64,000 bases of DNA from Belliella alkalica (GTDB taxonomy: Bacteria; Bacteroidota; Bacteroidia; Cytophagales; Cyclobacteriaceae). Below the pieces are notes generated by a model that ran no database searches, had not been told where the DNA came from, and was given only the letters and a program-made list of their open reading frames with translations. Numbering within the stretch: the first letter of the stretch is position 1; each line of letters opens with the position of its first letter. Shown here piece by piece: positions 1-64,000 of this stretch. Made by a program: the position numbers and the translations under genes. Location of the stretch: positions 1 through 64,000 of the forward strand of contig NZ_JAKZGO010000019.1 in NCBI RefSeq assembly GCF_022549785.1. Direction: 5' to 3'.

Positions 1-366
1 ATAATAATTACCATAAGGCATATTTGCTTGATCTGCGAGATAAATGAATTTTTCATTGGCAAAATCTGGAATACCATCACTCCCGAAAGACCTTTTTGCA
101 TTGTTGAATTCATCAAACTCCAACACGGAGTTTAGGATCGTAAGTCCACCTGTTCCCGAATCAAAGAACCCTATTGGAAGGTCTGAGCTGATTTGATATT
201 CTTCAGAGTTGATATAAAAAAAACTATCTTTCTGCCCAATGATGGCTTTTTCGATAGCCAAGAGTGTATTTTTCTCGGAATCTTGATTAGTATTTTGACA
301 AGCAAAAAGTACTATGGCCAAAAACAATCCCACTAGGTTTTTTTTGTGTTTGTTAAATTTCCCCAC
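1..366 (-). CDS. Asp/Glu racemase-like lipoprotein (partial, runs off window)
   Basis: Only the first 122 codons are inside the window. A GTG start at 366 gives a lipoprotein signal ending LFAC, then a spacer, then IGFFDSGTGGLTIL and later YLADQANMPYG. These are the two N-terminal signatures of glutamate/aspartate racemases (compare the FDSGxGGLTVL and GDTARxPYG motifs of MurI). The lipobox is unusual because racemases are normally cytosolic. The gene starts 7 bases after the serine hydrolase stop and is probably the last visible member of the sigma/FecR/SusCD operon. The family call is firm from the motifs. Activity is uncertain, because the second catalytic half lies outside the window. Confidence 0.75.
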   Translation of the reverse strand, partial: MGKFNKHKKNLVGLFLAIVLFACQNTNQDSEKNTLLAIEKAIIGQKDSFFYINSEEYQISSDLPIGFFDSGTGGLTILNSVLEFDEFNNAKRSFGSDGIPDFANEKFIYLADQANMPYGNYY

Positions 367-373
367 CTTAGTT

Positions 374-1435
374 TCAATTTTTAATTGGTTTTAAAATATA
401 ATCATTGATCAAAATTGCGATATCTGAAAAGTGTTGGGAAGGTGCACTCCCTTTGTACTTAGATGTCAAAACGATAATCATGTCCAGATCTGGAATGGTC
501 ATCATATATTGCCCACCAAATCCAATACCACAGTATGTTTTGTATCCCGACGCGTCAATCAACCACCACAAGTAGCCATATCCATCTATTGGGAATGGTC
601 TAGATATCCCTTGAGGAGTGACCTTGAATGATAAACTCTCTTCTAACCAGGCAGAGTTGATAATTTGCTTTCCATTGTATCGTCCACCATTTTTCACCAT
701 CATACCTATTTTTGCATAATCAATAGGCTTGATAAAAATATTATTTCCCCCTTCATGAAAGCCCAAAGGATCAGCAGTCCACTGGGTCACATGTATTCCC
801 ATTGGTTCAAACAGGTGTTTTTGGGCAAATTCCAAAGCGGACATTCCAACTGCTTTTGATAGAATGACACCTAGAAGGTGTGTATCTCCTGTGCTATACC
901 CATAGTATGTCCCTGGATCAGCATCTAAGGGAAGGTTCAATGCGTAAGCAATCCAATCCTCACTTGCTACCCAGCTTGCATAATGCTCCAAACTTGTAGG
1001 TTTCAATCCTGATTGCATTGTCATCAAGTCTTTGATGGATATCTCTCTTTTCCTCAAATCAGTGGTATCTGAAAAGTATTCAGGCAAAAACTCAGGTATT
1101 TTTTGGTCAATAGAGTTTATATATCCTTCCTGTATAGCTAATCCAATAAGGATATTCAAAACACTTTTAGAACCAGATTTTATGTTGCTATATCCATCCT
1201 TATCAAAACCATTAAAATAATTTTCATAGATTAAAGTATCGTTCTTTACTATAAGCAGGCTGTTGATCCTCTCCATCGAATTAGCCATGCTATCTATTGC
1301 AATCTTATCTTGCTGGGACCAGCCCAACATTTCCATTTTATTTAAATCAGACTGCAAAGGAAGTTCTTGAGCATAAACTTGACTTAAATTAGCTAGGGAA
1401 ATTATGAGAACAGCTAATTTTAATAATAATTTCAT
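374..1435 (-). CDS. Exported serine hydrolase, beta-lactamase/DD-peptidase superfamily
   Basis: 353 residues with a signal peptide at about 1-22 ending VYAQ. The SGSK tetrad near residue 88 fits the catalytic SxxK of class C beta-lactamase-like hydrolases, followed by the usual helix (ILIGLAIQEG). YGYSTGD near 178 fits the YxN/YxS box and GIGFGGQ near 303 replaces the KTG box. Such proteins act in the periplasm as peptidases, esterases or amidases; the substrate is unknown. It lies 51 bases downstream of a small lipoprotein gene and just upstream of the racemase-like lipoprotein, so the operon ends with two enzymes whose families often act on cell-wall D-amino-acid material. That link is inference. 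Confidence 0.85.
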   Translation of the reverse strand: MKLLLKLAVLIISLANLSQVYAQELPLQSDLNKMEMLGWSQQDKIAIDSMANSMERINSLLIVKNDTLIYENYFNGFDKDGYSNIKSGSKSVLNILIGLAIQEGYINSIDQKIPEFLPEYFSDTTDLRKREISIKDLMTMQSGLKPTSLEHYASWVASEDWIAYALNLPLDADPGTYYGYSTGDTHLLGVILSKAVGMSALEFAQKHLFEPMGIHVTQWTADPLGFHEGGNNIFIKPIDYAKIGMMVKNGGRYNGKQIINSAWLEESLSFKVTPQGISRPFPIDGYGYLWWLIDASGYKTYCGIGFGGQYMMTIPDLDMIIVLTSKYKGSAPSQHFSDIAILINDYILKPIKN

Positions 1436-1456
1436 CTTCTTAAATTTTAAGTAGGT

Positions 1457-1485
1457 AAGGTGTGGTCATACAACCACACCTTTTT
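1457..1485. terminator. Intergenic hairpin inside the SusCD operon
   Basis: Perfect 10-base arms (1457-1466 and 1473-1482) with a six-base loop sit between the lipoprotein and serine hydrolase genes. The T-run follows only on the plus strand, where no gene ends. On the coding minus strand it may be an attenuator or processing site rather than a full terminator. Confidence 0.4.
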
Positions 1486-1486
1486 A

Positions 1487-1954
1487 TTAAAATGATAAAC
1501 CAATGGTTTTGTGATTGTTGCTGGGCGCTACCTGGTTGTTGCCTAAAAGTTCTATTACCAGAATATAGTTGGTGCTGCCCTGCCTTTCGAATGCCAGCCT
1601 TTGTACCTCTAAAAACCCAAAACTACTATCAGAAGGAATGATAAACGTACCCTCGTTATCAATATTGTAATGAACACCCTCTATAGCATTGCTTTCAGAT
1701 TCTACAATTCGGTAATTGATAGTTTGACTTTCAGGCAAATGCCCACCAATCAAATTTACTTGATAGTTTACAACACCTACACTTCTTTGATTGATTAAAG
1801 GATATGATCTTCCCGTAGCATTGTTTGAGACCACTGCATTTTGGAACTCAACTAGCGAGTCTGTAAAGAGGTATCTATCTTCATAAACTTCAAAGCAGCT
1901 TGTAGTCAAGGCGCAGAGGGTCATCAGGACGATTAAATATTTTATGGTTTTCAT
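1487..1954 (-). CDS. Small lipoprotein, DUF4843-like
   Basis: 155 residues. The signal ends in TTSC at about residue 20, so it should be a lipoprotein. The body is a beta-rich domain typical of short lipoproteins encoded directly after SusD in Bacteroidota (DUF4843-like, including a stretch like AIEGVHYNI and a C-terminal IGLSF strand). It begins 20 bases after the SusD stop and is on the same strand, so it should be co-transcribed. It may be an accessory surface protein for ligand capture. The family assignment rests on the pattern and position; there are no catalytic residues to test. Confidence 0.7.
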   Translation of the reverse strand: MKTIKYLIVLMTLCALTTSCFEVYEDRYLFTDSLVEFQNAVVSNNATGRSYPLINQRSVGVVNYQVNLIGGHLPESQTINYRIVESESNAIEGVHYNIDNEGTFIIPSDSSFGFLEVQRLAFERQGSTNYILVIELLGNNQVAPSNNHKTIGLSF

Positions 1955-1974
1955 AATTTTATCAGTTTTTGAAA

Positions 1975-3381
1975 TTAATAACCTGGGTTTTGAAGGAGGT
2001 TGTTATTTATATCCACTTCCCTAATTGGAATTCTTGCCAAAGTCCTAAAGTCATCAAATGGAATAATTCCAAACTCTTTTACAATATCACGACCCAACCT
2101 TTTCAAATCAAAAGACCTATGCCCTTCGAAAGCCAATTCAATCCTCCTTTGTGTAAGTATTTCCTCAATGAGCGCTTCTCCCTGAAGCTCTACAGCTTCA
2201 AGACCTGCTCTTTGTCTGATTACGTTGAGGTCCTCATTTGCCAAATCAATATTACCTAATCTTGCATAAGCCTCTGCTCTATTGAGATATAATTCTGACA
2301 CTCTGATTACAGGTACATTATCCAAGTTATTGATCCCACTTCTGCTAAAGAACTTTGTTGTTTCAAAAACTCCACTATTCATTCCTAGTCCTCTGTAAAT
2401 CAAACTTCTTCTTACATCTTCTTCAGCGAATAAAGTCAAAAGGTCTTCACTAAATACCGCAAGTCCATGTGAGGTTGCCGTAGTTGTTTGATCATTGAAT
2501 CTGGTTGTGAAAGTAGCCCTTAGGGATTCATTCTGACCCACATTTTCATTCGTCATAAAGACAACTTCAAATATGGATTCCGGATGGATTTCCTGTCTCC
2601 AAGAAGAAAAATAGTTTTGGTTACTTTGGAAAGTCCCAATACCTGAATCTAAAGCCTTTTCGACTTCCAGAACTACTTTCTGATAGTCACCATTGTACAA
2701 CGCGACTCTAGACAATAGTGCAGCTGCTGCGCCGTGTGAGGCATAATGGGGAGTTTGAGTATTCACATTTTCAAGAAGTGAATATGACTTTTCCAGATTT
2801 TCATAGATGTATTCATAAACTTCATTGATTGGTGCTCTAGCCTCAAGGACTATTTCATTGGTATTCCGAATTCCAAATTTCAAAATCGGAACTCCACCTC
2901 TGTTGTTTTCCTCAATAACAGCGGTAGGATCATAAGCATACGTCCGAACCAGATTATGATAGTATAGCCCTAACAGAAACCTGATTTGCCCTTCAATTTC
3001 ATTTTTAAAATCAACATTAAAAGAATTTTCTTCCAACGCCCTTAAAATCAAATTCGCTTCATTTATAGCATAATAAGATGATTGCCAATTATTTATATGC
3101 GCACCTGGCTGATTATTGGCTTCACCGGTAAGCCTTATCCCTGTTCCAGCTTGCATTGAGTTGTCTGTCAGCACCTCCGGAATAGCAATGAGATCCCTAC
3201 CATATTGACTGATCGCCCTTAGCCTGCTAAAAACCGAGTTTGTAGCTGCTCTAACTGCCTCGGGACTTGTCAATGCTTCATCTGCATCTATACTTTGCTG
3301 TGGATTTGTCTCTACCAAACTTTCACATGCTGTGAAAGAAATCATCAGAAACAAAATCAAGTATTTATTTAAAGTTTTCAT
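1975..3381 (-). CDS. SusD/RagB-family nutrient-binding lipoprotein
   Basis: Taking the ATG at 3381 gives 468 residues with a signal ending SFTAC, so the protein should be anchored in the outer membrane. An earlier start at 3405 would overlap the SusC stop and add a polar leader before the signal peptide. The C-terminal half carries SusD hallmarks: VIRVSELYLNRAEAYARLG, then NxIRxRAGL, then a QRRIELAFEGHRSFDLKRLG motif. SusD lids the SusC barrel and binds the ligand. The ligand cannot be read from sequence. It directly follows susC. Confidence 0.95.
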   Translation of the reverse strand: MKTLNKYLILFLMISFTACESLVETNPQQSIDADEALTSPEAVRAATNSVFSRLRAISQYGRDLIAIPEVLTDNSMQAGTGIRLTGEANNQPGAHINNWQSSYYAINEANLILRALEENSFNVDFKNEIEGQIRFLLGLYYHNLVRTYAYDPTAVIEENNRGGVPILKFGIRNTNEIVLEARAPINEVYEYIYENLEKSYSLLENVNTQTPHYASHGAAAALLSRVALYNGDYQKVVLEVEKALDSGIGTFQSNQNYFSSWRQEIHPESIFEVVFMTNENVGQNESLRATFTTRFNDQTTTATSHGLAVFSEDLLTLFAEEDVRRSLIYRGLGMNSGVFETTKFFSRSGINNLDNVPVIRVSELYLNRAEAYARLGNIDLANEDLNVIRQRAGLEAVELQGEALIEEILTQRRIELAFEGHRSFDLKRLGRDIVKEFGIIPFDDFRTLARIPIREVDINNNLLQNPGY

Positions 3382-3394
3382 GATGTCTGTTTTT

Positions 3395-6300
3395 TTAGAA
3401 TCCAAGTTGTATTCCTACTGTATAATTTCTCGTTTGTGGGACGATCCCTTGATTGCTGGTAAAACCATCTGCACCAAGGTAGAATTCAGGATCGTATCCT
3501 GTCCAAGCTGTCCATGTAAGCAAATTGACAGCTTGCGCATAAATCCTCGCGTTGGTCAGCTTCAGTCTATTCAAAAGCTTGGGATTGATATCATAACCAA
3601 GTGTGACTTGCTTCAACCTAATGAATGATGCATCCTCCAAAAATCTGCTCGAACTTCTTATATATGAAGCACCATTCGTTTCGGCACCGCCTTCAAATGG
3701 CCTTGGGTGTGGTGTGATTTGCCCTGGCTCAGTCCATCTCTCTAGGTACACACTTTCTAGGGCATTTCTAATCCCAAAACCATTTCTATACCAACCAACA
3801 TTTGCATTATTGTAATACTCCCTGCCCATATCATAAGTAAAGAACACATCTAGGGACAAACTTTTGTATGTGAATGTATTGGCCCATCCTCCAAAATATT
3901 TTGAAAGTTCACTTCCGAAAATCTGATAATCTCCAGGATTCAGAGGGTTGTAAGTAATATCACCGTTTGCATCATACCACATTGGTCTCCCTGTAGCCGA
4001 ATTTACACCGGCATAAGATGCTTCAAAGTTAGTTCTCAAAGGATACCCTACCCTAACAGACTGGTTACCTGGAAGCACTTCAAGATCATCAAATAGCCTT
4101 GTGACTTCATTGTCCAAAAAGGTGATATTAAAACTACTCTTCCATAAAAAATCCTTCTTTCTAATAATATCAGAGGATATTTCAATTTCAACACCTTTGT
4201 TGACGACCTCACCTATATTATTTGAGATATTCCCATATCCAGAAATCCAAGGCAAAGGTTGATTGAGCAAAAGGTCTTTGCTGGTTCTGTGAAATACCTC
4301 AATCGCACCGTACAACCTTCTTTCGAAGAAGGAGTAGTCAAGACCTAAATTGTAAGTAATATTCCTTTCCCATCCTAGATCTACATTAGCTATTCCTCCT
4401 GGTTGAATACCGGGATTGCCTGCATAATTTCCTGCTCCACCATAGAGTCCTCTGGAAGCAAAATTCCCCACTTGGTCATTTCCCGTCTGTCCATAACCAA
4501 ATCTCAGTTTCAACTGATCCACACTTTTGGAATCATACAAGAAACTTTCTTGCGAAAAATCCCATCCAACAGAAAAGGCCGGGAAGAATCCAAATTTATT
4601 GTCGGCACCAAATCTACTTGACCCATCATAACGAAGAATAGCGCTTGCAAACAGCTTCTTGTCGTGCTCGAAATTTGCTTGTCCAAATACCCCAAACCTC
4701 TTGAAACCTGTCCATGTACCAAAAGTCGTAAGCGGTGTGGATGCTGATGACATTCTTCTGAATTGATGTGTAGGGAAACCTTCTGCTGTAGCGCCTTCAC
4801 GTTCCCTCATATCACTCCTGTATTCAGCTCCAAGCAATATGTTTAGTCGATTTTTATCATTTATTTGAGTATTATAATTTAAAGTTTGGTTCGTGATAAA
4901 GTTTGTATTCTGCATGGTTTCGATCTGTAAAAACCCTTGTCTTCCAAACCCACCTTCAGTTCTGGGGTCTATGTAGAACTCTGAGGAAATAATACGATAA
5001 TCGAGTCCATAGAAAGATTTGAACTCTAAGTTGTCCAAGATTTTATACCTCAAAGAGAAATTACCAATTACGGATCTTTGCCTAGACTTTGCTGTATTAT
5101 ATTCGGCTGTTTGGACAGGATTGTAGCGCATCGTACCAGGCAATCCACCTAAGGGAGCGTTCCATGAACCATCCTCTAACCTAAATGGCTCAGTAGGAAC
5201 AATCATTGGCGAGGCAAATTGAGGGGCGGCAAATAAACCTGTAGTACCAACTCCATCATTTCCATTCTGTACAATAGAACTCAGGTTGGTATTCATTTCA
5301 AAAGTAAGTCTTTCATTGGCCTTGTGTGTCACCCCCAATCTAGCAGTTGCCCTTTGGAAATCTATAGCCACGACATTTCCTACATGATTGTTGTATGAAC
5401 CTGACATGATGAAAGTTGTCTTGTCATTTCCACCTGATGCAGTAAGATCTAGATTGTCAACTACACCTGTTCTAAAAGCAATATCCTGCCAATCATAAGT
5501 CGGGAGACCTGCTATTTGCTCATCAGTCAGATCTGTAGGCAGTCTCAAATCATTTAGCACACCAGTACGAATTGTTTCAGGTGTTCTTGCCGGAAACCTA
5601 TTTGACATGGCTTCAATTCTCGCATTTATAAACTGCTGGGAATTCATCATTTGAACCTTTGGCATAGGTTCGGTGATACCTTTGTAATAGTTGAGGTTGA
5701 ATCTTGTTTTCCCCGCTTTTCCTTTTTTGGTGGTAATTAGAACTACGCCATTGGCTGCTTGCGCCCCATAAATAGATGCCGCGGCCGCATCTTTTAGTAT
5801 CTCCATTGACTCTATGTCATTTGGATTCAAAAATGCCAAAGGATTGTTTTCTGTCCTATTGGTATTTACACTTTCACTATTTAGCTGTACTCCATCTACT
5901 ATGTAAAGTGGTTGATTGCCCGCAGTGATGGAACCTTGCCCCCTTATATTGATATTAACTTGTCCTCCGGGTACACCTGAAGATGATTGCACCAAGACTC
6001 CTGCTGCCCTACCCTGCAATGCTTTGTCAAATGATCCAACAGGTAGATTTTCGATATCTGCCCCACTGACAGATGACATAGAGCCCGTGACAGCTCTCTT
6101 CTCTTGTACACCATAGCCTGTAACGACAAATTCACTTAGGTCTGAAACATCGGCTTTGAGCGAAACAGTGATTTCAGAACGGTTACCAACCTGGATTTCC
6201 TCCTTTTTGAATCCCAAATATTGAAAAATCAAAGTAGCATTTTCTGGCACTTCAATACTGAATTTCCCATCCAAATCAGTAGTTGTTCCTTTAGAAGTCC

Positions 6301-6796
6301 CTCTGATCAAAATAGAAACCCCTGGAAGTGGTTCTCCATTTTCATCTCTAACCAATCCACTAACAACCCTATCTTGCAAATCAATCTTTTTGGTGGATGG
6401 ATTAGTTAAGACAGGAGCTTTTTTAGATGGAATTACTGCTATCTGTCTTCCCGAAATCTCATAAGTCAAGTTTCTTGATTCCAGGATGCTGACTAAAACC
6501 TGATCTAAAGGTTTATCCTTTATATTCAATGTGATTTTATTGCCTTGATTAGCTTTTATCAATTTGTCTTGATAAAAGAATAAGTAGTCCGTTTGGTCTT
6601 GAACTTGGTCAAAGAAATCTTTCAAACTTGCTTGGTTCAATTCCAAAGTGACTAGGTTGCTCTGAGAGAATGTATTGGCAGAAACATTCATCATTCCCAA
6701 AAACAATAATCCAGCAATGAGCTTCATACACAAAATCAATTTAAGACGGTACGACCCATTTGGCATAGGGATACCGATTGAAAACTTTTTTTTCAT
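3395..6796 (-). CDS. SusC/RagA TonB-linked outer-membrane transporter with STN domain
   Basis: 1133 residues. Order: signal peptide (about 1-45); STN signalling domain (about 46-122, LNQASLKDFFDQVQDQTDYL and the following GNKITLNIKDKPLDQVL repeat); carboxypeptidase-D-like regulatory domain (about 145-215); plug with the SusC signature near LKDAAAASIYGAQAANGVVL; large beta-barrel ending in a hydrophobic strand (VGIQLGF). The STN domain is known to contact FecR-type anti-sigma factors, and the two genes upstream are exactly such a FecR and an ECF sigma. It should therefore sense its ligand as well as import it. Confidence 0.95.
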   Translation of the reverse strand: MKKKFSIGIPMPNGSYRLKLILCMKLIAGLLFLGMMNVSANTFSQSNLVTLELNQASLKDFFDQVQDQTDYLFFYQDKLIKANQGNKITLNIKDKPLDQVLVSILESRNLTYEISGRQIAVIPSKKAPVLTNPSTKKIDLQDRVVSGLVRDENGEPLPGVSILIRGTSKGTTTDLDGKFSIEVPENATLIFQYLGFKKEEIQVGNRSEITVSLKADVSDLSEFVVTGYGVQEKRAVTGSMSSVSGADIENLPVGSFDKALQGRAAGVLVQSSSGVPGGQVNINIRGQGSITAGNQPLYIVDGVQLNSESVNTNRTENNPLAFLNPNDIESMEILKDAAAASIYGAQAANGVVLITTKKGKAGKTRFNLNYYKGITEPMPKVQMMNSQQFINARIEAMSNRFPARTPETIRTGVLNDLRLPTDLTDEQIAGLPTYDWQDIAFRTGVVDNLDLTASGGNDKTTFIMSGSYNNHVGNVVAIDFQRATARLGVTHKANERLTFEMNTNLSSIVQNGNDGVGTTGLFAAPQFASPMIVPTEPFRLEDGSWNAPLGGLPGTMRYNPVQTAEYNTAKSRQRSVIGNFSLRYKILDNLEFKSFYGLDYRIISSEFYIDPRTEGGFGRQGFLQIETMQNTNFITNQTLNYNTQINDKNRLNILLGAEYRSDMREREGATAEGFPTHQFRRMSSASTPLTTFGTWTGFKRFGVFGQANFEHDKKLFASAILRYDGSSRFGADNKFGFFPAFSVGWDFSQESFLYDSKSVDQLKLRFGYGQTGNDQVGNFASRGLYGGAGNYAGNPGIQPGGIANVDLGWERNITYNLGLDYSFFERRLYGAIEVFHRTSKDLLLNQPLPWISGYGNISNNIGEVVNKGVEIEISSDIIRKKDFLWKSSFNITFLDNEVTRLFDDLEVLPGNQSVRVGYPLRTNFEASYAGVNSATGRPMWYDANGDITYNPLNPGDYQIFGSELSKYFGGWANTFTYKSLSLDVFFTYDMGREYYNNANVGWYRNGFGIRNALESVYLERWTEPGQITPHPRPFEGGAETNGASYIRSSSRFLEDASFIRLKQVTLGYDINPKLLNRLKLTNARIYAQAVNLLTWTAWTGYDPEFYLGADGFTSNQGIVPQTRNYTVGIQLGF

Positions 6797-6858
6797 AACT
6801 TTGTAATATTGATGTTTTACATTAATTAAATCCTACCCTGGCAGGGGTAGTGTTACTA

Positions 6859-6889
6859 TCGGGAAGTGTTACAGCACTTTCCGATTTTT
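6859..6889. terminator. Hairpin between fecR-like gene and susC
   Basis: Arms 6859-6868 and 6875-6884 pair over 10 bases with one G-U, with a six-base loop. A T-run follows on the plus strand only. A second short inverted repeat (CTACCC/GGGTAG) lies at 6833-6850. Together they probably shape the leader between the regulatory genes and susC. Terminator function on the minus strand is doubtful. Confidence 0.4.
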
Positions 6890-6902
6890 ATTTTCATAAT
6901 TT

Positions 6903-7997
6903 TCAATTGAATTCATACCTCCTTTCTTGTTTTGTAATGGTGGCCCCTGAGGTTGAGGCAATTGTTTTCAACACTTTTTCGATATCTGTCTTTAGATCTA
7001 GCCTACCTGTGAATGTCTCACTTGCTAGAGCCTTTTTAGACACTTCTATCTCTACATTATACAACACTTCCAATCTCTCGCTAATTTGCTTGATCGAATG
7101 CTGATCGAAGATCAAATAGCCATCCTTCCAGCTTACATATTGCTCCACATCAACATTTTGGATGTTGATTGTTTTTGATTCTTTTATCAATTGGACTTTC
7201 TGATTTGGTTTTAGGATATGTTTTTCTGAACGAAAAAACGATTCATTTTCTGGCTTAACTTCTATACTTCCGGAGACCAAAACAGCGCTGCTGCCTTCAC
7301 TTGTACTATAAGAATTCACATTGAAAGAAGTACCTAGAACTTTATAGCTCAACTCTTTAGTAGTCACTATAAATGGGCTTGATTCATCTTTAATAACATC
7401 GAAAAATGCTTCGCCTTCAAGATAGATATTTCTGTTTTTAGAAAAATCAGATGGATACACCATCTTGGAGCCTGAGTTCAGATATACCTTACTTCCATCT
7501 GGGAGCAATACTTGTGAACGTTTGCCATAAGGAATTATCAATGTGTTAAACTCACCCATTGAAGAATTTGGTGCTTGGGTTTCATTTACTACTACACTCT
7601 TTGTACTTTGGTAATCGATGAATGATGATTCTCCTTCTAATATTATAGTTTCTTGGTCGCTGATGATCAATTGTGCTTGGTCTAGATTTTCAACATCCAA
7701 CTGGCTGAGCATACTTTCAAAGTCCACTTTTTCCTGACTGAAAATTGCCGTGAAATAAACTGATCCCACCAATACAATAAACCCAATAAACACTGCAGCA
7801 TATTTATACCATTGCAAATTACTGTGGCAAGGTTTATTCTTTATTTCATTTGTAGTATTTACTATCCTCTCAAACAGCAGTTCTTTCTCTTTCAAAGAAA
7901 TAGCCTTATGGGACGAACTCCTAAATGCACTATTCAGAAATTTACCAAACTGTCCGAAAAATTTTTCGACACTATCTTTTTCGTTGTTATTTTCCAT
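6903..7997 (-). CDS. FecR-family anti-sigma factor
   Basis: 364 residues. The N-terminal cytoplasmic segment is about 1-63, a single membrane helix spans about 66-86 (YKYAAVFIGFIVLVGSVYF), and the periplasmic FecR domain starts near 150 (LIIPYGKRSQVLLPDGSKVY, then LEGEAFFDV and LGTSFNV). The C-terminal end (LIFDQHSIKQISERLEVLYN) is the DUF4974/STN-like module usual in Bacteroidota FecR proteins. It holds the ECF sigma encoded just upstream until the STN domain of the SusC downstream signals ligand. The gene order sigma-fecR-susC supports this strongly. Confidence 0.93.
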   Translation of the reverse strand: MENNNEKDSVEKFFGQFGKFLNSAFRSSSHKAISLKEKELLFERIVNTTNEIKNKPCHSNLQWYKYAAVFIGFIVLVGSVYFTAIFSQEKVDFESMLSQLDVENLDQAQLIISDQETIILEGESSFIDYQSTKSVVVNETQAPNSSMGEFNTLIIPYGKRSQVLLPDGSKVYLNSGSKMVYPSDFSKNRNIYLEGEAFFDVIKDESSPFIVTTKELSYKVLGTSFNVNSYSTSEGSSAVLVSGSIEVKPENESFFRSEKHILKPNQKVQLIKESKTINIQNVDVEQYVSWKDGYLIFDQHSIKQISERLEVLYNVEIEVSKKALASETFTGRLDLKTDIEKVLKTIASTSGATITKQERRYEFN

Positions 7998-8182
7998 TGA
8001 CCTTTATAAAAAGATGGCAGTAATGTGTCATCACAATATAAAAGAGCAAAAAGAGGCATCTGCATAGACAAAAAATAAAATAAAATTAACAAAAAGCTAA
8101 ATTATACCTGATTGTCAGCTACTTAAAAACAGGGAATAAATCGGATTGATAAGTTTTTGAGATGTAAAAACGCTGAAAAAAA

Positions 8183-8818
8183 TTACACTATCAAAAACCC
8201 ACAGGCTACGGACAACTGAATCGCATTTTTCAATAAGCTCAAATCAATATTTTCAGGAATCATCGTGTCTATTTCAAAATTTGCCTTGAGATCTTTGATA
8301 GCTCGGTACATCAAGGTTCTGCATGAAGAAAGTGAAATTCCCAAAAGCAAACTAATATCAGCATAAGTCAATTGCTGTACATAATAAAGATAAATAATTT
8401 CTTTCTTCTTTTTACTGATTTGATTTATCGCTTTTACTAGTTTAAAAACTATCAGTTTTTGTTCCTCATTATGAATTATTGGATCGAAGTTTAGATCGAT
8501 AATTTCCAAATCTCGATCATTCCCTTCTTTGAATTCTAAAATTGGGAAATTTTTCAAAGTCCTTTTCAACTGCCTTCTTAAACATGCAAAAAGATAAAAT
8601 TTGACATTTATATTCTGAGATAAGTTTTCTCTCCTGTTAAACAATTCTACAAAGACATCGTGGATTGAGTCTTCTACTCTTGACCTATCCCTGCAAAAAA
8701 AAGAACCATATACAATAAGGTCATCAATATATTTCAGATATAATTGTTTGAAGGAATCTTGGTTTCCTTTTAAAAACCCCATCCAAACCTTTGACTCTAT
8801 ATGGTAATCTTTTTCCAA
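8183..8818 (-). CDS. ECF RNA polymerase sigma factor (FecI-like)
   Basis: 211 residues with sigma region 2 at about 15-90 (SFKQLYLKYIDDLIVYG, then SIHDVFVELFNRRE) and region 4 at about 125-175 (KEIIYLYYVQQLTYADISLLLGIS followed by a recognition helix). It has a hydrophobic tail of about 15 residues (LSVACGFLIV), which is a little unusual. It is the first gene of the uptake operon, 185 bases before fecR, and presumably drives transcription of the SusC/SusD genes downstream. Confidence 0.92.
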   Translation of the reverse strand: MEKDYHIESKVWMGFLKGNQDSFKQLYLKYIDDLIVYGSFFCRDRSRVEDSIHDVFVELFNRRENLSQNINVKFYLFACLRRQLKRTLKNFPILEFKEGNDRDLEIIDLNFDPIIHNEEQKLIVFKLVKAINQISKKKKEIIYLYYVQQLTYADISLLLGISLSSCRTLMYRAIKDLKANFEIDTMIPENIDLSLLKNAIQLSVACGFLIV

Positions 8819-9065
8819 ACTAATATTATGTATTTTGCATTAAATTGATTTTAAAAGATTGTTAAATATATGATTAACATTTTTCACTTCAAATTTTTGA
8901 GGTATAAAAGTTATAATTTAACCCTCTAATAAACTAACCATGCATAGTCTCTTATTTATCCTTTTGAGTTTTCTCCAAGCATCTTATTTACATTGAATGA
9001 GGAATATTTCACGTCATTGATAAACATTTCGGCTGTTTTTCCATATACTACCGCTTACCCTATTT

Positions 9066-9371
9066 TCAAACAAAATGAACCACACTTCCTAGCTTTGGGT
9101 GGTAGGAAGGGCTGTAGGTGATGATTTTTTTCCTCACCAAATCTTTCATACATCTGTGGTAAGTACTCAGAGATTTGACCTGTGAGTTTTTCATGATCAT
9201 TTTTCGGGTGATCCGAAAACGGCTCCTTCCCTGATTCTTTAGGAATTCTCCAATAAGGGCCATGCAGATTGCCATATGGGAAAGTTGAATTGATTCATCT
9301 TTTTGAAGCTTGCTGTAGATCCCCAAGATCTTGTCTTGGGTTGATTTGAGATTATAATTGGCCATAATCAA
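9066..9371 (-). CDS. Small mobile-element protein, probably DNA-binding
   Basis: 101 residues, basic, mostly helical. It contains RSRFRITRKMIMKNSQVKS followed by TYHRCMKDLVRKKII, which looks like a winged-helix core. It starts right behind the stop of the excisionase-like gene, so the two form an operon. Such pairs are common in Bacteroidota integrative elements next to integrase or mobilization genes, but no integrase is present here. No specific family is claimed. An alternative start lies two codons downstream (MANYN). Confidence 0.6.
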   Translation of the reverse strand: MIMANYNLKSTQDKILGIYSKLQKDESIQLSHMAICMALIGEFLKNQGRSRFRITRKMIMKNSQVKSLSTYHRCMKDLVRKKIITYSPSYHPKLGSVVHFV

Positions 9372-9632
9372 TTATTTGAATAGGTTCTCGATCTCTTTTG
9401 ACTGATAATAATATGATCCTCCAATTTTCTTGGGATTCAGAAGCCCTCTTATCCTTAGGTTCTGTAATGATCCTGGAGAAATTTTGAGCATCCTTCGCAC
9501 TTCATCACTTTTCACCCAGTCCCTTTGATCTTTCTCCTTGGGCTTGAGCTTGAGCAGTTCTTGGAGATCTTCCAAGAGTTGTAATCTCAATTCTTCGAGA
9601 TCTTCTTTGGTGATCAGTTCTATCTTGGTCAT
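9372..9632 (-). CDS. Excisionase-like helix-turn-helix protein
   Basis: 86 residues. The N-terminus is charged and the C-terminal half carries the HTH_17/MerR-like module: WVKSDEVRRMLKISPGSLQN, then a turn with IRGLLNPKKIGGSYYY and a short final helix. This is the architecture of the small excisionase/DNA-binding proteins found in Bacteroides-type conjugative and mobilizable elements. Its presence with ArdC, RteC and tra genes in the same window supports an element origin. Confidence 0.75.
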   Translation of the reverse strand: MTKIELITKEDLEELRLQLLEDLQELLKLKPKEKDQRDWVKSDEVRRMLKISPGSLQNLRIRGLLNPKKIGGSYYYQSKEIENLFK

Positions 9633-9881
9633 GTGTAGGGGCTTTGATGGATAGGTAATTTGGTATGTATAGACTGGAAATGTTCACACTTTGACCACAA
9701 ACTGTGATTATTTTTTTGTGAAAATTATTTTTTATTTTGTTGTATAAGAGAAGGTTAGATACTTAATTAGTCTTTAGGTTTTTGAAAAAAATATGTGGAT
9801 GAATATATGGACTTGATATTTGGTAGAGTTGATTATCTGTTAAATGTTAATAAAGCCGTCTATATTTCTTTTAAATTGTTT

Positions 9882-9899
9882 TATATTTAAATACATATA
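9882..9899. promoter_or_regulatory. HipB operator candidate, copy 1
   Basis: TATAT-N8-ATATA, part of an exact 19-base repeat (9881-9899). The half-site spacing equals that of the E. coli HipB operator (TATCC-N8-GGATA), although the base content differs. The second copy starts exactly 80 bases later. Confidence 0.55.
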
Positions 9900-9945
9900 G
9901 AATAAATATTTTCTTCATTATTATACTTTTTTACATATAAAATAA

Positions 9946-9953
9946 TATCTTTG
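9946..9953 (+). promoter_or_regulatory. Candidate Bacteroidota -7 box for hipBST
   Basis: TATCTTTG matches the TAnnTTTG consensus. It lies between the two operator copies, so transcription would start close to 9960, inside or next to operator copy 2. No clear -33 TTG is visible. Confidence 0.4.
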
Positions 9954-9961
9954 AACTGTAT

Positions 9962-9979
9962 TATATTTAAATACATATA
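9962..9979. promoter_or_regulatory. HipB operator candidate, copy 2
   Basis: Second exact copy of the TATAT-N8-ATATA box, ending on the base before the hipB ATG at 9980. A repressor bound here would cover both the transcription start region and the start codon. Confidence 0.55.
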
Positions 9980-10210
9980 ATGAAAAGACTTTCAGCCTTT
10001 GTTAAGGAACGAAGAAAAGAAACAGGAATGACCCAAGAGGAATTCGCAGATCGCTGTGGTGTAGCCTTAACTGTAATTAGAAAGATAGAACAGGGTAAGA
10101 CCAACCTGAATCTCGATAAAGTAAATTTGGTGCTCCAAATGTTCGGACATGAATTGGCTCCGGTAAACAGTAAAATTATTAATGATGCGACAGGCGGAGA
10201 TTTATTATAA
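9980..10210 (+). CDS. hipB: HipB-like antitoxin/repressor (XRE HTH)
   Basis: 76 residues. The XRE helix-turn-helix covers about 5-62 (FVKERRKETGMTQEEFADRC, GVALTVIRKIEQGKTNLNLD). The tail is short and polar. It is the first gene of a three-gene hipB-hipS-hipT operon and its 3' end overlaps the next gene by about 26 bases, so translation is probably coupled. HipB proteins repress their own promoter; two candidate operators sit immediately upstream. In tripartite systems HipB contributes mainly to regulation while HipS neutralizes the kinase. Confidence 0.88.
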   Translation: MKRLSAFVKERRKETGMTQEEFADRCGVALTVIRKIEQGKTNLNLDKVNLVLQMFGHELAPVNSKIINDATGGDLL

Positions 10211-10520
10211 AGATATTCTGGCGGGAATGCTTACTGAAACGGATGATGGGGAGTACACCTTTGAATATACTGAGCAATATATTCAATCATTTCCCTATCA
10301 GTACATCACCTTCAGCATGCCGGTGATTGACAAACCTTATGTAAGTAACAGACTGTTTCCTTTTTTTGAAGGACTGATCCCTGAAGGCTGGCTTTTGGAC
10401 ATCGCCTCAAAAAATTGGAAGCTAAACCCTAATGATCGAATGGGATTGTTGTTGGCTTGTTGTCAAAACTGTATTGGAGCTGTGCATGTTAAACCTATTA
10501 CCCATGATCATGAAGGATAA
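10185..10520 (+). CDS. hipS: HipS-like subunit (HipA N-subdomain 1)
   Basis: 111 residues from the second of two adjacent ATGs (MRQAEIYYKDILAG). It matches only the N-terminal subdomain of HipA (the couple_hipA region): AEIYYKDILAGML, later RLFPFFEGLIPEGWLLDIAS and GLLLACCQNCIGAVHV. The rest of the kinase is encoded by the next gene. In the E. coli HipBST system this detached subdomain acts as the antitoxin, using a conserved Trp; W69 in PEGW is the likely equivalent. It overlaps hipB at its 5' end and hipT by 11 bases at its 3' end. Confidence 0.85.
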   Translation: MRQAEIYYKDILAGMLTETDDGEYTFEYTEQYIQSFPYQYITFSMPVIDKPYVSNRLFPFFEGLIPEGWLLDIASKNWKLNPNDRMGLLLACCQNCIGAVHVKPITHDHEG

Positions 10521-11454
10521 GTGTCTTTACTGTTACAAACCTTTGGAAGAACAAGAAAAGGATTTTCATGCCAAGTGTGCTATTGAATTTTTCGGGACGC
10601 AGACATCACCCCTTATGCCTTATTCCATTGATGATATGACAACACTTGCCAAGCATGTGATTGACCGTTCCATTTCAGTTCCTGGTGTACAACCCAAGTT
10701 GTCTATGTCATTAATCAAAGAAGTACAGGGACAAAGTGATCAAAGATTGACTATTGTAGGCGCTTTGGGAGGCAATTACATCTTCAAACCTCCTACTGTT
10801 GCATTTCCTGAATTACCAGCCAATGAACATCTAACAATGCGAATGGCTGAAGATTTTGGTATTCCTGTAGTTCCATCGTCTTTGATCCAATTGCAATCCG
10901 GAGAGCTTTCCTACATCACCAAACGAATAGACCGTACAGAGAATTTGGAAAAGATTCACATGATCGATATGTTCCAGATCACAGAAGCCTTTGACAAATA
11001 CAAAAGCTCCATGGAGAAAGTGGGGAAAGCTGTCGGATCGTTCGCTTCTAATACCGTCTTGGATAAATTGATTTTATTCGAAATCACCGTGTTTTCATTT
11101 CTTACAGGAAATAATGACATGCACTTAAAGAATTTTTCCTTGATCGAAGCTTCATCAGGCTGGACGTTGGCACCTGCTTATGACTTGCTTAATGTATCCA
11201 TAGCCAACCCTGAAGACAAAGAAGAACTGGCACTTTCTATGGGCGGAAAAAAGAGCAGGCTCAAAAGGACAGATTTTGTCTCCTATGGCCAGAATCTTGG
11301 ATTAACAGATAAGCAGATTGAAGGTGTTTTTAAGCGTTTCTTAAAGTTCAAAAAGAAAGGCATACAATGGATCCTAAATTCTTTTCTTACTGATGGGATG
11401 CAGGAAGCATACTTAGAATTGTTGGAGGAGAGATATAGTAGGATCTTAGAATAG
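10510..11454 (+). CDS. hipT: HipT-like serine/threonine kinase toxin
   Basis: 314 residues from the ATG at 10510. A start at 10432 would run far into hipS and add an unrelated leader. Seen: a CxxC-x11-HxxC cluster at 5-23; SIS at 54-56 directly before GVQPK (59-63); GNYIFKPP near 88-95; catalytic loop GNNDMHLKNF (200-209, D203); metal-binding APAYDLLN (221-228, D225). HipA-family toxins phosphorylate aminoacyl-tRNA synthetases; HipT of E. coli targets tryptophanyl-tRNA synthetase and has two regulatory serines in the loop corresponding to SIS. The substrate here is unknown. All key residues are present, so it looks functional. Confidence 0.88.
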   Translation: MKDKCLYCYKPLEEQEKDFHAKCAIEFFGTQTSPLMPYSIDDMTTLAKHVIDRSISVPGVQPKLSMSLIKEVQGQSDQRLTIVGALGGNYIFKPPTVAFPELPANEHLTMRMAEDFGIPVVPSSLIQLQSGELSYITKRIDRTENLEKIHMIDMFQITEAFDKYKSSMEKVGKAVGSFASNTVLDKLILFEITVFSFLTGNNDMHLKNFSLIEASSGWTLAPAYDLLNVSIANPEDKEELALSMGGKKSRLKRTDFVSYGQNLGLTDKQIEGVFKRFLKFKKKGIQWILNSFLTDGMQEAYLELLEERYSRILE

Positions 11455-11471
11455 TCTTATTTAAAACTCTT

Positions 11472-12563
11472 TTAATACCCAGGATATTTCAAATGCCAAT
11501 CTTCGTCATAATCGAAATAGGTGCTTTTAGAACCAATGGCTAAATCATTCCCTATTTCTTCTCCGATTTCTTTAAACATCAGATTTTCTTTCCATTCGGT
11601 TGGGATAAGATGCTGCCCAACTATAAGGCCTACGATGTTCCCTGTAATGGCGCCAGTACTATCAGAATCTCCATTGTGATTGATGGAGGTGGTTACTGCT
11701 TTTTTGAAATCATGTGAATAATGAAGTGCACATAGCAAGGAAATAGCTAATGCTTCTTCTGCTACCCAACCTTCGCCTATTTCATTTATGGTATCTTGGC
11801 TAATTTCTTTGTTTATATATTTCTTGTGAAGAGCTCTAGCTTGGCTGACCTTCTGATAAACTTCCTCGTGATTTTCCCATTTTTTCAAAATCCTAAGTCC
11901 GTTGGAAATTGAAGTCTTCAAATCCAGACCAATTGACAAATCTGCGATTATAGAAGACAATAATCCCCCACTCAAAAATCCAGATGGGTGACCATGCGTT
12001 ATGGCTGAAACCCTCACTCCTTCCTCAAATGCGATTTTTCGATTATGGTTGAATATCAAACCAACAGGAGCTATTCTCATCACTGCACCACAGCCTTTAC
12101 TATCATTGATTGGCGCTCCAACAGTACCCATCTTTTCAGATTTCAGTGCATTAATGCAAGTACCTCCAGGGTCTCTTCTTTTGTACAATTCAGTCTTTTT
12201 GATTAGCCAACCTTCCATAAACCCATGTGATTTGACTGAGCCAATTACATTTACTCCTTGTGTATGCAGCCACCTCAGATAAGATTGGTAGGTGATTTGG
12301 GTTTGTGCTCCGCCAATGCCCTTTAGCTCAGCCCTGTGCCTAGCCCTCAATAGTCCTTCAGCTGTAAAAAGCAACATCTGCGTATCATCTGTAAATTCAC
12401 CCTTGCCATTTGGATGCTCTACATAAGATTGAACACCTGAAGCTCCGTATTTGCTGATGATAGATTCATAATTTAAAAATTCGATTGGAGCCCCCAAAGC
12501 ATCTCCAATAGCTCCGCCCAAAATGCAGCCTAGGTACTTGTCTTTCTTATCAAGGTTATTCAT
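11472..12563 (-). CDS. ADP-ribosylglycohydrolase family protein (DraG-like)
   Basis: 363 residues. DraG/ARH motifs: GGAIGDALGAPIEFL (16-30), FTDDTQM (57-63), HGHPSGFLSGG near 190, and the second metal-binding stretch NHNGDSDSTGAITG near 295. Acidic ligands of the di-magnesium centre are intact. It should remove ADP-ribose from protein or nucleic acid, or hydrolyse a related ADP-ribosyl compound. It lies 51 bases downstream of a metallophosphatase gene on the same strand, and that pair faces a WYL regulator, so a three-gene ADP-ribose or nucleic-acid repair/response unit is likely (inference). Confidence 0.92.
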   Translation of the reverse strand: MNNLDKKDKYLGCILGGAIGDALGAPIEFLNYESIISKYGASGVQSYVEHPNGKGEFTDDTQMLLFTAEGLLRARHRAELKGIGGAQTQITYQSYLRWLHTQGVNVIGSVKSHGFMEGWLIKKTELYKRRDPGGTCINALKSEKMGTVGAPINDSKGCGAVMRIAPVGLIFNHNRKIAFEEGVRVSAITHGHPSGFLSGGLLSSIIADLSIGLDLKTSISNGLRILKKWENHEEVYQKVSQARALHKKYINKEISQDTINEIGEGWVAEEALAISLLCALHYSHDFKKAVTTSINHNGDSDSTGAITGNIVGLIVGQHLIPTEWKENLMFKEIGEEIGNDLAIGSKSTYFDYDEDWHLKYPGY

Positions 12564-12614
12564 TGTTCAAAATTCTTAAGTTCTGGATAAATTCTGATTT
12601 CAAGATTGCGAAAA

Positions 12615-13526
12615 TTAAACATAAAGAAGATTTTCCCTTTGTAAATGAAGTTCATCATGCATTCTGTAAGCCACAAGTTTACCATCCTTAGCTACACTGT
12701 AGTCTAGGCAACAAATATTGTCTTTATATAGAGCTGGTTCTCCTTTAAGCCAATAATGCCCAAAAAACACTTTTTTGTCACTTTCAGGGTAATAATCTAT
12801 TGAGCCTATTCCTGAGACATCTACCTGCCGATCAGGTAAATTATCGATGGGCTCAACACTGATCTCTTTATACGTCATTTGATTAGGGTCTTCCCACCAT
12901 TTTATTCTGATTTCAGTTCTCCTTGCACCGTCCTTGTCTGTAAAAAAAAGTCCATCTGGTAATTTCAATTCCTTACCTTTCAAAGTTTGCTCAAAAGCTT
13001 CATAGAGTGGAGATCCTTTTTTGACTGATTGATATATCAACTCATCAGTCAACTTACCTTCAACCAAATTTTCTTTCAAATATTCGATGCTTTCCTTATC
13101 CCAGCAAGCATGAACTGCTCGGAACTCTTCAGTCTCGTAAAAAAGGGGAAGTGTCTTAAACCATTCCAAATACATTTCATATTCATGCTGTTTATTCTGG
13201 AATTGGTTTAAGGTTGCTTGGTGCTGATTGATGTTTTTAGCAGAATGCTCTCTTAAATGCCCTCCACCCGCTGCCTTAAGATTAAAACAGATAGCATTGT
13301 ATTCATGGTTTCCCATCAAAGCAATGGCGTTTTCACTTTCTACCATATTCTTGACGATTTCAAGTGTTTCTGTGATTTTCGGTCCGCGATCTATATAATC
13401 ACCTACAAACAAAGCTTTTCTCTCAGGGTGCGAATAGATCCCGTTACTTTTGGAATAGCCCAATTTTAAAAGTAAAGCTTCGAGCTTGTCTGCATGTCCG
13501 TGTATGTCACCAATAAAATCTATCAT
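12615..13526 (-). CDS. Calcineurin-like metallophosphatase (PrpA/PP1-like)
   Basis: 303 residues. The phosphoesterase motifs are in order: GDIHGHADKLEALL (6-19), VGDYIDRGPK near 42, MGNHEYN near 76, VHACWD near 138 and FGHYW near 258. The GDxHG, GDxxDRG and GNHE set is that of PPP-type serine/threonine phosphatases and bis(5'-nucleosyl)-tetraphosphatases. It is the first gene of a two-gene operon with the DraG-like hydrolase and is transcribed away from the WYL gene. Substrate could be a phosphoprotein, a dinucleotide or a 2',3'-cyclic phosphate end; sequence alone does not decide. Confidence 0.9.
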   Translation of the reverse strand: MIDFIGDIHGHADKLEALLLKLGYSKSNGIYSHPERKALFVGDYIDRGPKITETLEIVKNMVESENAIALMGNHEYNAICFNLKAAGGGHLREHSAKNINQHQATLNQFQNKQHEYEMYLEWFKTLPLFYETEEFRAVHACWDKESIEYLKENLVEGKLTDELIYQSVKKGSPLYEAFEQTLKGKELKLPDGLFFTDKDGARRTEIRIKWWEDPNQMTYKEISVEPIDNLPDRQVDVSGIGSIDYYPESDKKVFFGHYWLKGEPALYKDNICCLDYSVAKDGKLVAYRMHDELHLQRENLLYV

Positions 13527-13570
13527 GTTTTTGAGTTTTTCTATACAGCTAAGATAGACACAGCCTCAGA

Positions 13571-13611
13571 CAAAATATGTCTTAACAAAAAAATAACACT
13601 GACATATTTTG
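13571..13611. promoter_or_regulatory. Inverted repeat in the WYL divergent promoter
   Basis: Perfect 11-base arms CAAAATATGTC (13571-13581) and GACATATTTTG (13601-13611) with a 19-base spacer. They lie in the 111-base gap between the metallophosphatase start (13526) and the WYL start (13638). This is the natural place for an operator controlling both directions. Confidence 0.65.
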
Positions 13612-13637
13612 GTGATACTTATGCTTATCTTTCGATC

Positions 13638-14537
13638 ATGAGCAAGTTAGATTCTTTAATTAGACAGGCTGAAATCATCAAATTAGCCAGAAGAAAGGCT
13701 TTTGACTGGGAAACCCTTGAAAATCACTTGGCAAGGAAAGAAGAAGATCTCGAAAGGGAACTGATCATTTCCAAGCGTACATTCAATAGGGATTTGGCCG
13801 AGATCAATGAATTTTTTGGCATCTCCATCAAATATGATTTCAAATCCGGCCAATATGCCATCGATACCGAAGGAAGCAGCGAACAAAACATACAGCTCTT
13901 AGAAGTTTTTGATACCCTTCAACTCTTTGGGAAAAGAGGGAAAGTGCCTAGTTATGTTTTTATGGAGCAGAAAGTAGCTAAAGGGACAGAGTACTTTTCT
14001 ACCATCATCAATGCCATAGAGCACAGCAAAAAGATTCAAATAACTTATGGTAAATATTGGAAATGGGAAACAGAAGAAAGAGTCCTAAAACCACTAGCGC
14101 TGAAAGAATTCAAACATCGTTGGTACTTGCTGGCTTACGACGAAAATAATCAATTCAAAGTATTTGCGCTAGACCGGGTTCACGAGATAAACTTAACCAA
14201 AGAAAGGTTTAAAGTCAATCGGAAGATTGATTTTGAAGCCTATTTCCGTGATCTATTTGGCGTTATCAATAAAACTGACAATCCTGTTGAAGAAGTAATT
14301 CTGACATTCCCAGAATTCAAAGGTCGCTATATCAAATCTCTTCCTTTGCATGCAAGTCAGGAGATTTTGGCAGATGATGACAAAATCTTAACCATCCGTC
14401 TCCGAGTGAAAATCGAATATGAATTGATCGCTGAAATTCTATCACATGGTGACGAGGTCAGAGTTGATGCTCCAGAGAGGTTGAAGGAGATTATTAGGGA
14501 AAAAGCGAGGAATATTGTTGAAGGGAAGATTAGGTAA
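13638..14537 (+). CDS. WYL-domain transcriptional regulator
   Basis: 299 residues from the ATG at 13638 (MSKLDSLIRQAEIIK). A start at 13494 would run back through the operator and into the divergent gene. N-terminal winged HTH at about 5-75 (ELIISKRTFNRDLAEIN), then a WYL domain near 130-210 with HRWYLLAYDENNQFK (W162-Y163-L164) and the C-terminal WCX-like extension (VRVDAPERLKEIIREKA). WYL proteins bind nucleic-acid or nucleotide ligands and often control defence or repair genes. It is divergent from the metallophosphatase/DraG pair and probably controls it. Confidence 0.9.
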   Translation: MSKLDSLIRQAEIIKLARRKAFDWETLENHLARKEEDLERELIISKRTFNRDLAEINEFFGISIKYDFKSGQYAIDTEGSSEQNIQLLEVFDTLQLFGKRGKVPSYVFMEQKVAKGTEYFSTIINAIEHSKKIQITYGKYWKWETEERVLKPLALKEFKHRWYLLAYDENNQFKVFALDRVHEINLTKERFKVNRKIDFEAYFRDLFGVINKTDNPVEEVILTFPEFKGRYIKSLPLHASQEILADDDKILTIRLRVKIEYELIAEILSHGDEVRVDAPERLKEIIREKARNIVEGKIR

Positions 14538-14598
14538 GCCCTTAATTCTTTATTTTAAGATTTAGAGTGAACATTCATTTCAATATACCATGAAGAAA

Positions 14599-14624
14599 TT
14601 ATTCCATATTCCGATATGGAATAA
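14599..14624. repeat. 11-base inverted repeat after the WYL gene
   Basis: TTATTCCATAT, four-base loop, ATATGGAATAA, perfectly paired. There is no T-run, so it looks more like a protein-binding palindrome or a stable RNA hairpin than a terminator. It sits 61 bases after the WYL stop in a stretch that otherwise holds no convincing gene. Confidence 0.5.
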
Positions 14625-14784
14625 ATCCACTCTGAGCCGATTAAAAGATTTAATCATCTCAAAATATCATTTAGTTCAGGCAATTAATGGTAGCAAAAAT
14701 AAAAAGAACAAGAAACTCTTAATATTTAGCGAATACAATGTAAAAGAATTTCAATTTTCTTTACAATAGTCTTTCACATGATAA

Positions 14785-14985
14785 AGAAAATCAAAAAATT
14801 TTTACATTCAGGATTTGCTCAACCACCTTTTCCATCATCCTCACACCAAAATAGAATATTTACAAGAGGCCCTTCGCATCAGCCGTCCTACCGCTGCGGG
14901 ATATCTCAATCAATTAGCCAAAGATGGTGTCTTGATCAAAAAAGTAAGCAAACCCAATTATATCAACAACTCCAGAAATAATTAA
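14785..14985 (+). pseudogene. Fic-family protein, C-terminal remnant
   Basis: Reading frame 1 from 14785 gives IQDLLNHLFHHPHTKIEYLQ, then ALRISRPTAAGYLNQLAKDG, then VLIKK and a stop at 14983-14985. This is the C-terminal winged helix that follows the Fic domain in many Bacteroidota Fic AMPylators. A stop precedes it at 14782 and no HPFxxGNGR core exists upstream, so only the tail survives. It is one of several toxin remnants in this island. Confidence 0.7.
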
Positions 14986-15132
14986 TCCTATGGCTAACAT
15001 GCGTGTCATATTTTTTTAGGACTGATTTAAAAAACTCAAATTAAGAAAATTTTGAAGTTTATAGAATTAAAACCATATCAATGGGAGTAAAAAATATAAT
15101 TTCAGCAAAAAAGAGGCCGAAGCCTCTTAAGT

Positions 15133-15426
15133 TTAATGTTCCCTACTATCTGATTTAAATCCTTGTATATAATGCCTTAGCATTTGCGCTTGCGTTGGTG
15201 TAAGCTCTCTAGGCTTGACCAAACTAAGGAATTCTTGTAAGCCTATTTCTTCAATTAGAGCACCAAAAGAAGAGTTCAAAAATGAAGAAGAAGGCGCAGA
15301 TGTGTCTTTAAAAGAAACTTCAATGCTTTCACCCTTTTTCAATACCTCTTTAAGATGGAGATAAAAAACATTTCCAGCTTGATTAGTAAAGGTCTCCTTG
15401 ACGATATGTGCAACTCGAATCAACAT
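15133..15426 (-). CDS. STAS-like DUF4325 protein
   Basis: 97 residues. The pattern FTNQAGNVFYLHLKEVLKKG, then SIEVSFKDTSAPSSSFLNSSFGALIEEIG, matches the STAS-like DUF4325 fold, whose hallmark is a short strand, a Ser/Thr-rich turn (SSSFLN) and a helix. These small proteins occur in conflict or regulatory loci, often beside ATPases or antitoxin genes; their activity is not established. The start lies 5 bases after the stop of the broken HigA-like gene, so both were in one operon. Confidence 0.75.
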   Translation of the reverse strand: MLIRVAHIVKETFTNQAGNVFYLHLKEVLKKGESIEVSFKDTSAPSSSFLNSSFGALIEEIGLQEFLSLVKPRELTPTQAQMLRHYIQGFKSDSREH

Positions 15427-15431
15427 ATAAA

Positions 15432-15819
15432 TTAATTCACCATTTCCTGACTGTTATTGAGTTTAAAAGGTTGTATCAAAACCTCTACTGGCAATCCTAA
15501 AAGCTCGTGAAGGTTCTGATCATGCAATGGTCAAAGCACGCTTAAGGTTGAGTACAAGGCTTACAGTAGTCTTACTGCCAATAGCATGAATCAAGTCTTT
15601 ATCTTTTAGCCCTTTCATTACCATAGCTTCTTTGATAGCGGTGATAGGCTCTGGTAAAGCGATAGGATAGTTTTCTTTTTCAAATTTGTCTATCAGTGTA
15701 ACCAATAGCTCTGCTTCCATTCCTTCAGGACTATCTGGATTGGTATCAAATATTGAAGAAAGTCTCTTTAAAGCATTTTCATATTCCTGCTCCGTGGTGA
15801 TGATTTTATCCCATTTCAT
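15432..15819 (-). pseudogene. HigA-like antitoxin with frameshift
   Basis: The first 99 codons (15819 to 15520) read as a HigA-type protein: acidic N-terminus, LPEPITAIKEAMVMKGLKDK, DLIHAIGSKTTVSLVLNLKR. The frame then stops, but the +1 frame continues with HDQNLHELLGLPVEVLIQPF, the expected HigA C-terminus, to a stop at 15432. A single-base shift near 15524-15530 therefore breaks the gene. No HigB toxin is recognizable next to it. Its last codons lie just before the DUF4325 start. Confidence 0.75.
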
Positions 15820-15855
15820 ATTTGCGACTTGATCTTGAGGTCTTTGTTTAATACG

Positions 15856-16035
15856 CTAATAACCAATTTCTTCACAGTATCCATTTTTTTGAACTGTTGC
15901 ATTTTTTGCAACAGTTGCTTGTTTATCTAATTCTCCTTCATGATAAATATTTTTCATATGCCAAGAAATAACAGATTTGTCTCTTTGAATATAGTCATTT
16001 TCAAACTGCCCTTTTCCCTGTATAACCCTATTGTT
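15856..16035 (-). pseudogene. RhuM-family virulence/toxin remnant
   Basis: On the minus strand this stretch reads QRDKSVISWHMKNIYHEGEL, then DKQATVAKNATVQKNG, which is the diagnostic N-terminal segment of RhuM-family proteins (QRDKSVISRHLKNIFEEGEL-type, followed by a VAKxAT motif). The frame stops at 15856 just where the conserved NLDVIISVGYRVKS block should follow, and there is a stop upstream near 16036. About 55 residues survive. Confidence 0.7.
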
Positions 16036-16070
16036 TCAAGAGTCGATTTTTCCAATGAAAAACCCCCAAC

Positions 16071-16297
16071 TTTTAACCGTTAAAAGTAGCAATCTTGAAA
16101 ATGGTGAAAACGGAGGCCGAAAGGCGTCAGACTGCTGCTTTTTGCAGTCAGCAAGATGTAGGATTGTCTACGACATTCCGCTCTTGAAACTGGTTCCGAA
16201 GTCACCTTTTTGTCTTTTACTCGGAACTCGTAAGTCTTTTTTTTCTTTGGTTTTTAAGTAGAAAACAGCACTGTTTTTAACGGTTAAAAGTAGCTAT
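16071..16297. repeat. Paired palindromic boxes around a GC-richer hairpin
   Basis: Two near-identical 23-base boxes (16071-16093 and 16275-16297; 21 of 23 match) are centred on TTTTAAC[CG]GTTAAAA. Between them lies a GC-richer segment with a hairpin (GACTGC at 16130-16135 and GCAGTC at 16144-16149) followed by AGCAAGATGTAGGATTGTC. The layout is suggestive of a plasmid or element transfer origin or replication region, but no relaxase gene is adjacent. Function is not established. Confidence 0.4.
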
Positions 16298-16336
16298 TTT
16301 GAGATGTTTTTTCCATTTGTCAGAAACTGATAATTT

Positions 16337-16390
16337 CTTGAAGTCGCCAGTTTTACTTTGTATCCAATTCCTCAGCAATTTAGGATGTCA
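16337..16390. repeat. 54-bp direct repeat, copy A
   Basis: Starts CTTGAAGTCGCCAG and ends TTTAGGATGTCA. It matches copy B (18707-18760) at 49 of 54 positions, in the same orientation, 2370 bases away. The two copies bracket the AbiE-like gene pair and its operators. Confidence 0.85.
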
Positions 16391-16493
16391 TTTCTCTAAA
16401 AGAAAGCTACTAGAAACTAGACAGATAAAGAAAATTTCGATTTCACTATTTAAATCGAATTTCATATTCCAGTAAATAAAATTAATTTTAACC

Positions 16494-17378
16494 ATGGATA
16501 TTTCAATTGTAAATAGAATAAAGCGAATAACCATAATCGCATTGGTATCAGATGACACCTTAGTTGAACAGTTGGTTTTGAAAGGTGGAAATGCGATTTA
16601 TTAAGCCTATTTAGATGCATCAGAGAATGTTTCCAGAACTTCTTATGATCTTGATTACTCAATATCAGAAGGTGATTTTAAGGAGGATATTGAAAGCATC
16701 AGCTCTCGAATAGAGAGTACCTTAAAGCAAACATTTTCAGAATATGATTATGTAGTATTGGATTACAAATTTTTAATAAAACCCAAAAAGGCAAATGAAG
16801 AATTAAGAGACTTCTGGGGTGGCTATAAAGTAGAGTTCAAACTGATAGGGAAAGGTGAATTTGATAAGTTTAATAGAAACATAGAATCAGCAAGGAGAAA
16901 CGCAATTCAGATCCATACCAACAATTCTCCGATCTTTGAATTGGAGTTTAGCAAACATGAACATGTGGAAGGGAATAAAGACTTTGAATATGAAGGGTTT
17001 AAAATCCGCATTTATACACCGGAAATGATTGTGTTTGAAAAGTTAAGGGCATTGTGCCAACAGCTGCCGGATTATAGTAAGATAGTGCCGGGCTTTTCAC
17101 CTAGGGCGAGGGCAAGAGATTTTTACGATATTCATTTTTTAATGGAAGAATTTGAAATTGCCCCCGAAAAACCTGAAAATGTAAAAATGCTTTCGGATAT
17201 TTTTTTAGCTAAAAAAGTACCTTTAAAGTTTATCTCAATCCTACGGACAAGTGTAGAGTTGCATAAAGAAAACTGGACCGATGTAAAAACTACCGTTTCC
17301 TCTTTACAAACCATAAAAGACTTTGATTATTATTTTGAATACGTTTTATCAAAGTTTGAAAAACTCACATTCCCTTAG
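16494..17378 (+). pseudogene. AbiEii-like nucleotidyltransferase toxin, nonsense mutation
   Basis: From the ATG at 16494 the protein runs to LVEQLVLKGGNAIY, then a TAA at 16602-16604, then continues in the same frame as AYLDASENVSRTSYDLDYSI and on to 17378, about 294 codons in all. KGGNA...SYDLDYS is the nucleotidyltransferase signature of AbiEii/AbiGii toxins, so the stop falls inside the active-site motif. A product restarted at the next ATG (16758) would lack the catalytic residues. AbiEii toxins modify tRNA acceptor ends or related targets. Later domains (RARDFYDIHFLME near residue 205) look intact. Confidence 0.8.
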
Positions 17379-18231
17379 GATAGAAGATATTCCATTTTTC
17401 GTTATAATCAATTTCCTTCATATCATATGTTAGGTAAAATTTATTGGGTCTATCATATTCCAAAAATACAGACAGTCGCTTTTGATCCAGTCCTGCCTTT
17501 TCTAAATAAAAACCAATTGCTTGGTGATATGGGTAAACGAAACTTAATTTATCAAGTATTGCCTTTAGTTTATTTACAGATAGTTTATCGATTGAATTTT
17601 CGAAAATTTCCAAAACTCTGAATACCCCTCCTCCATAAACAGGTCTTACAGCTAAATCAATCAAGGTTCTTTCTACATTGGTGAATGTTAATCCATCTTT
17701 TGAAAAAACCCCTGCCTTATTAGTGTACATTCCATTATGATAGATGATGGTGTATTCCCCAAATACCCCGTGGACATTTGAGGTTCTCTGGGGCTTATTG
17801 AAAGCTTTGTCAATGTCTTCTTGGTGAAGTATCACACTTCGGTCTTTATTTTTGGGAGATTGTTCAGAAGTCAAGTAAACACTCTTTGATACCTGTGTCG
17901 TAAGTCCAAGAAGAAAGGCCGCTGTATAGTGGGAAAGGTAAGCCTTTGAGGCTAGTGATATAGCTAAGTCAAACACTGTTGCTGTATTGGTGAGGTACCT
18001 TGTTTTATTGGGGAAATATCCTGAAAAAACAACTTCATGCATGCTAAGAATACCACTTTCCGTAAGCTTGTTGATGAATTTCTTTCCATTCATTGAAATA
18101 GGGAGATTCCATATCAATCGGTTTTCGTCTAAAACACTATTTAGTTGCGCTTCTGAAAACACTTTCTTCTCGTTTAGAAAAAACTTCTTAATACTAGACT
18201 CTGAAATGATAAACCTTGATCTTCGTGCCAT
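17365..18231 (-). CDS. AbiEi-family antitoxin/regulator-like protein
   Basis: 288 residues. N-terminal winged-helix-like part (about 1-85), then the AbiEi core: AISLASKAYLSHYTAAFLLG, later LTFTNVERTLIDLAVRPVYG near 180. This pattern is typical of type IV AbiEi antitoxins. It is complete. Unlike the usual abiEi-abiEii operon, it is convergent with the toxin gene and their 3' ends overlap by 14 bases. AbiEi proteins repress their own promoter at inverted repeats; three strong palindromes lie upstream of this start. Confidence 0.8.
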   Translation of the reverse strand: MARRSRFIISESSIKKFFLNEKKVFSEAQLNSVLDENRLIWNLPISMNGKKFINKLTESGILSMHEVVFSGYFPNKTRYLTNTATVFDLAISLASKAYLSHYTAAFLLGLTTQVSKSVYLTSEQSPKNKDRSVILHQEDIDKAFNKPQRTSNVHGVFGEYTIIYHNGMYTNKAGVFSKDGLTFTNVERTLIDLAVRPVYGGGVFRVLEIFENSIDKLSVNKLKAILDKLSFVYPYHQAIGFYLEKAGLDQKRLSVFLEYDRPNKFYLTYDMKEIDYNEKWNIFYPKGM

Positions 18232-18292
18232 AGAAAAGGATTCAAATAAATATCATTTTATTGATTGTGATTAATATGATTAATTTTAAAAA

Positions 18293-18314
18293 CATAAAGT
18301 ATTTATACTTTATG
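18293..18314. promoter_or_regulatory. AbiEi operator candidate 1
   Basis: Arms CATAAAGTA and TACTTTATG around a TTTA core. It lies 62 bases upstream of the AbiEi-like start. Its core is the reverse complement of copy 2, so the element is inverted relative to copies 2 and 3. Confidence 0.65.
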
Positions 18315-18475
18315 TGTAAATTTAATATTTATTTTGCTAAAAATCAAGTTTTTGTAAAAAAAAAGTTGAGTGATATTTTTTGGCTTGAATAAAGTTGAGA
18401 GTCTAGTATTTTAAAAAATAGCATACAAATTGAATTAAGGTGGTATTACTAACAATTTGCACTAATATATAAAAA

Positions 18476-18497
18476 CATAAAGTATAAATACTTTATG
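18476..18497. promoter_or_regulatory. AbiEi operator candidate 2
   Basis: Arms CATAAAGTA and TACTTTATG around a TAAA core. The surrounding bases (AAAAA before, TTAAAATAAAA after, then AAAGTCAAGA) resemble those of copy 3, so a longer unit of roughly 60 bases appears to have been duplicated. Confidence 0.65.
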
Positions 18498-18592
18498 TAA
18501 AGTTAAAATAAAATCATTAAAAAGTCAAGATGATGAAATGAATTGTCATTCATATGGATTAAAGAAAGTATTTATTATGCAATTAAAACAAT

Positions 18593-18618
18593 GTAATAAA
18601 GTATAAATACTTTATTAC
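18593..18618. promoter_or_regulatory. AbiEi operator candidate 3
   Basis: Arms GTAATAAAGTA and TACTTTATTAC around a TAAA core, the longest palindrome of the three. It is followed by AAAGTCAAGA like copy 2. It lies 306 bases upstream of the ardC-like gene on the plus strand. Confidence 0.65.
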
Positions 18619-18706
18619 AAATTTAATAAAAAAACTCAACAAAGTCAAGACAATAGGGTGATGTGTTTTAAAATACTTTTAAGATGGATTTTTAAATCTT
18701 TGATTG

Positions 18707-18760
18707 CTTGAAGTCGTCAGTTTTATTTTCTATTCAATTCCTCAGCAATTTAGGATATCA
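18707..18760. repeat. 54-bp direct repeat, copy B
   Basis: Starts CTTGAAGTCGTCAG and ends TTTAGGATATCA. Partner of copy A at 16337-16390. It is located in the leader upstream of the ardC-like gene. Confidence 0.85.
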
Positions 18761-18898
18761 TCCTCCACACATGGCAAGAGACTACGGCATAAAGCCGTTG
18801 CGCTCCGCTTACTTTTTATTCCGTTTCCTCTTGCATTCAGTGGACGCTGAATCCTGGTGATGCTTCATAATTAAATCTTTAAACTAAAAGAAGAAATC

Positions 18899-19807
18899 AT
18901 GAAGACTATTGCAAAAAAACAAAGAAAGGATGTTTATCAGATGGTGTCCGATCTGATCATTGAAAAGCTTGAAAATGGGATTGTCCCTTGGAGACAGGTT
19001 TGGCAGGGAGGTGAGATTCCTGCAAACTATGTGACCAAGAAATGTTATAGGGGAATCAATATGTGGATCCTGTTATCCGGACAATTTAGCCAACCGTATT
19101 TTTTGACTTTTAAGCAAGCGCAAAGCTTAGGCGGTTCGATAAGAAAAGGATCAAAGGGATTACCTGTATGTTATTGGGGTTTCAGCTACTTTGACAAAAA
19201 GAGTGGAAGGAAACTGATGGAGGAAGAAGCAAAAAGAATGCATCCTTCGAAAATTAGGAAAGTGGGGTTTCTCAAGTATTATACTGTTTTCAACATAGAA
19301 GATGTTGATGGGGTTGATTTTGAGATTCCGGAAACTGTGGTTTTGGAAAATACTGAACCGATTGAAAGGTGTGAGCAGATCATCAGGGAAATGGTCAACC
19401 CTCCAAGGATTGTACATGGTATTCCTGAAGCATATTACTCGCCAGTTTCGGATTTGATCAATATGCCTGAGAAAAGGCTGTTTGAATCTCAGGAGTATTA
19501 CTTTTCAGTTTTATTCCATGAATTGACGCATGCGACTGGACATCAGGATAGGCTCAATAGAAAAGAGATTGTTGAATACAACGAGTTTGGATCAGAAGGA
19601 TATAGTAGGGAGGAATTGACGGCGGAAATGGGTGCAAGTTACCTATGCAATCATACAGGGATCATGGAAGAGAAATTGTTGGACAATTCAGCAGCCTATA
19701 TCAAAGTGTGGCTAGACAGATTAAGGTCGGATAAAAGGCTCTTGCTGGAAGCAGCTTCAAAAGCCCAAAAGGCCGTGGAGTATATTTTGACAACTTGTCC
19801 TTTTTGA
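18899..19807 (+). CDS. ardC: ArdC-like antirestriction protein
   Basis: 302 residues. N-terminal ArdC-type ssDNA-binding domain (about 8-135; LIIEKLENGIVPWRQVWQGG, then NYVTKKCYRGINMWILL and FKQAQSLGGSIRKGSKG) and a C-terminal zincin-like metallopeptidase domain with HELTH at 207-211, H215, and EELTAEMGASYLC further on. ArdC proteins enter the recipient with the transferred strand and protect it from restriction. It is a hallmark cargo of conjugative plasmids and ICEs. A rho-independent terminator follows it immediately, so it is a single-gene unit here. Confidence 0.92.
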   Translation: MKTIAKKQRKDVYQMVSDLIIEKLENGIVPWRQVWQGGEIPANYVTKKCYRGINMWILLSGQFSQPYFLTFKQAQSLGGSIRKGSKGLPVCYWGFSYFDKKSGRKLMEEEAKRMHPSKIRKVGFLKYYTVFNIEDVDGVDFEIPETVVLENTEPIERCEQIIREMVNPPRIVHGIPEAYYSPVSDLINMPEKRLFESQEYYFSVLFHELTHATGHQDRLNRKEIVEYNEFGSEGYSREELTAEMGASYLCNHTGIMEEKLLDNSAAYIKVWLDRLRSDKRLLLEAASKAQKAVEYILTTCPF

Positions 19808-19813
19808 GGATTG

Positions 19814-19838
19814 AAAGGGGATACACCTCCCCTTTTTT
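19814..19838 (+). terminator. Rho-independent terminator of ardC
   Basis: Arms AAAGGGGA (19814-19821) and TCCCCTTT (19828-19835), six-base loop, T-run to 19838. It begins 7 bases after the ArdC stop. Confidence 0.85.
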
Positions 19839-20188
19839 GGTCATGGAGTTATGAATTGTTGACCTTGAAAAAAATAAGTTTGTTTGAAATATTACAAATA
19901 ATGGATTTAGGAGGTTTTGGAGAAGTGAAATAGGTCTTTAGACTTTCTGAGCATACTTGGTATAAAATTTAATGACATTTGATCAATTAAAGTGAAGGGA
20001 TATAGTGATATTTTGAAAAATCAAAGAGTTGATGTTTTAGCAATATATAAATTGTCAAAAAAATGGACAATGAAAATTTTGTCAAAACATTAAGCTTAAC
20101 TTTAGCGAAATAAAATCTGGGATCTTACCCTACATCTTGAAAATACTTTTGGTTTTCTTTCCATCTTAAAATCAGACCTTGCAAATGA
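19839..20188. other. Non-coding gap
   Basis: About 350 AT-rich bases between the ardC terminator and the 3' end of the ADP-ribosyltransferase-like gene. I see no gene, strong hairpin or repeat in it. Confidence 0.6.
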
Positions 20189-20794
20189 TCATATTCTTGG
20201 GATAAAAAATCCCTTTATGCATTCCATATTTCTTATGCAGATTTGTATATGGCTTTTTTTCTGTACCCCGGCTCCAGGGAAGGCTGGGCCTCCTTCAATA
20301 AAAACACCTCTTGCTGAATCAAACTCTCTTAAACTAGGTTCTTCACCACTTTCTATAGCTTCTTTTATCTTTTGATGAAGGTATTCAATAACAGCGCAAT
20401 CTAACTCTCTTATCAACAAATCCTTATGCTCATCTTCTTTGACATCCTTATTTTTTGGTAATTCTTTACCTAAACTTTGGAAATCAATCTTCATTAGATC
20501 GTAATACTTTGAGAGTATACCAATGAATTCATTGTCAATTAAATCAAGGCAATGATCAAGTGTAAAAACGACACCTATAACAGATGCTTTCTTAATTTTA
20601 CCGCGTTTTTGCTTATCCCTAGCCCATTCCAATGCCCTAGCATAGTTGTTCTCCCACACATAAAAACCATGCCCCAGCCAATCAAATGGTTTTTCACTTA
20701 TTTTTACTTTTTTGGGTTTGTTCAAAAGTTCGAAAGCAACAGATTCATCACAACCATGAAATCCAATTAAGAGGTTTGATCTATTGCTATACAT
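20189..20794 (-). CDS. ADP-ribosyltransferase-fold toxin candidate
   Basis: 201 residues. LIGFHGCDESVA (H13) near the N-terminus, then FDWLGHGFYVWENNYARALE (G43-F-Y45), then FDSARGVFIEGGPAFPGAG and KSHIQICIRN near the end. The H...Y...(E) layout and the LGHG(F/I)Y-WEN block suggest an ART-like fold of the DUF3990 type that would use NAD. It starts on the base after the stop codon of a 57-residue gene, the arrangement expected of an antitoxin-toxin operon. The fold call is an inference from motifs; neither NAD use nor toxicity is demonstrated. Confidence 0.65.
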   Translation of the reverse strand: MYSNRSNLLIGFHGCDESVAFELLNKPKKVKISEKPFDWLGHGFYVWENNYARALEWARDKQKRGKIKKASVIGVVFTLDHCLDLIDNEFIGILSKYYDLMKIDFQSLGKELPKNKDVKEDEHKDLLIRELDCAVIEYLHQKIKEAIESGEEPSLREFDSARGVFIEGGPAFPGAGVQKKSHIQICIRNMECIKGFFIPRI

Positions 20795-20968
20795 CTATTC
20801 AGATACCGAAAAAACACGATTTAGATTTGGGAAAGACTTTGTTAACTTTCCATTCTTTGTGACAATACCAGCAGAGCTCAAAGATTTAATTGCTAATTCT
20901 TTGGTTGAAGTCTCTTTTTTGAGCTTTTTGGCTAAAGCAAGAAGCAAAGATGTTTGTTTGTTTTTCAT
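20795..20968 (-). CDS. Small antitoxin candidate (57 aa)
   Basis: ATG at 20968, TAG at 20797-20795, directly followed by the toxin ATG. The product is very basic: MKNKQTSLLLALAKKLKKET, then a short helix (STKELAIKSLSSAGIVTKNG) and a C-terminal SFPNLNRVF tail. Length, charge, lack of a known domain and the zero-base spacing to the next gene fit a type II antitoxin. A tail of this kind (GKLTKSFPNLNRVF) is common in small antitoxin-like proteins, but I cannot assign a family. Confidence 0.7.
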   Translation of the reverse strand: MKNKQTSLLLALAKKLKKETSTKELAIKSLSSAGIVTKNGKLTKSFPNLNRVFSVSE

Positions 20969-21036
20969 GTCTCTAAAACAATTAAATACAAATATACGAT
21001 TTTATTATTAGAGTGGTATAAGTAAATGGGTTGACA

Positions 21037-21231
21037 TTATGATTTTTTACTCTTAGTGGACTCTTTACCGAAATAAATCGTGAATATGAGTGAGATGGCA
21101 AGTTCTTCTATTTTTTTCTTGAATACAATGTTGATGAAAGAGAGAGCTTCAACATACCTAGCAATTTTGAAAATCCTAAAGATTCGAAATATTCTTAATA
21201 TCTGTAAAAGACGTAAGTCAATACCTCTCAA
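21037..21231 (-). pseudogene. Voltage-gated ion channel fragment (S4 region)
   Basis: GIDLRLLQILRIFRIFRIFK with arginines every third residue is an S4 voltage-sensor helix, followed by the S4-S5 linker (ARYVEALSFINIVFKKKIEE) and the start of S5. The frame then ends in unrelated residues. Voltage sensor S1-S3 and the pore are missing. The fragment begins exactly where the serine hydrolase fragment ends. Confidence 0.65.
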
Positions 21232-21616
21232 AGAAAGCTAAAAAGGAAGAATTGCCAAAACCATTGAAATATTTTTCATAAATGATCGTGTCTCTCTGAA
21301 TAACAATAAGCGCTGTTGTTTGAGACTCAATAGCCCATTCTTCAAAGCCATTAAACCCCGTTTTGGTTACCAAATCATCAAATAGTGATTCAATATATTC
21401 CTCTTTGGGTTGAGAAATAAATCTATTTGCACTTTCTGCTCCCCGAATCTTGTGATTTTCAAAATGTTTATAGTCATAGACATCCGCAATATTCATTGTG
21501 ATTAATCGGTAGACATAGGTGGGGGAATATCTAATGGATAAAAAGATAACGGCAACGCCCAAAACCAAAAAGGGTGATAATAAAAAGGCACTTAAAACTC
21601 GTTTCTTAATCTTCAT
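21218..21616 (-). pseudogene. Serine hydrolase, N-terminal fragment
   Basis: 132 codons: a membrane anchor at about 10-30 (AFLLSPFLVLGVAVIFLSIR), then the typical N-terminal part of a membrane-bound beta-lactamase-family hydrolase (YVYRLITMNIADVYDYKHFE, later TTALIVIQRDTIIYEKYFNG). The protein ends at FLAFFERY, a few residues before the catalytic SxxK would appear. It abuts a channel fragment, so a deletion or recombination joined two unrelated genes here. Confidence 0.65.
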
Positions 21617-21857
21617 TTGTATTGGGTGTAAAGGCAGGGTCTCAAAATGCGTGACAGGTCATTGAAAAAGACCTTGTTAAATTCAAACTCCAACCTGTGG
21701 ACGTCAGTGAACCAGTTCCTGTACCCACGGCTATTACTCTCCTTTTATTCTTGAGCATGTATGATAAATTTTTAAATCCTTCAGGGACTACAGATAGTGA
21801 TTGTTATCAGGTTTTTCATTTGAACGCTATATAATTAGCTGCCTGTTTTAAGCATTT

Positions 21858-22223
21858 TTAAATCCACTCCAGCTTTTCTACAGTTTGCTGCACTTTAAGG
21901 TCTCCGGTGTGTTTAGTGGTTTTAGGCTCTATCAGCATAACTTTCACTTCTTCACCTTTTGCAGTCCAAGGCCTGTGTTCTACGCCCTTTGGCACAATCA
22001 AAACTTCTCCAGGCTTGGTGGATATGGTTTTCCCATCTCTGAAATCCATCATCAATGTGCCGCTGACCACCACAAACATCTCGTCTTCTTCCTGATGGCT
22101 ATGCCAAACCAAGTCTCCTTCTAACTTGGCTAGTTTAACAAAGTTCTCATTCAACTCTCCCACAATGTAGGGATGCCAGTGATGCTGTATTTTGGCAAAC
22201 TTTTCTTCCAAGTCAATTTTCAT
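21858..22223 (-). CDS. Cupin-domain protein
   Basis: 121 residues, a single small cupin. Motif 1 is WHSHQEEDEMFVVVSGTLMM (two His, one Glu) and motif 2 is PGEVLIVPKGVEHRPW (one His), which gives a full metal-binding set. The N-terminus (KFAKIQHHWHPYIVGELNEN) is as in common mannose-6-phosphate-isomerase-like cupins of Bacteroidota. It overlaps the 3' end of the alpha/beta-hydrolase remnant by 11 bases. Substrate unknown. Confidence 0.85.
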   Translation of the reverse strand: MKIDLEEKFAKIQHHWHPYIVGELNENFVKLAKLEGDLVWHSHQEEDEMFVVVSGTLMMDFRDGKTISTKPGEVLIVPKGVEHRPWTAKGEEVKVMLIEPKTTKHTGDLKVQQTVEKLEWI

Positions 22224-22488
22224 GGTACAATCTTTTAGTTTGTTTTAAGATCCAATTGCTGATTACTTCCAAAGCTTTAGGGGCAAATGTTTGTTCAATT
22301 TGGGGATATTCAGAAACGAGTCCTGTTTTGCTTTCCTGAAATAAGTGATTTAATCCTTCCAACAAAACAATTTCGTTCTTTTTAGATTTACTCGCTGTCA
22401 ATTTCCTCTTTACAATAGGGATTTCCCTATCAGATGGAGCTATCTCAATGGCTTCCTTTGTATAGACTTTATAAGCTTTCTTACCCAC
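22213..22488 (-). pseudogene. Alpha/beta hydrolase, C-terminal fragment
   Basis: 91 codons. KKNEIVLLEGLNHLFQESKT, then GLVSEYPQIEQTFAPKALEV and ISNWILKQT, is the C-terminal end of a dienelactone-hydrolase-like or acyl-transferase-like alpha/beta hydrolase, with the catalytic His in GLNHLFQ. The nucleophile Ser and lid are absent; upstream of codon 1 only non-coding sequence is found. It overlaps the cupin start, so they once formed an operon. Confidence 0.65.
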
Positions 22489-22612
22489 AAAAGGGATGCT
22501 GCGGAAGTCAAGTGATTGTCATAGTGATATTTTTTACAGGTTGTTTTTTGGGTATAGCTATCCTTTACTGATAGTTTCAGCCGATTTGAAAATACCAAAG
22601 TGTTTGAGCGTA

Positions 22613-23206
22613 TTAGCTATGGATGTCAGAAAGGATTTTTTCCGTTTCTTTCAGTATTTTATTGTATGATTTTAACACCCACATAGCGAACACCAAAAAG
22701 AAAATTATGGAAACAGGGAAAATCAATGTCCAAAAATGGGGTACTTGTGCAATTGCTTTTCCCTGTATGGACGAAAGTACTGGTACAGCAACAAGCATAA
22801 GAAATAAGCCAAGAGAAACATTCAGTTTCTGAAGTCTTTGAAACTTTATTTTTCTATGCGCAAAATCCTCAATTGCATCAATGTAAGCCATGGAAGGGAT
22901 GTTGACATTTCTGACAGCTTGCAAAGACTTCAGTGAAATCACAGGAAGAACAAAAAGCAATACAATAGCAATAATTGCGAAAATCTGCATTGTCAGACTG
23001 TCTACCTTTGTAAAATTCATTGTTAAATAAGCTGCTCCGATATAGCAGACAATAGTTCCCACATATTCTGAATAACCGATTTTATTGAGTTTAGATTGAT
23101 ATTTTTCCTGTTTAAGCTTTTCCAGGATTTGATTTGTCTGGAGTTCCTGTTTTTCCACTCTTTTACTTAATGATTGCCAGGTGTTTTTCATTTCTTCAAG
23201 TTCCAT
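22613..23206 (-). CDS. Four-helix membrane protein paired with ECF sigma
   Basis: 197 residues. A coiled-coil-like cytoplasmic N-terminus (MELEEMKNTWQSLSKRVEKQ) precedes four predicted membrane segments at about 47-66, 74-96, 130-150 and 160-183. Proteins that begin ELEEMKxxWxxLxxRLEKQ and are encoded 2 bases after an ECF sigma are common in Bacteroidota. They are probable membrane anti-sigma partners, but no zinc-finger or FecR domain is seen. Function is inferred from position only. Confidence 0.65.
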   Translation of the reverse strand: MELEEMKNTWQSLSKRVEKQELQTNQILEKLKQEKYQSKLNKIGYSEYVGTIVCYIGAAYLTMNFTKVDSLTMQIFAIIAIVLLFVLPVISLKSLQAVRNVNIPSMAYIDAIEDFAHRKIKFQRLQKLNVSLGLFLMLVAVPVLSSIQGKAIAQVPHFWTLIFPVSIIFFLVFAMWVLKSYNKILKETEKILSDIHS

Positions 23207-23208
23207 AA

Positions 23209-23700
23209 TTACTGTTTTTTAATGATCCGTGATTTCAGTTTCTCTTTGATTCGCAAAACCTTTGTACCAACGTTACTGCTAGTAATGCCAATGATCTCTG
23301 CAATTTCTTGATGACTTTTTCCCTCCAAATAGAGCAGGATGATACCTCTTTCAAGTAAGTTTAGCGTTTGGATGTTATCATATAACTGTTTTATCCTTGC
23401 CTCTTCCGACTTATCGACTTCTTCGGCAAAAAGATCTGTCTCCATATCTATGGGGATGGTATTTACTTGCCTCTTGCTACTTTTCAGGTTGTAAATGGCA
23501 GTGTTCATAGCCACCCGATACATCCAAGTGCTTAACTTGGACTTTTCGCCAAAAGAGTCAAAGGACTTCCAAAGCTGGAAGACAATTTCCTGATACAGGT
23601 CTTCCCTGTCATGAAGACTGTTGGTATAAAGTATCGCAACTTTAAAGATCAGTCCTTCATTTTGTTTTATTACTTGTATGAATCGGCTTTTTTTATCCAT
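23209..23700 (-). CDS. ECF RNA polymerase sigma factor
   Basis: 163 residues. Region 2: FKVAILYTNSLHDREDLYQE, IVFQLWKSFDSF, KLSTWMYRVAMNTAIYNLKS. Region 4: NLLERGIILLYLEGKSHQEI, AEIIGITSSNVGTKVLRIKE. A compact, complete sigma of the SigW/SigZ type. It is the promoter-proximal gene of a two-gene operon with the membrane protein above. Targets are unknown. Confidence 0.9.
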   Translation of the reverse strand: MDKKSRFIQVIKQNEGLIFKVAILYTNSLHDREDLYQEIVFQLWKSFDSFGEKSKLSTWMYRVAMNTAIYNLKSSKRQVNTIPIDMETDLFAEEVDKSEEARIKQLYDNIQTLNLLERGIILLYLEGKSHQEIAEIIGITSSNVGTKVLRIKEKLKSRIIKKQ

Positions 23701-24244
23701 CGAAAATCAAACTTCAAACAATTAGTGTAAGAAGTTCCGAAAAAATCACAGTTGGGGAGAATTTATTTTTTTAATTATTATGGATAGCATCGATTGATCA
23801 GGATGATTTTGAACAGGTACAAGCACTTCAAAGGACACAAGGTCAAAGCAGTGAAATGACTTGAGCAAGTTACTATCTCTTTCTAAACCTATTCTATCAT
23901 TGGGGCTTGGGGTACAAATTAGTCTAGCTTGATGGGCTATATACCTACAACATAAAAAGAGCATGCTGTATAATTGGAATTCACATAACATTCTTTTCCA
24001 TTATTATTTATTTAGGCCAAAGACTTCCTTTATTGTAAAATAATTTTGTGATTTTATTTACTAGTAGTGTAGATAATTGAAAATTCTTGATGTCAGACAT
24101 TTACAAATAATTTTCTTAGAATACCAAAGCATTAAAAAACGAAAAAGGAGTCTAGATTTAATGAATGAGATAGCAAGCATCTATCCTTCCGACATCCAAC
24201 TGTTTTTAATATTTAGGCAAGTAAAAAAAACAAAATTTGATACA
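23701..24244. other. Intergenic region without supported gene
   Basis: About 540 bases between the sigma start and a small lipoprotein gene. An 81-codon minus-strand reading frame at 23746-23991 has no recognizable domain and poor codon structure, so it is not called. Promoter elements for both flanking genes should lie here, but none is clear. Confidence 0.5.
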
Positions 24245-24394
24245 ATGTATAGAAAATGTATTCTTGCTTTACTAACACTAAGTTTTCTTTTTGCAACCTC
24301 TTGTGATCTTTTGGATTCAAAAGAAACCATGGATGGCTTTGCTAGAGATATGAGTGAAGATCCAGAGGAAAAACCACCTCCAGGAAATGGCTGA
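24245..24394 (+). CDS. Very small lipoprotein
   Basis: 49 residues from the ATG at 24245: positive start (MYRK), hydrophobic core (CILALLTLSFLFATSC) with a lipobox at the Cys, then a short acidic, Pro-rich tail ending EEKPPPGNG. The longer frame that begins at 24077 adds a leader that does not look like protein. It stands alone on the plus strand. No function can be given. Confidence 0.5.
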   Translation: MYRKCILALLTLSFLFATSCDLLDSKETMDGFARDMSEDPEEKPPPGNG

Positions 24395-24536
24395 TAATTA
24401 TCAGTTTGAATTTAAAGAAATGTTTAACCTGAAAAATTCCAAGAACTTAAAAGTTCATTTTAGGTTCTTGGTTCCTTTTTCAAAAATCCCATTTAAAAAA
24501 AATCAAAGTAATATTAATTGGAAATCCTAAACTATA

Positions 24537-24638
24537 AATGCTACTGACCAATTTCTATATGGTATTGGATTTACTTATGGTAAAAGTATTAACCAAAACT
24601 ATCTTAACGCGGCATTTGATATCGTAGGAATAAGATGA
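24537..24638 (+). pseudogene. Possible outer-membrane beta-barrel fragment
   Basis: A 33-codon open stretch reads DQFLYGIGFTYGKSINQNYL, then NAAFDIVGIR and stop. Alternating aromatic/polar residues resemble two strands of an outer-membrane barrel. No start codon or preceding strands are seen. It may be a gene relic or chance. Confidence 0.25.
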
Positions 24639-24828
24639 CTTTTACAGACAAACCATAAAGAAAAATCCCCAACTACCAATCAAAACCTAAAACATCCACT
24701 TCTAAAATCCACAAATCAGCCAACTATTTTACCTAGCAAACCCTTCACCCTTCAGATATAAGCTATTTATCAGAAAAAATGAAAATTACTGTTCATGTAC
24801 TTTTCAAGAAATTTGGCAATCCATGCCT

Positions 24829-24867
24829 AAAAAAATCATTCCCATGGAAAAATCCATGGGAATGATT
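24829..24867 (-). terminator. Rho-independent terminator of the second SusCD operon
   Basis: Perfect 15-base arms AATCATTCCCATGGA and TCCATGGGAATGATT with an AAAA loop. On the minus strand the hairpin is followed by seven T. It lies 37 bases after the SusD stop. Confidence 0.9.
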
Positions 24868-24903
24868 CATTTTAAACAATACCTTGAAAATCAACCCATA
24901 TAA

Positions 24904-26595
24904 TTACCATGGCTTTCCAGTACCTTGCAACAGCCAAGGTTTTGACCATTGATTATTGGCCCCACGCCCTTTTTCATAAGGGGTAATTTCCAATCTTTGA
25001 ATAGCCTTTTCTACTTGTGCATTATTGAAATTCACCTCATTGTTGCCATAATTAAACCTTACCGGCAACACAGGTTCAGGCGATGCTGGCCCAGGGGTCA
25101 AGGCAGGATATCCTGTACGCTTAAAATCAAACCAAGCTTCGGAGGCATTTGTCCAAGATGCTATCCACTTTTGTTCGATAATCTGTTTTTGGGTACCATT
25201 GTAGGCAATTGATGGATGTTTAATAAAGTCATCAAAACTTGCTCCAACACCCCACGTATTCAATGAAGCTCTAATTCCTTCATTGTAATGACCAGAAGCC
25301 TCTCCAACTGCCCATCCCTTCAATGCTGCTTCAGCAAGTATAAAATTCACCTCTGCCGCGGAAATGATACGGGCTTTGAGAAGGCTGTGTTTAGAAAGCC
25401 TGTAAACATCGGCCAACTGTGATACGTGCTGATTTTCCAGAAGTTGACCAGGTGTAGGGTTTTCGTTGTGTGCTGATGGTTGCAGATGGCCTGGAGGAAG
25501 ACCTACAAAATTCCTGTTATCCAAATTTTGACCCAATAGTTCTGGATTATAATGTCGGGTAAAGACATTCCCTGCTGCAATCTCCTGCACATAAACAGCA
25601 TCATCCAAGGACAAGATCCCAGATTGAAGTACTCCATTTTTTCTGATATATGGATCCATGGCAACATTGAGTGTTCGATCTTCTACCCAAGGGCAATGTA
25701 CTGGTCTAAACCATACCGAAACCCTGGGATCCTGAGTTTCAAGCATAGGATCCAACAAGGTATTGCATGGTTTAAGTCGTCTAAAATTTGATCCTGCGTC
25801 AAAGGAAGTTGCCGAAGGCCAAGAATCAGCCGATGAAGCACCAATAAAATCCATCATAACATCATCTGCTGCTGAAGTGATAAGGTTTCCTTTTGAATAA
25901 ACTTCCTCAATTCCTGATTTGGCAAAATCCGGCAACTTTTCTGATAAACGCATGTAGTACCTTAACCTAAGTGAATTTGTAAACTTCAACCAGCGCCCTA
26001 CATTTCCAGCAAAATAAAGATCATATTCTGGTATTACCCCAGTAGTTGGGTTTTGACCAAAAAGCTCTGAAGCTGTTTTCAGATCTTCCAAAATCCCTCT
26101 ATAAATCATCTCTTGGCTGTCAAACTCAGGGAACTGGTACTGCAAATCATCATTATTTCCCTGAAGTGCCTTTGAATATGGGGCATCTCCCCACAAATCT
26201 GTAACCATTCCGAATATCAACGATTTCATGGTAAGTCCAACTGCTTTATGAAAATCGGATCCTGTTTCTTCAGCCCTTTGGATCATAAATTGGTTATTTC
26301 GAAGCAGTGCATACCAATGTCCCCAATCTTGAAGGCTCCACTCGTAATGGTTATGTCCACCATACCATCCATCTTTTTGTGTATGTTGCATAACTCCTGC
26401 GATATCTTGATATCCCAGGTTAAGCAAATTTTGGCCTACCCCAACCAAGATTGTAGGCATCAGCATATTTGGGTTTGCTGATGTTGGAGCCACCCCATTG
26501 GGGTTCTCGTTGATTTCATCCAAACTTTGGCAGGAGTAAAACAATAATGATATTGCCAAGGTTGATTTTCCGATAAGTTTCAATATTTTTTTCAT
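24904..26595 (-). CDS. SusD/RagB-type lipoprotein, SusD-like_2 subfamily
   Basis: 563 residues. Lipoprotein signal ending LFYSC (Cys 22). It belongs to the longer subfamily: DEINENPNGVAPTSANPNML near the start, YGGHNHYEWSLQDWGHWYAL, LWGDAPYSKAL, later EVNFILAEAALKGWAVG and ASEAWFDFKRTGYPAL. It forms the surface lid of the SusC encoded just upstream (21-base gap). The phosphatases and deacetylase nearby hint that its ligand is a substituted glycan, which is inference. Confidence 0.93.
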   Translation of the reverse strand: MKKILKLIGKSTLAISLLFYSCQSLDEINENPNGVAPTSANPNMLMPTILVGVGQNLLNLGYQDIAGVMQHTQKDGWYGGHNHYEWSLQDWGHWYALLRNNQFMIQRAEETGSDFHKAVGLTMKSLIFGMVTDLWGDAPYSKALQGNNDDLQYQFPEFDSQEMIYRGILEDLKTASELFGQNPTTGVIPEYDLYFAGNVGRWLKFTNSLRLRYYMRLSEKLPDFAKSGIEEVYSKGNLITSAADDVMMDFIGASSADSWPSATSFDAGSNFRRLKPCNTLLDPMLETQDPRVSVWFRPVHCPWVEDRTLNVAMDPYIRKNGVLQSGILSLDDAVYVQEIAAGNVFTRHYNPELLGQNLDNRNFVGLPPGHLQPSAHNENPTPGQLLENQHVSQLADVYRLSKHSLLKARIISAAEVNFILAEAALKGWAVGEASGHYNEGIRASLNTWGVGASFDDFIKHPSIAYNGTQKQIIEQKWIASWTNASEAWFDFKRTGYPALTPGPASPEPVLPVRFNYGNNEVNFNNAQVEKAIQRLEITPYEKGRGANNQWSKPWLLQGTGKPW

Positions 26596-26616
26596 TGTCT
26601 GACTGTTTTTTACCTT

Positions 26617-29600
26617 TTAAAAGTTGGCATTTATTTTAAAACCGAATGGCATAGTCCATGGCATAACATTTTGAAGTTCTATACCCTGCCTGAATAAATT
26701 AGCGGAATCACCTTGCTTGGAACCTGAGGCTTGAAAAGCCCTTTCCGGATCAATTCCGATCTTGGATTTTGTCCAAAGCATTAGATTTCGGGTAAATACC
26801 GATACATGGATATTTTGGAAGCCTGATACTTTCGGCAATTGATAGCCTACCGACAATTCCCTCAATTTCAGAAATGATGCATCAAAGGTAACCTGTTGGT
26901 TAAATCTCCATGGGTAAGCCGAGGCGATTGGATGAATTCTTGTTCCTGGACCACCAAGATGCTCGACATATTCCCCTTCTGCATTTCTGATTACCCCGGG
27001 AACAAAAACCCCATCATTGCCTTCTGGCCCCATATTCACAGGAAGCCCACCAGCATAACTGTCATATCCTCCTACCCTTGGAAAGTTGCCGTTGGATGGG
27101 ATGATAAACCTATCTGGATCGGATTTGAGTAAAGCAATCAATTCTTCCTGTGAGTATAACCCACCTGGTATCAACAAGTCCATCTGCCTTTTTGACTTCC
27201 AGTCAGATTCTCCATATCTATAGGTAAATGACATGAAATCCCCACCAAGCCTCAGGTCAAAATTGGCATCTAGTGTCCATCTCTTATATTTCAATGAGGT
27301 CTGGAGGCCAATGATGGCATCTGGATTGAAATTTCCGACTTTCCTCCTTGTTTCCCTTCCGTTGAGTAGGGTCCATGATCCGTTGTTGTCCAATATGGGC
27401 CACTTATAGTAAGGTGAGTTGGGATCTTCCACATAAGCATAGCCACGACTCCATAAATCTCCGATCTGACCTCCTACGAAAGTAGATGCCCCCCCTTCAT
27501 TGTCTTCCCACAGAACCAAAAAGTCCATGCCATCAGTCAGTTTTTCCAGTTTGGTTCTCATACGGGTGAAATTGGCTCCAATGTCCAACGTCAGGCCATT
27601 TTGGTTACGGATGGGTGTTGCGCCCAAATGAATTTCCCAACCTCTGCTAGATATCAACCCTGCATTTATTTGTCTTTGGTTAAATCCGGTAGATTGTGGT
27701 GTTGGGATATTCAATATCTGGTTTTCGTTTTTCTGGTAAAAGTAGGTCGCCTCCAGACGGATCAGGTTGTTGAACAAATTCAGGTCTACACCATATTCTT
27801 GTGAGGTATTGATCTCTGGCTTTAAGTTGGGATTGAGTAAAGTCCCCGGGTAGTTGGTGGTTATCAAATCCCCCCAATTGGATGTTCCCAGGACCGGCTC
27901 AAGTGCGTAGGGGTTTGTATCATTCCCTGCTTGTGCCACACCAGCCCTAAATTTCAACATAGATATATTTGAAGGCAGATCAAAAGTATAATTTGCCAAC
28001 CAGCTTAGGGATGCAGAGGGGTAAAAATAAGATCTGTTTTGGGCAGGCAGTGTACTGGACCAATCATTTCTAGCTGTCAAATCCAAATAAAGTTGGTCTT
28101 TAAAACCCATGGAAGCTATTCCAAAAACTGAATAGATTGATTTTTCAGAGGAGAAGTTGTTATATTGAAGTCCTGCATTTGGAATGTTGTTAACTCTATA
28201 CAATCCTGGCACTATGAGCCCTGCATTACGGGCACTTCCCATGTAGTTTTCGCTATACATCTGTCGCATTATATTTCCTCCACCGGAAATGGACAGGTTG
28301 AAATCATTGATTTGTTTGCTGTAAGTTGTCAGGAATTCGATATTGGTTTCGGTCCTGCCGATATCCTGTAAATGGAAAGCGCCTTTCCGCTCCCTTGTGT
28401 ACGACCAAGGGATCTTGGTCTCCCTATTTTCTGTATAGGTATCCATGGTCAAGCGCAAATGGGAGAATAGTTGTTCGTTAAATTTGTAATCAAGTTTTAC
28501 ATTCCCGAATATTCTATCCCTGACAAAAGAATTGTTAATCCCATAAGCAATGAAATAAGGGTTATCATCATTTGGAGAGACTGACAATTGCTGGATATGT
28601 TCCTGTCCAGGCACCCATATATCCCTTAACTCACGAATATCAACATGTGGCCAATTGTATACTGCCTGCAAAGGATTTGCTCCCCTGTTGCCTGTAGCAG
28701 CCCTGTTGTTGGAATTGGATCTTGTCAGGTTGATATCGGTATTGAAAGTCAACCTATCTGTGATTTTGAAGGAGTTGGACAAAGACAGGTTATTCCTGAA
28801 AAGATCCGTATTGGGGATCATTCCATTATGGATCATGTTGGTAAAACCAAACCTGTATGTTGCCTTTTGGCTGGAACCTGCTACCGATACCGAATTGGTA
28901 GAGGTTAAACCTGTCTCAAGGAAGTTTTTCATATTGTCGGGATACGAACGAAGCTCTGTGGGAATTCTATTCCCATCTGCCCCCAAAGGGCTGTTCCACT
29001 GCACCGCTGTGATCCCGGCATCCAGTCTTGGACCTACCCAAGCCGCTGACCTTTCGTCCAAAAGTGTGGGACGGACACCTGACCCATGCATGTAGTGAAA
29101 GTCCAAATACCTGTATGGTTTTTCAAAAACATTGCTGGTGGTAAAGTTTACCTTTATTGGTTCTCCTGCCTTTCCTTTTTTTGTAGTTACCAAGATCACC
29201 CCATTTCCCGCTCTAGAACCATAAAGAGCAGCTGCACTCGGACCTTTCAACACTGTTATTTCCTCTATATCCTCAGGGCTTAAGTCTGAAATAGGACTAC
29301 CATAATCGACTTCGTTTCTATCGCCCATGTTTCTTATGTTGTTCATTGAGTTGGAAACAGGCACTCCATCAATGACAAACAGTGGCTGGTTGTCACTTGT
29401 CAAAGAAGTGGCACCTCTAATTACAATGTTGGTGGATGATCCCACTCCACTCACTTGGTTGACAGTCACTCCGGCAACCCTTCCAGCCAAGGCATTCATA
29501 GGGTTTTCCTGTACAACAGTCCTGAGTGCATCTCCCTTGACCTCTCCCACAGCATACCCCAAGGATCTTTTTTCCCTTTCGATGCCAAGGGCTGTAACTA

Positions 29601-30000
29601 CAACTTCGCTCATCGCCTGCGTGGATTCACCCAGCTCGATCTCGATCCTACTTTGGTTTGCCAATGGAAACTCCTGTGTCTCAAAACCTATGTAAGAAAA
29701 TATTAAAATAGGGTTTGGGTTTCTCAACGAAAGTGAAAATTCACCATTGATGTCGGTCACAGTTCCATTTCCGGTGTTTTTTTCCATCACAGTTACGCCG
29801 GGCAAAGGCAACCCGTCCTGTGCAGAGATCACTTTCCCTGTCACTTGTTGCTCAGACTGGTATTTTTCCAACTTCCCAATGGAATAGGCTTTAGACTGGC
29901 CAAAGAAAGCCAGCCCAAGCACCAAAAAACAAGTCATCACGGAGGACATACAAGAGAAGTACCTCAATGAAGATTTCAATAAGTAAACAACGTGTTTCAT
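26617..30000 (-). CDS. SusC/RagA TonB-linked outer-membrane transporter, no STN domain
   Basis: 1127 residues. Signal/leader about 1-45, carboxypeptidase-D-like domain about 52-125 (TGKVISAQDGLPLPGVTVME), TonB-box-like region near SEVVVTALGIEREKRSLGYA, plug with LKGPSAAALYGSRAGNGVIL, then the barrel. There is no STN domain, so it is not wired to a classical FecR loop. A 63-residue FecR-N-like gene sits 39 bases upstream. It forms a pair with the SusD gene downstream. Confidence 0.95.
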   Translation of the reverse strand: MKHVVYLLKSSLRYFSCMSSVMTCFLVLGLAFFGQSKAYSIGKLEKYQSEQQVTGKVISAQDGLPLPGVTVMEKNTGNGTVTDINGEFSLSLRNPNPILIFSYIGFETQEFPLANQSRIEIELGESTQAMSEVVVTALGIEREKRSLGYAVGEVKGDALRTVVQENPMNALAGRVAGVTVNQVSGVGSSTNIVIRGATSLTSDNQPLFVIDGVPVSNSMNNIRNMGDRNEVDYGSPISDLSPEDIEEITVLKGPSAAALYGSRAGNGVILVTTKKGKAGEPIKVNFTTSNVFEKPYRYLDFHYMHGSGVRPTLLDERSAAWVGPRLDAGITAVQWNSPLGADGNRIPTELRSYPDNMKNFLETGLTSTNSVSVAGSSQKATYRFGFTNMIHNGMIPNTDLFRNNLSLSNSFKITDRLTFNTDINLTRSNSNNRAATGNRGANPLQAVYNWPHVDIRELRDIWVPGQEHIQQLSVSPNDDNPYFIAYGINNSFVRDRIFGNVKLDYKFNEQLFSHLRLTMDTYTENRETKIPWSYTRERKGAFHLQDIGRTETNIEFLTTYSKQINDFNLSISGGGNIMRQMYSENYMGSARNAGLIVPGLYRVNNIPNAGLQYNNFSSEKSIYSVFGIASMGFKDQLYLDLTARNDWSSTLPAQNRSYFYPSASLSWLANYTFDLPSNISMLKFRAGVAQAGNDTNPYALEPVLGTSNWGDLITTNYPGTLLNPNLKPEINTSQEYGVDLNLFNNLIRLEATYFYQKNENQILNIPTPQSTGFNQRQINAGLISSRGWEIHLGATPIRNQNGLTLDIGANFTRMRTKLEKLTDGMDFLVLWEDNEGGASTFVGGQIGDLWSRGYAYVEDPNSPYYKWPILDNNGSWTLLNGRETRRKVGNFNPDAIIGLQTSLKYKRWTLDANFDLRLGGDFMSFTYRYGESDWKSKRQMDLLIPGGLYSQEELIALLKSDPDRFIIPSNGNFPRVGGYDSYAGGLPVNMGPEGNDGVFVPGVIRNAEGEYVEHLGGPGTRIHPIASAYPWRFNQQVTFDASFLKLRELSVGYQLPKVSGFQNIHVSVFTRNLMLWTKSKIGIDPERAFQASGSKQGDSANLFRQGIELQNVMPWTMPFGFKINANF

Positions 30001-30038
30001 AAGCTTATTTGGTTTGAGTTGTGAGTAATTAGGTTTTC

Positions 30039-30230
30039 TTAAACTTGATTATTTATTCTGTTTGTGATTTCGACTTTGCATAGACTGTCAAAATATTCCT
30101 CAAGGATATTTTGATATTCCGCCATGCAGTTGGGATCCTCAAAAGCATCCAAAACTGCTTCAAATTCTTCCCTTGTCAATTCTCCATTGACTAGCTTGCA
30201 AATCATCACTGTCGGGCTATGTTTTTCCAT
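30039..30230 (-). CDS. Mini FecR-N-like protein (63 aa)
   Basis: MICKLVNGELTREEFEAVLD, AFEDPNCMAEYQNILEEYF resembles the N-terminal cytoplasmic domain of FecR anti-sigma factors (K-LxGELTxEE-x-LxxxLxDP pattern). It has no membrane helix and no periplasmic domain. It is the first gene of the SusC/SusD transcript. It could be a soluble anti-sigma or a coupling protein; the similarity is by eye and moderate. Confidence 0.5.
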   Translation of the reverse strand: MEKHSPTVMICKLVNGELTREEFEAVLDAFEDPNCMAEYQNILEEYFDSLCKVEITNRINNQV

Positions 30231-30356
30231 TTTCAGGTCTTTCAGTTGTATTACCTACAACCTTTCTGAAAAGGCTACTCATTTATTTTTTATTTTTTTC
30301 AATAGCCTGTTTTCTGGTTTTTTGGGTATTCATTCCGTAGTCCACCTCCTATTGTT

Positions 30357-32138
30357 ATGAAAAACAAATTCTCCCTTACCCTGCTGCTTTCCCATTTCCT
30401 GCTATCATCCTGCTTTGTTGGATGCCAATCCCCCACCGTAGAATTGATTTCTGTTGATACTGCCATGGATAGTATTGTTTCAAGGCTCTATTTGGAAAAG
30501 GACATACAGACCCTTTCCGAGTTAAATCAAGAGGAGATATTGGATTTTTTAAGGGATGATGAAAAAAATGCCTTGGCACTGAATTATTGGGTGTTTGAGG
30601 TAAACCAACCAGTTCGGGTATCACTTATGAGGGACCAGTCACAGAAAGAACCCCCTTTTTGGCTTTCCGAATCGGAATTTACGCTTACCGAAATGGTAGT
30701 GAAAAATGAACATTCAACCTACGAGGTTTGGCAAAAGCATTTTGATAAAGGAATGGTAAGACTTGGCATCAATGGATTTGACAAGCACCGTCCTGTCTAT
30801 TTTATCAGTCTAGTCCCTATTGAAAAAAACAATCCTTTAAAAATAGAGCCTATATTTCCTGAAAGCCAACAATTCCAAATATTGGAGGAAGGTGCTTTTA
30901 CCTACCATGACTGGGATGGGCTAAAAATCTCAAAAGTTCCCACATCGATAAAGGGAGAAATCCTGTTTACCACCATTCGGGGAAGGGCTAGGGAAGCCCA
31001 TTTGCTGGATGCTTTCAGGCATACTGATTTCCCTTCAGGCAATCATGCAGATCAGATTATGCTGTCATGGCAAGATTCAACCCAAAACAGTATCAGCATA
31101 CAATGCAGAACCAACCCCAAGGCGGGCAATGTAAGCTTGGAATATTGGCAGAAAGGTAAAGCCCCAAAGCATATTACCCAGGCAGAGCAATTTCTGATGG
31201 AAGACAGGTTGTTGGTCAATGACCGGTTTATCAACAGAAATACATTCAGGTTAAATTCTCTACTGCCAAACACCGAATATGAATATAGGATTATGACTGA
31301 GAACGGAGGTTCTTCTGATATTTTTTCATTCAAAACTGCCCCTTGTATTACAGAAGATTTTTCTTTTTTATGGTTTGGGGATATGCACAATGACATGAAA
31401 ACAGGGGAAATGTATCAAAAAGCCATGGATAATTTTCCAGAGAGTGCTTTCGTCTTGAATTCAGGGGATCTTGTTGGAACGGGTTTATACAGAAATGACT
31501 GGGATCAGCTTTTCGGTTCATTGGGTAATGCGCCTGCAAAAAAGCCATTTATGGCGGTGCCCGGTAACCACGACAGCCAAGATGGTCTGGGGGCGTGGAT
31601 GTTTAGGGAAATGTTCGACTACCCCAAAAATGGACCAAACAAGACCTTTGAGGAATTTACCTACCATTTTTTCTATTCAAATACCCTCTTCCTCATGATG
31701 GATGGAACTTTGCCGATAAAAGAACAAAAATCCTGGCTGGAACAAACCTTGAAGAACCATCCTGCAACATGGAAAATACTGACGGTCCATTTCCCTCTCT
31801 TCAATTCAAAGGAGCCTTATGAGGATATCCAAAGGGAGTGGTTGCCAACACTTGAAAAATATGGAATAGATTTGGTCTTTAGTGAGCATTTCCACTACTA
31901 TATGAGATCCAAACCATTGCATGAATTTTATGATAGCAAGCATCAAACAGTGTTTGTTCATAGCGCTTCCACCAAGGGAAAGGGGTATGAGGGTGAAGAA
32001 AACAGGGGTAATTTTGCTGCAATAGAATTGCCAAATGACTATATGTACCAAAAAATCGATATTTCTTCAAACTCCCTAAAATTCCAGGCATTTGATTTCA
32101 ATGGCAAGCTCTTGGATTCATTTCAGATAAAAAAGTAA
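30357..32138 (+). CDS. Exported metallophosphoesterase, purple-acid-phosphatase-like
   Basis: 593 residues. Lipoprotein-type signal with Cys at 19 and 23. A long N-terminal region of unknown fold precedes an Fn3-like domain near 230-325 (SISIQCRTNPKAGNVSLEYW, LPNTEYEYRI), then the calcineurin-like domain: WFGDMHND near 343, LNSGDLVG near 368, PGNHDS near 404, TVHFPLF near 476 and SEHFHYY near 505. The usual GHxH box is altered to EHFH, though both His remain. The fold hydrolyses phosphomonoesters. It is divergent from the SusC operon. Confidence 0.87.
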   Translation: MKNKFSLTLLLSHFLLSSCFVGCQSPTVELISVDTAMDSIVSRLYLEKDIQTLSELNQEEILDFLRDDEKNALALNYWVFEVNQPVRVSLMRDQSQKEPPFWLSESEFTLTEMVVKNEHSTYEVWQKHFDKGMVRLGINGFDKHRPVYFISLVPIEKNNPLKIEPIFPESQQFQILEEGAFTYHDWDGLKISKVPTSIKGEILFTTIRGRAREAHLLDAFRHTDFPSGNHADQIMLSWQDSTQNSISIQCRTNPKAGNVSLEYWQKGKAPKHITQAEQFLMEDRLLVNDRFINRNTFRLNSLLPNTEYEYRIMTENGGSSDIFSFKTAPCITEDFSFLWFGDMHNDMKTGEMYQKAMDNFPESAFVLNSGDLVGTGLYRNDWDQLFGSLGNAPAKKPFMAVPGNHDSQDGLGAWMFREMFDYPKNGPNKTFEEFTYHFFYSNTLFLMMDGTLPIKEQKSWLEQTLKNHPATWKILTVHFPLFNSKEPYEDIQREWLPTLEKYGIDLVFSEHFHYYMRSKPLHEFYDSKHQTVFVHSASTKGKGYEGEENRGNFAAIELPNDYMYQKIDISSNSLKFQAFDFNGKLLDSFQIKK

Positions 32139-32398
32139 TCCTGACCATGCAACTTAAAGAGACATTGACAAAAAAAGGAACAAGGGAGTTCAGGGAATTC
32201 GCTTATATCCAAAAAACTTCGAGGGTTTGAACTTTATCACCATTGGACTGTACCCCCACAGACCAATCCACCAAATTGGATACCCCTCGAAGGTTTCTCA
32301 CTTTGTAATTGTTAAAAGCAATTTCCCTGCGAAGGTGTTTGTCTATCTGTAAAAAATAAAATTCCTGCTTACTTGACAAAAGGCAAAACAGCAGCATA

Positions 32399-33592
32399 CT
32401 AAAAATCAGATGCTTCAGAAAATACTTCAAGCCGGTTTTTCTGCATCTCTTGCCTTCTATATTCCACAGGTGTACAGCCCATTACCTGTTTAAATTGCCG
32501 GGAGATATTTTTGCTGTCCGGCAATCCCATATCCAAAGCAATTTCAAATATAGTCAAGTCTGTCTCTGCCAGTTTTTCTGCTACCTTTTCTATTCTCAAA
32601 TCGGAGATATATTTATAAATAGGTTTTCCTGTAATTTCCAAGAATAGCTTTTCCAATGACCTTCTAGACATCGGCACTTCTTTGACAACCTCATCTACCT
32701 GGAGGGATTTATCGATGTTTTTGTGGATAAAATCCAATGTTTTGGCAACGTAACCATTGGCAGAGGCATAAATATCTGTTGAAGATCTGGTCACCACTTT
32801 AAGTGGAGGAACGATAATATCCCTATTGAACTGGCTTTTATTTTTGATCATCTCTGCCAAAATCTGGGCCGTTTGGTATCCTCCATACTCAATATCCAAA
32901 GAGATACTTGATAAAGGGGGGTCTGACAATTCACAAAGCATCACATCATTATCTACTCCCAACACGGCAATATCCTGGGGGATCCTAATCCCAATCTGTT
33001 TGCAGGCCTCTGTGATATGCCCACCCTGATTGTCGTCACAAGCCATCAAGGCAATTGGTTTGGGCAAATTTAGAAGCCAATTGCTCAATGAATTGCTTTT
33101 ATAAAACCATACATCTGTAGACCTTGCTTTTACATGTTCAAAGTAATGGACTTGATAGCCGGCTTCGTTTATGGCTTTTTCATAGCCTTCAGCCCTTTCC
33201 CTTGACCAGACGATATTGTTGAATCCGTAAAACGCAAAATGATAGTATCCCTTTTTCAAAAAGTAATCTGCACCAAGTTTCCCGGTCTCCCGGTAACTCC
33301 CTGTAATGTTGGGTATTTTCCTAAACCGCTCCTTGAAATCCTGTACGATAACAGGAATCCCTGAATCCAAAAACTCCGATTCCATTTCATTGTACAGCTG
33401 GCCAATGATGCCATGGGCTCCCCAGTCATTTGCCCAATCAATGATCCCTTTCGTCCCCATCGTTTCCCTATAAAACAAAGGCATCCTACAATAAGACCAA
33501 GGCCCAAACTCGGAAGAATATCTTGAAATCCCCTTCAGGAGACTTTTACTGTATTCTTCTGCAAAATCCAAAAGCAAAATTACTTTATACAT
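32399..33592 (-). CDS. XylR-like AraC-family regulator with periplasmic-binding sensor domain
   Basis: 397 residues. The N-terminal LacI/PBP1-like ligand domain (about 1-275) has KPIALMACDDNQGGHITEAC and VDNDVMLCELSDPPLSSISL. The C-terminal AraC HTH (about 285-385) has VPMSRRSLEKLFLEITGKPI and the second helix block FKQVMGCTPVEYRRQ. This is the XylR architecture, which senses a sugar directly. It probably controls the SusCD, deacetylase and phosphatase genes around it. Confidence 0.92.
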   Translation of the reverse strand: MYKVILLLDFAEEYSKSLLKGISRYSSEFGPWSYCRMPLFYRETMGTKGIIDWANDWGAHGIIGQLYNEMESEFLDSGIPVIVQDFKERFRKIPNITGSYRETGKLGADYFLKKGYYHFAFYGFNNIVWSRERAEGYEKAINEAGYQVHYFEHVKARSTDVWFYKSNSLSNWLLNLPKPIALMACDDNQGGHITEACKQIGIRIPQDIAVLGVDNDVMLCELSDPPLSSISLDIEYGGYQTAQILAEMIKNKSQFNRDIIVPPLKVVTRSSTDIYASANGYVAKTLDFIHKNIDKSLQVDEVVKEVPMSRRSLEKLFLEITGKPIYKYISDLRIEKVAEKLAETDLTIFEIALDMGLPDSKNISRQFKQVMGCTPVEYRRQEMQKNRLEVFSEASDF

Positions 33593-34133
33593 TGTTTTAG
33601 AGGACTGCTAATTCAGGGGTGTTAAAGGCTAGCCAAAGAAACTTCTATGGCTATCAAAGTGAAAAGGACGGAATCCCCTACCCTTTAAGTTTAGCCAATC
33701 TGGTTGATGAAAATAACTCTCTTGTTTGTCTGTTTTCAATGGTAAAGCTATTAAATAAAGCAATTCAATTATAGTTGCATACCCATCAGTCAGCCATCTA
33801 ACACGCTAATTAACAAAAAGATAATATTTGGATTTTTTTAAGAGCTGGAATCAGGAACAAATTAATGTTTCTCCATAAAATGGGCAATCTTTCTGATTTG
33901 AAAAAAATGTTTCCCACCAATGGCCCTTTATGGTAATCGTGAAGTATATATATTAATGAACCATTATGCTAAACATATTTAGAATCATGCCAACCGTATC
34001 GATGTTTCCTAAAAGGTTAGAATCCATCCACTACAGTAATATTGGTTAAAATCCGATAGGTTATGTTCAGGATAATTCAAAAAAAAGTTTGCTGTTACCG
34101 TAGCAACAAAAAGCACAAATAAATCCATTAGTT
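33593..34133. other. Divergent regulatory region of the glycan locus
   Basis: About 540 bases between the regulator start (minus) and the deacetylase start (plus). No reading frame is convincing. Near the deacetylase there is an imperfect palindrome TTGCT-N8-AGCAA at 34089-34106, a candidate binding site. Poly-A tracts are frequent. Confidence 0.5.
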
Positions 34134-35207
34134 ATGAACTACAAACAAAGATTAACCTCCCTGAGTATTTGCTTTTTCCTGTTATTTGGAGGAGTGACCA
34201 CACATTTATCTGCACAAGTGACATATTCCGAAAAACTAGGCTGGGAAAAGGGTCAAAAAGTAGTTATTTTCCATGTTGATGATTCCGGCATGTCTTATGA
34301 ATCCAACCTGGGGACGATTAAATCCATGGAAGAGGGAGTGGCTACCTCCTGCAGTGTCATGATGCCTTGTGCCTGGTCTGGCAGTTTTGTGAATTACGCT
34401 TTAGAAAACCCCCATATGGATGTAGGCGTTCATCTTACACTAACTTCCGAATGGAAAGACTACCGTTGGGAACCATTGTCCGGCAAGGCCTTGACACCCT
34501 CACTGCACGATCAGGAAGGGGCCATGTGGAAATCGGTTGAGCTTGTAGTCAACAATGCCAGCCCAGAGGAAGTTTACATTGAAATGAAGTCCCAAATAGA
34601 CAGGGCCATCAATTTGGGGCTAAAACCTACCCATTTGGATTCACATATGGGTACACTTTTCGCCCATGAACCTTTTCTGGAAAAGTACATTCAGGTAGGT
34701 GCTGAATATGGTATTCCAGTGATGTTTCCCGGAGGGAACAACAAGCTTCTGGAAGAAAGCCTAAATTATCCCATCGTTCAAAAATTGAAAGCAGAAGGAA
34801 AGTACAGGGATGGAATGCAGCTTCCCAAACAAAGTTTATTGAAGAACACCACTCCTGTAGGACAAAAGATATGGTCTTTGGGATTGCCAGTTTTGGACGA
34901 TCTTCATACCATTAGCGGAAAGTGGAAACCAGAAAAGGAAAATTATACCCTCGAAGAATTGGGCAAGCACAAGGTTTTAGAGATAAAAAGGGTGATTGAA
35001 ACCATGGAACCAGGTTTGTTGATGGTCATTGTCCATTGCAATGAGTATTCAGAATTTTTTGACAGGATTTCCGGTTCCGGTGATTCCAGGTACGCAGACA
35101 TGCTTTCCATGATTGATCCTGATTTGAAAAAGCACCTTGAGGAAAACAATGTCATCCTTACCACATGGAGGGAAGTTATGGAGAGACGAAAGAAATCCAA
35201 AAAATAA
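34134..35207 (+). CDS. Exported ChbG/YdjC-family carbohydrate deacetylase
   Basis: 357 residues with a signal peptide ending LSAQ. YdjC motifs: VVIFHVDDSGMSYESN near 41 (metal Asp pair), MDVGVHLTLTSEWKDY near 98, PTHLDSHMGTLFAHE near 163 (metal His residues). YdjC/ChbG enzymes remove acetyl groups from N-acetylated oligosaccharides such as chitobiose. The signal peptide makes this one periplasmic. It is followed after 6 bases by a 746-residue lipoprotein gene, clearly in the same operon. Confidence 0.88.
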   Translation: MNYKQRLTSLSICFFLLFGGVTTHLSAQVTYSEKLGWEKGQKVVIFHVDDSGMSYESNLGTIKSMEEGVATSCSVMMPCAWSGSFVNYALENPHMDVGVHLTLTSEWKDYRWEPLSGKALTPSLHDQEGAMWKSVELVVNNASPEEVYIEMKSQIDRAINLGLKPTHLDSHMGTLFAHEPFLEKYIQVGAEYGIPVMFPGGNNKLLEESLNYPIVQKLKAEGKYRDGMQLPKQSLLKNTTPVGQKIWSLGLPVLDDLHTISGKWKPEKENYTLEELGKHKVLEIKRVIETMEPGLLMVIVHCNEYSEFFDRISGSGDSRYADMLSMIDPDLKKHLEENNVILTTWREVMERRKKSKK

Positions 35208-35213
35208 TCCTTG

Positions 35214-37454
35214 ATGAAAAATTTAATCTGTATAGTCTTCCTGTGTGGCTTACACTCCTGTATTCAACTAAGCGGCAACGAATTGGAGGGTAAATCCCAG
35301 ACCTTTTATGAAGATGAAATTTTCCTTCAGGATTATGCCATCAAGTATCATTATGATGGAAAAGAAAATCCCAAAGCGCTAGCACGGGAAAGAAACGGGA
35401 ATATTCAGGTGCTGGCGGAAACAAAAATTCTCAGTGCTGTGAACGGAGAGTTTTTGGCTCCCGGAAAACTGGTTGCCAACAATTATTACCTGCCCATGTC
35501 AGCCAATCAGATCATAGCAATTTCCTCTTATGATTCCCAAGTCTTCTATCTTGATTCGCAGGCTATTTTCTCAAATGGCTATGCTGGCAGTGTGTATATA
35601 AACCACCAAATGAAAAACCCCACCGCCTTTGTCGTAGGGAAGTATTTCAACTTTTGCGTCGCTGAGGAAAATAGGGTCAGATTGATCACTGAAGGTATAG
35701 AAAGCTGGGAGCTAATCCTTCCCGATGGCCAAAAAGTCCTGCAATTGAAATACCATCCCGGTACCAACAGTTTTTGGGCATTAAGCATAAAAAATCTCTA
35801 CAGGCTAGACTTTGAAGCTCAAAAAGCTGTAAGCTTTGCCATGGCAGATGGCTTCACCTCTTTCGACTTGGATTCAAATGGAGACCGGGTATTGATAGGT
35901 TCAGAAAATGGATATTGCGAAATACCTCTAAATTCATCGGAAAAGGAAATAATATGGCAACGCAAAATCCCATGGACGGAAATTACCACAGTGTCCTTTT
36001 CCGCAGAAAAATTATGGTTGGGAACGACCAAGGGTGTATTCAGTGTGTCCAACAACAAAGAAGGAACGAAGTCGGAAATCTCATACTATTTCGGAGAAAG
36101 GTGGATTTTGGGTGATAGCGTAGTTGCTATCAATACCGAAAAAGAGCATGAAATTCTAATCCTTACAGAGGCAGGACTATCCAAAATCACTTTCGAGGAG
36201 ATGACTTTAGCCCAAAAAGCACAGTTCTACGAAAAGCAGGTACAAGAAAGGCATATTCGATATGGATTCAATTCGGATTTATTGCTTTATGAAAAAGGAA
36301 ACATCCATAATGCGCGTCTGAAGGATTCGGACAACGATGGTTTATGGACAGCCATGTATTTGGGGGGACAGGCTTTCAGATATGCGGCTTCCAAAGATCC
36401 TGAGGCATTACAGAATTGCAAAGAATCCCTTTTGGCTATGGAAAGGCTGTATTCCATCAACCAAGTGCCTGGTTTCCCCTCACGTTCTTATGAAAGGAGT
36501 GGCTACATCAGTCAAATGTCTGATCCTGAAAGGTGGCAACATTCCGAAATCCCGGGATGGGATTGGAAGGCAACCACCAGCAGCGACGAGGCAATTGGGC
36601 ACATCTTTGCGTTTGGTGTTTTGGCCGAAATAGTGGATGATTCTTGGGTTAAATCCAAATCCATAGCGCTGATTGACACCTTGATGACACATATCGTGGA
36701 AAATGACTTCTACTTGATTGATTATGACCAGAAACCTACTTTGTGGGGTAAGTGGAATCCCGAATATGTCAACGGTTTCCCTGAACAGGTTGGGGACAGA
36801 AAGCTCAATTCCTCAAATATCATCGCCATGCTACAGACTGCATATTATTTTACTCAAAAAGAGGTATACAGGGAAAAGGCTTTTGAACTGATGGAAAGAC
36901 ATGGGTATTTGGAAAATCTCTTAAGGCCTATGGATCAAATTGGACGTGCTGAAAACGGGGATGACCAGTGGGCTGACCTCCTATCTCAGGCTTGGAACCA
37001 TTCTGATGATGAAATGTATTTTTTGGGTTATTGGGGTCTTTACAGATATGCTTTCAATGACACCCTAAAAATACAATACAAAAAAGCAATCCTCGACCAC
37101 TGGGAGGCTGAAAGACCCGAAAAAGATGCATTGTGGAATATTTTTACCGCAATGGTGCAGCCTAAAAACTTTGATTTGCAGGAATCAATTTGGTTCTTAA
37201 AAAAACACCCTATGGATCTTATCAGTTGGAATGTGGGCAACAGCCATAGAAAGGACATCATCCGTGTCCAAGACAATTTCAGAAAGCAAAGTACAGAGGT
37301 TGTTTTACCACCTTCGGAAACAGTTGTTGCAAAACACAATTCCAACCGGTTCAGGCTGGATGGTGGAAATGATGGAATGTCTGAGTATAGTGCTGGAGAT
37401 ATTTGGTTGCTCCCCTATTGGATGGGCAGATACCTGGGACTTATAGGAGAATGA
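35214..37454 (+). CDS. Lipoprotein with propeller-like N-half and alpha-toroid-like C-half
   Basis: 746 residues from ATG 35214; the TTG at 35211 is less likely. The signal ends LHSC. Residues about 60-340 form repeated strand patterns ending in W/F-G-T-x-G (LWLGTTKGVFSV), as in propeller sensor domains. Residues about 365-740 are helical with DSDNDGLWTAMYLGGQAFRY, GWDWKATTSSDEAIGHIFAF and WNHSDDEMYFLGYWGLYRYA, reminiscent of (alpha/alpha)6 hydrolases. I cannot name a family. Co-transcription with a deacetylase suggests glycan processing. Confidence 0.75.
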   Translation: MKNLICIVFLCGLHSCIQLSGNELEGKSQTFYEDEIFLQDYAIKYHYDGKENPKALARERNGNIQVLAETKILSAVNGEFLAPGKLVANNYYLPMSANQIIAISSYDSQVFYLDSQAIFSNGYAGSVYINHQMKNPTAFVVGKYFNFCVAEENRVRLITEGIESWELILPDGQKVLQLKYHPGTNSFWALSIKNLYRLDFEAQKAVSFAMADGFTSFDLDSNGDRVLIGSENGYCEIPLNSSEKEIIWQRKIPWTEITTVSFSAEKLWLGTTKGVFSVSNNKEGTKSEISYYFGERWILGDSVVAINTEKEHEILILTEAGLSKITFEEMTLAQKAQFYEKQVQERHIRYGFNSDLLLYEKGNIHNARLKDSDNDGLWTAMYLGGQAFRYAASKDPEALQNCKESLLAMERLYSINQVPGFPSRSYERSGYISQMSDPERWQHSEIPGWDWKATTSSDEAIGHIFAFGVLAEIVDDSWVKSKSIALIDTLMTHIVENDFYLIDYDQKPTLWGKWNPEYVNGFPEQVGDRKLNSSNIIAMLQTAYYFTQKEVYREKAFELMERHGYLENLLRPMDQIGRAENGDDQWADLLSQAWNHSDDEMYFLGYWGLYRYAFNDTLKIQYKKAILDHWEAERPEKDALWNIFTAMVQPKNFDLQESIWFLKKHPMDLISWNVGNSHRKDIIRVQDNFRKQSTEVVLPPSETVVAKHNSNRFRLDGGNDGMSEYSAGDIWLLPYWMGRYLGLIGE

Positions 37455-37477
37455 CTTTTTACCCAAAACCACAAATT

Positions 37478-37506
37478 GGCAGTCTATGAAAATAGGCTGC
37501 CTTTTT
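37478..37506 (+). terminator. Rho-independent terminator of the deacetylase operon
   Basis: Arms GGCAGTCTAT (37478-37487) and ATAGGCTGCC (37492-37501), one G-U pair, GAAA tetraloop, five T. It starts 23 bases after the stop. Confidence 0.85.
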
Positions 37507-37910
37507 CTATTTCATGTATTCCCCTTTTCTTAACGGTAGCCAAACGAATTGAAATTTTTAAGCCACTTGATGCACCTTGAACCAATCAACCAATAACCCT
37601 TGTATGCCCCAGCACGAACAGGTATGGTGTAAAAAAAGATCATCGCATGATTTTATCGGGAAATTCAACTGCTGGTGAAATTGCGGAGGTCTTTATGTTA
37701 TTTAAATCCCCCAAACCATCAAGGAAAACATATTATTTTTCAGTTAACCCATCCTCCAAAAACCCTTTCAATTTTAAGGAATCATTCTCTGGGAATTATT
37801 TAATTGTTACCTCTAATATTTTCGCAATATGAGGATAATTATACGTGAAATGCGTTAAAATTCAGGGGTTTTATATCAAAATTTCATCTATCAAATTCAA
37901 TCCTACAGCT
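37507..37910. other. Intergenic region before the orphan sigma gene
   Basis: About 400 AT-rich bases. The frame open from 37845 adds 22 residues before the better start at 37911. A 61-codon frame at 37647-37832 lacks protein character. No clear promoter box was found. Confidence 0.5.
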
Positions 37911-38444
37911 ATGACACCCCTTGATAATGAAACTTTCGAGCAATTTAAATCCGGAAATAAGCAAGCCATTGAAAAGGTTTACAAAATCTATAAGGTTCCT
38001 GTTATGCGTTTTGTACAATCCTTCATAAAAGACAGGGAAGCGGCAGAGAACATATTCCATGAAGTATTTCTTAAAATATTCGACAAGAAGGATGCCTTAT
38101 CCTTGGAAGCTGGATTTCAATCGTATTTGTTTACCATTACCAAAAATGAGGTATTCGATTATTTCAAAAAGCTAAAATCAGATTCAAAGAAAAAAGAAGC
38201 CTATTGGTTGGCCCATTATGGACAAGAGGAATCTACCTTTGAAGAAGGCTCTCAGGAAGATCTTTATGTGAAATTGGAAAGTGCCGTTAAGTGCTTGTCA
38301 GCAAAAAAAAGAAAAATCTTGGAGCTAAGCTATTTTGAAAACCTTTCCTACTATGAAATTTCAGAAAGACTGGATATTTCAAAGAATACCGTCAAAAACC
38401 AATTGGTAAAGGCAAGATCGATTTTAAAGAGTCATGTTTTATGA
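37911..38444 (+). CDS. Orphan ECF RNA polymerase sigma factor
   Basis: 177 residues from MTPLDNETFEQFKSG. Region 2: IYKVPVMRFVQSFIKDREAA, ENIFHEVFLKIFDKKDALSL and a FTITKNEVFDYFKK helix. Region 4: KKRKILELSYFENLSYYEIS, ERLDISKNTVKNQLVKARSI. No anti-sigma gene is adjacent; the next gene is a phosphoesterase. The only FecR-N-like candidate in the neighbourhood is the 63-residue gene at 30039-30230. Confidence 0.9.
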   Translation: MTPLDNETFEQFKSGNKQAIEKVYKIYKVPVMRFVQSFIKDREAAENIFHEVFLKIFDKKDALSLEAGFQSYLFTITKNEVFDYFKKLKSDSKKKEAYWLAHYGQEESTFEEGSQEDLYVKLESAVKCLSAKKRKILELSYFENLSYYEISERLDISKNTVKNQLVKARSILKSHVL

Positions 38445-38521
38445 CAAATGCAAACACATAATTACCTTATAATCTTAACGCGGATGAATATCCAACAATT
38501 AAATAAAAATTGACAAGAAAA

Positions 38522-39871
38522 ATGAAATATCATCAACTATTAATTCTACTTTCCATCATTTCATTCTTTAAAATACAGGGGGTAATTGCCCAGAGTATTT
38601 TACCAACCTCTACACCTGACAGGATCACCCTCCATTTGGGGGAGGATCCTGAAACTGCTTTTTCGGTTGGTTTTAGAACTTCCATCGAAGTCGAAGAGGC
38701 TTTTATCGAAATCAGTCCGGAAAACAACAGTCCCGAATTTGATGAACAAATCCTCAAAAAGAAAGCTGACAGAAAAATGTTGGATTCAGATGGGGTTGAG
38801 GCACATTACTTCTCGGTAAATGTCACAGGACTGGATCCTGGGAAACTATATGTCTACCGGGTAGGGAGTGAAGATGCATGGAGTGAATGGATTCAGGTGA
38901 GCACAGCATCCAAAAACATGGAAGCGTTTTCCTTTATCTACCTGGGGGATATCCAAAACGGAATTAAATCCCTGGCTTCAAGAGTGGTAAGAAAAAGCTT
39001 GATGCATCAGCCTACAGCCTCGTTTATGCTCTATGCAGGTGATTTGATCAACAGGACCCACAACGACCATGAATGGGGTGAATGGTATGGGACGGGAGGC
39101 TGGGCGCATGCACAGATCCCTATATTGGCAACCCCAGGAAACCATGAATACACACGGGACGAGCAAAGGAATCTTCAATTGGACAATCATTGGGACAAGC
39201 AGTTCTGTTTCCCGAAGAATGGCCCCATCCCCCACCAATCCTCTGTCTATTACCAAGACTTTGGCAATATGCAGATCATCTGTCTGGACTCCCAGTTGAT
39301 TATGCTGGACTCTGTTTCCAGACATGTCCAAAGAGACTGGTTGGAGGAAATTTTGAAAAACACTCAAAACCAATGGAAAGTAGTGCTGATGCATCACCCT
39401 GTATATTCAGTGAGTGATAAAAGGGACAACCCAATATTAAGGGAGCTGTTTCAACCCTTGTTTGAAAAATACAAAGTCGACATCGTATTCCAGGGACACG
39501 ACCATACCTATGGAAGGGGCTTTAAACCAGATATCCCCGAAGGAGCATCCAAAGGCCCTATGTATGTGGTTTCTGTAGCAGGCCCAAAAATGTATACCCC
39601 TTCATTGGATCGTTGGATGGAAAGGGCTGGTGCCAATATTCAACTATATCAGATCATCAGCATCAACAAAAATCAGTTGCAATACGAGAGTTTCACAGCA
39701 GATGGCAAAAAGTATGATGGTTTTGATTTGATAAAGAATACAAATGGAAACAAATTTAAAGAACATGAGAACTTGGATCCTGAAAGCACACGACTGCCAA
39801 AAGGCAGGTTGGAAAAATTAAGCCCAGAAGAAATCGCTACATACAATAGGATATACAACACCAATTATTAA
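38522..39871 (+). CDS. Exported purple-acid-phosphatase-like phosphoesterase
   Basis: 449 residues from ATG 38522 with a signal peptide ending VIAQ. An Fn3-like purple acid phosphatase N-domain covers about 25-125 (DRITLHLGEDPETAFSVGFR, VTGLDPGKLYVYRVG). The metallophosphatase core has IYLGDIQNG near 143, YAGDLINRTH near 173, PGNHEYTRD near 205, MHHPVYS near 289 and GHDHTYGRG near 326, so all seven ligands are plausible. Purple acid phosphatases release phosphate from organic monoesters. It is the second enzyme of this type in the locus. Confidence 0.9.
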   Translation: MKYHQLLILLSIISFFKIQGVIAQSILPTSTPDRITLHLGEDPETAFSVGFRTSIEVEEAFIEISPENNSPEFDEQILKKKADRKMLDSDGVEAHYFSVNVTGLDPGKLYVYRVGSEDAWSEWIQVSTASKNMEAFSFIYLGDIQNGIKSLASRVVRKSLMHQPTASFMLYAGDLINRTHNDHEWGEWYGTGGWAHAQIPILATPGNHEYTRDEQRNLQLDNHWDKQFCFPKNGPIPHQSSVYYQDFGNMQIICLDSQLIMLDSVSRHVQRDWLEEILKNTQNQWKVVLMHHPVYSVSDKRDNPILRELFQPLFEKYKVDIVFQGHDHTYGRGFKPDIPEGASKGPMYVVSVAGPKMYTPSLDRWMERAGANIQLYQIISINKNQLQYESFTADGKKYDGFDLIKNTNGNKFKEHENLDPESTRLPKGRLEKLSPEEIATYNRIYNTNY

Positions 39872-39917
39872 CAGGGTTATCTATTCCATTGCCCTAAAAA
39901 ATCATATTCAAATTAAA

Positions 39918-39947
39918 CCATCCCCAATCCATTGGGAAAGGGGATGG
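39918..39947. terminator. Hairpin between convergent phosphatase and tra genes
   Basis: Arms CCATCCCC (39918-39925) and GGGGATGG (39940-39947). No long T-run on either side, so termination is plausible but weak. It lies in the 95-base gap between the phosphatase stop and the last gene of the transfer block. Confidence 0.4.
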
Positions 39948-39966
39948 ATTAAACCCAACTTCCAAT

Positions 39967-40767
39967 CTACACCCTCTTCCCCTTTCTTGCCTTGGGAGCT
40001 TTGGGACTGTTTGGAAGGTTGACAGCGACCTTGCTCTCTAGTTTTTCCTTATAGTTCAGGTCTTTTTTTTTTGACTCATCCATCCCGTTCCCCTCCTTGT
40101 TAAGCTTAAGGTCATTGGTCTTTACAGTCCTCATCTGTGCATCATAGACGTTTACCGACTTGAATTTGGGATTGGCCTCTATAAACATGATCTCTTCCTT
40201 TCCGTCTTTCTGCATCGTCACCGGATAGGTATTTCCCTTGGAGACTGCCTTTACCAACCATTCGGCTTTGTTCTCATCCTGCAATTCTTTGATGGGCAGG
40301 TTTCCCAATTCCTTTTTTAGGTCAAAGCCATAGTTTTCATGGTATTGGTTGAGTTTGAAATTCCCGTTTTCCTCTTTCTGGGAAAGATCGAGCTGTAGCC
40401 AAGCCTTGTAAGGTTCATTTTCTGAATTCAAGAGACTTTTCTCCACAGACCTACCTTCCAACAGATTATATGCTTCCTTTGCCGTAACCCCTTGGTTTTG
40501 GTAGAATGTATGTTCTTTCATTGGAATGGCGGGGTTGATGTTGTGGAGCATGACCTCCATTTTGTTGAAGAAATACCTTTCATTCTGGTTTGACTTTTTG
40601 AAATGCAGGTTGAAATCCATGTTCTTTTCCTCAAAATTCAACTTGATTGGCAACTGGAAGCCTTCGTTGCCTGCCTTGATCTGCTTTTCCAAATCTGCGT
40701 TGAGTTTGTCCTCAAATCCTGAGTACTTCAAACGCTCTTTTAGATAATCCAAATTTTCCTGATCCAT
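39967..40767 (-). CDS. Conserved conjugative-element protein of unknown function
   Basis: 266 residues, highly charged, no signal peptide or membrane helix. Starts MDQENLDYLKERLKYSGFED and has FNLHFKKSNQNERYFFNKME near 55 and HTFYQNQGVTAKEAYNLLEG near 85. The C-terminus is basic and Pro/Lys-rich (KAPKARKGKRV). Proteins with this start are seen in Bacteroidota integrative elements near DUF3945/topoisomerase genes. It follows traN by 12 bases, so it belongs to the transfer operon. Function unknown. Confidence 0.65.
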   Translation of the reverse strand: MDQENLDYLKERLKYSGFEDKLNADLEKQIKAGNEGFQLPIKLNFEEKNMDFNLHFKKSNQNERYFFNKMEVMLHNINPAIPMKEHTFYQNQGVTAKEAYNLLEGRSVEKSLLNSENEPYKAWLQLDLSQKEENGNFKLNQYHENYGFDLKKELGNLPIKELQDENKAEWLVKAVSKGNTYPVTMQKDGKEEIMFIEANPKFKSVNVYDAQMRTVKTNDLKLNKEGNGMDESKKKDLNYKEKLESKVAVNLPNSPKAPKARKGKRV

Positions 40768-40779
40768 TTTCCTTATTGT

Positions 40780-41616
40780 TTATAATTGAACATGGGACAA
40801 GCTATCCGCTTTGAGCAGATGCTTGCCCTTTAATTTAATTGATATGACCCTGTCACCCTGTTTTTCAGACAATAACAGGTGCAAATGTTTCTTGTCGGCA
40901 ATGGTGAATTGGGGGAAAGCGAGTACAATCACTTTGGGGGATCCAAAATTTAAGTCGGTACCATTTTCAAAATAGCTGAAACGGTACTCCATTGCTTCCT
41001 CCCTGCTGCTTGTCCTTTTCACCTGTTTGCTGTCTTTCACCACTGCCTTAAGTTCTTTTATTTCAAAGGGGATCTGGGAATGGTTTTCGACGCCCAACTG
41101 AAAATAGAGCACCCCATCTTTCTGGAATATCCCCAAGAGGGATAAGCCCATCTTGTATTTGTTGGCCGTCTTTTTTGATTTGGCCTTCCTTCCCATAATC
41201 TGGTTCACACAATTGATAAAATCTGCCTTGCTGTGCGGAAAATCAAATTGCAGCGTATGCTGATCGGCAGATTCGATATAGTGGGTAGTCTTATATGGGT
41301 AGTCGGAATAGCGCACCTCAAATTGGTACAATACCCCCCTGTCGGTTACCACATGAAGGTTTGTGGCTGGAAAATGCCTTTCACCCCCCTTAATTTTCAA
41401 GATGTTTCCTGCCACATCGTCTTTTTGTGCGAGCAGTGCCTTGTGTCCCCTGTCAATAGAGAGCACGTTTCCGGGAAACACCAGTACCGTAGTTTTATCC
41501 CAGGTCACCTCAAGCTGATATGGGCCATGGATTTCCGTACCTTGTGCACAAACCATGTTTGCCAAAAGAAGACAAACGAAGGTGAATAAACCGGATAGAT
41601 ATTTTCTTCTTTTCAT
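40780..41616 (-). CDS. traN: Conjugative transposon protein TraN
   Basis: 278 residues with a signal peptide ending VCAQ. The pattern LEVTWDKTTVLVFPGNVLSI, DRGHKALLAQ and GVLYQFEVRYSDYPYKTTHY is typical of the Bacteroidales TraN family (DUF4138), a VirB9-like outer-membrane component of the mating pore. It starts 5 bases after traM. TraN is the last canonical tra gene here; traO, traP and traQ are not present downstream. Confidence 0.88.
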   Translation of the reverse strand: MKRRKYLSGLFTFVCLLLANMVCAQGTEIHGPYQLEVTWDKTTVLVFPGNVLSIDRGHKALLAQKDDVAGNILKIKGGERHFPATNLHVVTDRGVLYQFEVRYSDYPYKTTHYIESADQHTLQFDFPHSKADFINCVNQIMGRKAKSKKTANKYKMGLSLLGIFQKDGVLYFQLGVENHSQIPFEIKELKAVVKDSKQVKRTSSREEAMEYRFSYFENGTDLNFGSPKVIVLAFPQFTIADKKHLHLLLSEKQGDRVISIKLKGKHLLKADSLSHVQL

Positions 41617-41621
41617 AACTA

Positions 41622-42857
41622 TCAGGCTTTATCTACCAAAAGGATGGGATGGCCGTGTTTGACATTCACCTTTTTGAGTCTGGTTTTCTTACCAAGAAAT
41701 CCCCTTGCCGTTTCCACGCCTGTTGCGGCAAGCTGGGCCTGAAGCGTAAAACCTGCTTGTACGGGATTGTACCCCTGAAGTCCCTGGGCCATGCCTTCTT
41801 TGGAGGCGTCCCGTCCGATTGCCCCTGGGATGGCTATACCTGGCAAGGCATCCATCCCATAGACTTCCATCTTTACAGGCAGCAGGTGGTTGTCATGCCT
41901 GATATGTGCAATTTGGATCCTGAGCCTTTCCCCATCCAATTGGCAGACGCCATGGATTTCTGCCCCTTGGCCGAATTGGATACCGTTGATTTCAATTGGC
42001 TTGGTTAGTTTGAGCATCAGGCTGTTTCCCGAAACCACCTGTTTGTCTTCCCCCACGACAGCAGGAAAGGATTCAGGAATGGGCACTTCCATCCCTACTG
42101 CGCTGGAAAGGCCATAAAAACCATTTCTTTCCTCTTCCGCCCCATTAAATTGACCATTGTTGAAATCTTCCGAATTTTGCTTTACTGAAAAGGCGGAACG
42201 CACTTCCTCTCTGGTTTTTTCAAGGTTGGGTATGTATCGATCCGGATATTGTAGTGCCAGGACTTTATCCATCAAACCTTCCAACTGCATCAGTTCTGGA
42301 TCGGGTTGTCCATGCCTTTCCTGCATGCGTTGCATCAGGTATTCGAGCCTGTCTATTTCTTCATTGACGGAAGCTCTTTCCAATCCATAGCTTTGCTCGC
42401 TTCGCAGATAAGGGTCGGGGTTTTGTACTGCCTGAATTATTTGCCTATCATTTTCAGGTGGCAAAGCAACGGAAGGTTGTCTTTGTGTCAATTCCATGAT
42501 GTTTTGCAATTTTTCCTGCAACTGCTCCTCTTGGGCTTTAAGCTCATTTTCCCCATCTAGCATCAGGGTTACAGGTAAATTTTCCTCCGAGGTGATGGCT
42601 TTGGTATATGGGTCAAGCCTTTTTGCCTCCCTCTCCTTTCGCTCTTTGAGCTGTTCAAGCTCGTAGGTTTTCCATTTGTTGAGTGCTGTTTGATCAAGCA
42701 TCACATCTGGCAGGTTGCTGTTGATTCCAAGGTATTCCTGTTCAGCCTCCAATTGCTGTCCCTTGAAGAAAGTCATCCCCAAAAGCAATAGGGGAATGAC
42801 CACTACGGGCATGAATAGGAGCATCATTTTCTGTGGGTTTACTTTTTGTTTTTCCAT
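41622..42857 (-). CDS. traM: Conjugative transposon protein TraM (VirB10-like)
   Basis: 411 residues. One N-terminal membrane helix at about 12-28 (MMLLFMPVVVIPLLLLGMTF), a long charged coiled-coil-like linker (about 60-215), and the C-terminal TraM domain starting near 255 (FPAVVGEDKQVVSGNSLMLK, GAEIHGVCQLDGERL, ALPGIAIPGAIGRDASKEGM). It is the VirB10-like inner-to-outer membrane bridge. It overlaps the small upstream gene by 19 bases. Confidence 0.9.
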   Translation of the reverse strand: MEKQKVNPQKMMLLFMPVVVIPLLLLGMTFFKGQQLEAEQEYLGINSNLPDVMLDQTALNKWKTYELEQLKERKEREAKRLDPYTKAITSEENLPVTLMLDGENELKAQEEQLQEKLQNIMELTQRQPSVALPPENDRQIIQAVQNPDPYLRSEQSYGLERASVNEEIDRLEYLMQRMQERHGQPDPELMQLEGLMDKVLALQYPDRYIPNLEKTREEVRSAFSVKQNSEDFNNGQFNGAEEERNGFYGLSSAVGMEVPIPESFPAVVGEDKQVVSGNSLMLKLTKPIEINGIQFGQGAEIHGVCQLDGERLRIQIAHIRHDNHLLPVKMEVYGMDALPGIAIPGAIGRDASKEGMAQGLQGYNPVQAGFTLQAQLAATGVETARGFLGKKTRLKKVNVKHGHPILLVDKA

Positions 42858-43201
42858 GATTGTTTTGTTTTTGGTTGTGAATAAATTTTTAGCTGAAGTG
42901 AGTCCACCACTGGACTGGGAAGGTTGCCTTGGGGAGGTACGGCAAGCGTCTGAACTCTTCCCTCCTTTCTTGCCGGAATTGCTTCCCCGCTCCTATTTTG
43001 TTCAAAAACAGAGACAGCTAACAAGGTGGCAAAGCCTGCGAAAATGAGGACGCAGACTATTTTACGTTCCATTTCGGTCAACCTGCTCTCCATGTTTTTC
43101 AGGCAGTGCACTAGCCTGTCTGACATCTGTGTTTGATAAAAGCCAAATACTTCGGATAGGGAAACTTTTGTTTGGAGTACTTCTTTGTCGGTTTTTTCCA
43201 T
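42839..43201 (-). CDS. Small membrane protein in the TraL position
   Basis: 120 residues from ATG 43201. Earlier starts would overlap traK by up to 53 bases. It has one membrane helix near 50-68 (IVCVLIFAGFATLLAVSVF) and a soluble C-terminus. It lies between traK and traM, where CTnDOT-type elements encode TraL. The sequence is too generic to prove homology. It is translationally linked to traM by overlap. Confidence 0.65.
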   Translation of the reverse strand: MEKTDKEVLQTKVSLSEVFGFYQTQMSDRLVHCLKNMESRLTEMERKIVCVLIFAGFATLLAVSVFEQNRSGEAIPARKEGRVQTLAVPPQGNLPSPVVDSLQLKIYSQPKTKQSWKNKK

Positions 43202-43205
43202 GGCT

Positions 43206-43832
43206 TTATCTTTTGGTGACTTTGATATCATTGTTCTGAATGGTTTCCCATTGTTCAATTAGAAATCCATGGGGATTGTGTTCTGAGCGCCTGACTTCCC
43301 GAAGCCTTCCACGCGTGACCAGTACCCGGATCACCTCAGAGGTAGTCCTGACTATTTTTTGTTTACCATAGTAGGTAAAGCTATAGGGGTGGCTTGCCAT
43401 GTTTAGGCTCAGAGAATCCATCTCTATATCCTGGGAGACATTGCCTGCGAGCAGTTGGTTGTAAAAACCTTTTTCATGAAGGTTGTCATAGGCTTTTTTG
43501 GCCGATTGGTCTGCCAGGTAGAGGGCCTGTTGGATCTGTCTGTTGATCAGTTCCTCATCGGGTGCAAGGCTGAAAAAGTAATGGTGGAACATCCTTACAT
43601 GGTTTTTTGCCTCTACCGACAGTTGTGACTGCCTGTTGCTGGAAACCGCCTGCAGGACCTGGTCGTGGGCAAGCAGGTAGATCTGCTCGTTGTTTTCCCT
43701 GATTTCATATCTGTGGTAGGCAAAGATGATGGCAACCATCAGAAATGCTGCTATGCAAACGAGCAAGGCAAAACCCCTTACCATCTTAAAGGCTGTATTG
43801 ATATTGCTGAGTTGTTTGATGGGTCTGTCCAT
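43206..43832 (-). CDS. traK: Conjugative transposon protein TraK (VirB8/VirB5-like)
   Basis: 208 residues, one N-terminal membrane helix at about 18-42 (MVRGFALLVCIAAFLMVAII), then a periplasmic domain with SAKKAYDNLHEKGFYNQLLA and FTYYGKQKIVRTTSEVIRVL. This matches the Bacteroidales TraK family. It begins 4 bases after traJ stops. Part of the inner-membrane transfer complex. Confidence 0.88.
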   Translation of the reverse strand: MDRPIKQLSNINTAFKMVRGFALLVCIAAFLMVAIIFAYHRYEIRENNEQIYLLAHDQVLQAVSSNRQSQLSVEAKNHVRMFHHYFFSLAPDEELINRQIQQALYLADQSAKKAYDNLHEKGFYNQLLAGNVSQDIEMDSLSLNMASHPYSFTYYGKQKIVRTTSEVIRVLVTRGRLREVRRSEHNPHGFLIEQWETIQNNDIKVTKR

Positions 43833-43836
43833 GGTT

Positions 43837-44946
43837 TTATTTGATTAGTTTACTTGCCAAGATTGGCGCTCCCACTACCATTGCAGTGGACTTATGCAAG
43901 AGCGAATCCCTTCCCCCTGGATTGATGATATAGTTTGCCACCGATGGTACCGTAAAATATCCTATGATGGCAATGACCAGAAAGATCAGGTATGCCGTAT
44001 CTGCCTGAGAGAAGAAGGTTTTGCCTTCATTGCCTATTTGGGACAGGTCGATCCTAAGCATGTTTTCCTGTATCTTGGCGATGATGGCTCCGAATATATT
44101 TGCCACGGGAAGCCACATAAACACATTGATGTACCTTGCTATCCAATTGTTGAGGGTCTGCTGAAAGCCATCAAACACGGAAAGTCCAAAAACCAGTGGG
44201 CCAAGTATGGAAAGGACGATCAAGTAAAAAGTCCTGATGGTGTTGATGGCAAGGGCTGCTGCCATAAAGAGTACCTGCAGGACTTCACTCATCCACCGTT
44301 TGATCGATGACTGGAATTCATAGGCTGCCCTTTCCATGCTCATCCTAAAGCCTGAACTGATGGAGTCCCAAAAACCCTCACTTCCCGTCTCCTCCTCAGG
44401 ATTGGCATATTTATACCAAAGTTCAGTTTCATCGATTTGGTTGGATGTACCGTAGAGCTCACCATAAAAGGCTTCATCCTGTATCCTTTTTTTCTCTTCA
44501 AGCAGTGATGCCACAGTGATGTTTGTGCCACTTACCATGTTTTCGGTTACCCTGACAATTGGGTTCAGGAGCCCATTTATAAGCGCGAGCACAGCAGGGA
44601 ACATCAGGATCAACATGCCCATGGCAAAAGGTCTTAACAGGGGGTAAAAATCCACAGGCTCTGCCTGCGCAATGTGTTTCCACACCCTTGATCCTATGTA
44701 AAAGATAGCCGCAAAACCCGCTATGCCCCTAGCCACCCCGATGAGTTGGCTGCTTAGGGGGATCATCTCAAGGTAGAGGTTGTCCAAAACCTGATGAAAT
44801 CCTCCCATTTCTGCTCCACTACCCTGTGCAGAAGCCTGCAAAGGAAGGAGCAAGAGCGAGATCATTGAAAGGGCAAGGATTATAAAGCAATGTTTATTTG
44901 ACCCATATCCCCAAAAGACGAACACCTGTCTATTGAAAATACTCAT
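43837..44946 (-). CDS. traJ: Conjugative transposon protein TraJ (VirB6-like)
   Basis: 369 residues with an N-terminal hydrophobic signal-like segment (ends LQASAQ near 41) and about six further membrane segments: GFAAIFYIGSRVWKHI, GMLILMFPAVLALINGLLNP, LFMAAALAINTIRTFYLIVL, NVFMWLPVANIFGAIIAKIQ and AYLIFLVIAIIGYFTVPSVA. It is the polytopic channel component of the mating apparatus. Its start overlaps the upstream gene by 4 bases. Confidence 0.9.
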   Translation of the reverse strand: MSIFNRQVFVFWGYGSNKHCFIILALSMISLLLLPLQASAQGSGAEMGGFHQVLDNLYLEMIPLSSQLIGVARGIAGFAAIFYIGSRVWKHIAQAEPVDFYPLLRPFAMGMLILMFPAVLALINGLLNPIVRVTENMVSGTNITVASLLEEKKRIQDEAFYGELYGTSNQIDETELWYKYANPEEETGSEGFWDSISSGFRMSMERAAYEFQSSIKRWMSEVLQVLFMAAALAINTIRTFYLIVLSILGPLVFGLSVFDGFQQTLNNWIARYINVFMWLPVANIFGAIIAKIQENMLRIDLSQIGNEGKTFFSQADTAYLIFLVIAIIGYFTVPSVANYIINPGGRDSLLHKSTAMVVGAPILASKLIK

Positions 44947-45578
44947 CGGTTGATCTGGTTTAAGGTTGCAACCTCTGCCTTTTGCTTCACCCTTCTGTGC
45001 CCAAGAAGTTTAACGTCCTTGTTGAAGGTGAGCAGAAAGCGAAACATGGAATCGGTTTCCGAATGTATGCGGTCAATAGATTGGATCCTTTCCTTATCCG
45101 ACATGGTAAGGCTTCCCGAGGTGATCAATAGGATCACTTCATCGAGGTTTCGCAGCGATAGCTTAAAAAGGTTTTGGTACACAGCAGACAGGTAGTCGAG
45201 CTCCTGCATGCTATAAACCCCAGATTCGGTAAACTGCCTGAAAGTCCTTCTATAGTTTTGCATGATCAGACCCTGTAACCTGACGATTTCCCCTACCCTG
45301 TTGTAGTTTCTTACATTTGGGTTGACTTGGGCCAATCCATCCATAAATACCTTATGAAGTGTAAAGTTTCCCTGACTCAGGTCCCTGATGCTGTTATAGC
45401 CTTGGGTAAGGATTTGGTATCCATTGAGCATGTTGCTGTAGATGCCCCTTAACTGTTCTAATTTCTCCACATTGAGCAGGAGCTGCACCACTTCCGCATC
45501 CTGTGCCTGTACTTTTTCAGTCATTCCGAAAAGGCCAAGAAAGCAGAAACAATAGAGAATAATGGTTTTCTTTTTCAT
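44943..45578 (-). CDS. TraI-like periplasmic helical protein, copy 3
   Basis: 211 residues, signal peptide ending KVQAQ. All helical after that: LLLNVEKLEQLRGIYSNMLN, GYQILTQGYNSIRDLSQGNF, LSAVYQNLFKLSLRNLDEVI. This GYxxxxxGxxxIxDLxxGxFxLH pattern marks the TraI-related, VirB5-like family of Bacteroidota transfer operons. It overlaps neighbours on both sides by 4 bases (ATGA-type junctions), so expression is tightly coupled. Confidence 0.75.
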   Translation of the reverse strand: MKKKTIILYCFCFLGLFGMTEKVQAQDAEVVQLLLNVEKLEQLRGIYSNMLNGYQILTQGYNSIRDLSQGNFTLHKVFMDGLAQVNPNVRNYNRVGEIVRLQGLIMQNYRRTFRQFTESGVYSMQELDYLSAVYQNLFKLSLRNLDEVILLITSGSLTMSDKERIQSIDRIHSETDSMFRFLLTFNKDVKLLGHRRVKQKAEVATLNQINR

Positions 45579-46228
45579 GGTTGAAGGATGTTTTGGATTA
45601 CCCGATTGTCTTTTTGGATGGAGGTGCCATATGCTGTATAAAAATCAAGCATGCTGTTGAGTGCAATCAAATCCTCTTTGATTGTCCCCAATTCTGCATC
45701 GATCTGTGAGGCAAGCTGAATCCTTTCTGCTTCGGTTAGCTGGAGCTCCCCATTCCTGAGCAGCATTTCCATTTGCGAAGCTGCATAGATTGCTTTTTGA
45801 AGCATTCCTGCATATACCTTTCCGAGCATCAGCCGCTCTTCTGTTTTCAACTCCATGCCATTGAGTCTTTGCCTTGACTTTCTGATTTCGTTGGAAAGCC
45901 CCATAAAATGATTTCCAAAAGCGATTGTATTGGATAGTGGTTGTAGGCGTGGGCTTAAGCCCATCATTGTTTGCAGGTGCTGGTTATGCAGTTCGAATTC
46001 TCCCGACTTGATGTCCCTGATCAGTCCACTGCCCGCCTGAAATACCCTGTATCCATCCTGTAGGGCATTTCCATAGATTTGAAGGGCTGCAATCTGTGTA
46101 GCCAGATACCTTCTCTGTGTCCTTTTTTGCCTGAACCATTCATCCAAGTTCTGTGCTTGCACGGGAACTATTGAAATACCCAAGCCCAAGGCAATCATAA
46201 TCAAGACTGTTTTCATTTGTATATTCAT
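45575..46228 (-). CDS. TraI-like periplasmic helical protein, copy 2
   Basis: 217 residues; an internal ATG at 46216 is an equally good start. Signal peptide ending PVQAQ, then LQIYGNALQDGYRVFQAGSG, LIRDIKSGEFELHNQHLQTM and a long helical tail. Clearly related in pattern to the next gene (44943-45578): same length, same RDLxxGxFxLHxxxxxGL core. Tandem duplication is the simplest explanation. Confidence 0.75.
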   Translation of the reverse strand: MNIQMKTVLIMIALGLGISIVPVQAQNLDEWFRQKRTQRRYLATQIAALQIYGNALQDGYRVFQAGSGLIRDIKSGEFELHNQHLQTMMGLSPRLQPLSNTIAFGNHFMGLSNEIRKSRQRLNGMELKTEERLMLGKVYAGMLQKAIYAASQMEMLLRNGELQLTEAERIQLASQIDAELGTIKEDLIALNSMLDFYTAYGTSIQKDNRVIQNILQP

Positions 46229-46308
46229 TTGTATTTGGATTTACCCTCCACCATATCCCCACTTTACTCCAATCCAAACTGGAGCCCAAACCTTCGGAGT
46301 GCTACGGT

Positions 46309-47013
46309 TTATTGCTGTATGGACTTAAGGGTGTTGTTTTCATTTTTGAGGTTGTTCCTGTATTGGGAAATCAGCATGTTGTGCCGGTTGTACCTTCTGA
46401 GTTCATCATAGTTGGTTTGGATCTGCATTCCCAGATCATGGATGGCATCCAGCCTTGCTGCATCGCCCATATTTGTCAGCTGGTCTCTCATCAGGAATGC
46501 AAACTGGTCGAGATGTTTTATTGAGTGGGAAAGGATCCCCGCATAGATATTCTGTTTGCGTTGGAGTTCCGCTGGTGAGAAGTTTCCGCTGCGCTGCAAT
46601 AGGGACCAGGTCTTTTGGTACTCCTCAATCAGGGATTTCTGTATGAGCGCAATATCTTTGAGCCTTTGGTATTGCGAGATCATTGATTTCACCTTCCAAA
46701 GGCCTTGGTAGTAGTCTTGGTAGAGTTCTTTCTGCCTTGAAGTCCAGTCAGAGATTTCAGAGAGCCGCAGTTTGGAAAGTGCATTTTCGATGGTTTTTTG
46801 GGCATTCTGCAGCCAAATGCTTTCGTTCTGGAGGCGTTGGATCCTGAGGTCAACCGCCACGATTACCCGTGTAACTCCCTGTTTGATGATCTCAGCCACA
46901 GGGATGGCTACAGCTTCCGCCTCTTTGGGTTCTGAGCACACCATCATGCCCATCAACATCAGGCACAAGGCTTTTGAAATGACAAACCTTACTTTACTGC
47001 GATGCTTTTTCAT
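46309..47013 (-). CDS. TraI-like periplasmic helical protein, copy 1
   Basis: 234 residues, signal peptide ending EAEA near 33, then IIKQGVTRVIVAVDLRIQRL, WLQNAQKTIENALSKLRLSE, YYQGLWKVKSMISQYQRLKD and helical repeats to the end. The KxVIxAVDLxIQRxQNxTIWLQNAQK pattern is that of the canonical Bacteroidota TraI. It follows traG and precedes the two shorter relatives. VirB5-like pilus-tip or pore role is inferred. Confidence 0.82.
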   Translation of the reverse strand: MKKHRSKVRFVISKALCLMLMGMMVCSEPKEAEAVAIPVAEIIKQGVTRVIVAVDLRIQRLQNESIWLQNAQKTIENALSKLRLSEISDWTSRQKELYQDYYQGLWKVKSMISQYQRLKDIALIQKSLIEEYQKTWSLLQRSGNFSPAELQRKQNIYAGILSHSIKHLDQFAFLMRDQLTNMGDAARLDAIHDLGMQIQTNYDELRRYNRHNMLISQYRNNLKNENNTLKSIQQ

Positions 47014-47046
47014 GATTTAAACTTTGGGGTTATGCGCTTTTTCTAT

Positions 47047-49509
47047 CTATTTTCCTTCAGACCTTATCTCTTCGGCCATCTGTCTGATGGCTTTTTTCCG
47101 ATCTCCAAGTTTTGCCGCAAGGGTATCGAGCCTAAACTTTTCGCTTTCCTCTGTACTATAGGTCAGGTATTCCTCCAGGCTCACCTCGGTTCTGTAAACC
47201 TTGCCCACGGGGCCAAGACCGATAAACACCTCCTTGTATTTCCTTCCCGGTTCGTTTGCCTTGTTGATGGAGAGGATCTGCATCTTTTCCTTTTCTGTCA
47301 GCCCGAGCAGCTCTTGGATCTGGTGGAACTTGTTTTGGTACTTGGCCTGATCCAGCAGGATTTTACAGTCCGAGTTGTTGATGATGGCATCTTTGACAAC
47401 AGGTGAGCTGATGATGTCATCGACTTCCTGCGTGACTACGATGGCTTCACCAAAGAACTTCCGCACGGTCTTAAAGAGGTATTTGATGTATTCGGCCATC
47501 CCTTCCTTGGCAATGGCCTTCCAAGCTTCTTCGATCAGGATCATTTTTCGGATGCCCTTGAGCTTTCTCATTTTGGAAATGAAAATTTCCATGATAATGA
47601 GCGTCACTACGGGAAACAGGATGGGATGGTCTTTGATGTTATCGAGTTCAAAGACGATGAAGCGTTGTGACAGCAGATCGAGGTTTTCCTTGGCATTGAG
47701 CAGGTAATCAAACTCGCCACCTTTATGGTAGGGCCTGAGAACATACAGGAAATTGGCAAGGTCAAAATCCTTGGGATTTACCTTTTCGACTTCCAGTTGC
47801 AGGGCAAAGTCTGTCTCCAGAAAGCGGTAGAAGGTATCAAAACACGGAAACACCTCAGAATTACCATCCAGAAAATCATAGTAGGATTTCAGGGCGTTGG
47901 AGATGGCTACATATTCACTACGGGTAAATTTTTCGTCGTCTTTTTTCCAGAGTGCCAGCAAAAGTGTTTTCAGGCTTTCCTTTTTCTCTGTATCAAGCCT
48001 TTGTCCCGAAAGGAAAAAAGGATTGAATTTGATGGGTTTATCTTCCTGATAGGTAAAGTAATATCCACCTACCAAATCACAGAGCCCTTTGTAGGAATGC
48101 CCTACATCTACGAGCACTACATGCGTTCCCTGTTCATAATAGCTTCTGACCATATGGTTGGTAAAAAAGCTTTTTCCAGATCCAGAGGGTCCGAGCACAA
48201 ACTTGTTTCTGTTGGTTATCCAACCCTTTTTGATGGGCTCGTCCGATAGGTCCACCTGTATGGGATAGCCACTGATCCTGTCTCCCAGCCTGACTCCAAA
48301 CCTGCCAACCGGGGATTTGTATTGGGTTTCTGAAATAAGCAGGCAGCTTGCCGGTTCCGCAAATGAAACAAAGGATTCATTCATGGGAAATGCCGCTTCG
48401 TTGCCTGGAATCCCTGCCCAATAAAGCTGTGGTGCACCTATAGTCTCCAGTTTTGGCAAAACATCCATCTTTGAAAGTGCTGCTGAAGCAAAGTTTCTCA
48501 TATTGGCAAGCTTATTTTTGTCAGCTGTCCAACAGAGCAGGTTGAAATGTGCCGAAACAGGTGTGCTTCCTTCCCTGATTGCCTGGTTTAGGTACTCTTG
48601 GATACCGTCGGCAGCAAGGGCATTTTCCCTGCTGTAGGCGGAAAGGGAAAACAAACGCAACCTTTTTGCTTCGAGTGTCTTCATCATTTCCATCCTGTCT
48701 TGGACAAAGATGTATTGGTTATAACAATGGTCATAGGGCAATAGGCAACCGATTGGGGCTGTATAGCCGACCATAAACTGGCTTTTGTCACTGCTATATG
48801 CTTCAAATGGAGCGCTGCTGCTGATCTGATTTGGCAGTTCCTGAGTGTCTGCAATTGAAAACATGAGCGGATGTTTACCTGCAATATTCCATTCCGGATA
48901 AAACTGAATATCAGAGATCAAGGCAGCTTCTTTCTCTTGACCAAGGTTAAGTTGCAATTCTATGGGGTTTTGCTCCCCTACGAGTTGATCCCCACAGATC
49001 CGTCTGACTTCAATCCCTGCATCCCTCAGCAGCTGTGTAAACTGTCCCAAGGCTGTCTCCATATCTGATATGAAATTAGGCTGGAGAATCTGCTTTGGCA
49101 CCAGGTTGTTTCTAAGCAGGTTGGAAAGGGAGGAATCGAGCAGTTTGGTTTCAGGGTTTCTTTTGGTGAGCATCAACAGGCTTCTGTGTTTGAGTCCGGG
49201 TCTTTCATGGAAAAACAGTTCACTGGATCTATCCAGAAAGTTGTTTGGCTTTTCTAGGTCGGCATGGTAGTCCCATTTGATAAACCAATCCTGTTTGTGG
49301 AAGATGTATCCATCAGGCAGTATTTTGATGGCTTTGACAAAAGCCTCGTGCAATGCTTCCAGTTGGCTTTTGGAGCAAGTGAATACTTCCGGCAAGCCAA
49401 GTTCAAAGCATGCGGTAACATCTGCCTGTTTGGAGATGATTAGGTCATTTTCCACTGCCAAGAGTGGAAATAGGTTTTCCATTTCCCGGTCTTGTTTTTG
49501 GCTAATCAT
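47047..49509 (-). CDS. traG: Conjugation ATPase TraG (VirB4-like)
   Basis: 820 residues. VirB4-type ATPase: N-terminal part (about 1-400) with LLAVENDLIISKQADVTACF; Walker A GPSGSGKSFFTNHM near 437-450; Walker B region KMILIEEAWKAIA near 652; VTQEVDDIISSPVVKDAIIN near 692. It powers assembly of the transfer apparatus. Its start overlaps traF by 8 bases. Note that Bacteroides TraG is a VirB4 homologue, not the coupling protein. Confidence 0.95.
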   Translation of the reverse strand: MISQKQDREMENLFPLLAVENDLIISKQADVTACFELGLPEVFTCSKSQLEALHEAFVKAIKILPDGYIFHKQDWFIKWDYHADLEKPNNFLDRSSELFFHERPGLKHRSLLMLTKRNPETKLLDSSLSNLLRNNLVPKQILQPNFISDMETALGQFTQLLRDAGIEVRRICGDQLVGEQNPIELQLNLGQEKEAALISDIQFYPEWNIAGKHPLMFSIADTQELPNQISSSAPFEAYSSDKSQFMVGYTAPIGCLLPYDHCYNQYIFVQDRMEMMKTLEAKRLRLFSLSAYSRENALAADGIQEYLNQAIREGSTPVSAHFNLLCWTADKNKLANMRNFASAALSKMDVLPKLETIGAPQLYWAGIPGNEAAFPMNESFVSFAEPASCLLISETQYKSPVGRFGVRLGDRISGYPIQVDLSDEPIKKGWITNRNKFVLGPSGSGKSFFTNHMVRSYYEQGTHVVLVDVGHSYKGLCDLVGGYYFTYQEDKPIKFNPFFLSGQRLDTEKKESLKTLLLALWKKDDEKFTRSEYVAISNALKSYYDFLDGNSEVFPCFDTFYRFLETDFALQLEVEKVNPKDFDLANFLYVLRPYHKGGEFDYLLNAKENLDLLSQRFIVFELDNIKDHPILFPVVTLIIMEIFISKMRKLKGIRKMILIEEAWKAIAKEGMAEYIKYLFKTVRKFFGEAIVVTQEVDDIISSPVVKDAIINNSDCKILLDQAKYQNKFHQIQELLGLTEKEKMQILSINKANEPGRKYKEVFIGLGPVGKVYRTEVSLEEYLTYSTEESEKFRLDTLAAKLGDRKKAIRQMAEEIRSEGK

Positions 49510-49837
49510 TGCTTATGGATTTACTTTTCAGGGATTTGATGTAGTTTCTGTCCCGTATCTTGATGGCCCTTGGGATTTGTTTTGATGCAAGTTTTTTCAT
49601 CATTCCATGTTGGCCGTAGGTTTTGTTGAGGTTGAATACTTTTTGGTAGAGCCCAAAAAAAATCATCAGACAACTCCCTGCATTGATCAGTATGGGAATT
49701 CCGACAAAGTAAAGGCAGGTAAAAAGGGCCAGGTCCAAGAGCATTCCAATGCCCAGATATACAATATACTGTGCTTGGAAGCCCTTGAATTCCATTGGTT
49801 TGTTGACGCCCTTGTTGATTTGAAATGACTTGTCCAT
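49502..49837 (-). CDS. traF: Conjugative transposon protein TraF (VirB3-like)
   Basis: 111 residues, two membrane helices (about 22-44 and 48-66; QYIVYLGIGMLLDLALFTCL, ILINAGSCLMIFFGLYQKVF). The start MDKSFQINKGVNKPMEFKGF is characteristic of DUF4133/TraF. It lies between traE and traG as in CTnDOT. It starts 3 bases after traE ends. Confidence 0.9.
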   Translation of the reverse strand: MDKSFQINKGVNKPMEFKGFQAQYIVYLGIGMLLDLALFTCLYFVGIPILINAGSCLMIFFGLYQKVFNLNKTYGQHGMMKKLASKQIPRAIKIRDRNYIKSLKSKSISND

Positions 49838-49840
49838 GGT

Positions 49841-50143
49841 TTAGCCGAAGAAGCTGGTCAATACCGTTGCCACGATCACCAGAAACACGCAGCTGCCAAA
49901 CCATGCTGCCGCCACCTTGCCTGTATCAGGTTCCCCAGAATTCCATTTGTTGAATACTTTGACAGCGCCGATCAGTCCAACGATTGCACCAATGGCATAC
50001 ATCAGGTTGACCCCTGACTGGAAATAGCTCCTCACCTGTTGTGTCGCTGCATTGATTCCTGAATTGCCATCCTGTGCCAAAACAGAAAATGAAATCAGCA
50101 GGCATCCCATGGCCAAATAGCCAATCTTGTTTTTTGTCTTCAT
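49841..50143 (-). CDS. traE: Conjugative transposon protein TraE (VirB2-like)
   Basis: 100 residues: signal peptide ending VLAQ, then SGINAATQQVRSYFQSGVNL, and two helices (LMYAIGAIVGLIGAVKVFNK and AAWFGSCVFLVIVATVL). This matches DUF4134/TraE, the pilin-like subunit. Its start overlaps the preceding gene by 4 bases. Confidence 0.9.
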   Translation of the reverse strand: MKTKNKIGYLAMGCLLISFSVLAQDGNSGINAATQQVRSYFQSGVNLMYAIGAIVGLIGAVKVFNKWNSGEPDTGKVAAAWFGSCVFLVIVATVLTSFFG

Positions 50144-50490
50144 GATATTTTAGTTTGGTTTTTGATGTTTGAAAGTTGTTCCCTATGGATCTTATCCTTC
50201 CATACCCGGTCTAAGTCCATTGCTTCTCTATAGGGTAGTTTTTTAAGCCATTTGGAATTGTCGATGGCATAGACTGCCTTTGCTTTTTGGTCAGGCCTAA
50301 GCTTATCGACCAATTCCAGCCATTCCCTGTATTCCCGGAACACAGCTTCCATCTGTACAGGTGAAGCTTTGAAAGAAAACAACCCCAGAAATTCAGTTTT
50401 GAAGCATACCGGTATCAGGATCAGGTAGTAGATCACCGTGATCAGGATCAGCAGCAGGTATGGGTTATAGAATGGTAGGAAATCATCCAT
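50140..50490 (-). CDS. Membrane-anchored protein upstream of traE
   Basis: 116 residues from ATG 50490, or 119 from 50499. One N-terminal membrane helix (PYLLLILITVIYYLILIPVC) and a charged helical cytoplasmic tail (VFREYREWLELVDKLRPDQK). It is the first gene of the transfer operon, ahead of traE, where traD would be in CTnDOT, but I see no resemblance to TraD. Function unknown. Confidence 0.6.
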   Translation of the reverse strand: MDDFLPFYNPYLLLILITVIYYLILIPVCFKTEFLGLFSFKASPVQMEAVFREYREWLELVDKLRPDQKAKAVYAIDNSKWLKKLPYREAMDLDRVWKDKIHREQLSNIKNQTKIS

Positions 50491-50499
50491 GGCAATCAT

Positions 50500-50828
50500 T
50501 ATTTTCTTTTGAATATCATTGAATCAAAGATTGGAAGGATAACGATCTGCTATTCACCACTTTGACCCAAGGGAGGTGAAAAAAAAAGAAGCGAGAAACG
50601 AGAAGGGAGAGACAAAAAAACCTTGCTCAAAATGGGGTACTTAAGAAAATAGGAAGATAGGCTTCAGTACAAAATACCCACTAGCAAAACAATCAACCAC
50701 ATCTATAAAATGAATAAAAACAATCTAATCTACACGCTAAAACTTAAAGAAAAAGAAATTGATTAACCCAAAAACTGAAACAATTTCACCAATGCATGGG
50801 ATTCCATCAAAGCAAAACCAAACACAAA
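50500..50828. other. Promoter region of the transfer operon
   Basis: About 330 AT-rich bases with no gene. It should contain the promoter for the tra operon transcribed leftwards. No clear TAnnTTTG box could be fixed. Confidence 0.5.
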
Positions 50829-50859
50829 AACAATCCCAACCTTTTTGGTTGGGATTGTT
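50829..50859 (-). terminator. Rho-independent terminator of rteC
   Basis: Perfect 13-base arms AACAATCCCAACC (50829-50841) and GGTTGGGATTGTT (50847-50859). On the minus strand it is followed by TTTTTG. It lies 62 bases after the RteC stop and separates rteC from the tra operon. Confidence 0.88.
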
Positions 50860-50921
50860 GGAAAGGAGTAAAAAAATAGGAAATACCATCTAAAATCCTG
50901 TGGCAATAAATCTAATAAGGA

Positions 50922-51761
50922 TCAAAGCCCTTCACTTTCTTCCATCCATTGCAGGAGTCTTTCCTGCATGGTATCAAGGAATACTGTCCTGCTTTTTTTG
51001 CGAACCCTGATTTCCTGGAAGGTGCGGTAATAGTCTGTCAGTTTTTTGTCAAACAGCAACCCCATGGTATTGGCTATCTCTTTGATATCGGCAGTACCGT
51101 TGTTGAATACCCCAGCAGCCTTGAGTGCATAGATCAACTCTATCAGTTGAACTTTTGGGGCAGTCCAGCGGAGCTTTCTTCTTGCTTCCCCACTGAGTAC
51201 CTCTTTGTTTTCAAGTTGTTTGATTTCGTCCTTGAGCAAGTCTATCAGCTGAACCCATGAATAGGCTTTTGCCAGCAGGTAACTGTGGAGGGTATCATAT
51301 TTGGGGTTGACTAGCAGGATATCCCTATCGGGTCGAAACATGGTATTGTCGGTGTTGCGCAGAAAATAGAGCCTATCCATGCTTTCCTCATTGAGCAGTG
51401 CATAGTGGTATATATCCTTCTTTTGTTCCAGCGCCAAGGACAGGCGTTGGATGGCTTTGTTGTAGTGGCTTTTGATTATTTTTTTTCTTCCCACGGGCTT
51501 TTTGGATTCTATGTTGAAGTATTCTGCATAGAAAAAAGCCTCTTTGAGCAGTTTGGGGTTGGTATGTTTAAAAAAGGCAATCTCCTCCTGTTCGCTTTCA
51601 AAGGTATATTTGTCGAGGTAGTTTCTGAGTTTCAGCACAGCCTCCTCTGTATGGTGGAAGGCTTGTTCGAGTTGTTGGAGTTTGTTGCCGTCCTCAAGAG
51701 AAAGCATGTTCAATTCCTTTTCAAGATTCTTGATCAGGTCTTCTGTATAATCCCTTAACAT
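50922..51761 (-). CDS. rteC: RteC-like element excision/transfer regulator
   Basis: 279 residues. The central and C-terminal parts follow RteC: FFKHTNPKLLKEAFFYAEYF, KPVGRKKIIKSHYNKAIQRL, LRWTAPKVQLIELIYALKAA, GVFNNGTADIKEIANTMGLL. RteC of CTnDOT activates excision genes in response to the RteAB two-component system. No rteA or rteB is present here. The gene has its own terminator. Its presence beside traE-N identifies the block as a CTnDOT-type ICE. Confidence 0.92.
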   Translation of the reverse strand: MLRDYTEDLIKNLEKELNMLSLEDGNKLQQLEQAFHHTEEAVLKLRNYLDKYTFESEQEEIAFFKHTNPKLLKEAFFYAEYFNIESKKPVGRKKIIKSHYNKAIQRLSLALEQKKDIYHYALLNEESMDRLYFLRNTDNTMFRPDRDILLVNPKYDTLHSYLLAKAYSWVQLIDLLKDEIKQLENKEVLSGEARRKLRWTAPKVQLIELIYALKAAGVFNNGTADIKEIANTMGLLFDKKLTDYYRTFQEIRVRKKSRTVFLDTMQERLLQWMEESEGL

Positions 51762-51844
51762 AGCTGTAGATTTAAGTTAATTAGTTTTTCGGTTTCGTCA
51801 AAAATTCAAATTAATCCCATGATAAAATGGGCTCCTGGAAGTTC

Positions 51845-53020
51845 TCAATACTTAAAGGATTTCTCAATTCGCGCAATGGTATTGGCGAGCTTTTCCTTTG
51901 GTAGGTATCTTTTGGTATCCTCCACAGACCAGGTGACCGCACCACTTACCTGAAATTTCAAGTTTTTGATCATAGAGAGGTTTAGGGAATCTTCAGGCTT
52001 GTAATTGGCTGTATAAAGTCTGATTTTGGATTCAAAGGTCCGAAGTACTTTGTCATGCCTGAGTAAAAGAGTCTGCATGGCGCCATCTTTATCCATCTTT
52101 TGATTTTCCATCAACAAGGCTACCCAATTATGAAAATCACTGATTTCAGCCTCTTTTTGGTAGGAAAGGATGTCATTGCTGATAAATATCAACTCTGCGG
52201 CAAGTTTCCTGGGAGCTTCCAGCATACCCCATGCGTATTGGATCTCCTCTGGTTTTCCATGGATACAAAGGGGTATAAGTTCAAGTGCCAACCTACCTCC
52301 TGAAAAGTAGGGTCTTTTGTTCAGGTACTCTTCCAATGGGGGAATCTTATCAAAATCCCTGTTTTTGGCTTCCCAAAGGTTTGCAACCATGTATTGTTCA
52401 ATTTCACTTTTGAGGGTATCTCTATACCATTCTGATTTCAGCATGGCAAAATCCTTCCATAGAATTTCAAACCCCCGGATAAATATGTTTTCATTCACCA
52501 AGTAAGCTTGGTAAAATGGATCCATGATGTTGCCAACTGACTCTTCCATGACAGCCCAAAACTTAAGTTTTTGACCCTTTGGCAACCTATCGGCATAATC
52601 GTCCATCAAAAAGAGCCAAGCATAGAGTTTCCCAATCCAGATACTTTTTTGAAGGGAAGCTTCGGGGTATAGCCTTGCTGCCAGATAGGTCATTTTGTTT
52701 TCCCTAAAGTTTCTGATTTGTCTGGGGCTTTCCAAGAGCTGATGGCTTTTCAGCCAAGCCACAACCTTGTTTGTGATCAAACCTGCTTCAAGGTGCAGGG
52801 AGGAGAAAAAGTCATAGTTTAGGATTTCCCCCATTTTGACTTTGGCAACAGGCGACTCTTTAATCTGGTGTAGATACTTGTTATGCCTGCTAATAGTCCT
52901 CTTGTCAACTTTGAAAAGTTGTGCCAACTGATCTGGGTTTAAGATCCTAAAGAATCCATTGAAATACCTGTTGAGCAGGGCATAGGCATCTTTGTAATGT
53001 TTTTGGGATATCAATACCAA
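51845..53020 (-). CDS. Crp-type HTH fused to class I terpene synthase
   Basis: 391 codons from a TTG; no ATG exists before residue 63. Residues about 1-55 are a Crp/Fnr C-terminal region (HYKDAYALLNRYFNGF, then LAQLFKVDKRTISRHNKYL, a helix-turn-helix). Residues about 60-391 are a bacterial class I terpene synthase: DDYAD at 140-144 (metal motif), N282-D-I-L-S286-Y-Q-K-E290 (NSE triad) and R371-Y372 near the C-terminus. All catalytic elements are intact, so it should cyclize a prenyl diphosphate. The sensor half lies in another frame just upstream (53011-53433); a one-base slip joins them. See findings. Confidence 0.85.
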   Translation of the reverse strand: MVLISQKHYKDAYALLNRYFNGFFRILNPDQLAQLFKVDKRTISRHNKYLHQIKESPVAKVKMGEILNYDFFSSLHLEAGLITNKVVAWLKSHQLLESPRQIRNFRENKMTYLAARLYPEASLQKSIWIGKLYAWLFLMDDYADRLPKGQKLKFWAVMEESVGNIMDPFYQAYLVNENIFIRGFEILWKDFAMLKSEWYRDTLKSEIEQYMVANLWEAKNRDFDKIPPLEEYLNKRPYFSGGRLALELIPLCIHGKPEEIQYAWGMLEAPRKLAAELIFISNDILSYQKEAEISDFHNWVALLMENQKMDKDGAMQTLLLRHDKVLRTFESKIRLYTANYKPEDSLNLSMIKNLKFQVSGAVTWSVEDTKRYLPKEKLANTIARIEKSFKY

Positions 53021-53433
53021 AGGTCTTCGGTATCTTTTGCTTTTTGCTGGAGGGCAAGCGATAGTCTGTTGAATTCGGGGAGTTTGTTCAATACCTTCAG
53101 TTCGTCATTGTGGGACAGCTGGGACATCAAACCATCTTTGAGTGCTATCAAATTGTATTGGCTTGGAAACCCGGACTGATAGGCATGGCTGTCGAATGCA
53201 ACTTGATCCTCAAAAAACAACCTTTCCAACATGCCTTCTTTTTCAAAGGCCAAGATCCCGCTAAACAGATAGTAGGAATATTGTTCTTTCTCCCCTGAAC
53301 TTCTGATAAGATCCCCTTTCCTGAAGGTTTTAAACTCCATGAATTCCATCAACTTTTGGTAGGCACCAAAAGGCACGACAGCCAAACCATCAAGCTTTGA
53401 CTTCAAATCAAGCATTAGTTTTTCTTTCTCCAT
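53011..53433 (-). CDS. Crp-type sensor domain, 5' part of the split Crp/terpene synthase
   Basis: 140 codons from ATG 53433. cNMP-binding-like beta-roll: YQKLMEFMEFKTFRKGDLIR, YSYYLFSGILAFEKEGMLER, FFEDQVAFDSHAYQSG, then the dimerization helix (LPEFNRLSLALQQKAKDTED). It stops at 53011 without a DNA-binding domain. The next frame begins exactly where the missing helix should continue (GACCTTTGG context). It is either a broken gene or a frame-shifted one. Canonical phosphate-binding residues for cAMP are not evident. Confidence 0.75.
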   Translation of the reverse strand: MEKEKLMLDLKSKLDGLAVVPFGAYQKLMEFMEFKTFRKGDLIRSSGEKEQYSYYLFSGILAFEKEGMLERLFFEDQVAFDSHAYQSGFPSQYNLIALKDGLMSQLSHNDELKVLNKLPEFNRLSLALQQKAKDTEDLWY

Positions 53434-53708
53434 AATTTTCGACTTTAAGTTTTTGGATAACAATACATTACCACCTTTTTAAAGTGAACCAAACCCACTC
53501 CACCCTAAAAAGACGAGAAAAGAAAAGGCCTACTATAAATTTAGATTCCGAATTTTGAAAAAGTCAAGTATTCCTAGTGTTTTTTCTTTAAAAAAATCAA
53601 ATAAAAGACATCAACCCCCTAATAAACATGATAAAATGCAATTATTTATAAATTTTAATCAAGATATGTTTAAAAACATCAAGAACTACTTACTTACAAA
53701 TCAATTGT

Positions 53709-54329
53709 TTATTTTTCATCTTTCAATCTTTTTTGTTGTCTGATGCGTTTGATTGTTGAATCGCTGAAATTGAGCAATTCAGCAATCTCCTTGACCTTGA
53801 GTGTAATTCCAGCAACCCTGTATTTGTCCAAAAATGTATCATAGCGTTTGTTGTTTTCCATGCTGAGCATCCTCGCAAATGCAGCTTCCCTACTGAACAT
53901 AAATTGATTGATGAGCGATGATAGTTTGTTGAACTCAGAGAAATTCCTAAGTAGTTTTTTCTCGTTTTTTCGATTAAGTTCAGCTAACCTCACCTTGGTA
54001 TAAGCCTGAAACCTAATGGCAGAAGGTTTCCCTGACCTGAGGGAATCCAAGTCAACGACAATATCACCTTGTTCATAAACCCTATACATTTTCCAGCTTT
54101 TTTCCCCAACCAATTGATAGGCTACCACCAAGCCTTGTAACAACAGTCTGCTTTTCGTTTCTACGAATCTAGGTGCTTTTATCTCCTGTCCAGCCAAATA
54201 AAATTGGTCTGTCAAGTGACTTAACAAACCATCGAAATTGAGGTTGTCAAGCATGATCCCATCCTTGGAAAAATAATTATTGATCTTTGTACAGCATTTA
54301 ATGATTTCATTTAAGAATTCATTCTCCAT
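53709..54329 (-). CDS. Crp/Fnr-like regulator
   Basis: 206 residues. Beta-roll-like sensor (about 25-115; FYLAGQEIKAPRFVETKSRL, MYRVYEQGDIVVDLDSLRSG), dimer helix, and a C-terminal HTH (ITLKVKEIAELLNFSDSTIK, RIRQQKRL). It resembles the regulator half of the split gene in layout but not in detail. It is divergent from the MauE gene, and two AGGGTCA boxes lie in the gap between them. It may regulate the terpene synthase, the MauE locus or both. Confidence 0.8.
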   Translation of the reverse strand: MENEFLNEIIKCCTKINNYFSKDGIMLDNLNFDGLLSHLTDQFYLAGQEIKAPRFVETKSRLLLQGLVVAYQLVGEKSWKMYRVYEQGDIVVDLDSLRSGKPSAIRFQAYTKVRLAELNRKNEKKLLRNFSEFNKLSSLINQFMFSREAAFARMLSMENNKRYDTFLDKYRVAGITLKVKEIAELLNFSDSTIKRIRQQKRLKDEK

Positions 54330-54401
54330 ATGAATGTTTATGTTTCATTCGTGCCAAAAATTAGTGGCATTCTTTTTAAAATCAAATCCAAGAAGTCATT
54401 T

Positions 54402-54417
54402 AGGGTCAAATGGACTT
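54402..54417. repeat. AGGGTCA box 1
   Basis: AGGGTCAAATGGACTT, exact match to box 2. In the gap between the Crp-like regulator and the mauE-like gene. Confidence 0.6.
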
Positions 54418-54437
54418 AAATTAAGGACATTGAATAT

Positions 54438-54453
54438 AGGGTCAAATGGACTT
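54438..54453. repeat. AGGGTCA box 2
   Basis: AGGGTCAAATGGACTT, identical to box 1 and 36 bases further. It is 33 bases upstream of the MauE-like start. Confidence 0.6.
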
Positions 54454-54485
54454 TCCACAATTGAAGCATCCGCATATTTTTGGCG

Positions 54486-54929
54486 ATGCGAAAATCCACA
54501 ATCAAATTTCTCGAAATCATCAATGAAGGCTATTCCTGGCTTCTGATCATTCTTTTTGGTTATACAGCCATCAATAAGCTTATCGATTGGGAGCATACCC
54601 GGGCTTCACTGTACAATCAGGTCTTCCCAATTTGGCTATCGGAAATCATCCTTTATCTCATCCCATTCTTGGAACTCCTAACAGTAATCCTGTTGATCCT
54701 TCCAAGGACAAGAAGACAGGGCTTGGTAATCAGCATCTTATTGATGCTTGCTTTTACAATTTATATAAGCTTGGTTTTGACCAATATTTTTGGAAGGATT
54801 CCATGTTCCTGTGGTGGGGTCCTCAACCAATTGGGGTGGACAGAGCACTTATTTTTCAACCTGCTTTTCTTGGGTATTGCGCTCTTGGGCTACCATACCC
54901 ATCACCTGATTGGAAAACAAAGTGGTTGA
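54486..54929 (+). CDS. MauE/DoxX-like redox-associated membrane protein
   Basis: 147 residues from ATG 54486. Four membrane helices (about 14-34, 50-72, 77-98, 120-140) and a conserved cytosol-edge motif IPCSCGGVLNQLGW with a C-x-C-G-G core, the hallmark of Bacteroidota MauE proteins. MauE family members help form or maintain disulfides in partner proteins, as in methylamine dehydrogenase maturation. It precedes a small DUF6520-like exported protein on the same strand. A TlpA-like thioredoxin is at the far end of the cluster. Confidence 0.85.
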   Translation: MRKSTIKFLEIINEGYSWLLIILFGYTAINKLIDWEHTRASLYNQVFPIWLSEIILYLIPFLELLTVILLILPRTRRQGLVISILLMLAFTIYISLVLTNIFGRIPCSCGGVLNQLGWTEHLFFNLLFLGIALLGYHTHHLIGKQSG

Positions 54930-55023
54930 TTAAACACCGACCCTTGATGAACCCCAAATCACAGGGGAGGTTCGATAAATTCGATCCATACCCCCATAAA
55001 ACCAACTCACCTAACTATTTGCA

Positions 55024-55039
55024 AGGGTCAAATGACCCT
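55024..55039. repeat. AGGGTCA box 3 (palindromic)
   Basis: AGGGTCAAATGACCCT: an AGGGTCA half-site facing its own reverse complement, so a full palindrome with a two-base centre. 95 bases after the MauE-like stop. Confidence 0.6.
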
Positions 55040-55060
55040 ATGTTTTTCAGAAAAACCGAA

Positions 55061-55077
55061 AGGGTCATTTGGACTTT
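55061..55077. repeat. AGGGTCA box 4
   Basis: AGGGTCATTTGGACTTT, differing from boxes 1 and 2 at two central bases. 37 bases after box 3. Confidence 0.6.
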
Positions 55078-55506
55078 CCCATATAAATGAAGATTTGGAA
55101 ATTAGCACCATGCAAACGAGGAAAAGGAAAAAAATAAACCAAATTCCCAGAAGCATCAAGGCTATCAACATTTAGGAAGGATGTTGAGAAATTAAATTAA
55201 TAGACAACAAAAGCAACAATTGAATCAAAGTTAAATGATAATAAATTCAGTAGTCAGGTTGGGTAATTCGGTTTCATCATGTACCCTATGGGCAGTAAGG
55301 ACAAAGCTATCAAATATGGGTAAGCTGTTAAACTAAATAAGAAAAGAAGAAGATAATCGGTCTGTGAAGCTACCAGGTAGTTGCCAGACAAAAGCAGGGG
55401 GGGGTAAAAAACCGGCCGCCCCTCTCAAAAGGCTAACCTACTTCCCCCGGCAGGGAAGCAAGCCAAAACGACCGGCATTAATTACTAACAATTAATTTAC
55501 AAAATT

Positions 55507-55776
55507 ATGAAACTTTCAGTATCTAGCCTTCTACGTGGAGGCATATTTACACTTGCTGCCGTATTTGCTTTTGCATTTACGCAGCCAACAACTCAAATGG
55601 GCTATGCTCCTATCTTTGACGATGAAGATCCTTCCAGAGTAGTTGGATGGATTGATGCATCCACACTTCAGATAGGTGTTGACTATGTCTGCAATCCAGA
55701 AACCATACCTTGTTTGTATGAAGAAGAGGATCTCAATTCTGATGCCGTAAGCTTTGGAGAGTTTGAGCTTTTGTAA
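55507..55776 (+). CDS. Small exported Cys-pair protein, DUF6520-like
   Basis: 89 residues. Signal peptide or membrane segment (GGIFTLAAVFAFAFTQPTTQ), then a short mature part with YVCNPETIPCLYEEEDL, two cysteines six apart, and an acidic tail. This layout is that of DUF6520-type small Bacteroidota proteins, which commonly occur beside MauE/DoxX genes. The Cys pair is a likely target of the MauE-like protein and the TlpA-like thioredoxin nearby. A bidirectional terminator follows. Role unknown. Confidence 0.78.
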   Translation: MKLSVSSLLRGGIFTLAAVFAFAFTQPTTQMGYAPIFDDEDPSRVVGWIDASTLQIGVDYVCNPETIPCLYEEEDLNSDAVSFGEFELL

Positions 55777-55782
55777 AATTTT

Positions 55783-55803
55783 GGGCAGGTCAAAAACCTG
55801 CCC
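55783..55803. terminator. Bidirectional terminator between convergent genes
   Basis: Arms GGGCAGGT (55783-55790) and ACCTGCCC (55796-55803), five-base loop, AAAATTTT on the left and ATTTTG on the right. It sits between the DUF6520-like gene (plus) and SusD (minus). Confidence 0.85.
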
Positions 55804-55810
55804 ATTTTGT

Positions 55811-57160
55811 TTATCTTTGATTTTGTTGAATGCCGCTTTGATTAATCTCTTGAGGTGGAATTGGGAATACATATCTTGGAGAATTTGGCTCCAATACATA
55901 CTCAGTTCCAAAAACCACTCTCCTAAGTGTTTGCTCTAGTCCAGGTTCAGTATTTAATCTTTTCAAATCTGCCCATCTAATTCCTCTGAATAATAATTCC
56001 TTTCTTCTTTCTTTTAATACAAGTTGTAATAAAGATTCTCCTTGTTGATTTTCTATTCCATCAAATGAACCAACTCTATATCTTTTTGCCAATAAGGTGT
56101 TCAACTGTTCAATTCCTTGAATTTCTTCTCCTAATCTAACCAAACATTCTGCTCTATTAAGCATAACTTCATTATTAGCCAAGCCAGTAAAAAAAAAGAT
56201 ACCACCTGTATAGTTCCCCAAGAAATTGATTCCAAATCCTCTATTTCTGAAAAAAACTTCCTTTCTTAAATCCCCATCAGCATACATTTCATAGATTTCG
56301 GGATTCACAAATGAAAGTGTGCTTGAGTTCCAAGAGTAAGCTAACATTTGATTGAAAAAAATTATTTCAGGGTTTTCAAGATTGAAGGAAAACAAAGATG
56401 AGGTTTGAACATTGTTATAATCCAAAAGTTCATCATCGATACCCAGTGCCAAATCAGCAAATTCCAAAGACCTTTGATAGTTCTTTAAATATAAATGAAC
56501 TCTAGAAAGCATGGCATAAGCAGCTCTTTTTGAAGGCCGTGTCATGAAGTCATAGTTTTCTGGTAAATAAAGTACTGCTCCTTCTAAATCCTCAATAATT
56601 CTCTCAAATGTTTCACTAAGTTCAGCTCTAGCAATAGGTTCATTTATATCAGGGGACAGTTTGAGTGGAAGACCAAGTTTTGTGGTATTGTTAAGATTAT
56701 TGTCAGGATGATCAGTAAAACAAATAGCTAAGTTATAGTAGGCAAAAGCTCTGTAAAATAATGCCCTTCCTTCGATTACCTTTTTTCTTTCTTCTTCATC
56801 TTGATTGATCGAATTGTAATTGTTCAATCCCTCTAAGACTATGTTTGCATAAAATATCTGAAGGTATGGGGTTGACCAATCTAATCCTAAATTTTCAAAA
56901 ATCTCTTCACTCCAAATGTAGGCATTTTGTTCAATGATGTTTCTAAACCCGGTAAATCCATTGTCTGTTGTCACAAAATCATCAGAGGATATTTGATGAA
57001 CTCCTGGGGATTCGTTCATTCCTCTTGGTGAGGCATCAAGTAATGCTTGAAGTTCATCCAATGTTTCAGGGATCACAATGTTTTTGTTCGGTCTTTCATC
57101 AAGAAAATCAGCACAACTGCTCAATATGACGACTATAGTTATATATGTTAACTTTTTCAT
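55811..57160 (-). CDS. SusD/RagB-family lipoprotein
   Basis: 449 residues with a lipoprotein signal ending ILSSC (Cys 16), followed by ADFLDERPNKNI. SusD features: RALFYRAFAYYNLAICFTDH, RAELSETFERIIEDLEGAVL, NEVMLNRAECLVRLGEEIQG, VLKERRKELLFRGIRWADLK. It is shorter than most carbohydrate SusDs and resembles those paired with peptide-type SusC and thioredoxin genes. It forms a pair with the SusC gene 17 bases upstream. Confidence 0.93.
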   Translation of the reverse strand: MKKLTYITIVVILSSCADFLDERPNKNIVIPETLDELQALLDASPRGMNESPGVHQISSDDFVTTDNGFTGFRNIIEQNAYIWSEEIFENLGLDWSTPYLQIFYANIVLEGLNNYNSINQDEEERKKVIEGRALFYRAFAYYNLAICFTDHPDNNLNNTTKLGLPLKLSPDINEPIARAELSETFERIIEDLEGAVLYLPENYDFMTRPSKRAAYAMLSRVHLYLKNYQRSLEFADLALGIDDELLDYNNVQTSSLFSFNLENPEIIFFNQMLAYSWNSSTLSFVNPEIYEMYADGDLRKEVFFRNRGFGINFLGNYTGGIFFFTGLANNEVMLNRAECLVRLGEEIQGIEQLNTLLAKRYRVGSFDGIENQQGESLLQLVLKERRKELLFRGIRWADLKRLNTEPGLEQTLRRVVFGTEYVLEPNSPRYVFPIPPQEINQSGIQQNQR

Positions 57161-57177
57161 TTCAAATTCATTTTAAA

Positions 57178-60100
57178 TTATAAATCTATTCTTACTCCAA
57201 AAGCAAAACTTTTCAGTGGCCTCATAGTCCTAAAATCTGGGTCAATCGGCAAATCTGTATGCTTCCATAACAGTCCTAGATTGTTTACAAAGGCATAAAG
57301 CTCTAGCCTATTGAAACCTTTTATTTCATCGAAGAGGTACGAGACCCTTACATCTTGTAACCTGATATGATCTCCCCTTTCCACCAGTATTTCTGAATAA
57401 CGGTACATATTATCCCGATTTGCATTAAGTCCTAAGGGCATGGAAGGTACTTGGGTGCTCAATTCATCCCCTGGATTTCTCCATCTGTTCCCAAAATCTT
57501 CATGACCTAGGTCTCCATTGAATAGGCTGTTGTAAAGGATTGAACTCCTTCTGAATACATGGCCAAATCTGTAAGTGATATTAGCGGAAAGGCTAAAACC
57601 TTTATAGGAAAAATTATTTGAAACAGTTCCCACAGAAGTAGGTCGAGCCGACCCATTGAAAATGATAGACTCAGGCGTAGCTTCATTGAAAATGGCAGTA
57701 TAGTTATCACTAGGTTCGCCATCGAGCATTCCCATTGGGTTTCCATTATCTGGGTTCAAGCCTCCCCATGGGTAAGAGTAAACAGAAAAGAGAGGTCTTC
57801 CTTCAAATGGAAAAATTAAATCTGAACCCCCAGCAAATGCCAAATAGTTTGATACTGATGCTTGTGTTTCATAACCTGTTACTCGGTCTCTTACATGATT
57901 GTAAATCAATGAAGCATCCCATCTAATCGCCCTTTGCACGATTTTTCCTCTGATGATCATGTCCAAACCTTGTGTCTTTGAACTGGCAAAATTCCCTCTG
58001 TAAGTAAGCACACCTGATGATGGCGCCATAGGAATTGTCCCGAAAAGATCAACTCCGTTTTTGATGTAGTATTCAAAGGAGCCAGACAAACGTCCTGATT
58101 TTGATTCGAAATCCAAACCGAAATTGGTCATCTGAATCTGCTCCCAGCGAAGATTTTCATTTGGAGGATTTAAAACCTGGGCATATGGAAGCCTTGAGAC
58201 TGGATTAAAATTGCCCTGCATCGCAGATGCTGTAGTAAATGCTGTTACTGTTCTATCAATATTTCCACTAAATCCATAAGTACCTCTTAGTTTTAAATAT
58301 GGTACTGCCACCCAGCTATAAAAACCCTCTTCACTAAGTATCCAAGCCAAACCTGTAGACCAAAGCGGTACTGCCCTTTGATTGGCCCTGACACCAAAAA
58401 GGTTGGAAGCATCATTCCTTGCGCTAGCTGAAAATATGTATTTCTTGTCATAAGTGTATGAAGCATTGGCAAAGGCTGAGACAAAACGATCTATGCTTCC
58501 CGAGTGGCCTCCACCATAAGGGATGTTTGCTAATCTATTGTTGTGAAAAGTCCTAAACCTGGTGAAGTAGTCGACATTTTCAGAGTTGGCAAATCGCTCA
58601 GAATAGCCATAGTATCGAATGCGATCAGTATTTGATGTCCAATCTTTGAGTTCTCCCCCACCTAATGCAGATACTTGGTGCTTTCCAATCTTCTTATTGT
58701 AAGTTAATTGTGCTCTTACAGTATGGCTTTTTGCAAAGATATCTGACTTGTTATAGATTGCTCCTATAGGAATTGCCCTGCTTAGTTGCCCATCTGGCTC
58801 GACTTGTGTAAAGCGATTGATCAAATCCCTTACTTCGAATGTTTCCTGAGAGACTATCTCTTTGTTGTTGGCGGCATTCTGCCAGTATTGATATTGTAGG
58901 TCTAGTTTGAGATCCTTGCTGACCTTATATTGCAAAGCCATATTTGCCCTTAGGTCTGTATTCTGCTGTCTATCGTTTCTCATCCCAATTTCCTCAATAG
59001 GTACAAAAGTCCAATCAAGCAAGAATGGATTGTCTAGACCTTGGATGTACCTTTTAGAGAGCCCTTGGATCACTGGTAAGGCATTGCCTGCTTCGTCAGC
59101 CAGTCGATCATATGGGAAGAGATCTGGCAATTTGGTGGTCTCCACATTATTTCTTTGGGCATAATAAACTCCTAGATTAAGTGTAAGTCGATCATTTGCA
59201 AGGTTCCATGTATTTTGGGTAGATAATGTTATTCTGTCATTTTTGTTTCCTACTATACTAGCCCTATTTTGATCATAGCCCAATGATACAACATATTGAT
59301 GCGTAGCAGTCCCTCCACTCAATGATGCTGAGTGTTGCTGATTGATTTGGGGTTGGTAGAAATGTCTATTCAGTTCACTCCTGGTATCGATACTTTGGAG
59401 TGCTGCCAATCTCTCATCATATTCTCCCTGTGAGATTATCCCATCTCGAAGCTGTATCATCAGTTCCACCCCTGGAGAGAGTGTTTGCCTGTCTATGCTA
59501 ACTTCTCTGGATTGATAAAACCCTCGGTCAAATAGTGTCCTTTCTACTCCGATAAAGTCTGAAATTTCCATCCTAGGGGCATAAAATAAATCTGGAGCCT
59601 CTATGAAGTTGGTATTGGTGTTGAAACTGAATTTCGGCTTGGTTGCAGCTTGCCCTTTTTTGGTGGTAATGACAATGACGCCATTACCAGCTCTTGCTCC
59701 CCAAATAGAGGCTGCCGCTGCATCTCTAAGTACGGTGATAGACTCTACATCATTGGGATTGATGCTTTCCAATGGCCCATCATAAGGGAAATTGTCAATC
59801 ACAATCAAAGGATTGGCATTCGCTGATATGGTGGATCTACCCCTGATGCTGATTGGGTCTCCACCTCCTGTTCGGTTAAATACCAGCCCGGGAGTCACAT
59901 CTTCAAGTCTATCCAAAAGATTGGTAGATATTCGGCGATTGAGGAGTTCATTATCAACTTGAGCAAATGAGCCCGTAGCTCTTTCCTTGGGCAATTCCTC
60001 ATAACCTGTGGAAACAATTTCAAAAGCTTCCATACTAAATCCTTCCTCCTTTAGATAAATTTGGATAGGTTCAGAAATAGGAACAGAAATAGTTTTCTCT

Positions 60101-60357
60101 ACAGTAGCATAACCCAAGTAGGATACTCTCAAAACAATATCCCCTGATGGAAGATTGAGTTCAAACACACCTTCTTCATCCGTTACAACTCCCCTGCTAC
60201 TTCCTTTGAGGATGACCATTGCGCCAGGGACGGCTTCTTGGTTTTCAGTGTTTACCTTCCCTGTTACGGAATAAGTGGATTGTGCTTTTAGCTGCTGGAT
60301 GCTAAGAAATAGCAATATGCAGATAAGTGAATATTTGATAAATTGTTTACTGTACAT
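57178..60357 (-). CDS. SusC/RagA TonB-linked outer-membrane transporter, no STN domain
   Basis: 1059 residues. Signal ending LKAQ, CPD-like domain about 28-105 (TGKVNTENQEAVPGAMVILK), then FEIVSTGYEELPKERATGSF, which is the version of the TonB-box region seen in the STGYQxLPKERATGSF subgroup. Plug with LRDAAAASIWGARAGNGVIV, then the barrel. This subgroup is frequently accompanied by TlpA-like thioredoxins, as here (84-base gap upstream). The ligand is unknown; peptides are more likely than glycans (inference). Confidence 0.94.
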   Translation of the reverse strand: MYSKQFIKYSLICILLFLSIQQLKAQSTYSVTGKVNTENQEAVPGAMVILKGSSRGVVTDEEGVFELNLPSGDIVLRVSYLGYATVEKTISVPISEPIQIYLKEEGFSMEAFEIVSTGYEELPKERATGSFAQVDNELLNRRISTNLLDRLEDVTPGLVFNRTGGGDPISIRGRSTISANANPLIVIDNFPYDGPLESINPNDVESITVLRDAAAASIWGARAGNGVIVITTKKGQAATKPKFSFNTNTNFIEAPDLFYAPRMEISDFIGVERTLFDRGFYQSREVSIDRQTLSPGVELMIQLRDGIISQGEYDERLAALQSIDTRSELNRHFYQPQINQQHSASLSGGTATHQYVVSLGYDQNRASIVGNKNDRITLSTQNTWNLANDRLTLNLGVYYAQRNNVETTKLPDLFPYDRLADEAGNALPVIQGLSKRYIQGLDNPFLLDWTFVPIEEIGMRNDRQQNTDLRANMALQYKVSKDLKLDLQYQYWQNAANNKEIVSQETFEVRDLINRFTQVEPDGQLSRAIPIGAIYNKSDIFAKSHTVRAQLTYNKKIGKHQVSALGGGELKDWTSNTDRIRYYGYSERFANSENVDYFTRFRTFHNNRLANIPYGGGHSGSIDRFVSAFANASYTYDKKYIFSASARNDASNLFGVRANQRAVPLWSTGLAWILSEEGFYSWVAVPYLKLRGTYGFSGNIDRTVTAFTTASAMQGNFNPVSRLPYAQVLNPPNENLRWEQIQMTNFGLDFESKSGRLSGSFEYYIKNGVDLFGTIPMAPSSGVLTYRGNFASSKTQGLDMIIRGKIVQRAIRWDASLIYNHVRDRVTGYETQASVSNYLAFAGGSDLIFPFEGRPLFSVYSYPWGGLNPDNGNPMGMLDGEPSDNYTAIFNEATPESIIFNGSARPTSVGTVSNNFSYKGFSLSANITYRFGHVFRRSSILYNSLFNGDLGHEDFGNRWRNPGDELSTQVPSMPLGLNANRDNMYRYSEILVERGDHIRLQDVRVSYLFDEIKGFNRLELYAFVNNLGLLWKHTDLPIDPDFRTMRPLKSFAFGVRIDL

Positions 60358-60441
60358 GTTTGGTCATAATATTTGGTTGGTTTTTAATTATTGATGAGTA
60401 AGAATTCCTTTCCCATTTAGGAAAGTACCAGACGCATTAAC

Positions 60442-61743
60442 TTATTGGTTAGATTGAATATGAAGGACATCAATTTCCACGTCCTTTTCGACTAACTTCA
60501 AATTGTAAATAGCCAATGCCTTTTGTAAATCTTCCAGGTTAAAAAGATTGCCTTCAAGTCGAAGGTCAATTGGAAAGTCTATGCCTGTTTGGTTGATTAC
60601 CGGTCTGGGATACCTATTCAGGTTTTTGATATTGAGAAGGCTGATGAACGATTCAATTTCACAATATTCCATAATCAACTCGGTGAAACCTGCCTTATTG
60701 ACTCTTAAATTTTTGTTAGACTTTAGATGATTAATATTTTCACCTTCATAAATCAGCGCATACACAGGCCAATTAGCTTGTTCAATTCTGACTTTGTATT
60801 CTGGAAATAGTAGGTCCAAAGCATTTTCAATTATCTGATCTCTCTTTGGGAGTAAAAATTGTGGAATGATAAATTCCACATTATGTCCATTTCCATCATT
60901 CAACCAATTCAAGAATTGAGTACCACTATACCCAGGCTTAAGTTTTTCTTGAACTGCCAAGTCCATTTTTATTCTATTAGTTCCAAAAAATCTCTCATTT
61001 GGCTTATCCCAATATGCATATGAGAATATATTTATCAAGGGCATATTGACTAAAGATATCACCAGTGGCTTATCATCGATTCCCCAATTCACTTTAGCAA
61101 AGAGATCTATTCCTGCAACATAGGGTGATTTGGAAATTTGAAATTCAAGAACATCTTTGAATACTTCTGAATTTTCTAAAAATATTGGTGTGGTAGCATT
61201 AAAGCTAATTTCCTCATAAACCTTGTTCTCGAAATTGATTTCGCCATTATCAATGTAGCTTTTGATATTTTCTGCGGTAACATCCTTTCCTTCAGAGATA
61301 CCTACTACTTCACTATCTCCATTGACCCAAACATAATTCGGCAATGACTTATGGGGGAGCATTCTTCTTAGAATATTATCCCCATACACCATAGGCTTTT
61401 TGATATCCTTCAGCTTAGCCATACGTGAAAAGAGCTTTTCTACTTCTTCCTTGTCTTGATAAGTCACAGGAAGGATGGCCAGGTCATCACCGAAAGCCTT
61501 ATCCAAACTATCAAGCTTCGGAAAAGAAGCCACACAGGGAGCACACCAAGTCGCCCAGAAATCAAGGATCAATAATTTGCCTTTGAAGTCAGAGATCAAT
61601 ATTTCACCAGAAGAATGGTTCAAAACATTGTCAAATTTGAGATTGGGAATCTTGTCTCCTATGTCTAAAGGCTCAAGTTTCTGCTGTCCTAAAGCATAAA
61701 TAGACAGCAGCAAGGCAATCAGTAATGTTATTTGTTTCTTCAT
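60442..61743 (-). CDS. TlpA-like periplasmic thioredoxin with extra C-terminal domain
   Basis: 433 residues with a signal peptide ending ALGQ. The thioredoxin domain covers about 25-175: KGKLLILDFWATWCAPCVAS with active-site C67-A-P-C70, then ILPVTYQDKEEVEKLF. The remaining 250 residues are not thioredoxin; they contain FWNxGNGHNVEF-like and DLRLEGNLFNLEDLQKAL stretches, similar in pattern to secretin/TonB short-N or STN modules. It is the first gene of a transcript with SusC and SusD. It should reduce or shuffle disulfides of a periplasmic ligand or peptide. Confidence 0.88.
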   Translation of the reverse strand: MKKQITLLIALLLSIYALGQQKLEPLDIGDKIPNLKFDNVLNHSSGEILISDFKGKLLILDFWATWCAPCVASFPKLDSLDKAFGDDLAILPVTYQDKEEVEKLFSRMAKLKDIKKPMVYGDNILRRMLPHKSLPNYVWVNGDSEVVGISEGKDVTAENIKSYIDNGEINFENKVYEEISFNATTPIFLENSEVFKDVLEFQISKSPYVAGIDLFAKVNWGIDDKPLVISLVNMPLINIFSYAYWDKPNERFFGTNRIKMDLAVQEKLKPGYSGTQFLNWLNDGNGHNVEFIIPQFLLPKRDQIIENALDLLFPEYKVRIEQANWPVYALIYEGENINHLKSNKNLRVNKAGFTELIMEYCEIESFISLLNIKNLNRYPRPVINQTGIDFPIDLRLEGNLFNLEDLQKALAIYNLKLVEKDVEIDVLHIQSNQ

Positions 61744-62097
61744 TATTTCAGTTGATTTGTGATTAGTTTATTGGGTTATCTGTTGAGAAGTTGATTTGAG
61801 CAGCTCCCTTTATGATCAGAATATGGATAAAAGGTCTTGGGTCAGAATCTATCTCTGATACTATATCTGTATTCATGGTTAATTTGGGCTATTGGGTATT
61901 AGTTGATTGGGTTATTAGGTGTTAGAAGGTTTGAAGGTTTGAAAGTTGGGGTCATAGATTGGAAGATTATAAGATTTGAAAATTGAAAGATTAGGATGTT
62001 GTTGATTTATGGATATTAGTGCTTAGTTATTAAGTTGTGGTTTGGTGAAGACATTCGAGGTTTTGAAACCTCAAAGGACTCATCAAGAAGAAAAGGA

Positions 62098-62157
62098 GGC
62101 CGGCAGGTTAGAGAGTGGAATCAGAGCCGGCCTGGGGAGCTATGGAGCGCACTCCCC
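62098..62157. repeat. GC-rich double hairpin
   Basis: GGCCGGC (62098-62104) pairs with GCCGGCC (62126-62132); GGGGAG (62134-62139) pairs with CTCCCC (62152-62157). The GC content is far above the surroundings. It could be a structured RNA or an intergenic repeat. Confidence 0.5.
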
Positions 62158-62411
62158 CACTCCTCCGTCCAGTAGCAGCGTCACCTTCTGTGTCTCCGTA
62201 CTACTTGGGTTTATATTCATCGCTTAACCTTATGAAGAAAGTTGGACGGGGAGGCCTTGTTATTTAAAATTGGAAGATTGGAAGATTGTAGATTTAAGAA
62301 CTTGGCTATGGCGGATTTGGAGGTCTGGTGTATTTCATAGGGTTATGGATTGGATTATTGGTTGAATAGGTTATCTGTTTTAGGGGAAGTCACATCGACC
62401 AAAGGGGCCTG

Positions 62412-62429
62412 TCCCGCAGACTTGCGGGA
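62412..62429. repeat. REP-like palindrome
   Basis: TCCCGCA-GACT-TGCGGGA, perfect seven-base arms and a four-base loop. It shares the TCCCG/CGGGA ends with the palindrome at 62616-62633. Confidence 0.6.
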
Positions 62430-62615
62430 AGATGTCTCGTAATAGTATTCTTTACTAAATCGCTTTATTATTGTCTTTCTGCTCGCCTCACGCCCCCCAA
62501 GAAAACCCCAGCGCAGTGCGCAGCAATGTGGACCGCTGCCAACCAGTTTAGCATCACTTGTTTTTAGGGTTAGAAATTGAAGACACTGGCTGAGGGTTGT
62601 AGCTTTAAATCTTAG

Positions 62616-62633
62616 TCCCGATAGCTATCGGGA
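62616..62633. repeat. Perfect 18-base palindrome
   Basis: TCCCGATAGCTATCGGGA reads the same on both strands. It is probably a short interspersed repeat of this genome. Confidence 0.65.
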
Positions 62634-63431
62634 AAATTTAAGATTTGACATAGAGGTATCCTTTGATCATCTTGGGGATGATTGAGGCTTTACTTTTCAC
62701 TTTGTTCCTTGGGTTATGAATCCTTTCTTGTAAAAAAAGGGCATAGGTGTATCAGGCTAGAAGAACTTGCGTTTTTTCCAGCTGGTACGGGAACAGGGAA
62801 TAGTTCCTGATGGCTAATAAATGGGGATCTTTCCGATGGTGCTTCTGCAGGAGCGATGGGATCGGGAAGGTGCAAGGACATCCATGGCGTAGCGACCTTG
62901 GAAAAACATATCTGGGTAGATGCCTAGTCTCACATTGGGTAAAGTAGGTTTAGATAGGGTTCTTGGGCTTGCGCTCAAAGAGGATATCGAAGGCTGAGAG
63001 GCCTGGATCTCCTGTTGGTTTGAGGGATTCTGTCTGATCAGAAAGGTAGTTTTTTCCAGACTCGCATAGCAAAGCAAACAGGCACAATCCAGCCCCTCCA
63101 AATAAATCGGAGAAAGGTTGAATGATCAGGTGGCTGTATATTTTGCTCGATTTCATGGATGGAAAATATTAAAACGAGTAATAAAGAGGAAAAAGCGTTT
63201 CTCCCAAAAAATGGAAGGGCAGGCATTTCTCCTAATTCTAATGTCACACGGCTCTGACAAAGCCACCCTTATTTCTAAGGGTTCCGAACATTAGGCATAA
63301 AAGAGAGAGCCCACCCTATTTGCAAATATAGGGATATGGCTCGTCTCACTTACCCTCGTTCGGAAAATTGTCAGATTTTGTGACGAGGCTCGTAAAACGA
63401 ATATTTATTTAATAATAAGTTTTATTCTTAG

Positions 63432-63490
63432 TTATTAGATTTTAACATGCTGCTAATCTAATAAATAAATTTGAGATACGGAATACCGTA
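63432..63490. promoter_or_regulatory. Two inverted repeats before the final gene
   Basis: TTATTAGATT (63432-63441) and AATCTAATAA (63455-63464), perfect 10-base arms with 13-base spacer, followed by TACGG-AATA-CCGTA (63477-63490). They lie 34-93 bases upstream of the gene at 63525 and look like operators. Confidence 0.5.
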
Positions 63491-63524
63491 ACTGAAAAAA
63501 AATTAATTTTTTTTCCTTGTAGCT

Positions 63525-63863
63525 ATGGTAAACCAAGATCCAAGAATAATAAAAGGCAAAATCTCTATTTTCTTGCAAACTAAAATAGCGGAAGATGCAA
63601 CAAAGAAGAAGCAATTAGAAGATCAAAACCATCGAATCCCTAAAGGTTTAAACTTTGAAGCTCAAGAGTTAGCATTTAATACGGACCTAAGAAAAGCAAC
63701 AATCTCAGAACTATTAAATTGTAAATCATTAATCAAACTCCCAACTTTATTTGTGATTTTGAATTCATTTAATATGTCGTTTTCTGAATTTGTTTGCATG
63801 TATGAAGAAATAACTGATGAAAATGCACTTAAACAATATGAAAAAGTGAGAAGTGTTAGGTAA
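63525..63863 (+). CDS. Small helix-turn-helix-like protein
   Basis: 112 residues. After a charged N-terminus, the part from about 42 reads LNFEAQELAFNTDLRKATIS, ELLNCKSLIKLPTLFVILNS, FNMSFSEFVCMYEEI. That is the shape of a degenerate XRE-type HTH: recognition-like helix in KATISELLNCK, then PTLFVILNSF-MSFSEF. It is complete and has its own operator-like repeats upstream. Function is likely DNA binding, inferred only from this pattern. Confidence 0.6.
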   Translation: MVNQDPRIIKGKISIFLQTKIAEDATKKKQLEDQNHRIPKGLNFEAQELAFNTDLRKATISELLNCKSLIKLPTLFVILNSFNMSFSEFVCMYEEITDENALKQYEKVRSVR

Positions 63864-63972
63864 TTGGATTGCTTGACATTATTCTGCTGACTAATTCTTA
63901 AGGTTTCTTGATAAAAATACTCTTATCAGTATATTTTTTGTTTTGAGGAGGAATGTGTGTATAGGATGCCTT

Positions 63973-64000
63973 TTACTTTTTGCCTTGATGCAAAAAGTAA
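63973..64000. repeat. Palindromic repeat at the right end
   Basis: TTACTTTTTGC, six-base loop, GCAAAAAGTAA, perfect 11-base arms ending on the last base of the window. It may continue beyond the window and could act as a terminator or interspersed repeat. Confidence 0.5.

Follow-up and report, generated by a model that had tools for sequence, protein, structure and literature searches.

Does a Crp-like sensor that stops short of its DNA-binding helices, and is followed at once in the -1 frame by those helices and a terpene synthase, represent an accidental reading, two genes, or one fused gene whose frame has been broken? The question is raised by a gene at 53433–51845 on the minus strand of a 64,000-nucleotide stretch of Belliella alkalica DNA (contig NZ_JAKZGO010000019.1, positions 1 to 64,000), which was analysed as a whole and is referred to below as the window.

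A Crp-like sensor and a terpene synthase in two overlapping frames

The Crp-like sensor and the class I terpene synthase are encoded in two overlapping frames, with the following features:

53011–53433, minus strand: N-terminal half, Crp-like sensor of 140 aa with a premature stop (ORF; PF00027 E-value 0.0033, under the Pfam cut-off; profile positions 1–140; Crp fold predicted in an intact relative)
53011–53020, minus strand: overlap of both frames, 10 nt, and the frame break relative to intact relatives
51845–53020, minus strand: C-terminal half in the -1 frame, 391 aa, Crp helix, HTH and class I terpene synthase (PF19086, 1.3e-30 in the Pfam scan)
52865–52951, minus strand: HTH region including the recognition helix KRTISR (52886–52903)
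52589–52603, minus strand: DDxxD metal motif, DDYAD
52295–52315, minus strand: RPYFSGG, with an Arg 46 residues before the NSE motif that we take to be the diphosphate sensor
52151–52177, minus strand: NSE motif, NDILSYQKE
51899–51913, minus strand: KRYLP with the RY pair

The sensor frame runs from an ATG at 53433 to a stop after ...KDTEDLWY at 53011. This stop and the -1 frame of the synthase, as well as DDYAD, NDILSYQKE and the RY pair, had been reported in a first-pass annotation of the locus; the frames and ends were confirmed by an ORF check and all three motifs were located at the positions given above. The joined protein of approximately 530 residues that was envisaged there fits the closest relatives, which are 527 aa long. 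By sequence, the window synthase has the features of class I enzymes (DDxxD, NSE and RY together with the PF19086 match), and an alpha-helical class I fold is predicted in an intact relative. The Ala of its DDYAD is replaced by Thr in all 19 relatives of the seven-genus set described below.

Intact one-frame relatives and their distribution

Searches for homologues, as the first-pass annotation had proposed, returned 32 distinct intact fusions in a single frame, 509–554 aa in length with one of 472 aa (distinctness was judged by the last 250 residues, and the count leaves out the broken window copy). The existence of such intact relatives rules out an accidental reading of the HTH and makes the fusion a family, found in aquatic bacteria: a predicted Crp-type regulator fused ahead of a predicted class I terpene synthase is a real family. 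A chance reading of the HTH was rejected, as the same junction is read through in one frame by 32 relatives, the recognition-helix T and R are invariant and a Crp fold is predicted. The invariance holds in the 19-row alignment and in seven further rows that lack the catalytic motifs, and the fusion of genome G608 has K in place of the R. DDxxD, NSE and RY are all kept in 23 of the 32 fusions and are all absent from the remaining nine.

For the survey of genomes, a fusion profile was built from five same-genus fusions and applied with a threshold of 1e-15. In the genus sample, six of eight genomes (that of the window included) had a match, and five of the seven others carried sensor, HTH and synthase in one open frame of 515–527 aa. 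The family sample gave matches in 34 of 295 genomes, with matches to one half counted; sensor and synthase were in one frame in 24 of the 295, 17 with and seven without the catalytic motifs. Matches in the order sample (21 of 390 genomes, adding two fused genomes, G608 and G613) and in the class sample (2/395) all belonged to the family of the window. All 32 fusions likewise came from this family among the genomes sampled, an absence elsewhere that is soft, as few candidates were scored per genome and the samples overlap.

The scan of genome contigs gave no match with a single-protein query; with an alignment as the query it recovered 19 loci, each with one fused frame, from Belliella, Anditalea, Cecembia, Mongoliibacter, Litoribacter, Arthrospiribacter and Algoriphagus. 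Six of these seven genera are assigned by the NCBI taxonomy to Cyclobacteriaceae and Anditalea to Cytophagaceae; the Anditalea fusion (G051, same sequence) is placed in the family of the window by the genome collection.

Predicted fold and domain scores

The intact fusion of B. aquatica, encoded at L057 6001–7584, was modelled with AlphaFold2 from the 19 rows (pLDDT 89.4, pTM 0.77). The best Foldseek match of its synthase part was T-muurolol synthase (9hqd; TM 0.88 by target length, 25% identity), and the best 50 Foldseek rows for the fusion were all terpene synthases. The N-terminal 201 aa, modelled alone (pLDDT 89.3, pTM 0.82), matched full-length Crp regulators. The predicted model of this intact relative thus has sensor, dimer helix and C-terminal HTH in one chain, the HTH of the window copy lying on the other frame.

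Profile scores for the regulatory part were lower. PF00027 matched 7 of the 19 fusions at 0.01 and was below the cut-off in both the window and B. aquatica; HTH_Crp_2 matched one of seven motif-less fusions, at 0.095, and none of the 19 seven-genus fusions at 0.01. Terpene synthase, cNMP and HTH families were the only ones found at 0.01 in the Pfam scan of the 19 fusions, and the HK97 capsid family that accompanies the cNMP domain in family 2B encapsulins was not found in that scan. The best NCBIfam score of the B. aquatica fusion was 98.9 of 500 bits, far below the cut-offs for named synthases.

The two-gene form

Besides the fusions, 22 loci were found in which a Crp gene (189–220 aa) lies upstream and on the same strand of a stand-alone synthase of 297–328 aa. 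These are 22 of the 25 stand-alone synthase matches, fetched with wide flanks; G259 C51, G608 C2 and G613 C14 were left out. The two genes overlap by 4–17 nt in seven loci, are 1–197 nt apart in 12 and approximately 1.43 kb apart in three, and the two-gene form coexists with the fusion in some genomes (G001, G007). A Crp gene with its own HTH next to a separate synthase is what the first-pass annotation had named as the case against a fusion; it does exist, in these 22 loci, but the fusions are set apart from it by a well-supported branch. Fused and separate forms were split at 97/100 in the synthase tree (15 separate rows, four outside rows) and at 98 in the Crp tree (14 separate rows); when distant Crp rows were added to the latter, the fusions no longer formed one side of a branch. 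The root of the fused/separate trees is not fixed, so the direction, fusion or fission, is not readable from them.

Frame break in the window copy

Across the junction, intact Belliella relatives read (D/E)LW(V/L)(L/M)ISQKHY, whereas in the window one frame ends as DLWY-stop and the second reads LVLISQKHY. In a comparison with four intact Belliella relatives, the Trp of DLW/ELW is retained in all four and is followed by (V/L)(L/M)ISQKHY, which places the slip after this Trp and not in the CTTT run where the missing base had been sought earlier. The comparison shows the window copy as an apparent frame-broken member of the family, its frame differing by one base at a point between the dimer helix of the Crp part and the HTH, unless the assembly is in error.

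Apart from the break, the copy looks maintained, given that its catalytic signatures are present, gap blocks are few (one relative to G002, none relative to G001, G006 and G005), codon third positions differ most in both pieces of the gene, and the synthase branch measures 0.23, vs 0.15 and 0.21 in intact sisters. Its C-terminal half shares 73% identity with the fusion of G001 and 76% with that of G002. In the comparison with G006, conservation along the gene is highest in the HTH, with an identity of 0.69 against 0.56 in the synthase and 0.42 in the sensor. For the intact pair G002/G001, dN/dS was 0.090; most relatives are so far from the window that dS is saturated, which leaves dN/dS against the window mostly undefined, and codon positions were compared instead.

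We conclude that the break is either a recent lesion or an assembly error. That the gene is in fact intact and the break a sequencing or assembly artefact seems somewhat unlikely: it would agree with this being the sole interruption of the frame in the gene, and with the presence of an intact fusion in five of the seven other genomes of the genus and of a broken one in none, but the run at the junction is short (CTTTGG) and would be an improbable site for a base-calling slip. Still less do we expect the window copy to be unbroken in the cell, its two overlapping ORFs being translation-coupled and giving two cooperating proteins. Such a pair could be produced if the synthase frame started at TTG 53020 within the overlap, or at an alternative ATG at 52834, yielding a synthase of 329 aa, similar to the stand-alone ones; overlapping genes do occur in the seven two-gene loci mentioned above, and both pieces look constrained. 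The Crp genes of all 22 two-gene loci are, however, long enough to hold the HTH, whereas the cut in the window precedes it, and a recent lesion explains constraint over the whole divergence equally well. Programmed -1 frameshifting, which the first-pass annotation had raised as 'one gene that shifts frame', was rejected, and we give almost no credence to a full-length protein made in this way; a short overlap in the -1 frame would suit it, but not one of the 32 distinct relatives needs a shift, and a canonical slippery heptamer was not seen by eye at the window junction.

The motif-less branch

Within the fused side of the synthase tree, seven motif-less fusions of one genus group as a nested clade (100/100); L117, the eighth motif-less fusion of this genus, was left out of the tree. 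The seven aligned rows are without DDxxD, NSE and RY and keep R-x-x-F-S, an Asn 46 residues on, and the T and R of the HTH. Values of dN/dS in this clade were below 1. For the synthase part of three motif-less pairs, dN and dS were 0.169/0.649 and 0.274/2.659, with dN of 0.36 and saturated dS in the third, and in two of the three pairs this part was under weaker constraint than the sensor. In all three pairs the synthase part thus has a dN clearly lower than its dS, which speaks for a domain kept for a non-catalytic function.

The ninth motif-less fusion, a second one from Anditalea (L111, 5060–6478), is the 472-aa protein and has a strongly degenerate synthase domain without any motif. Its branch was too long to be placed in the tree, and its loss of the motifs is possibly independent.

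The MauE-peptide-SusD-SusC neighbourhood

The genes on either side of the window fusion are as follows:

50922–51761, minus strand: RteC-family gene, downstream of the fusion (PF09357, 4.2e-65)
53709–54329, minus strand: second Crp-like gene, upstream, 206 aa (weak PF00027 and HTH matches; seed of the second-Crp profile)
54480–54929, plus strand: MauE membrane protein, divergent (PF07291, 1.4e-31)
55507–55776, plus strand: small two-Cys peptide of 89 aa whose N-terminus is hydrophobic (family alignment of 52 rows; no Pfam match at 0.01)
55811–57160, minus strand: SusD (PF14322, 2e-30)
57178–60357, minus strand: SusC-type TonB-dependent receptor (PF13715, PF07715)
60442–61743, minus strand: TlpA/thioredoxin-like protein (PF00578, PF13905)

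The same neighbours recur beside fused, motif-less (one genus) and two-gene loci as well as in the window. A divergent MauE gene accompanies 24 of the 25 fused rows (in which one locus appears twice, as L128 and L074), all eight motif-less rows and all 22 two-gene loci, and adjoins 31 of the 32 distinct fusions. The corresponding counts were 21/25, 7/8 and 20/22 for the small peptide, 22/25, 7/8 and 20/22 for SusD, and 22/25, 7/8 and 21/22 for SusC; some of the misses fall at contig ends, and the neighbour profiles were made from few seeds of the same loci, with Pfam checks on a subset. TlpA was present in some loci whose fetched stretch reached far enough. RteC follows 14 of the 25 fused rows, five of the eight motif-less rows and the window fusion. 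Beside the intact fusion of G002, the MauE module was not seen within the 19 kb fetched; there an IS66 transposase gene ends 15 nt before the second Crp gene, at that boundary (L158, 11171–13119).

The module, TlpA-SusC-SusD-two-Cys peptide-MauE with a divergent Crp-like gene, is present in three copies in the genome of the window (window 53709–61743, L093 and L094). The two further copies have a plain Crp gene on the same side, adjoining MauE in contig C84 and approximately 2.6 kb off in C1. Among 17 small-MauE modules from eight Belliella genomes, five were accompanied by the fusion (window included), three by the two-gene form and five by a Crp-like gene without a synthase; for the other four, of which one lies at a contig end, the fetched stretch gave no Crp match. 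The window peptide, with its hydrophobic N-terminus and YxC...C, looks like a secreted one and is perhaps disulfide-bonded.

Genes for conjugation, such as those of a TraG ATPase and relaxases, were found close to the window copy (TraG, 47047–49509), L057, L067 and the C84 module (L093). Because these genes and RteC are found nearby, it is suggested that the modules travel on mobile elements.

A palindrome, TGTATCAATTATACA, was read off the alignment of six Algoriphagus loci (L067, 5723–5737, and L068–L072), where it lies in the conserved block between MauE and the fusion and is a candidate operator. It occurred in only those six of the 64 regions scanned, and a loose pattern was also found in 64 of 6400 shuffled regions; a repeat search gave nothing common to the other loci, and no shared operator was found.

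Proposed function of the fusion

As a whole, these data are probably best explained by a module regulator with an attached terpene cyclase, similar to trigger enzymes. Judging by its position, the fusion would act first as a local regulator of the adjacent MauE-peptide-SusD-SusC module, and the plain Crp genes beside the paralogous modules presumably regulate those. In most members, with the motifs in 23 of 32, the synthase domain most probably cyclises a prenyl diphosphate, and the Crp dimer may link its substrate binding or turnover to the binding of DNA, in the manner of PutA and other trigger enzymes; in the one branch in which the catalytic residues are gone, the domain could serve only as a sensor or scaffold. 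The architecture, the conservation of the motifs and the gene positions are shown directly and the fold is a prediction, whereas DNA binding by the HTH, regulation of the divergent module by the fusion, and its control through the binding or turnover of prenyl diphosphate are inferences. A more far-reaching version, which we put forward tentatively, is that a terpene-synthase fold has become what a one-component transcription factor uses as its sensory domain. The Crp-synthase fusion would then read the prenyl diphosphate or terpene state and set the expression of MauE, peptide and SusCD, as an active enzyme at first and as a catalytically dead sensor in one branch.

It is also conceivable, if in our view unlikely, that the enzyme is primary, the Crp part being only a ligand-sensing, dimerising regulator of the cyclase with an HTH that no longer binds DNA, and the terpene being the output of the module. 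Retention of the three catalytic motifs in most fusions would fit, as would the cyclic-nucleotide-binding genes that flank 2-MIB cyclase genes in cyanobacteria (PMC3072421) and the pairing of cNMP domains with terpene cyclases in family 2B encapsulins (PMC8346489), as far as the sections of these papers used here describe them. Against it stand the HTH itself, which has diverged least between the window and its Belliella relatives and has an invariant T and R in the 19 and the seven motif-less rows (K for R in G608), and the plain Crp genes on the same side of paralogous modules.

Relation to known systems

Crp/Fnr regulators such as MtbCRP (3i54) and that of P. gingivalis (2gau) resemble the first approximately 200 residues of the fusion, where a sensor, a long helix and an HTH are predicted, and differ from it by the enzyme domain of about 310 residues that follows the HTH here. 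Bacterial class I terpene synthases (9hqd; isoafricanol synthase, NF041624) share with it the predicted fold and the DDxxD, NSE and RY motifs, but the synthase is here fused to a regulator, and the motifs are missing in nine fused members. The enzymes of PutA, BirA and NadR are unrelated to terpene synthases. These trigger enzymes nevertheless share with the fusion the combination of an enzyme with an acquired DNA-binding domain, as outlined in the part of PMC8249747 drawn on here, and regulation by the substrate would apply to the fusion only by inference. In family 2B encapsulin operons and cyanobacterial cnb-mtf-mic operons, according to the portions of PMC8346489 and PMC3072421 consulted, a cNMP-type domain is likewise genetically tied to a terpene cyclase, but as separate proteins (capsid or cnb gene), whereas here a single polypeptide includes an HTH. 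A further paper, PMC12205151, deals with carotenoid genes only in the part available.

No description of a Crp-terpene synthase fusion was found in searches of open-licence full texts. To our knowledge, no terpene synthase has previously been known as a covalent part of a regulator of the DNA-binding type, and the present one, if the reading is true, would be the first. The natural one-gene, two-gene and motif-less forms offer a way to test when an enzyme becomes a sensor, and the link of these synthases to an uncharacterised two-Cys peptide/MauE/SusCD module gives those found here a first genomic context.

Terpene synthases outside the family

In the phylum sample, PF19086 matched in 5 of 395 genomes, three of them outside the family of the window. 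The outside-family synthase ORFs (three of six loci viewed) were 334–377 aa long and unfused. At one outside locus (L077, 2664–3239), a 191-aa ORF that is Crp-like by eye lies near two tandem terpene synthase genes, and a looser link between Crp-like proteins and terpene synthases may exist elsewhere in the phylum.
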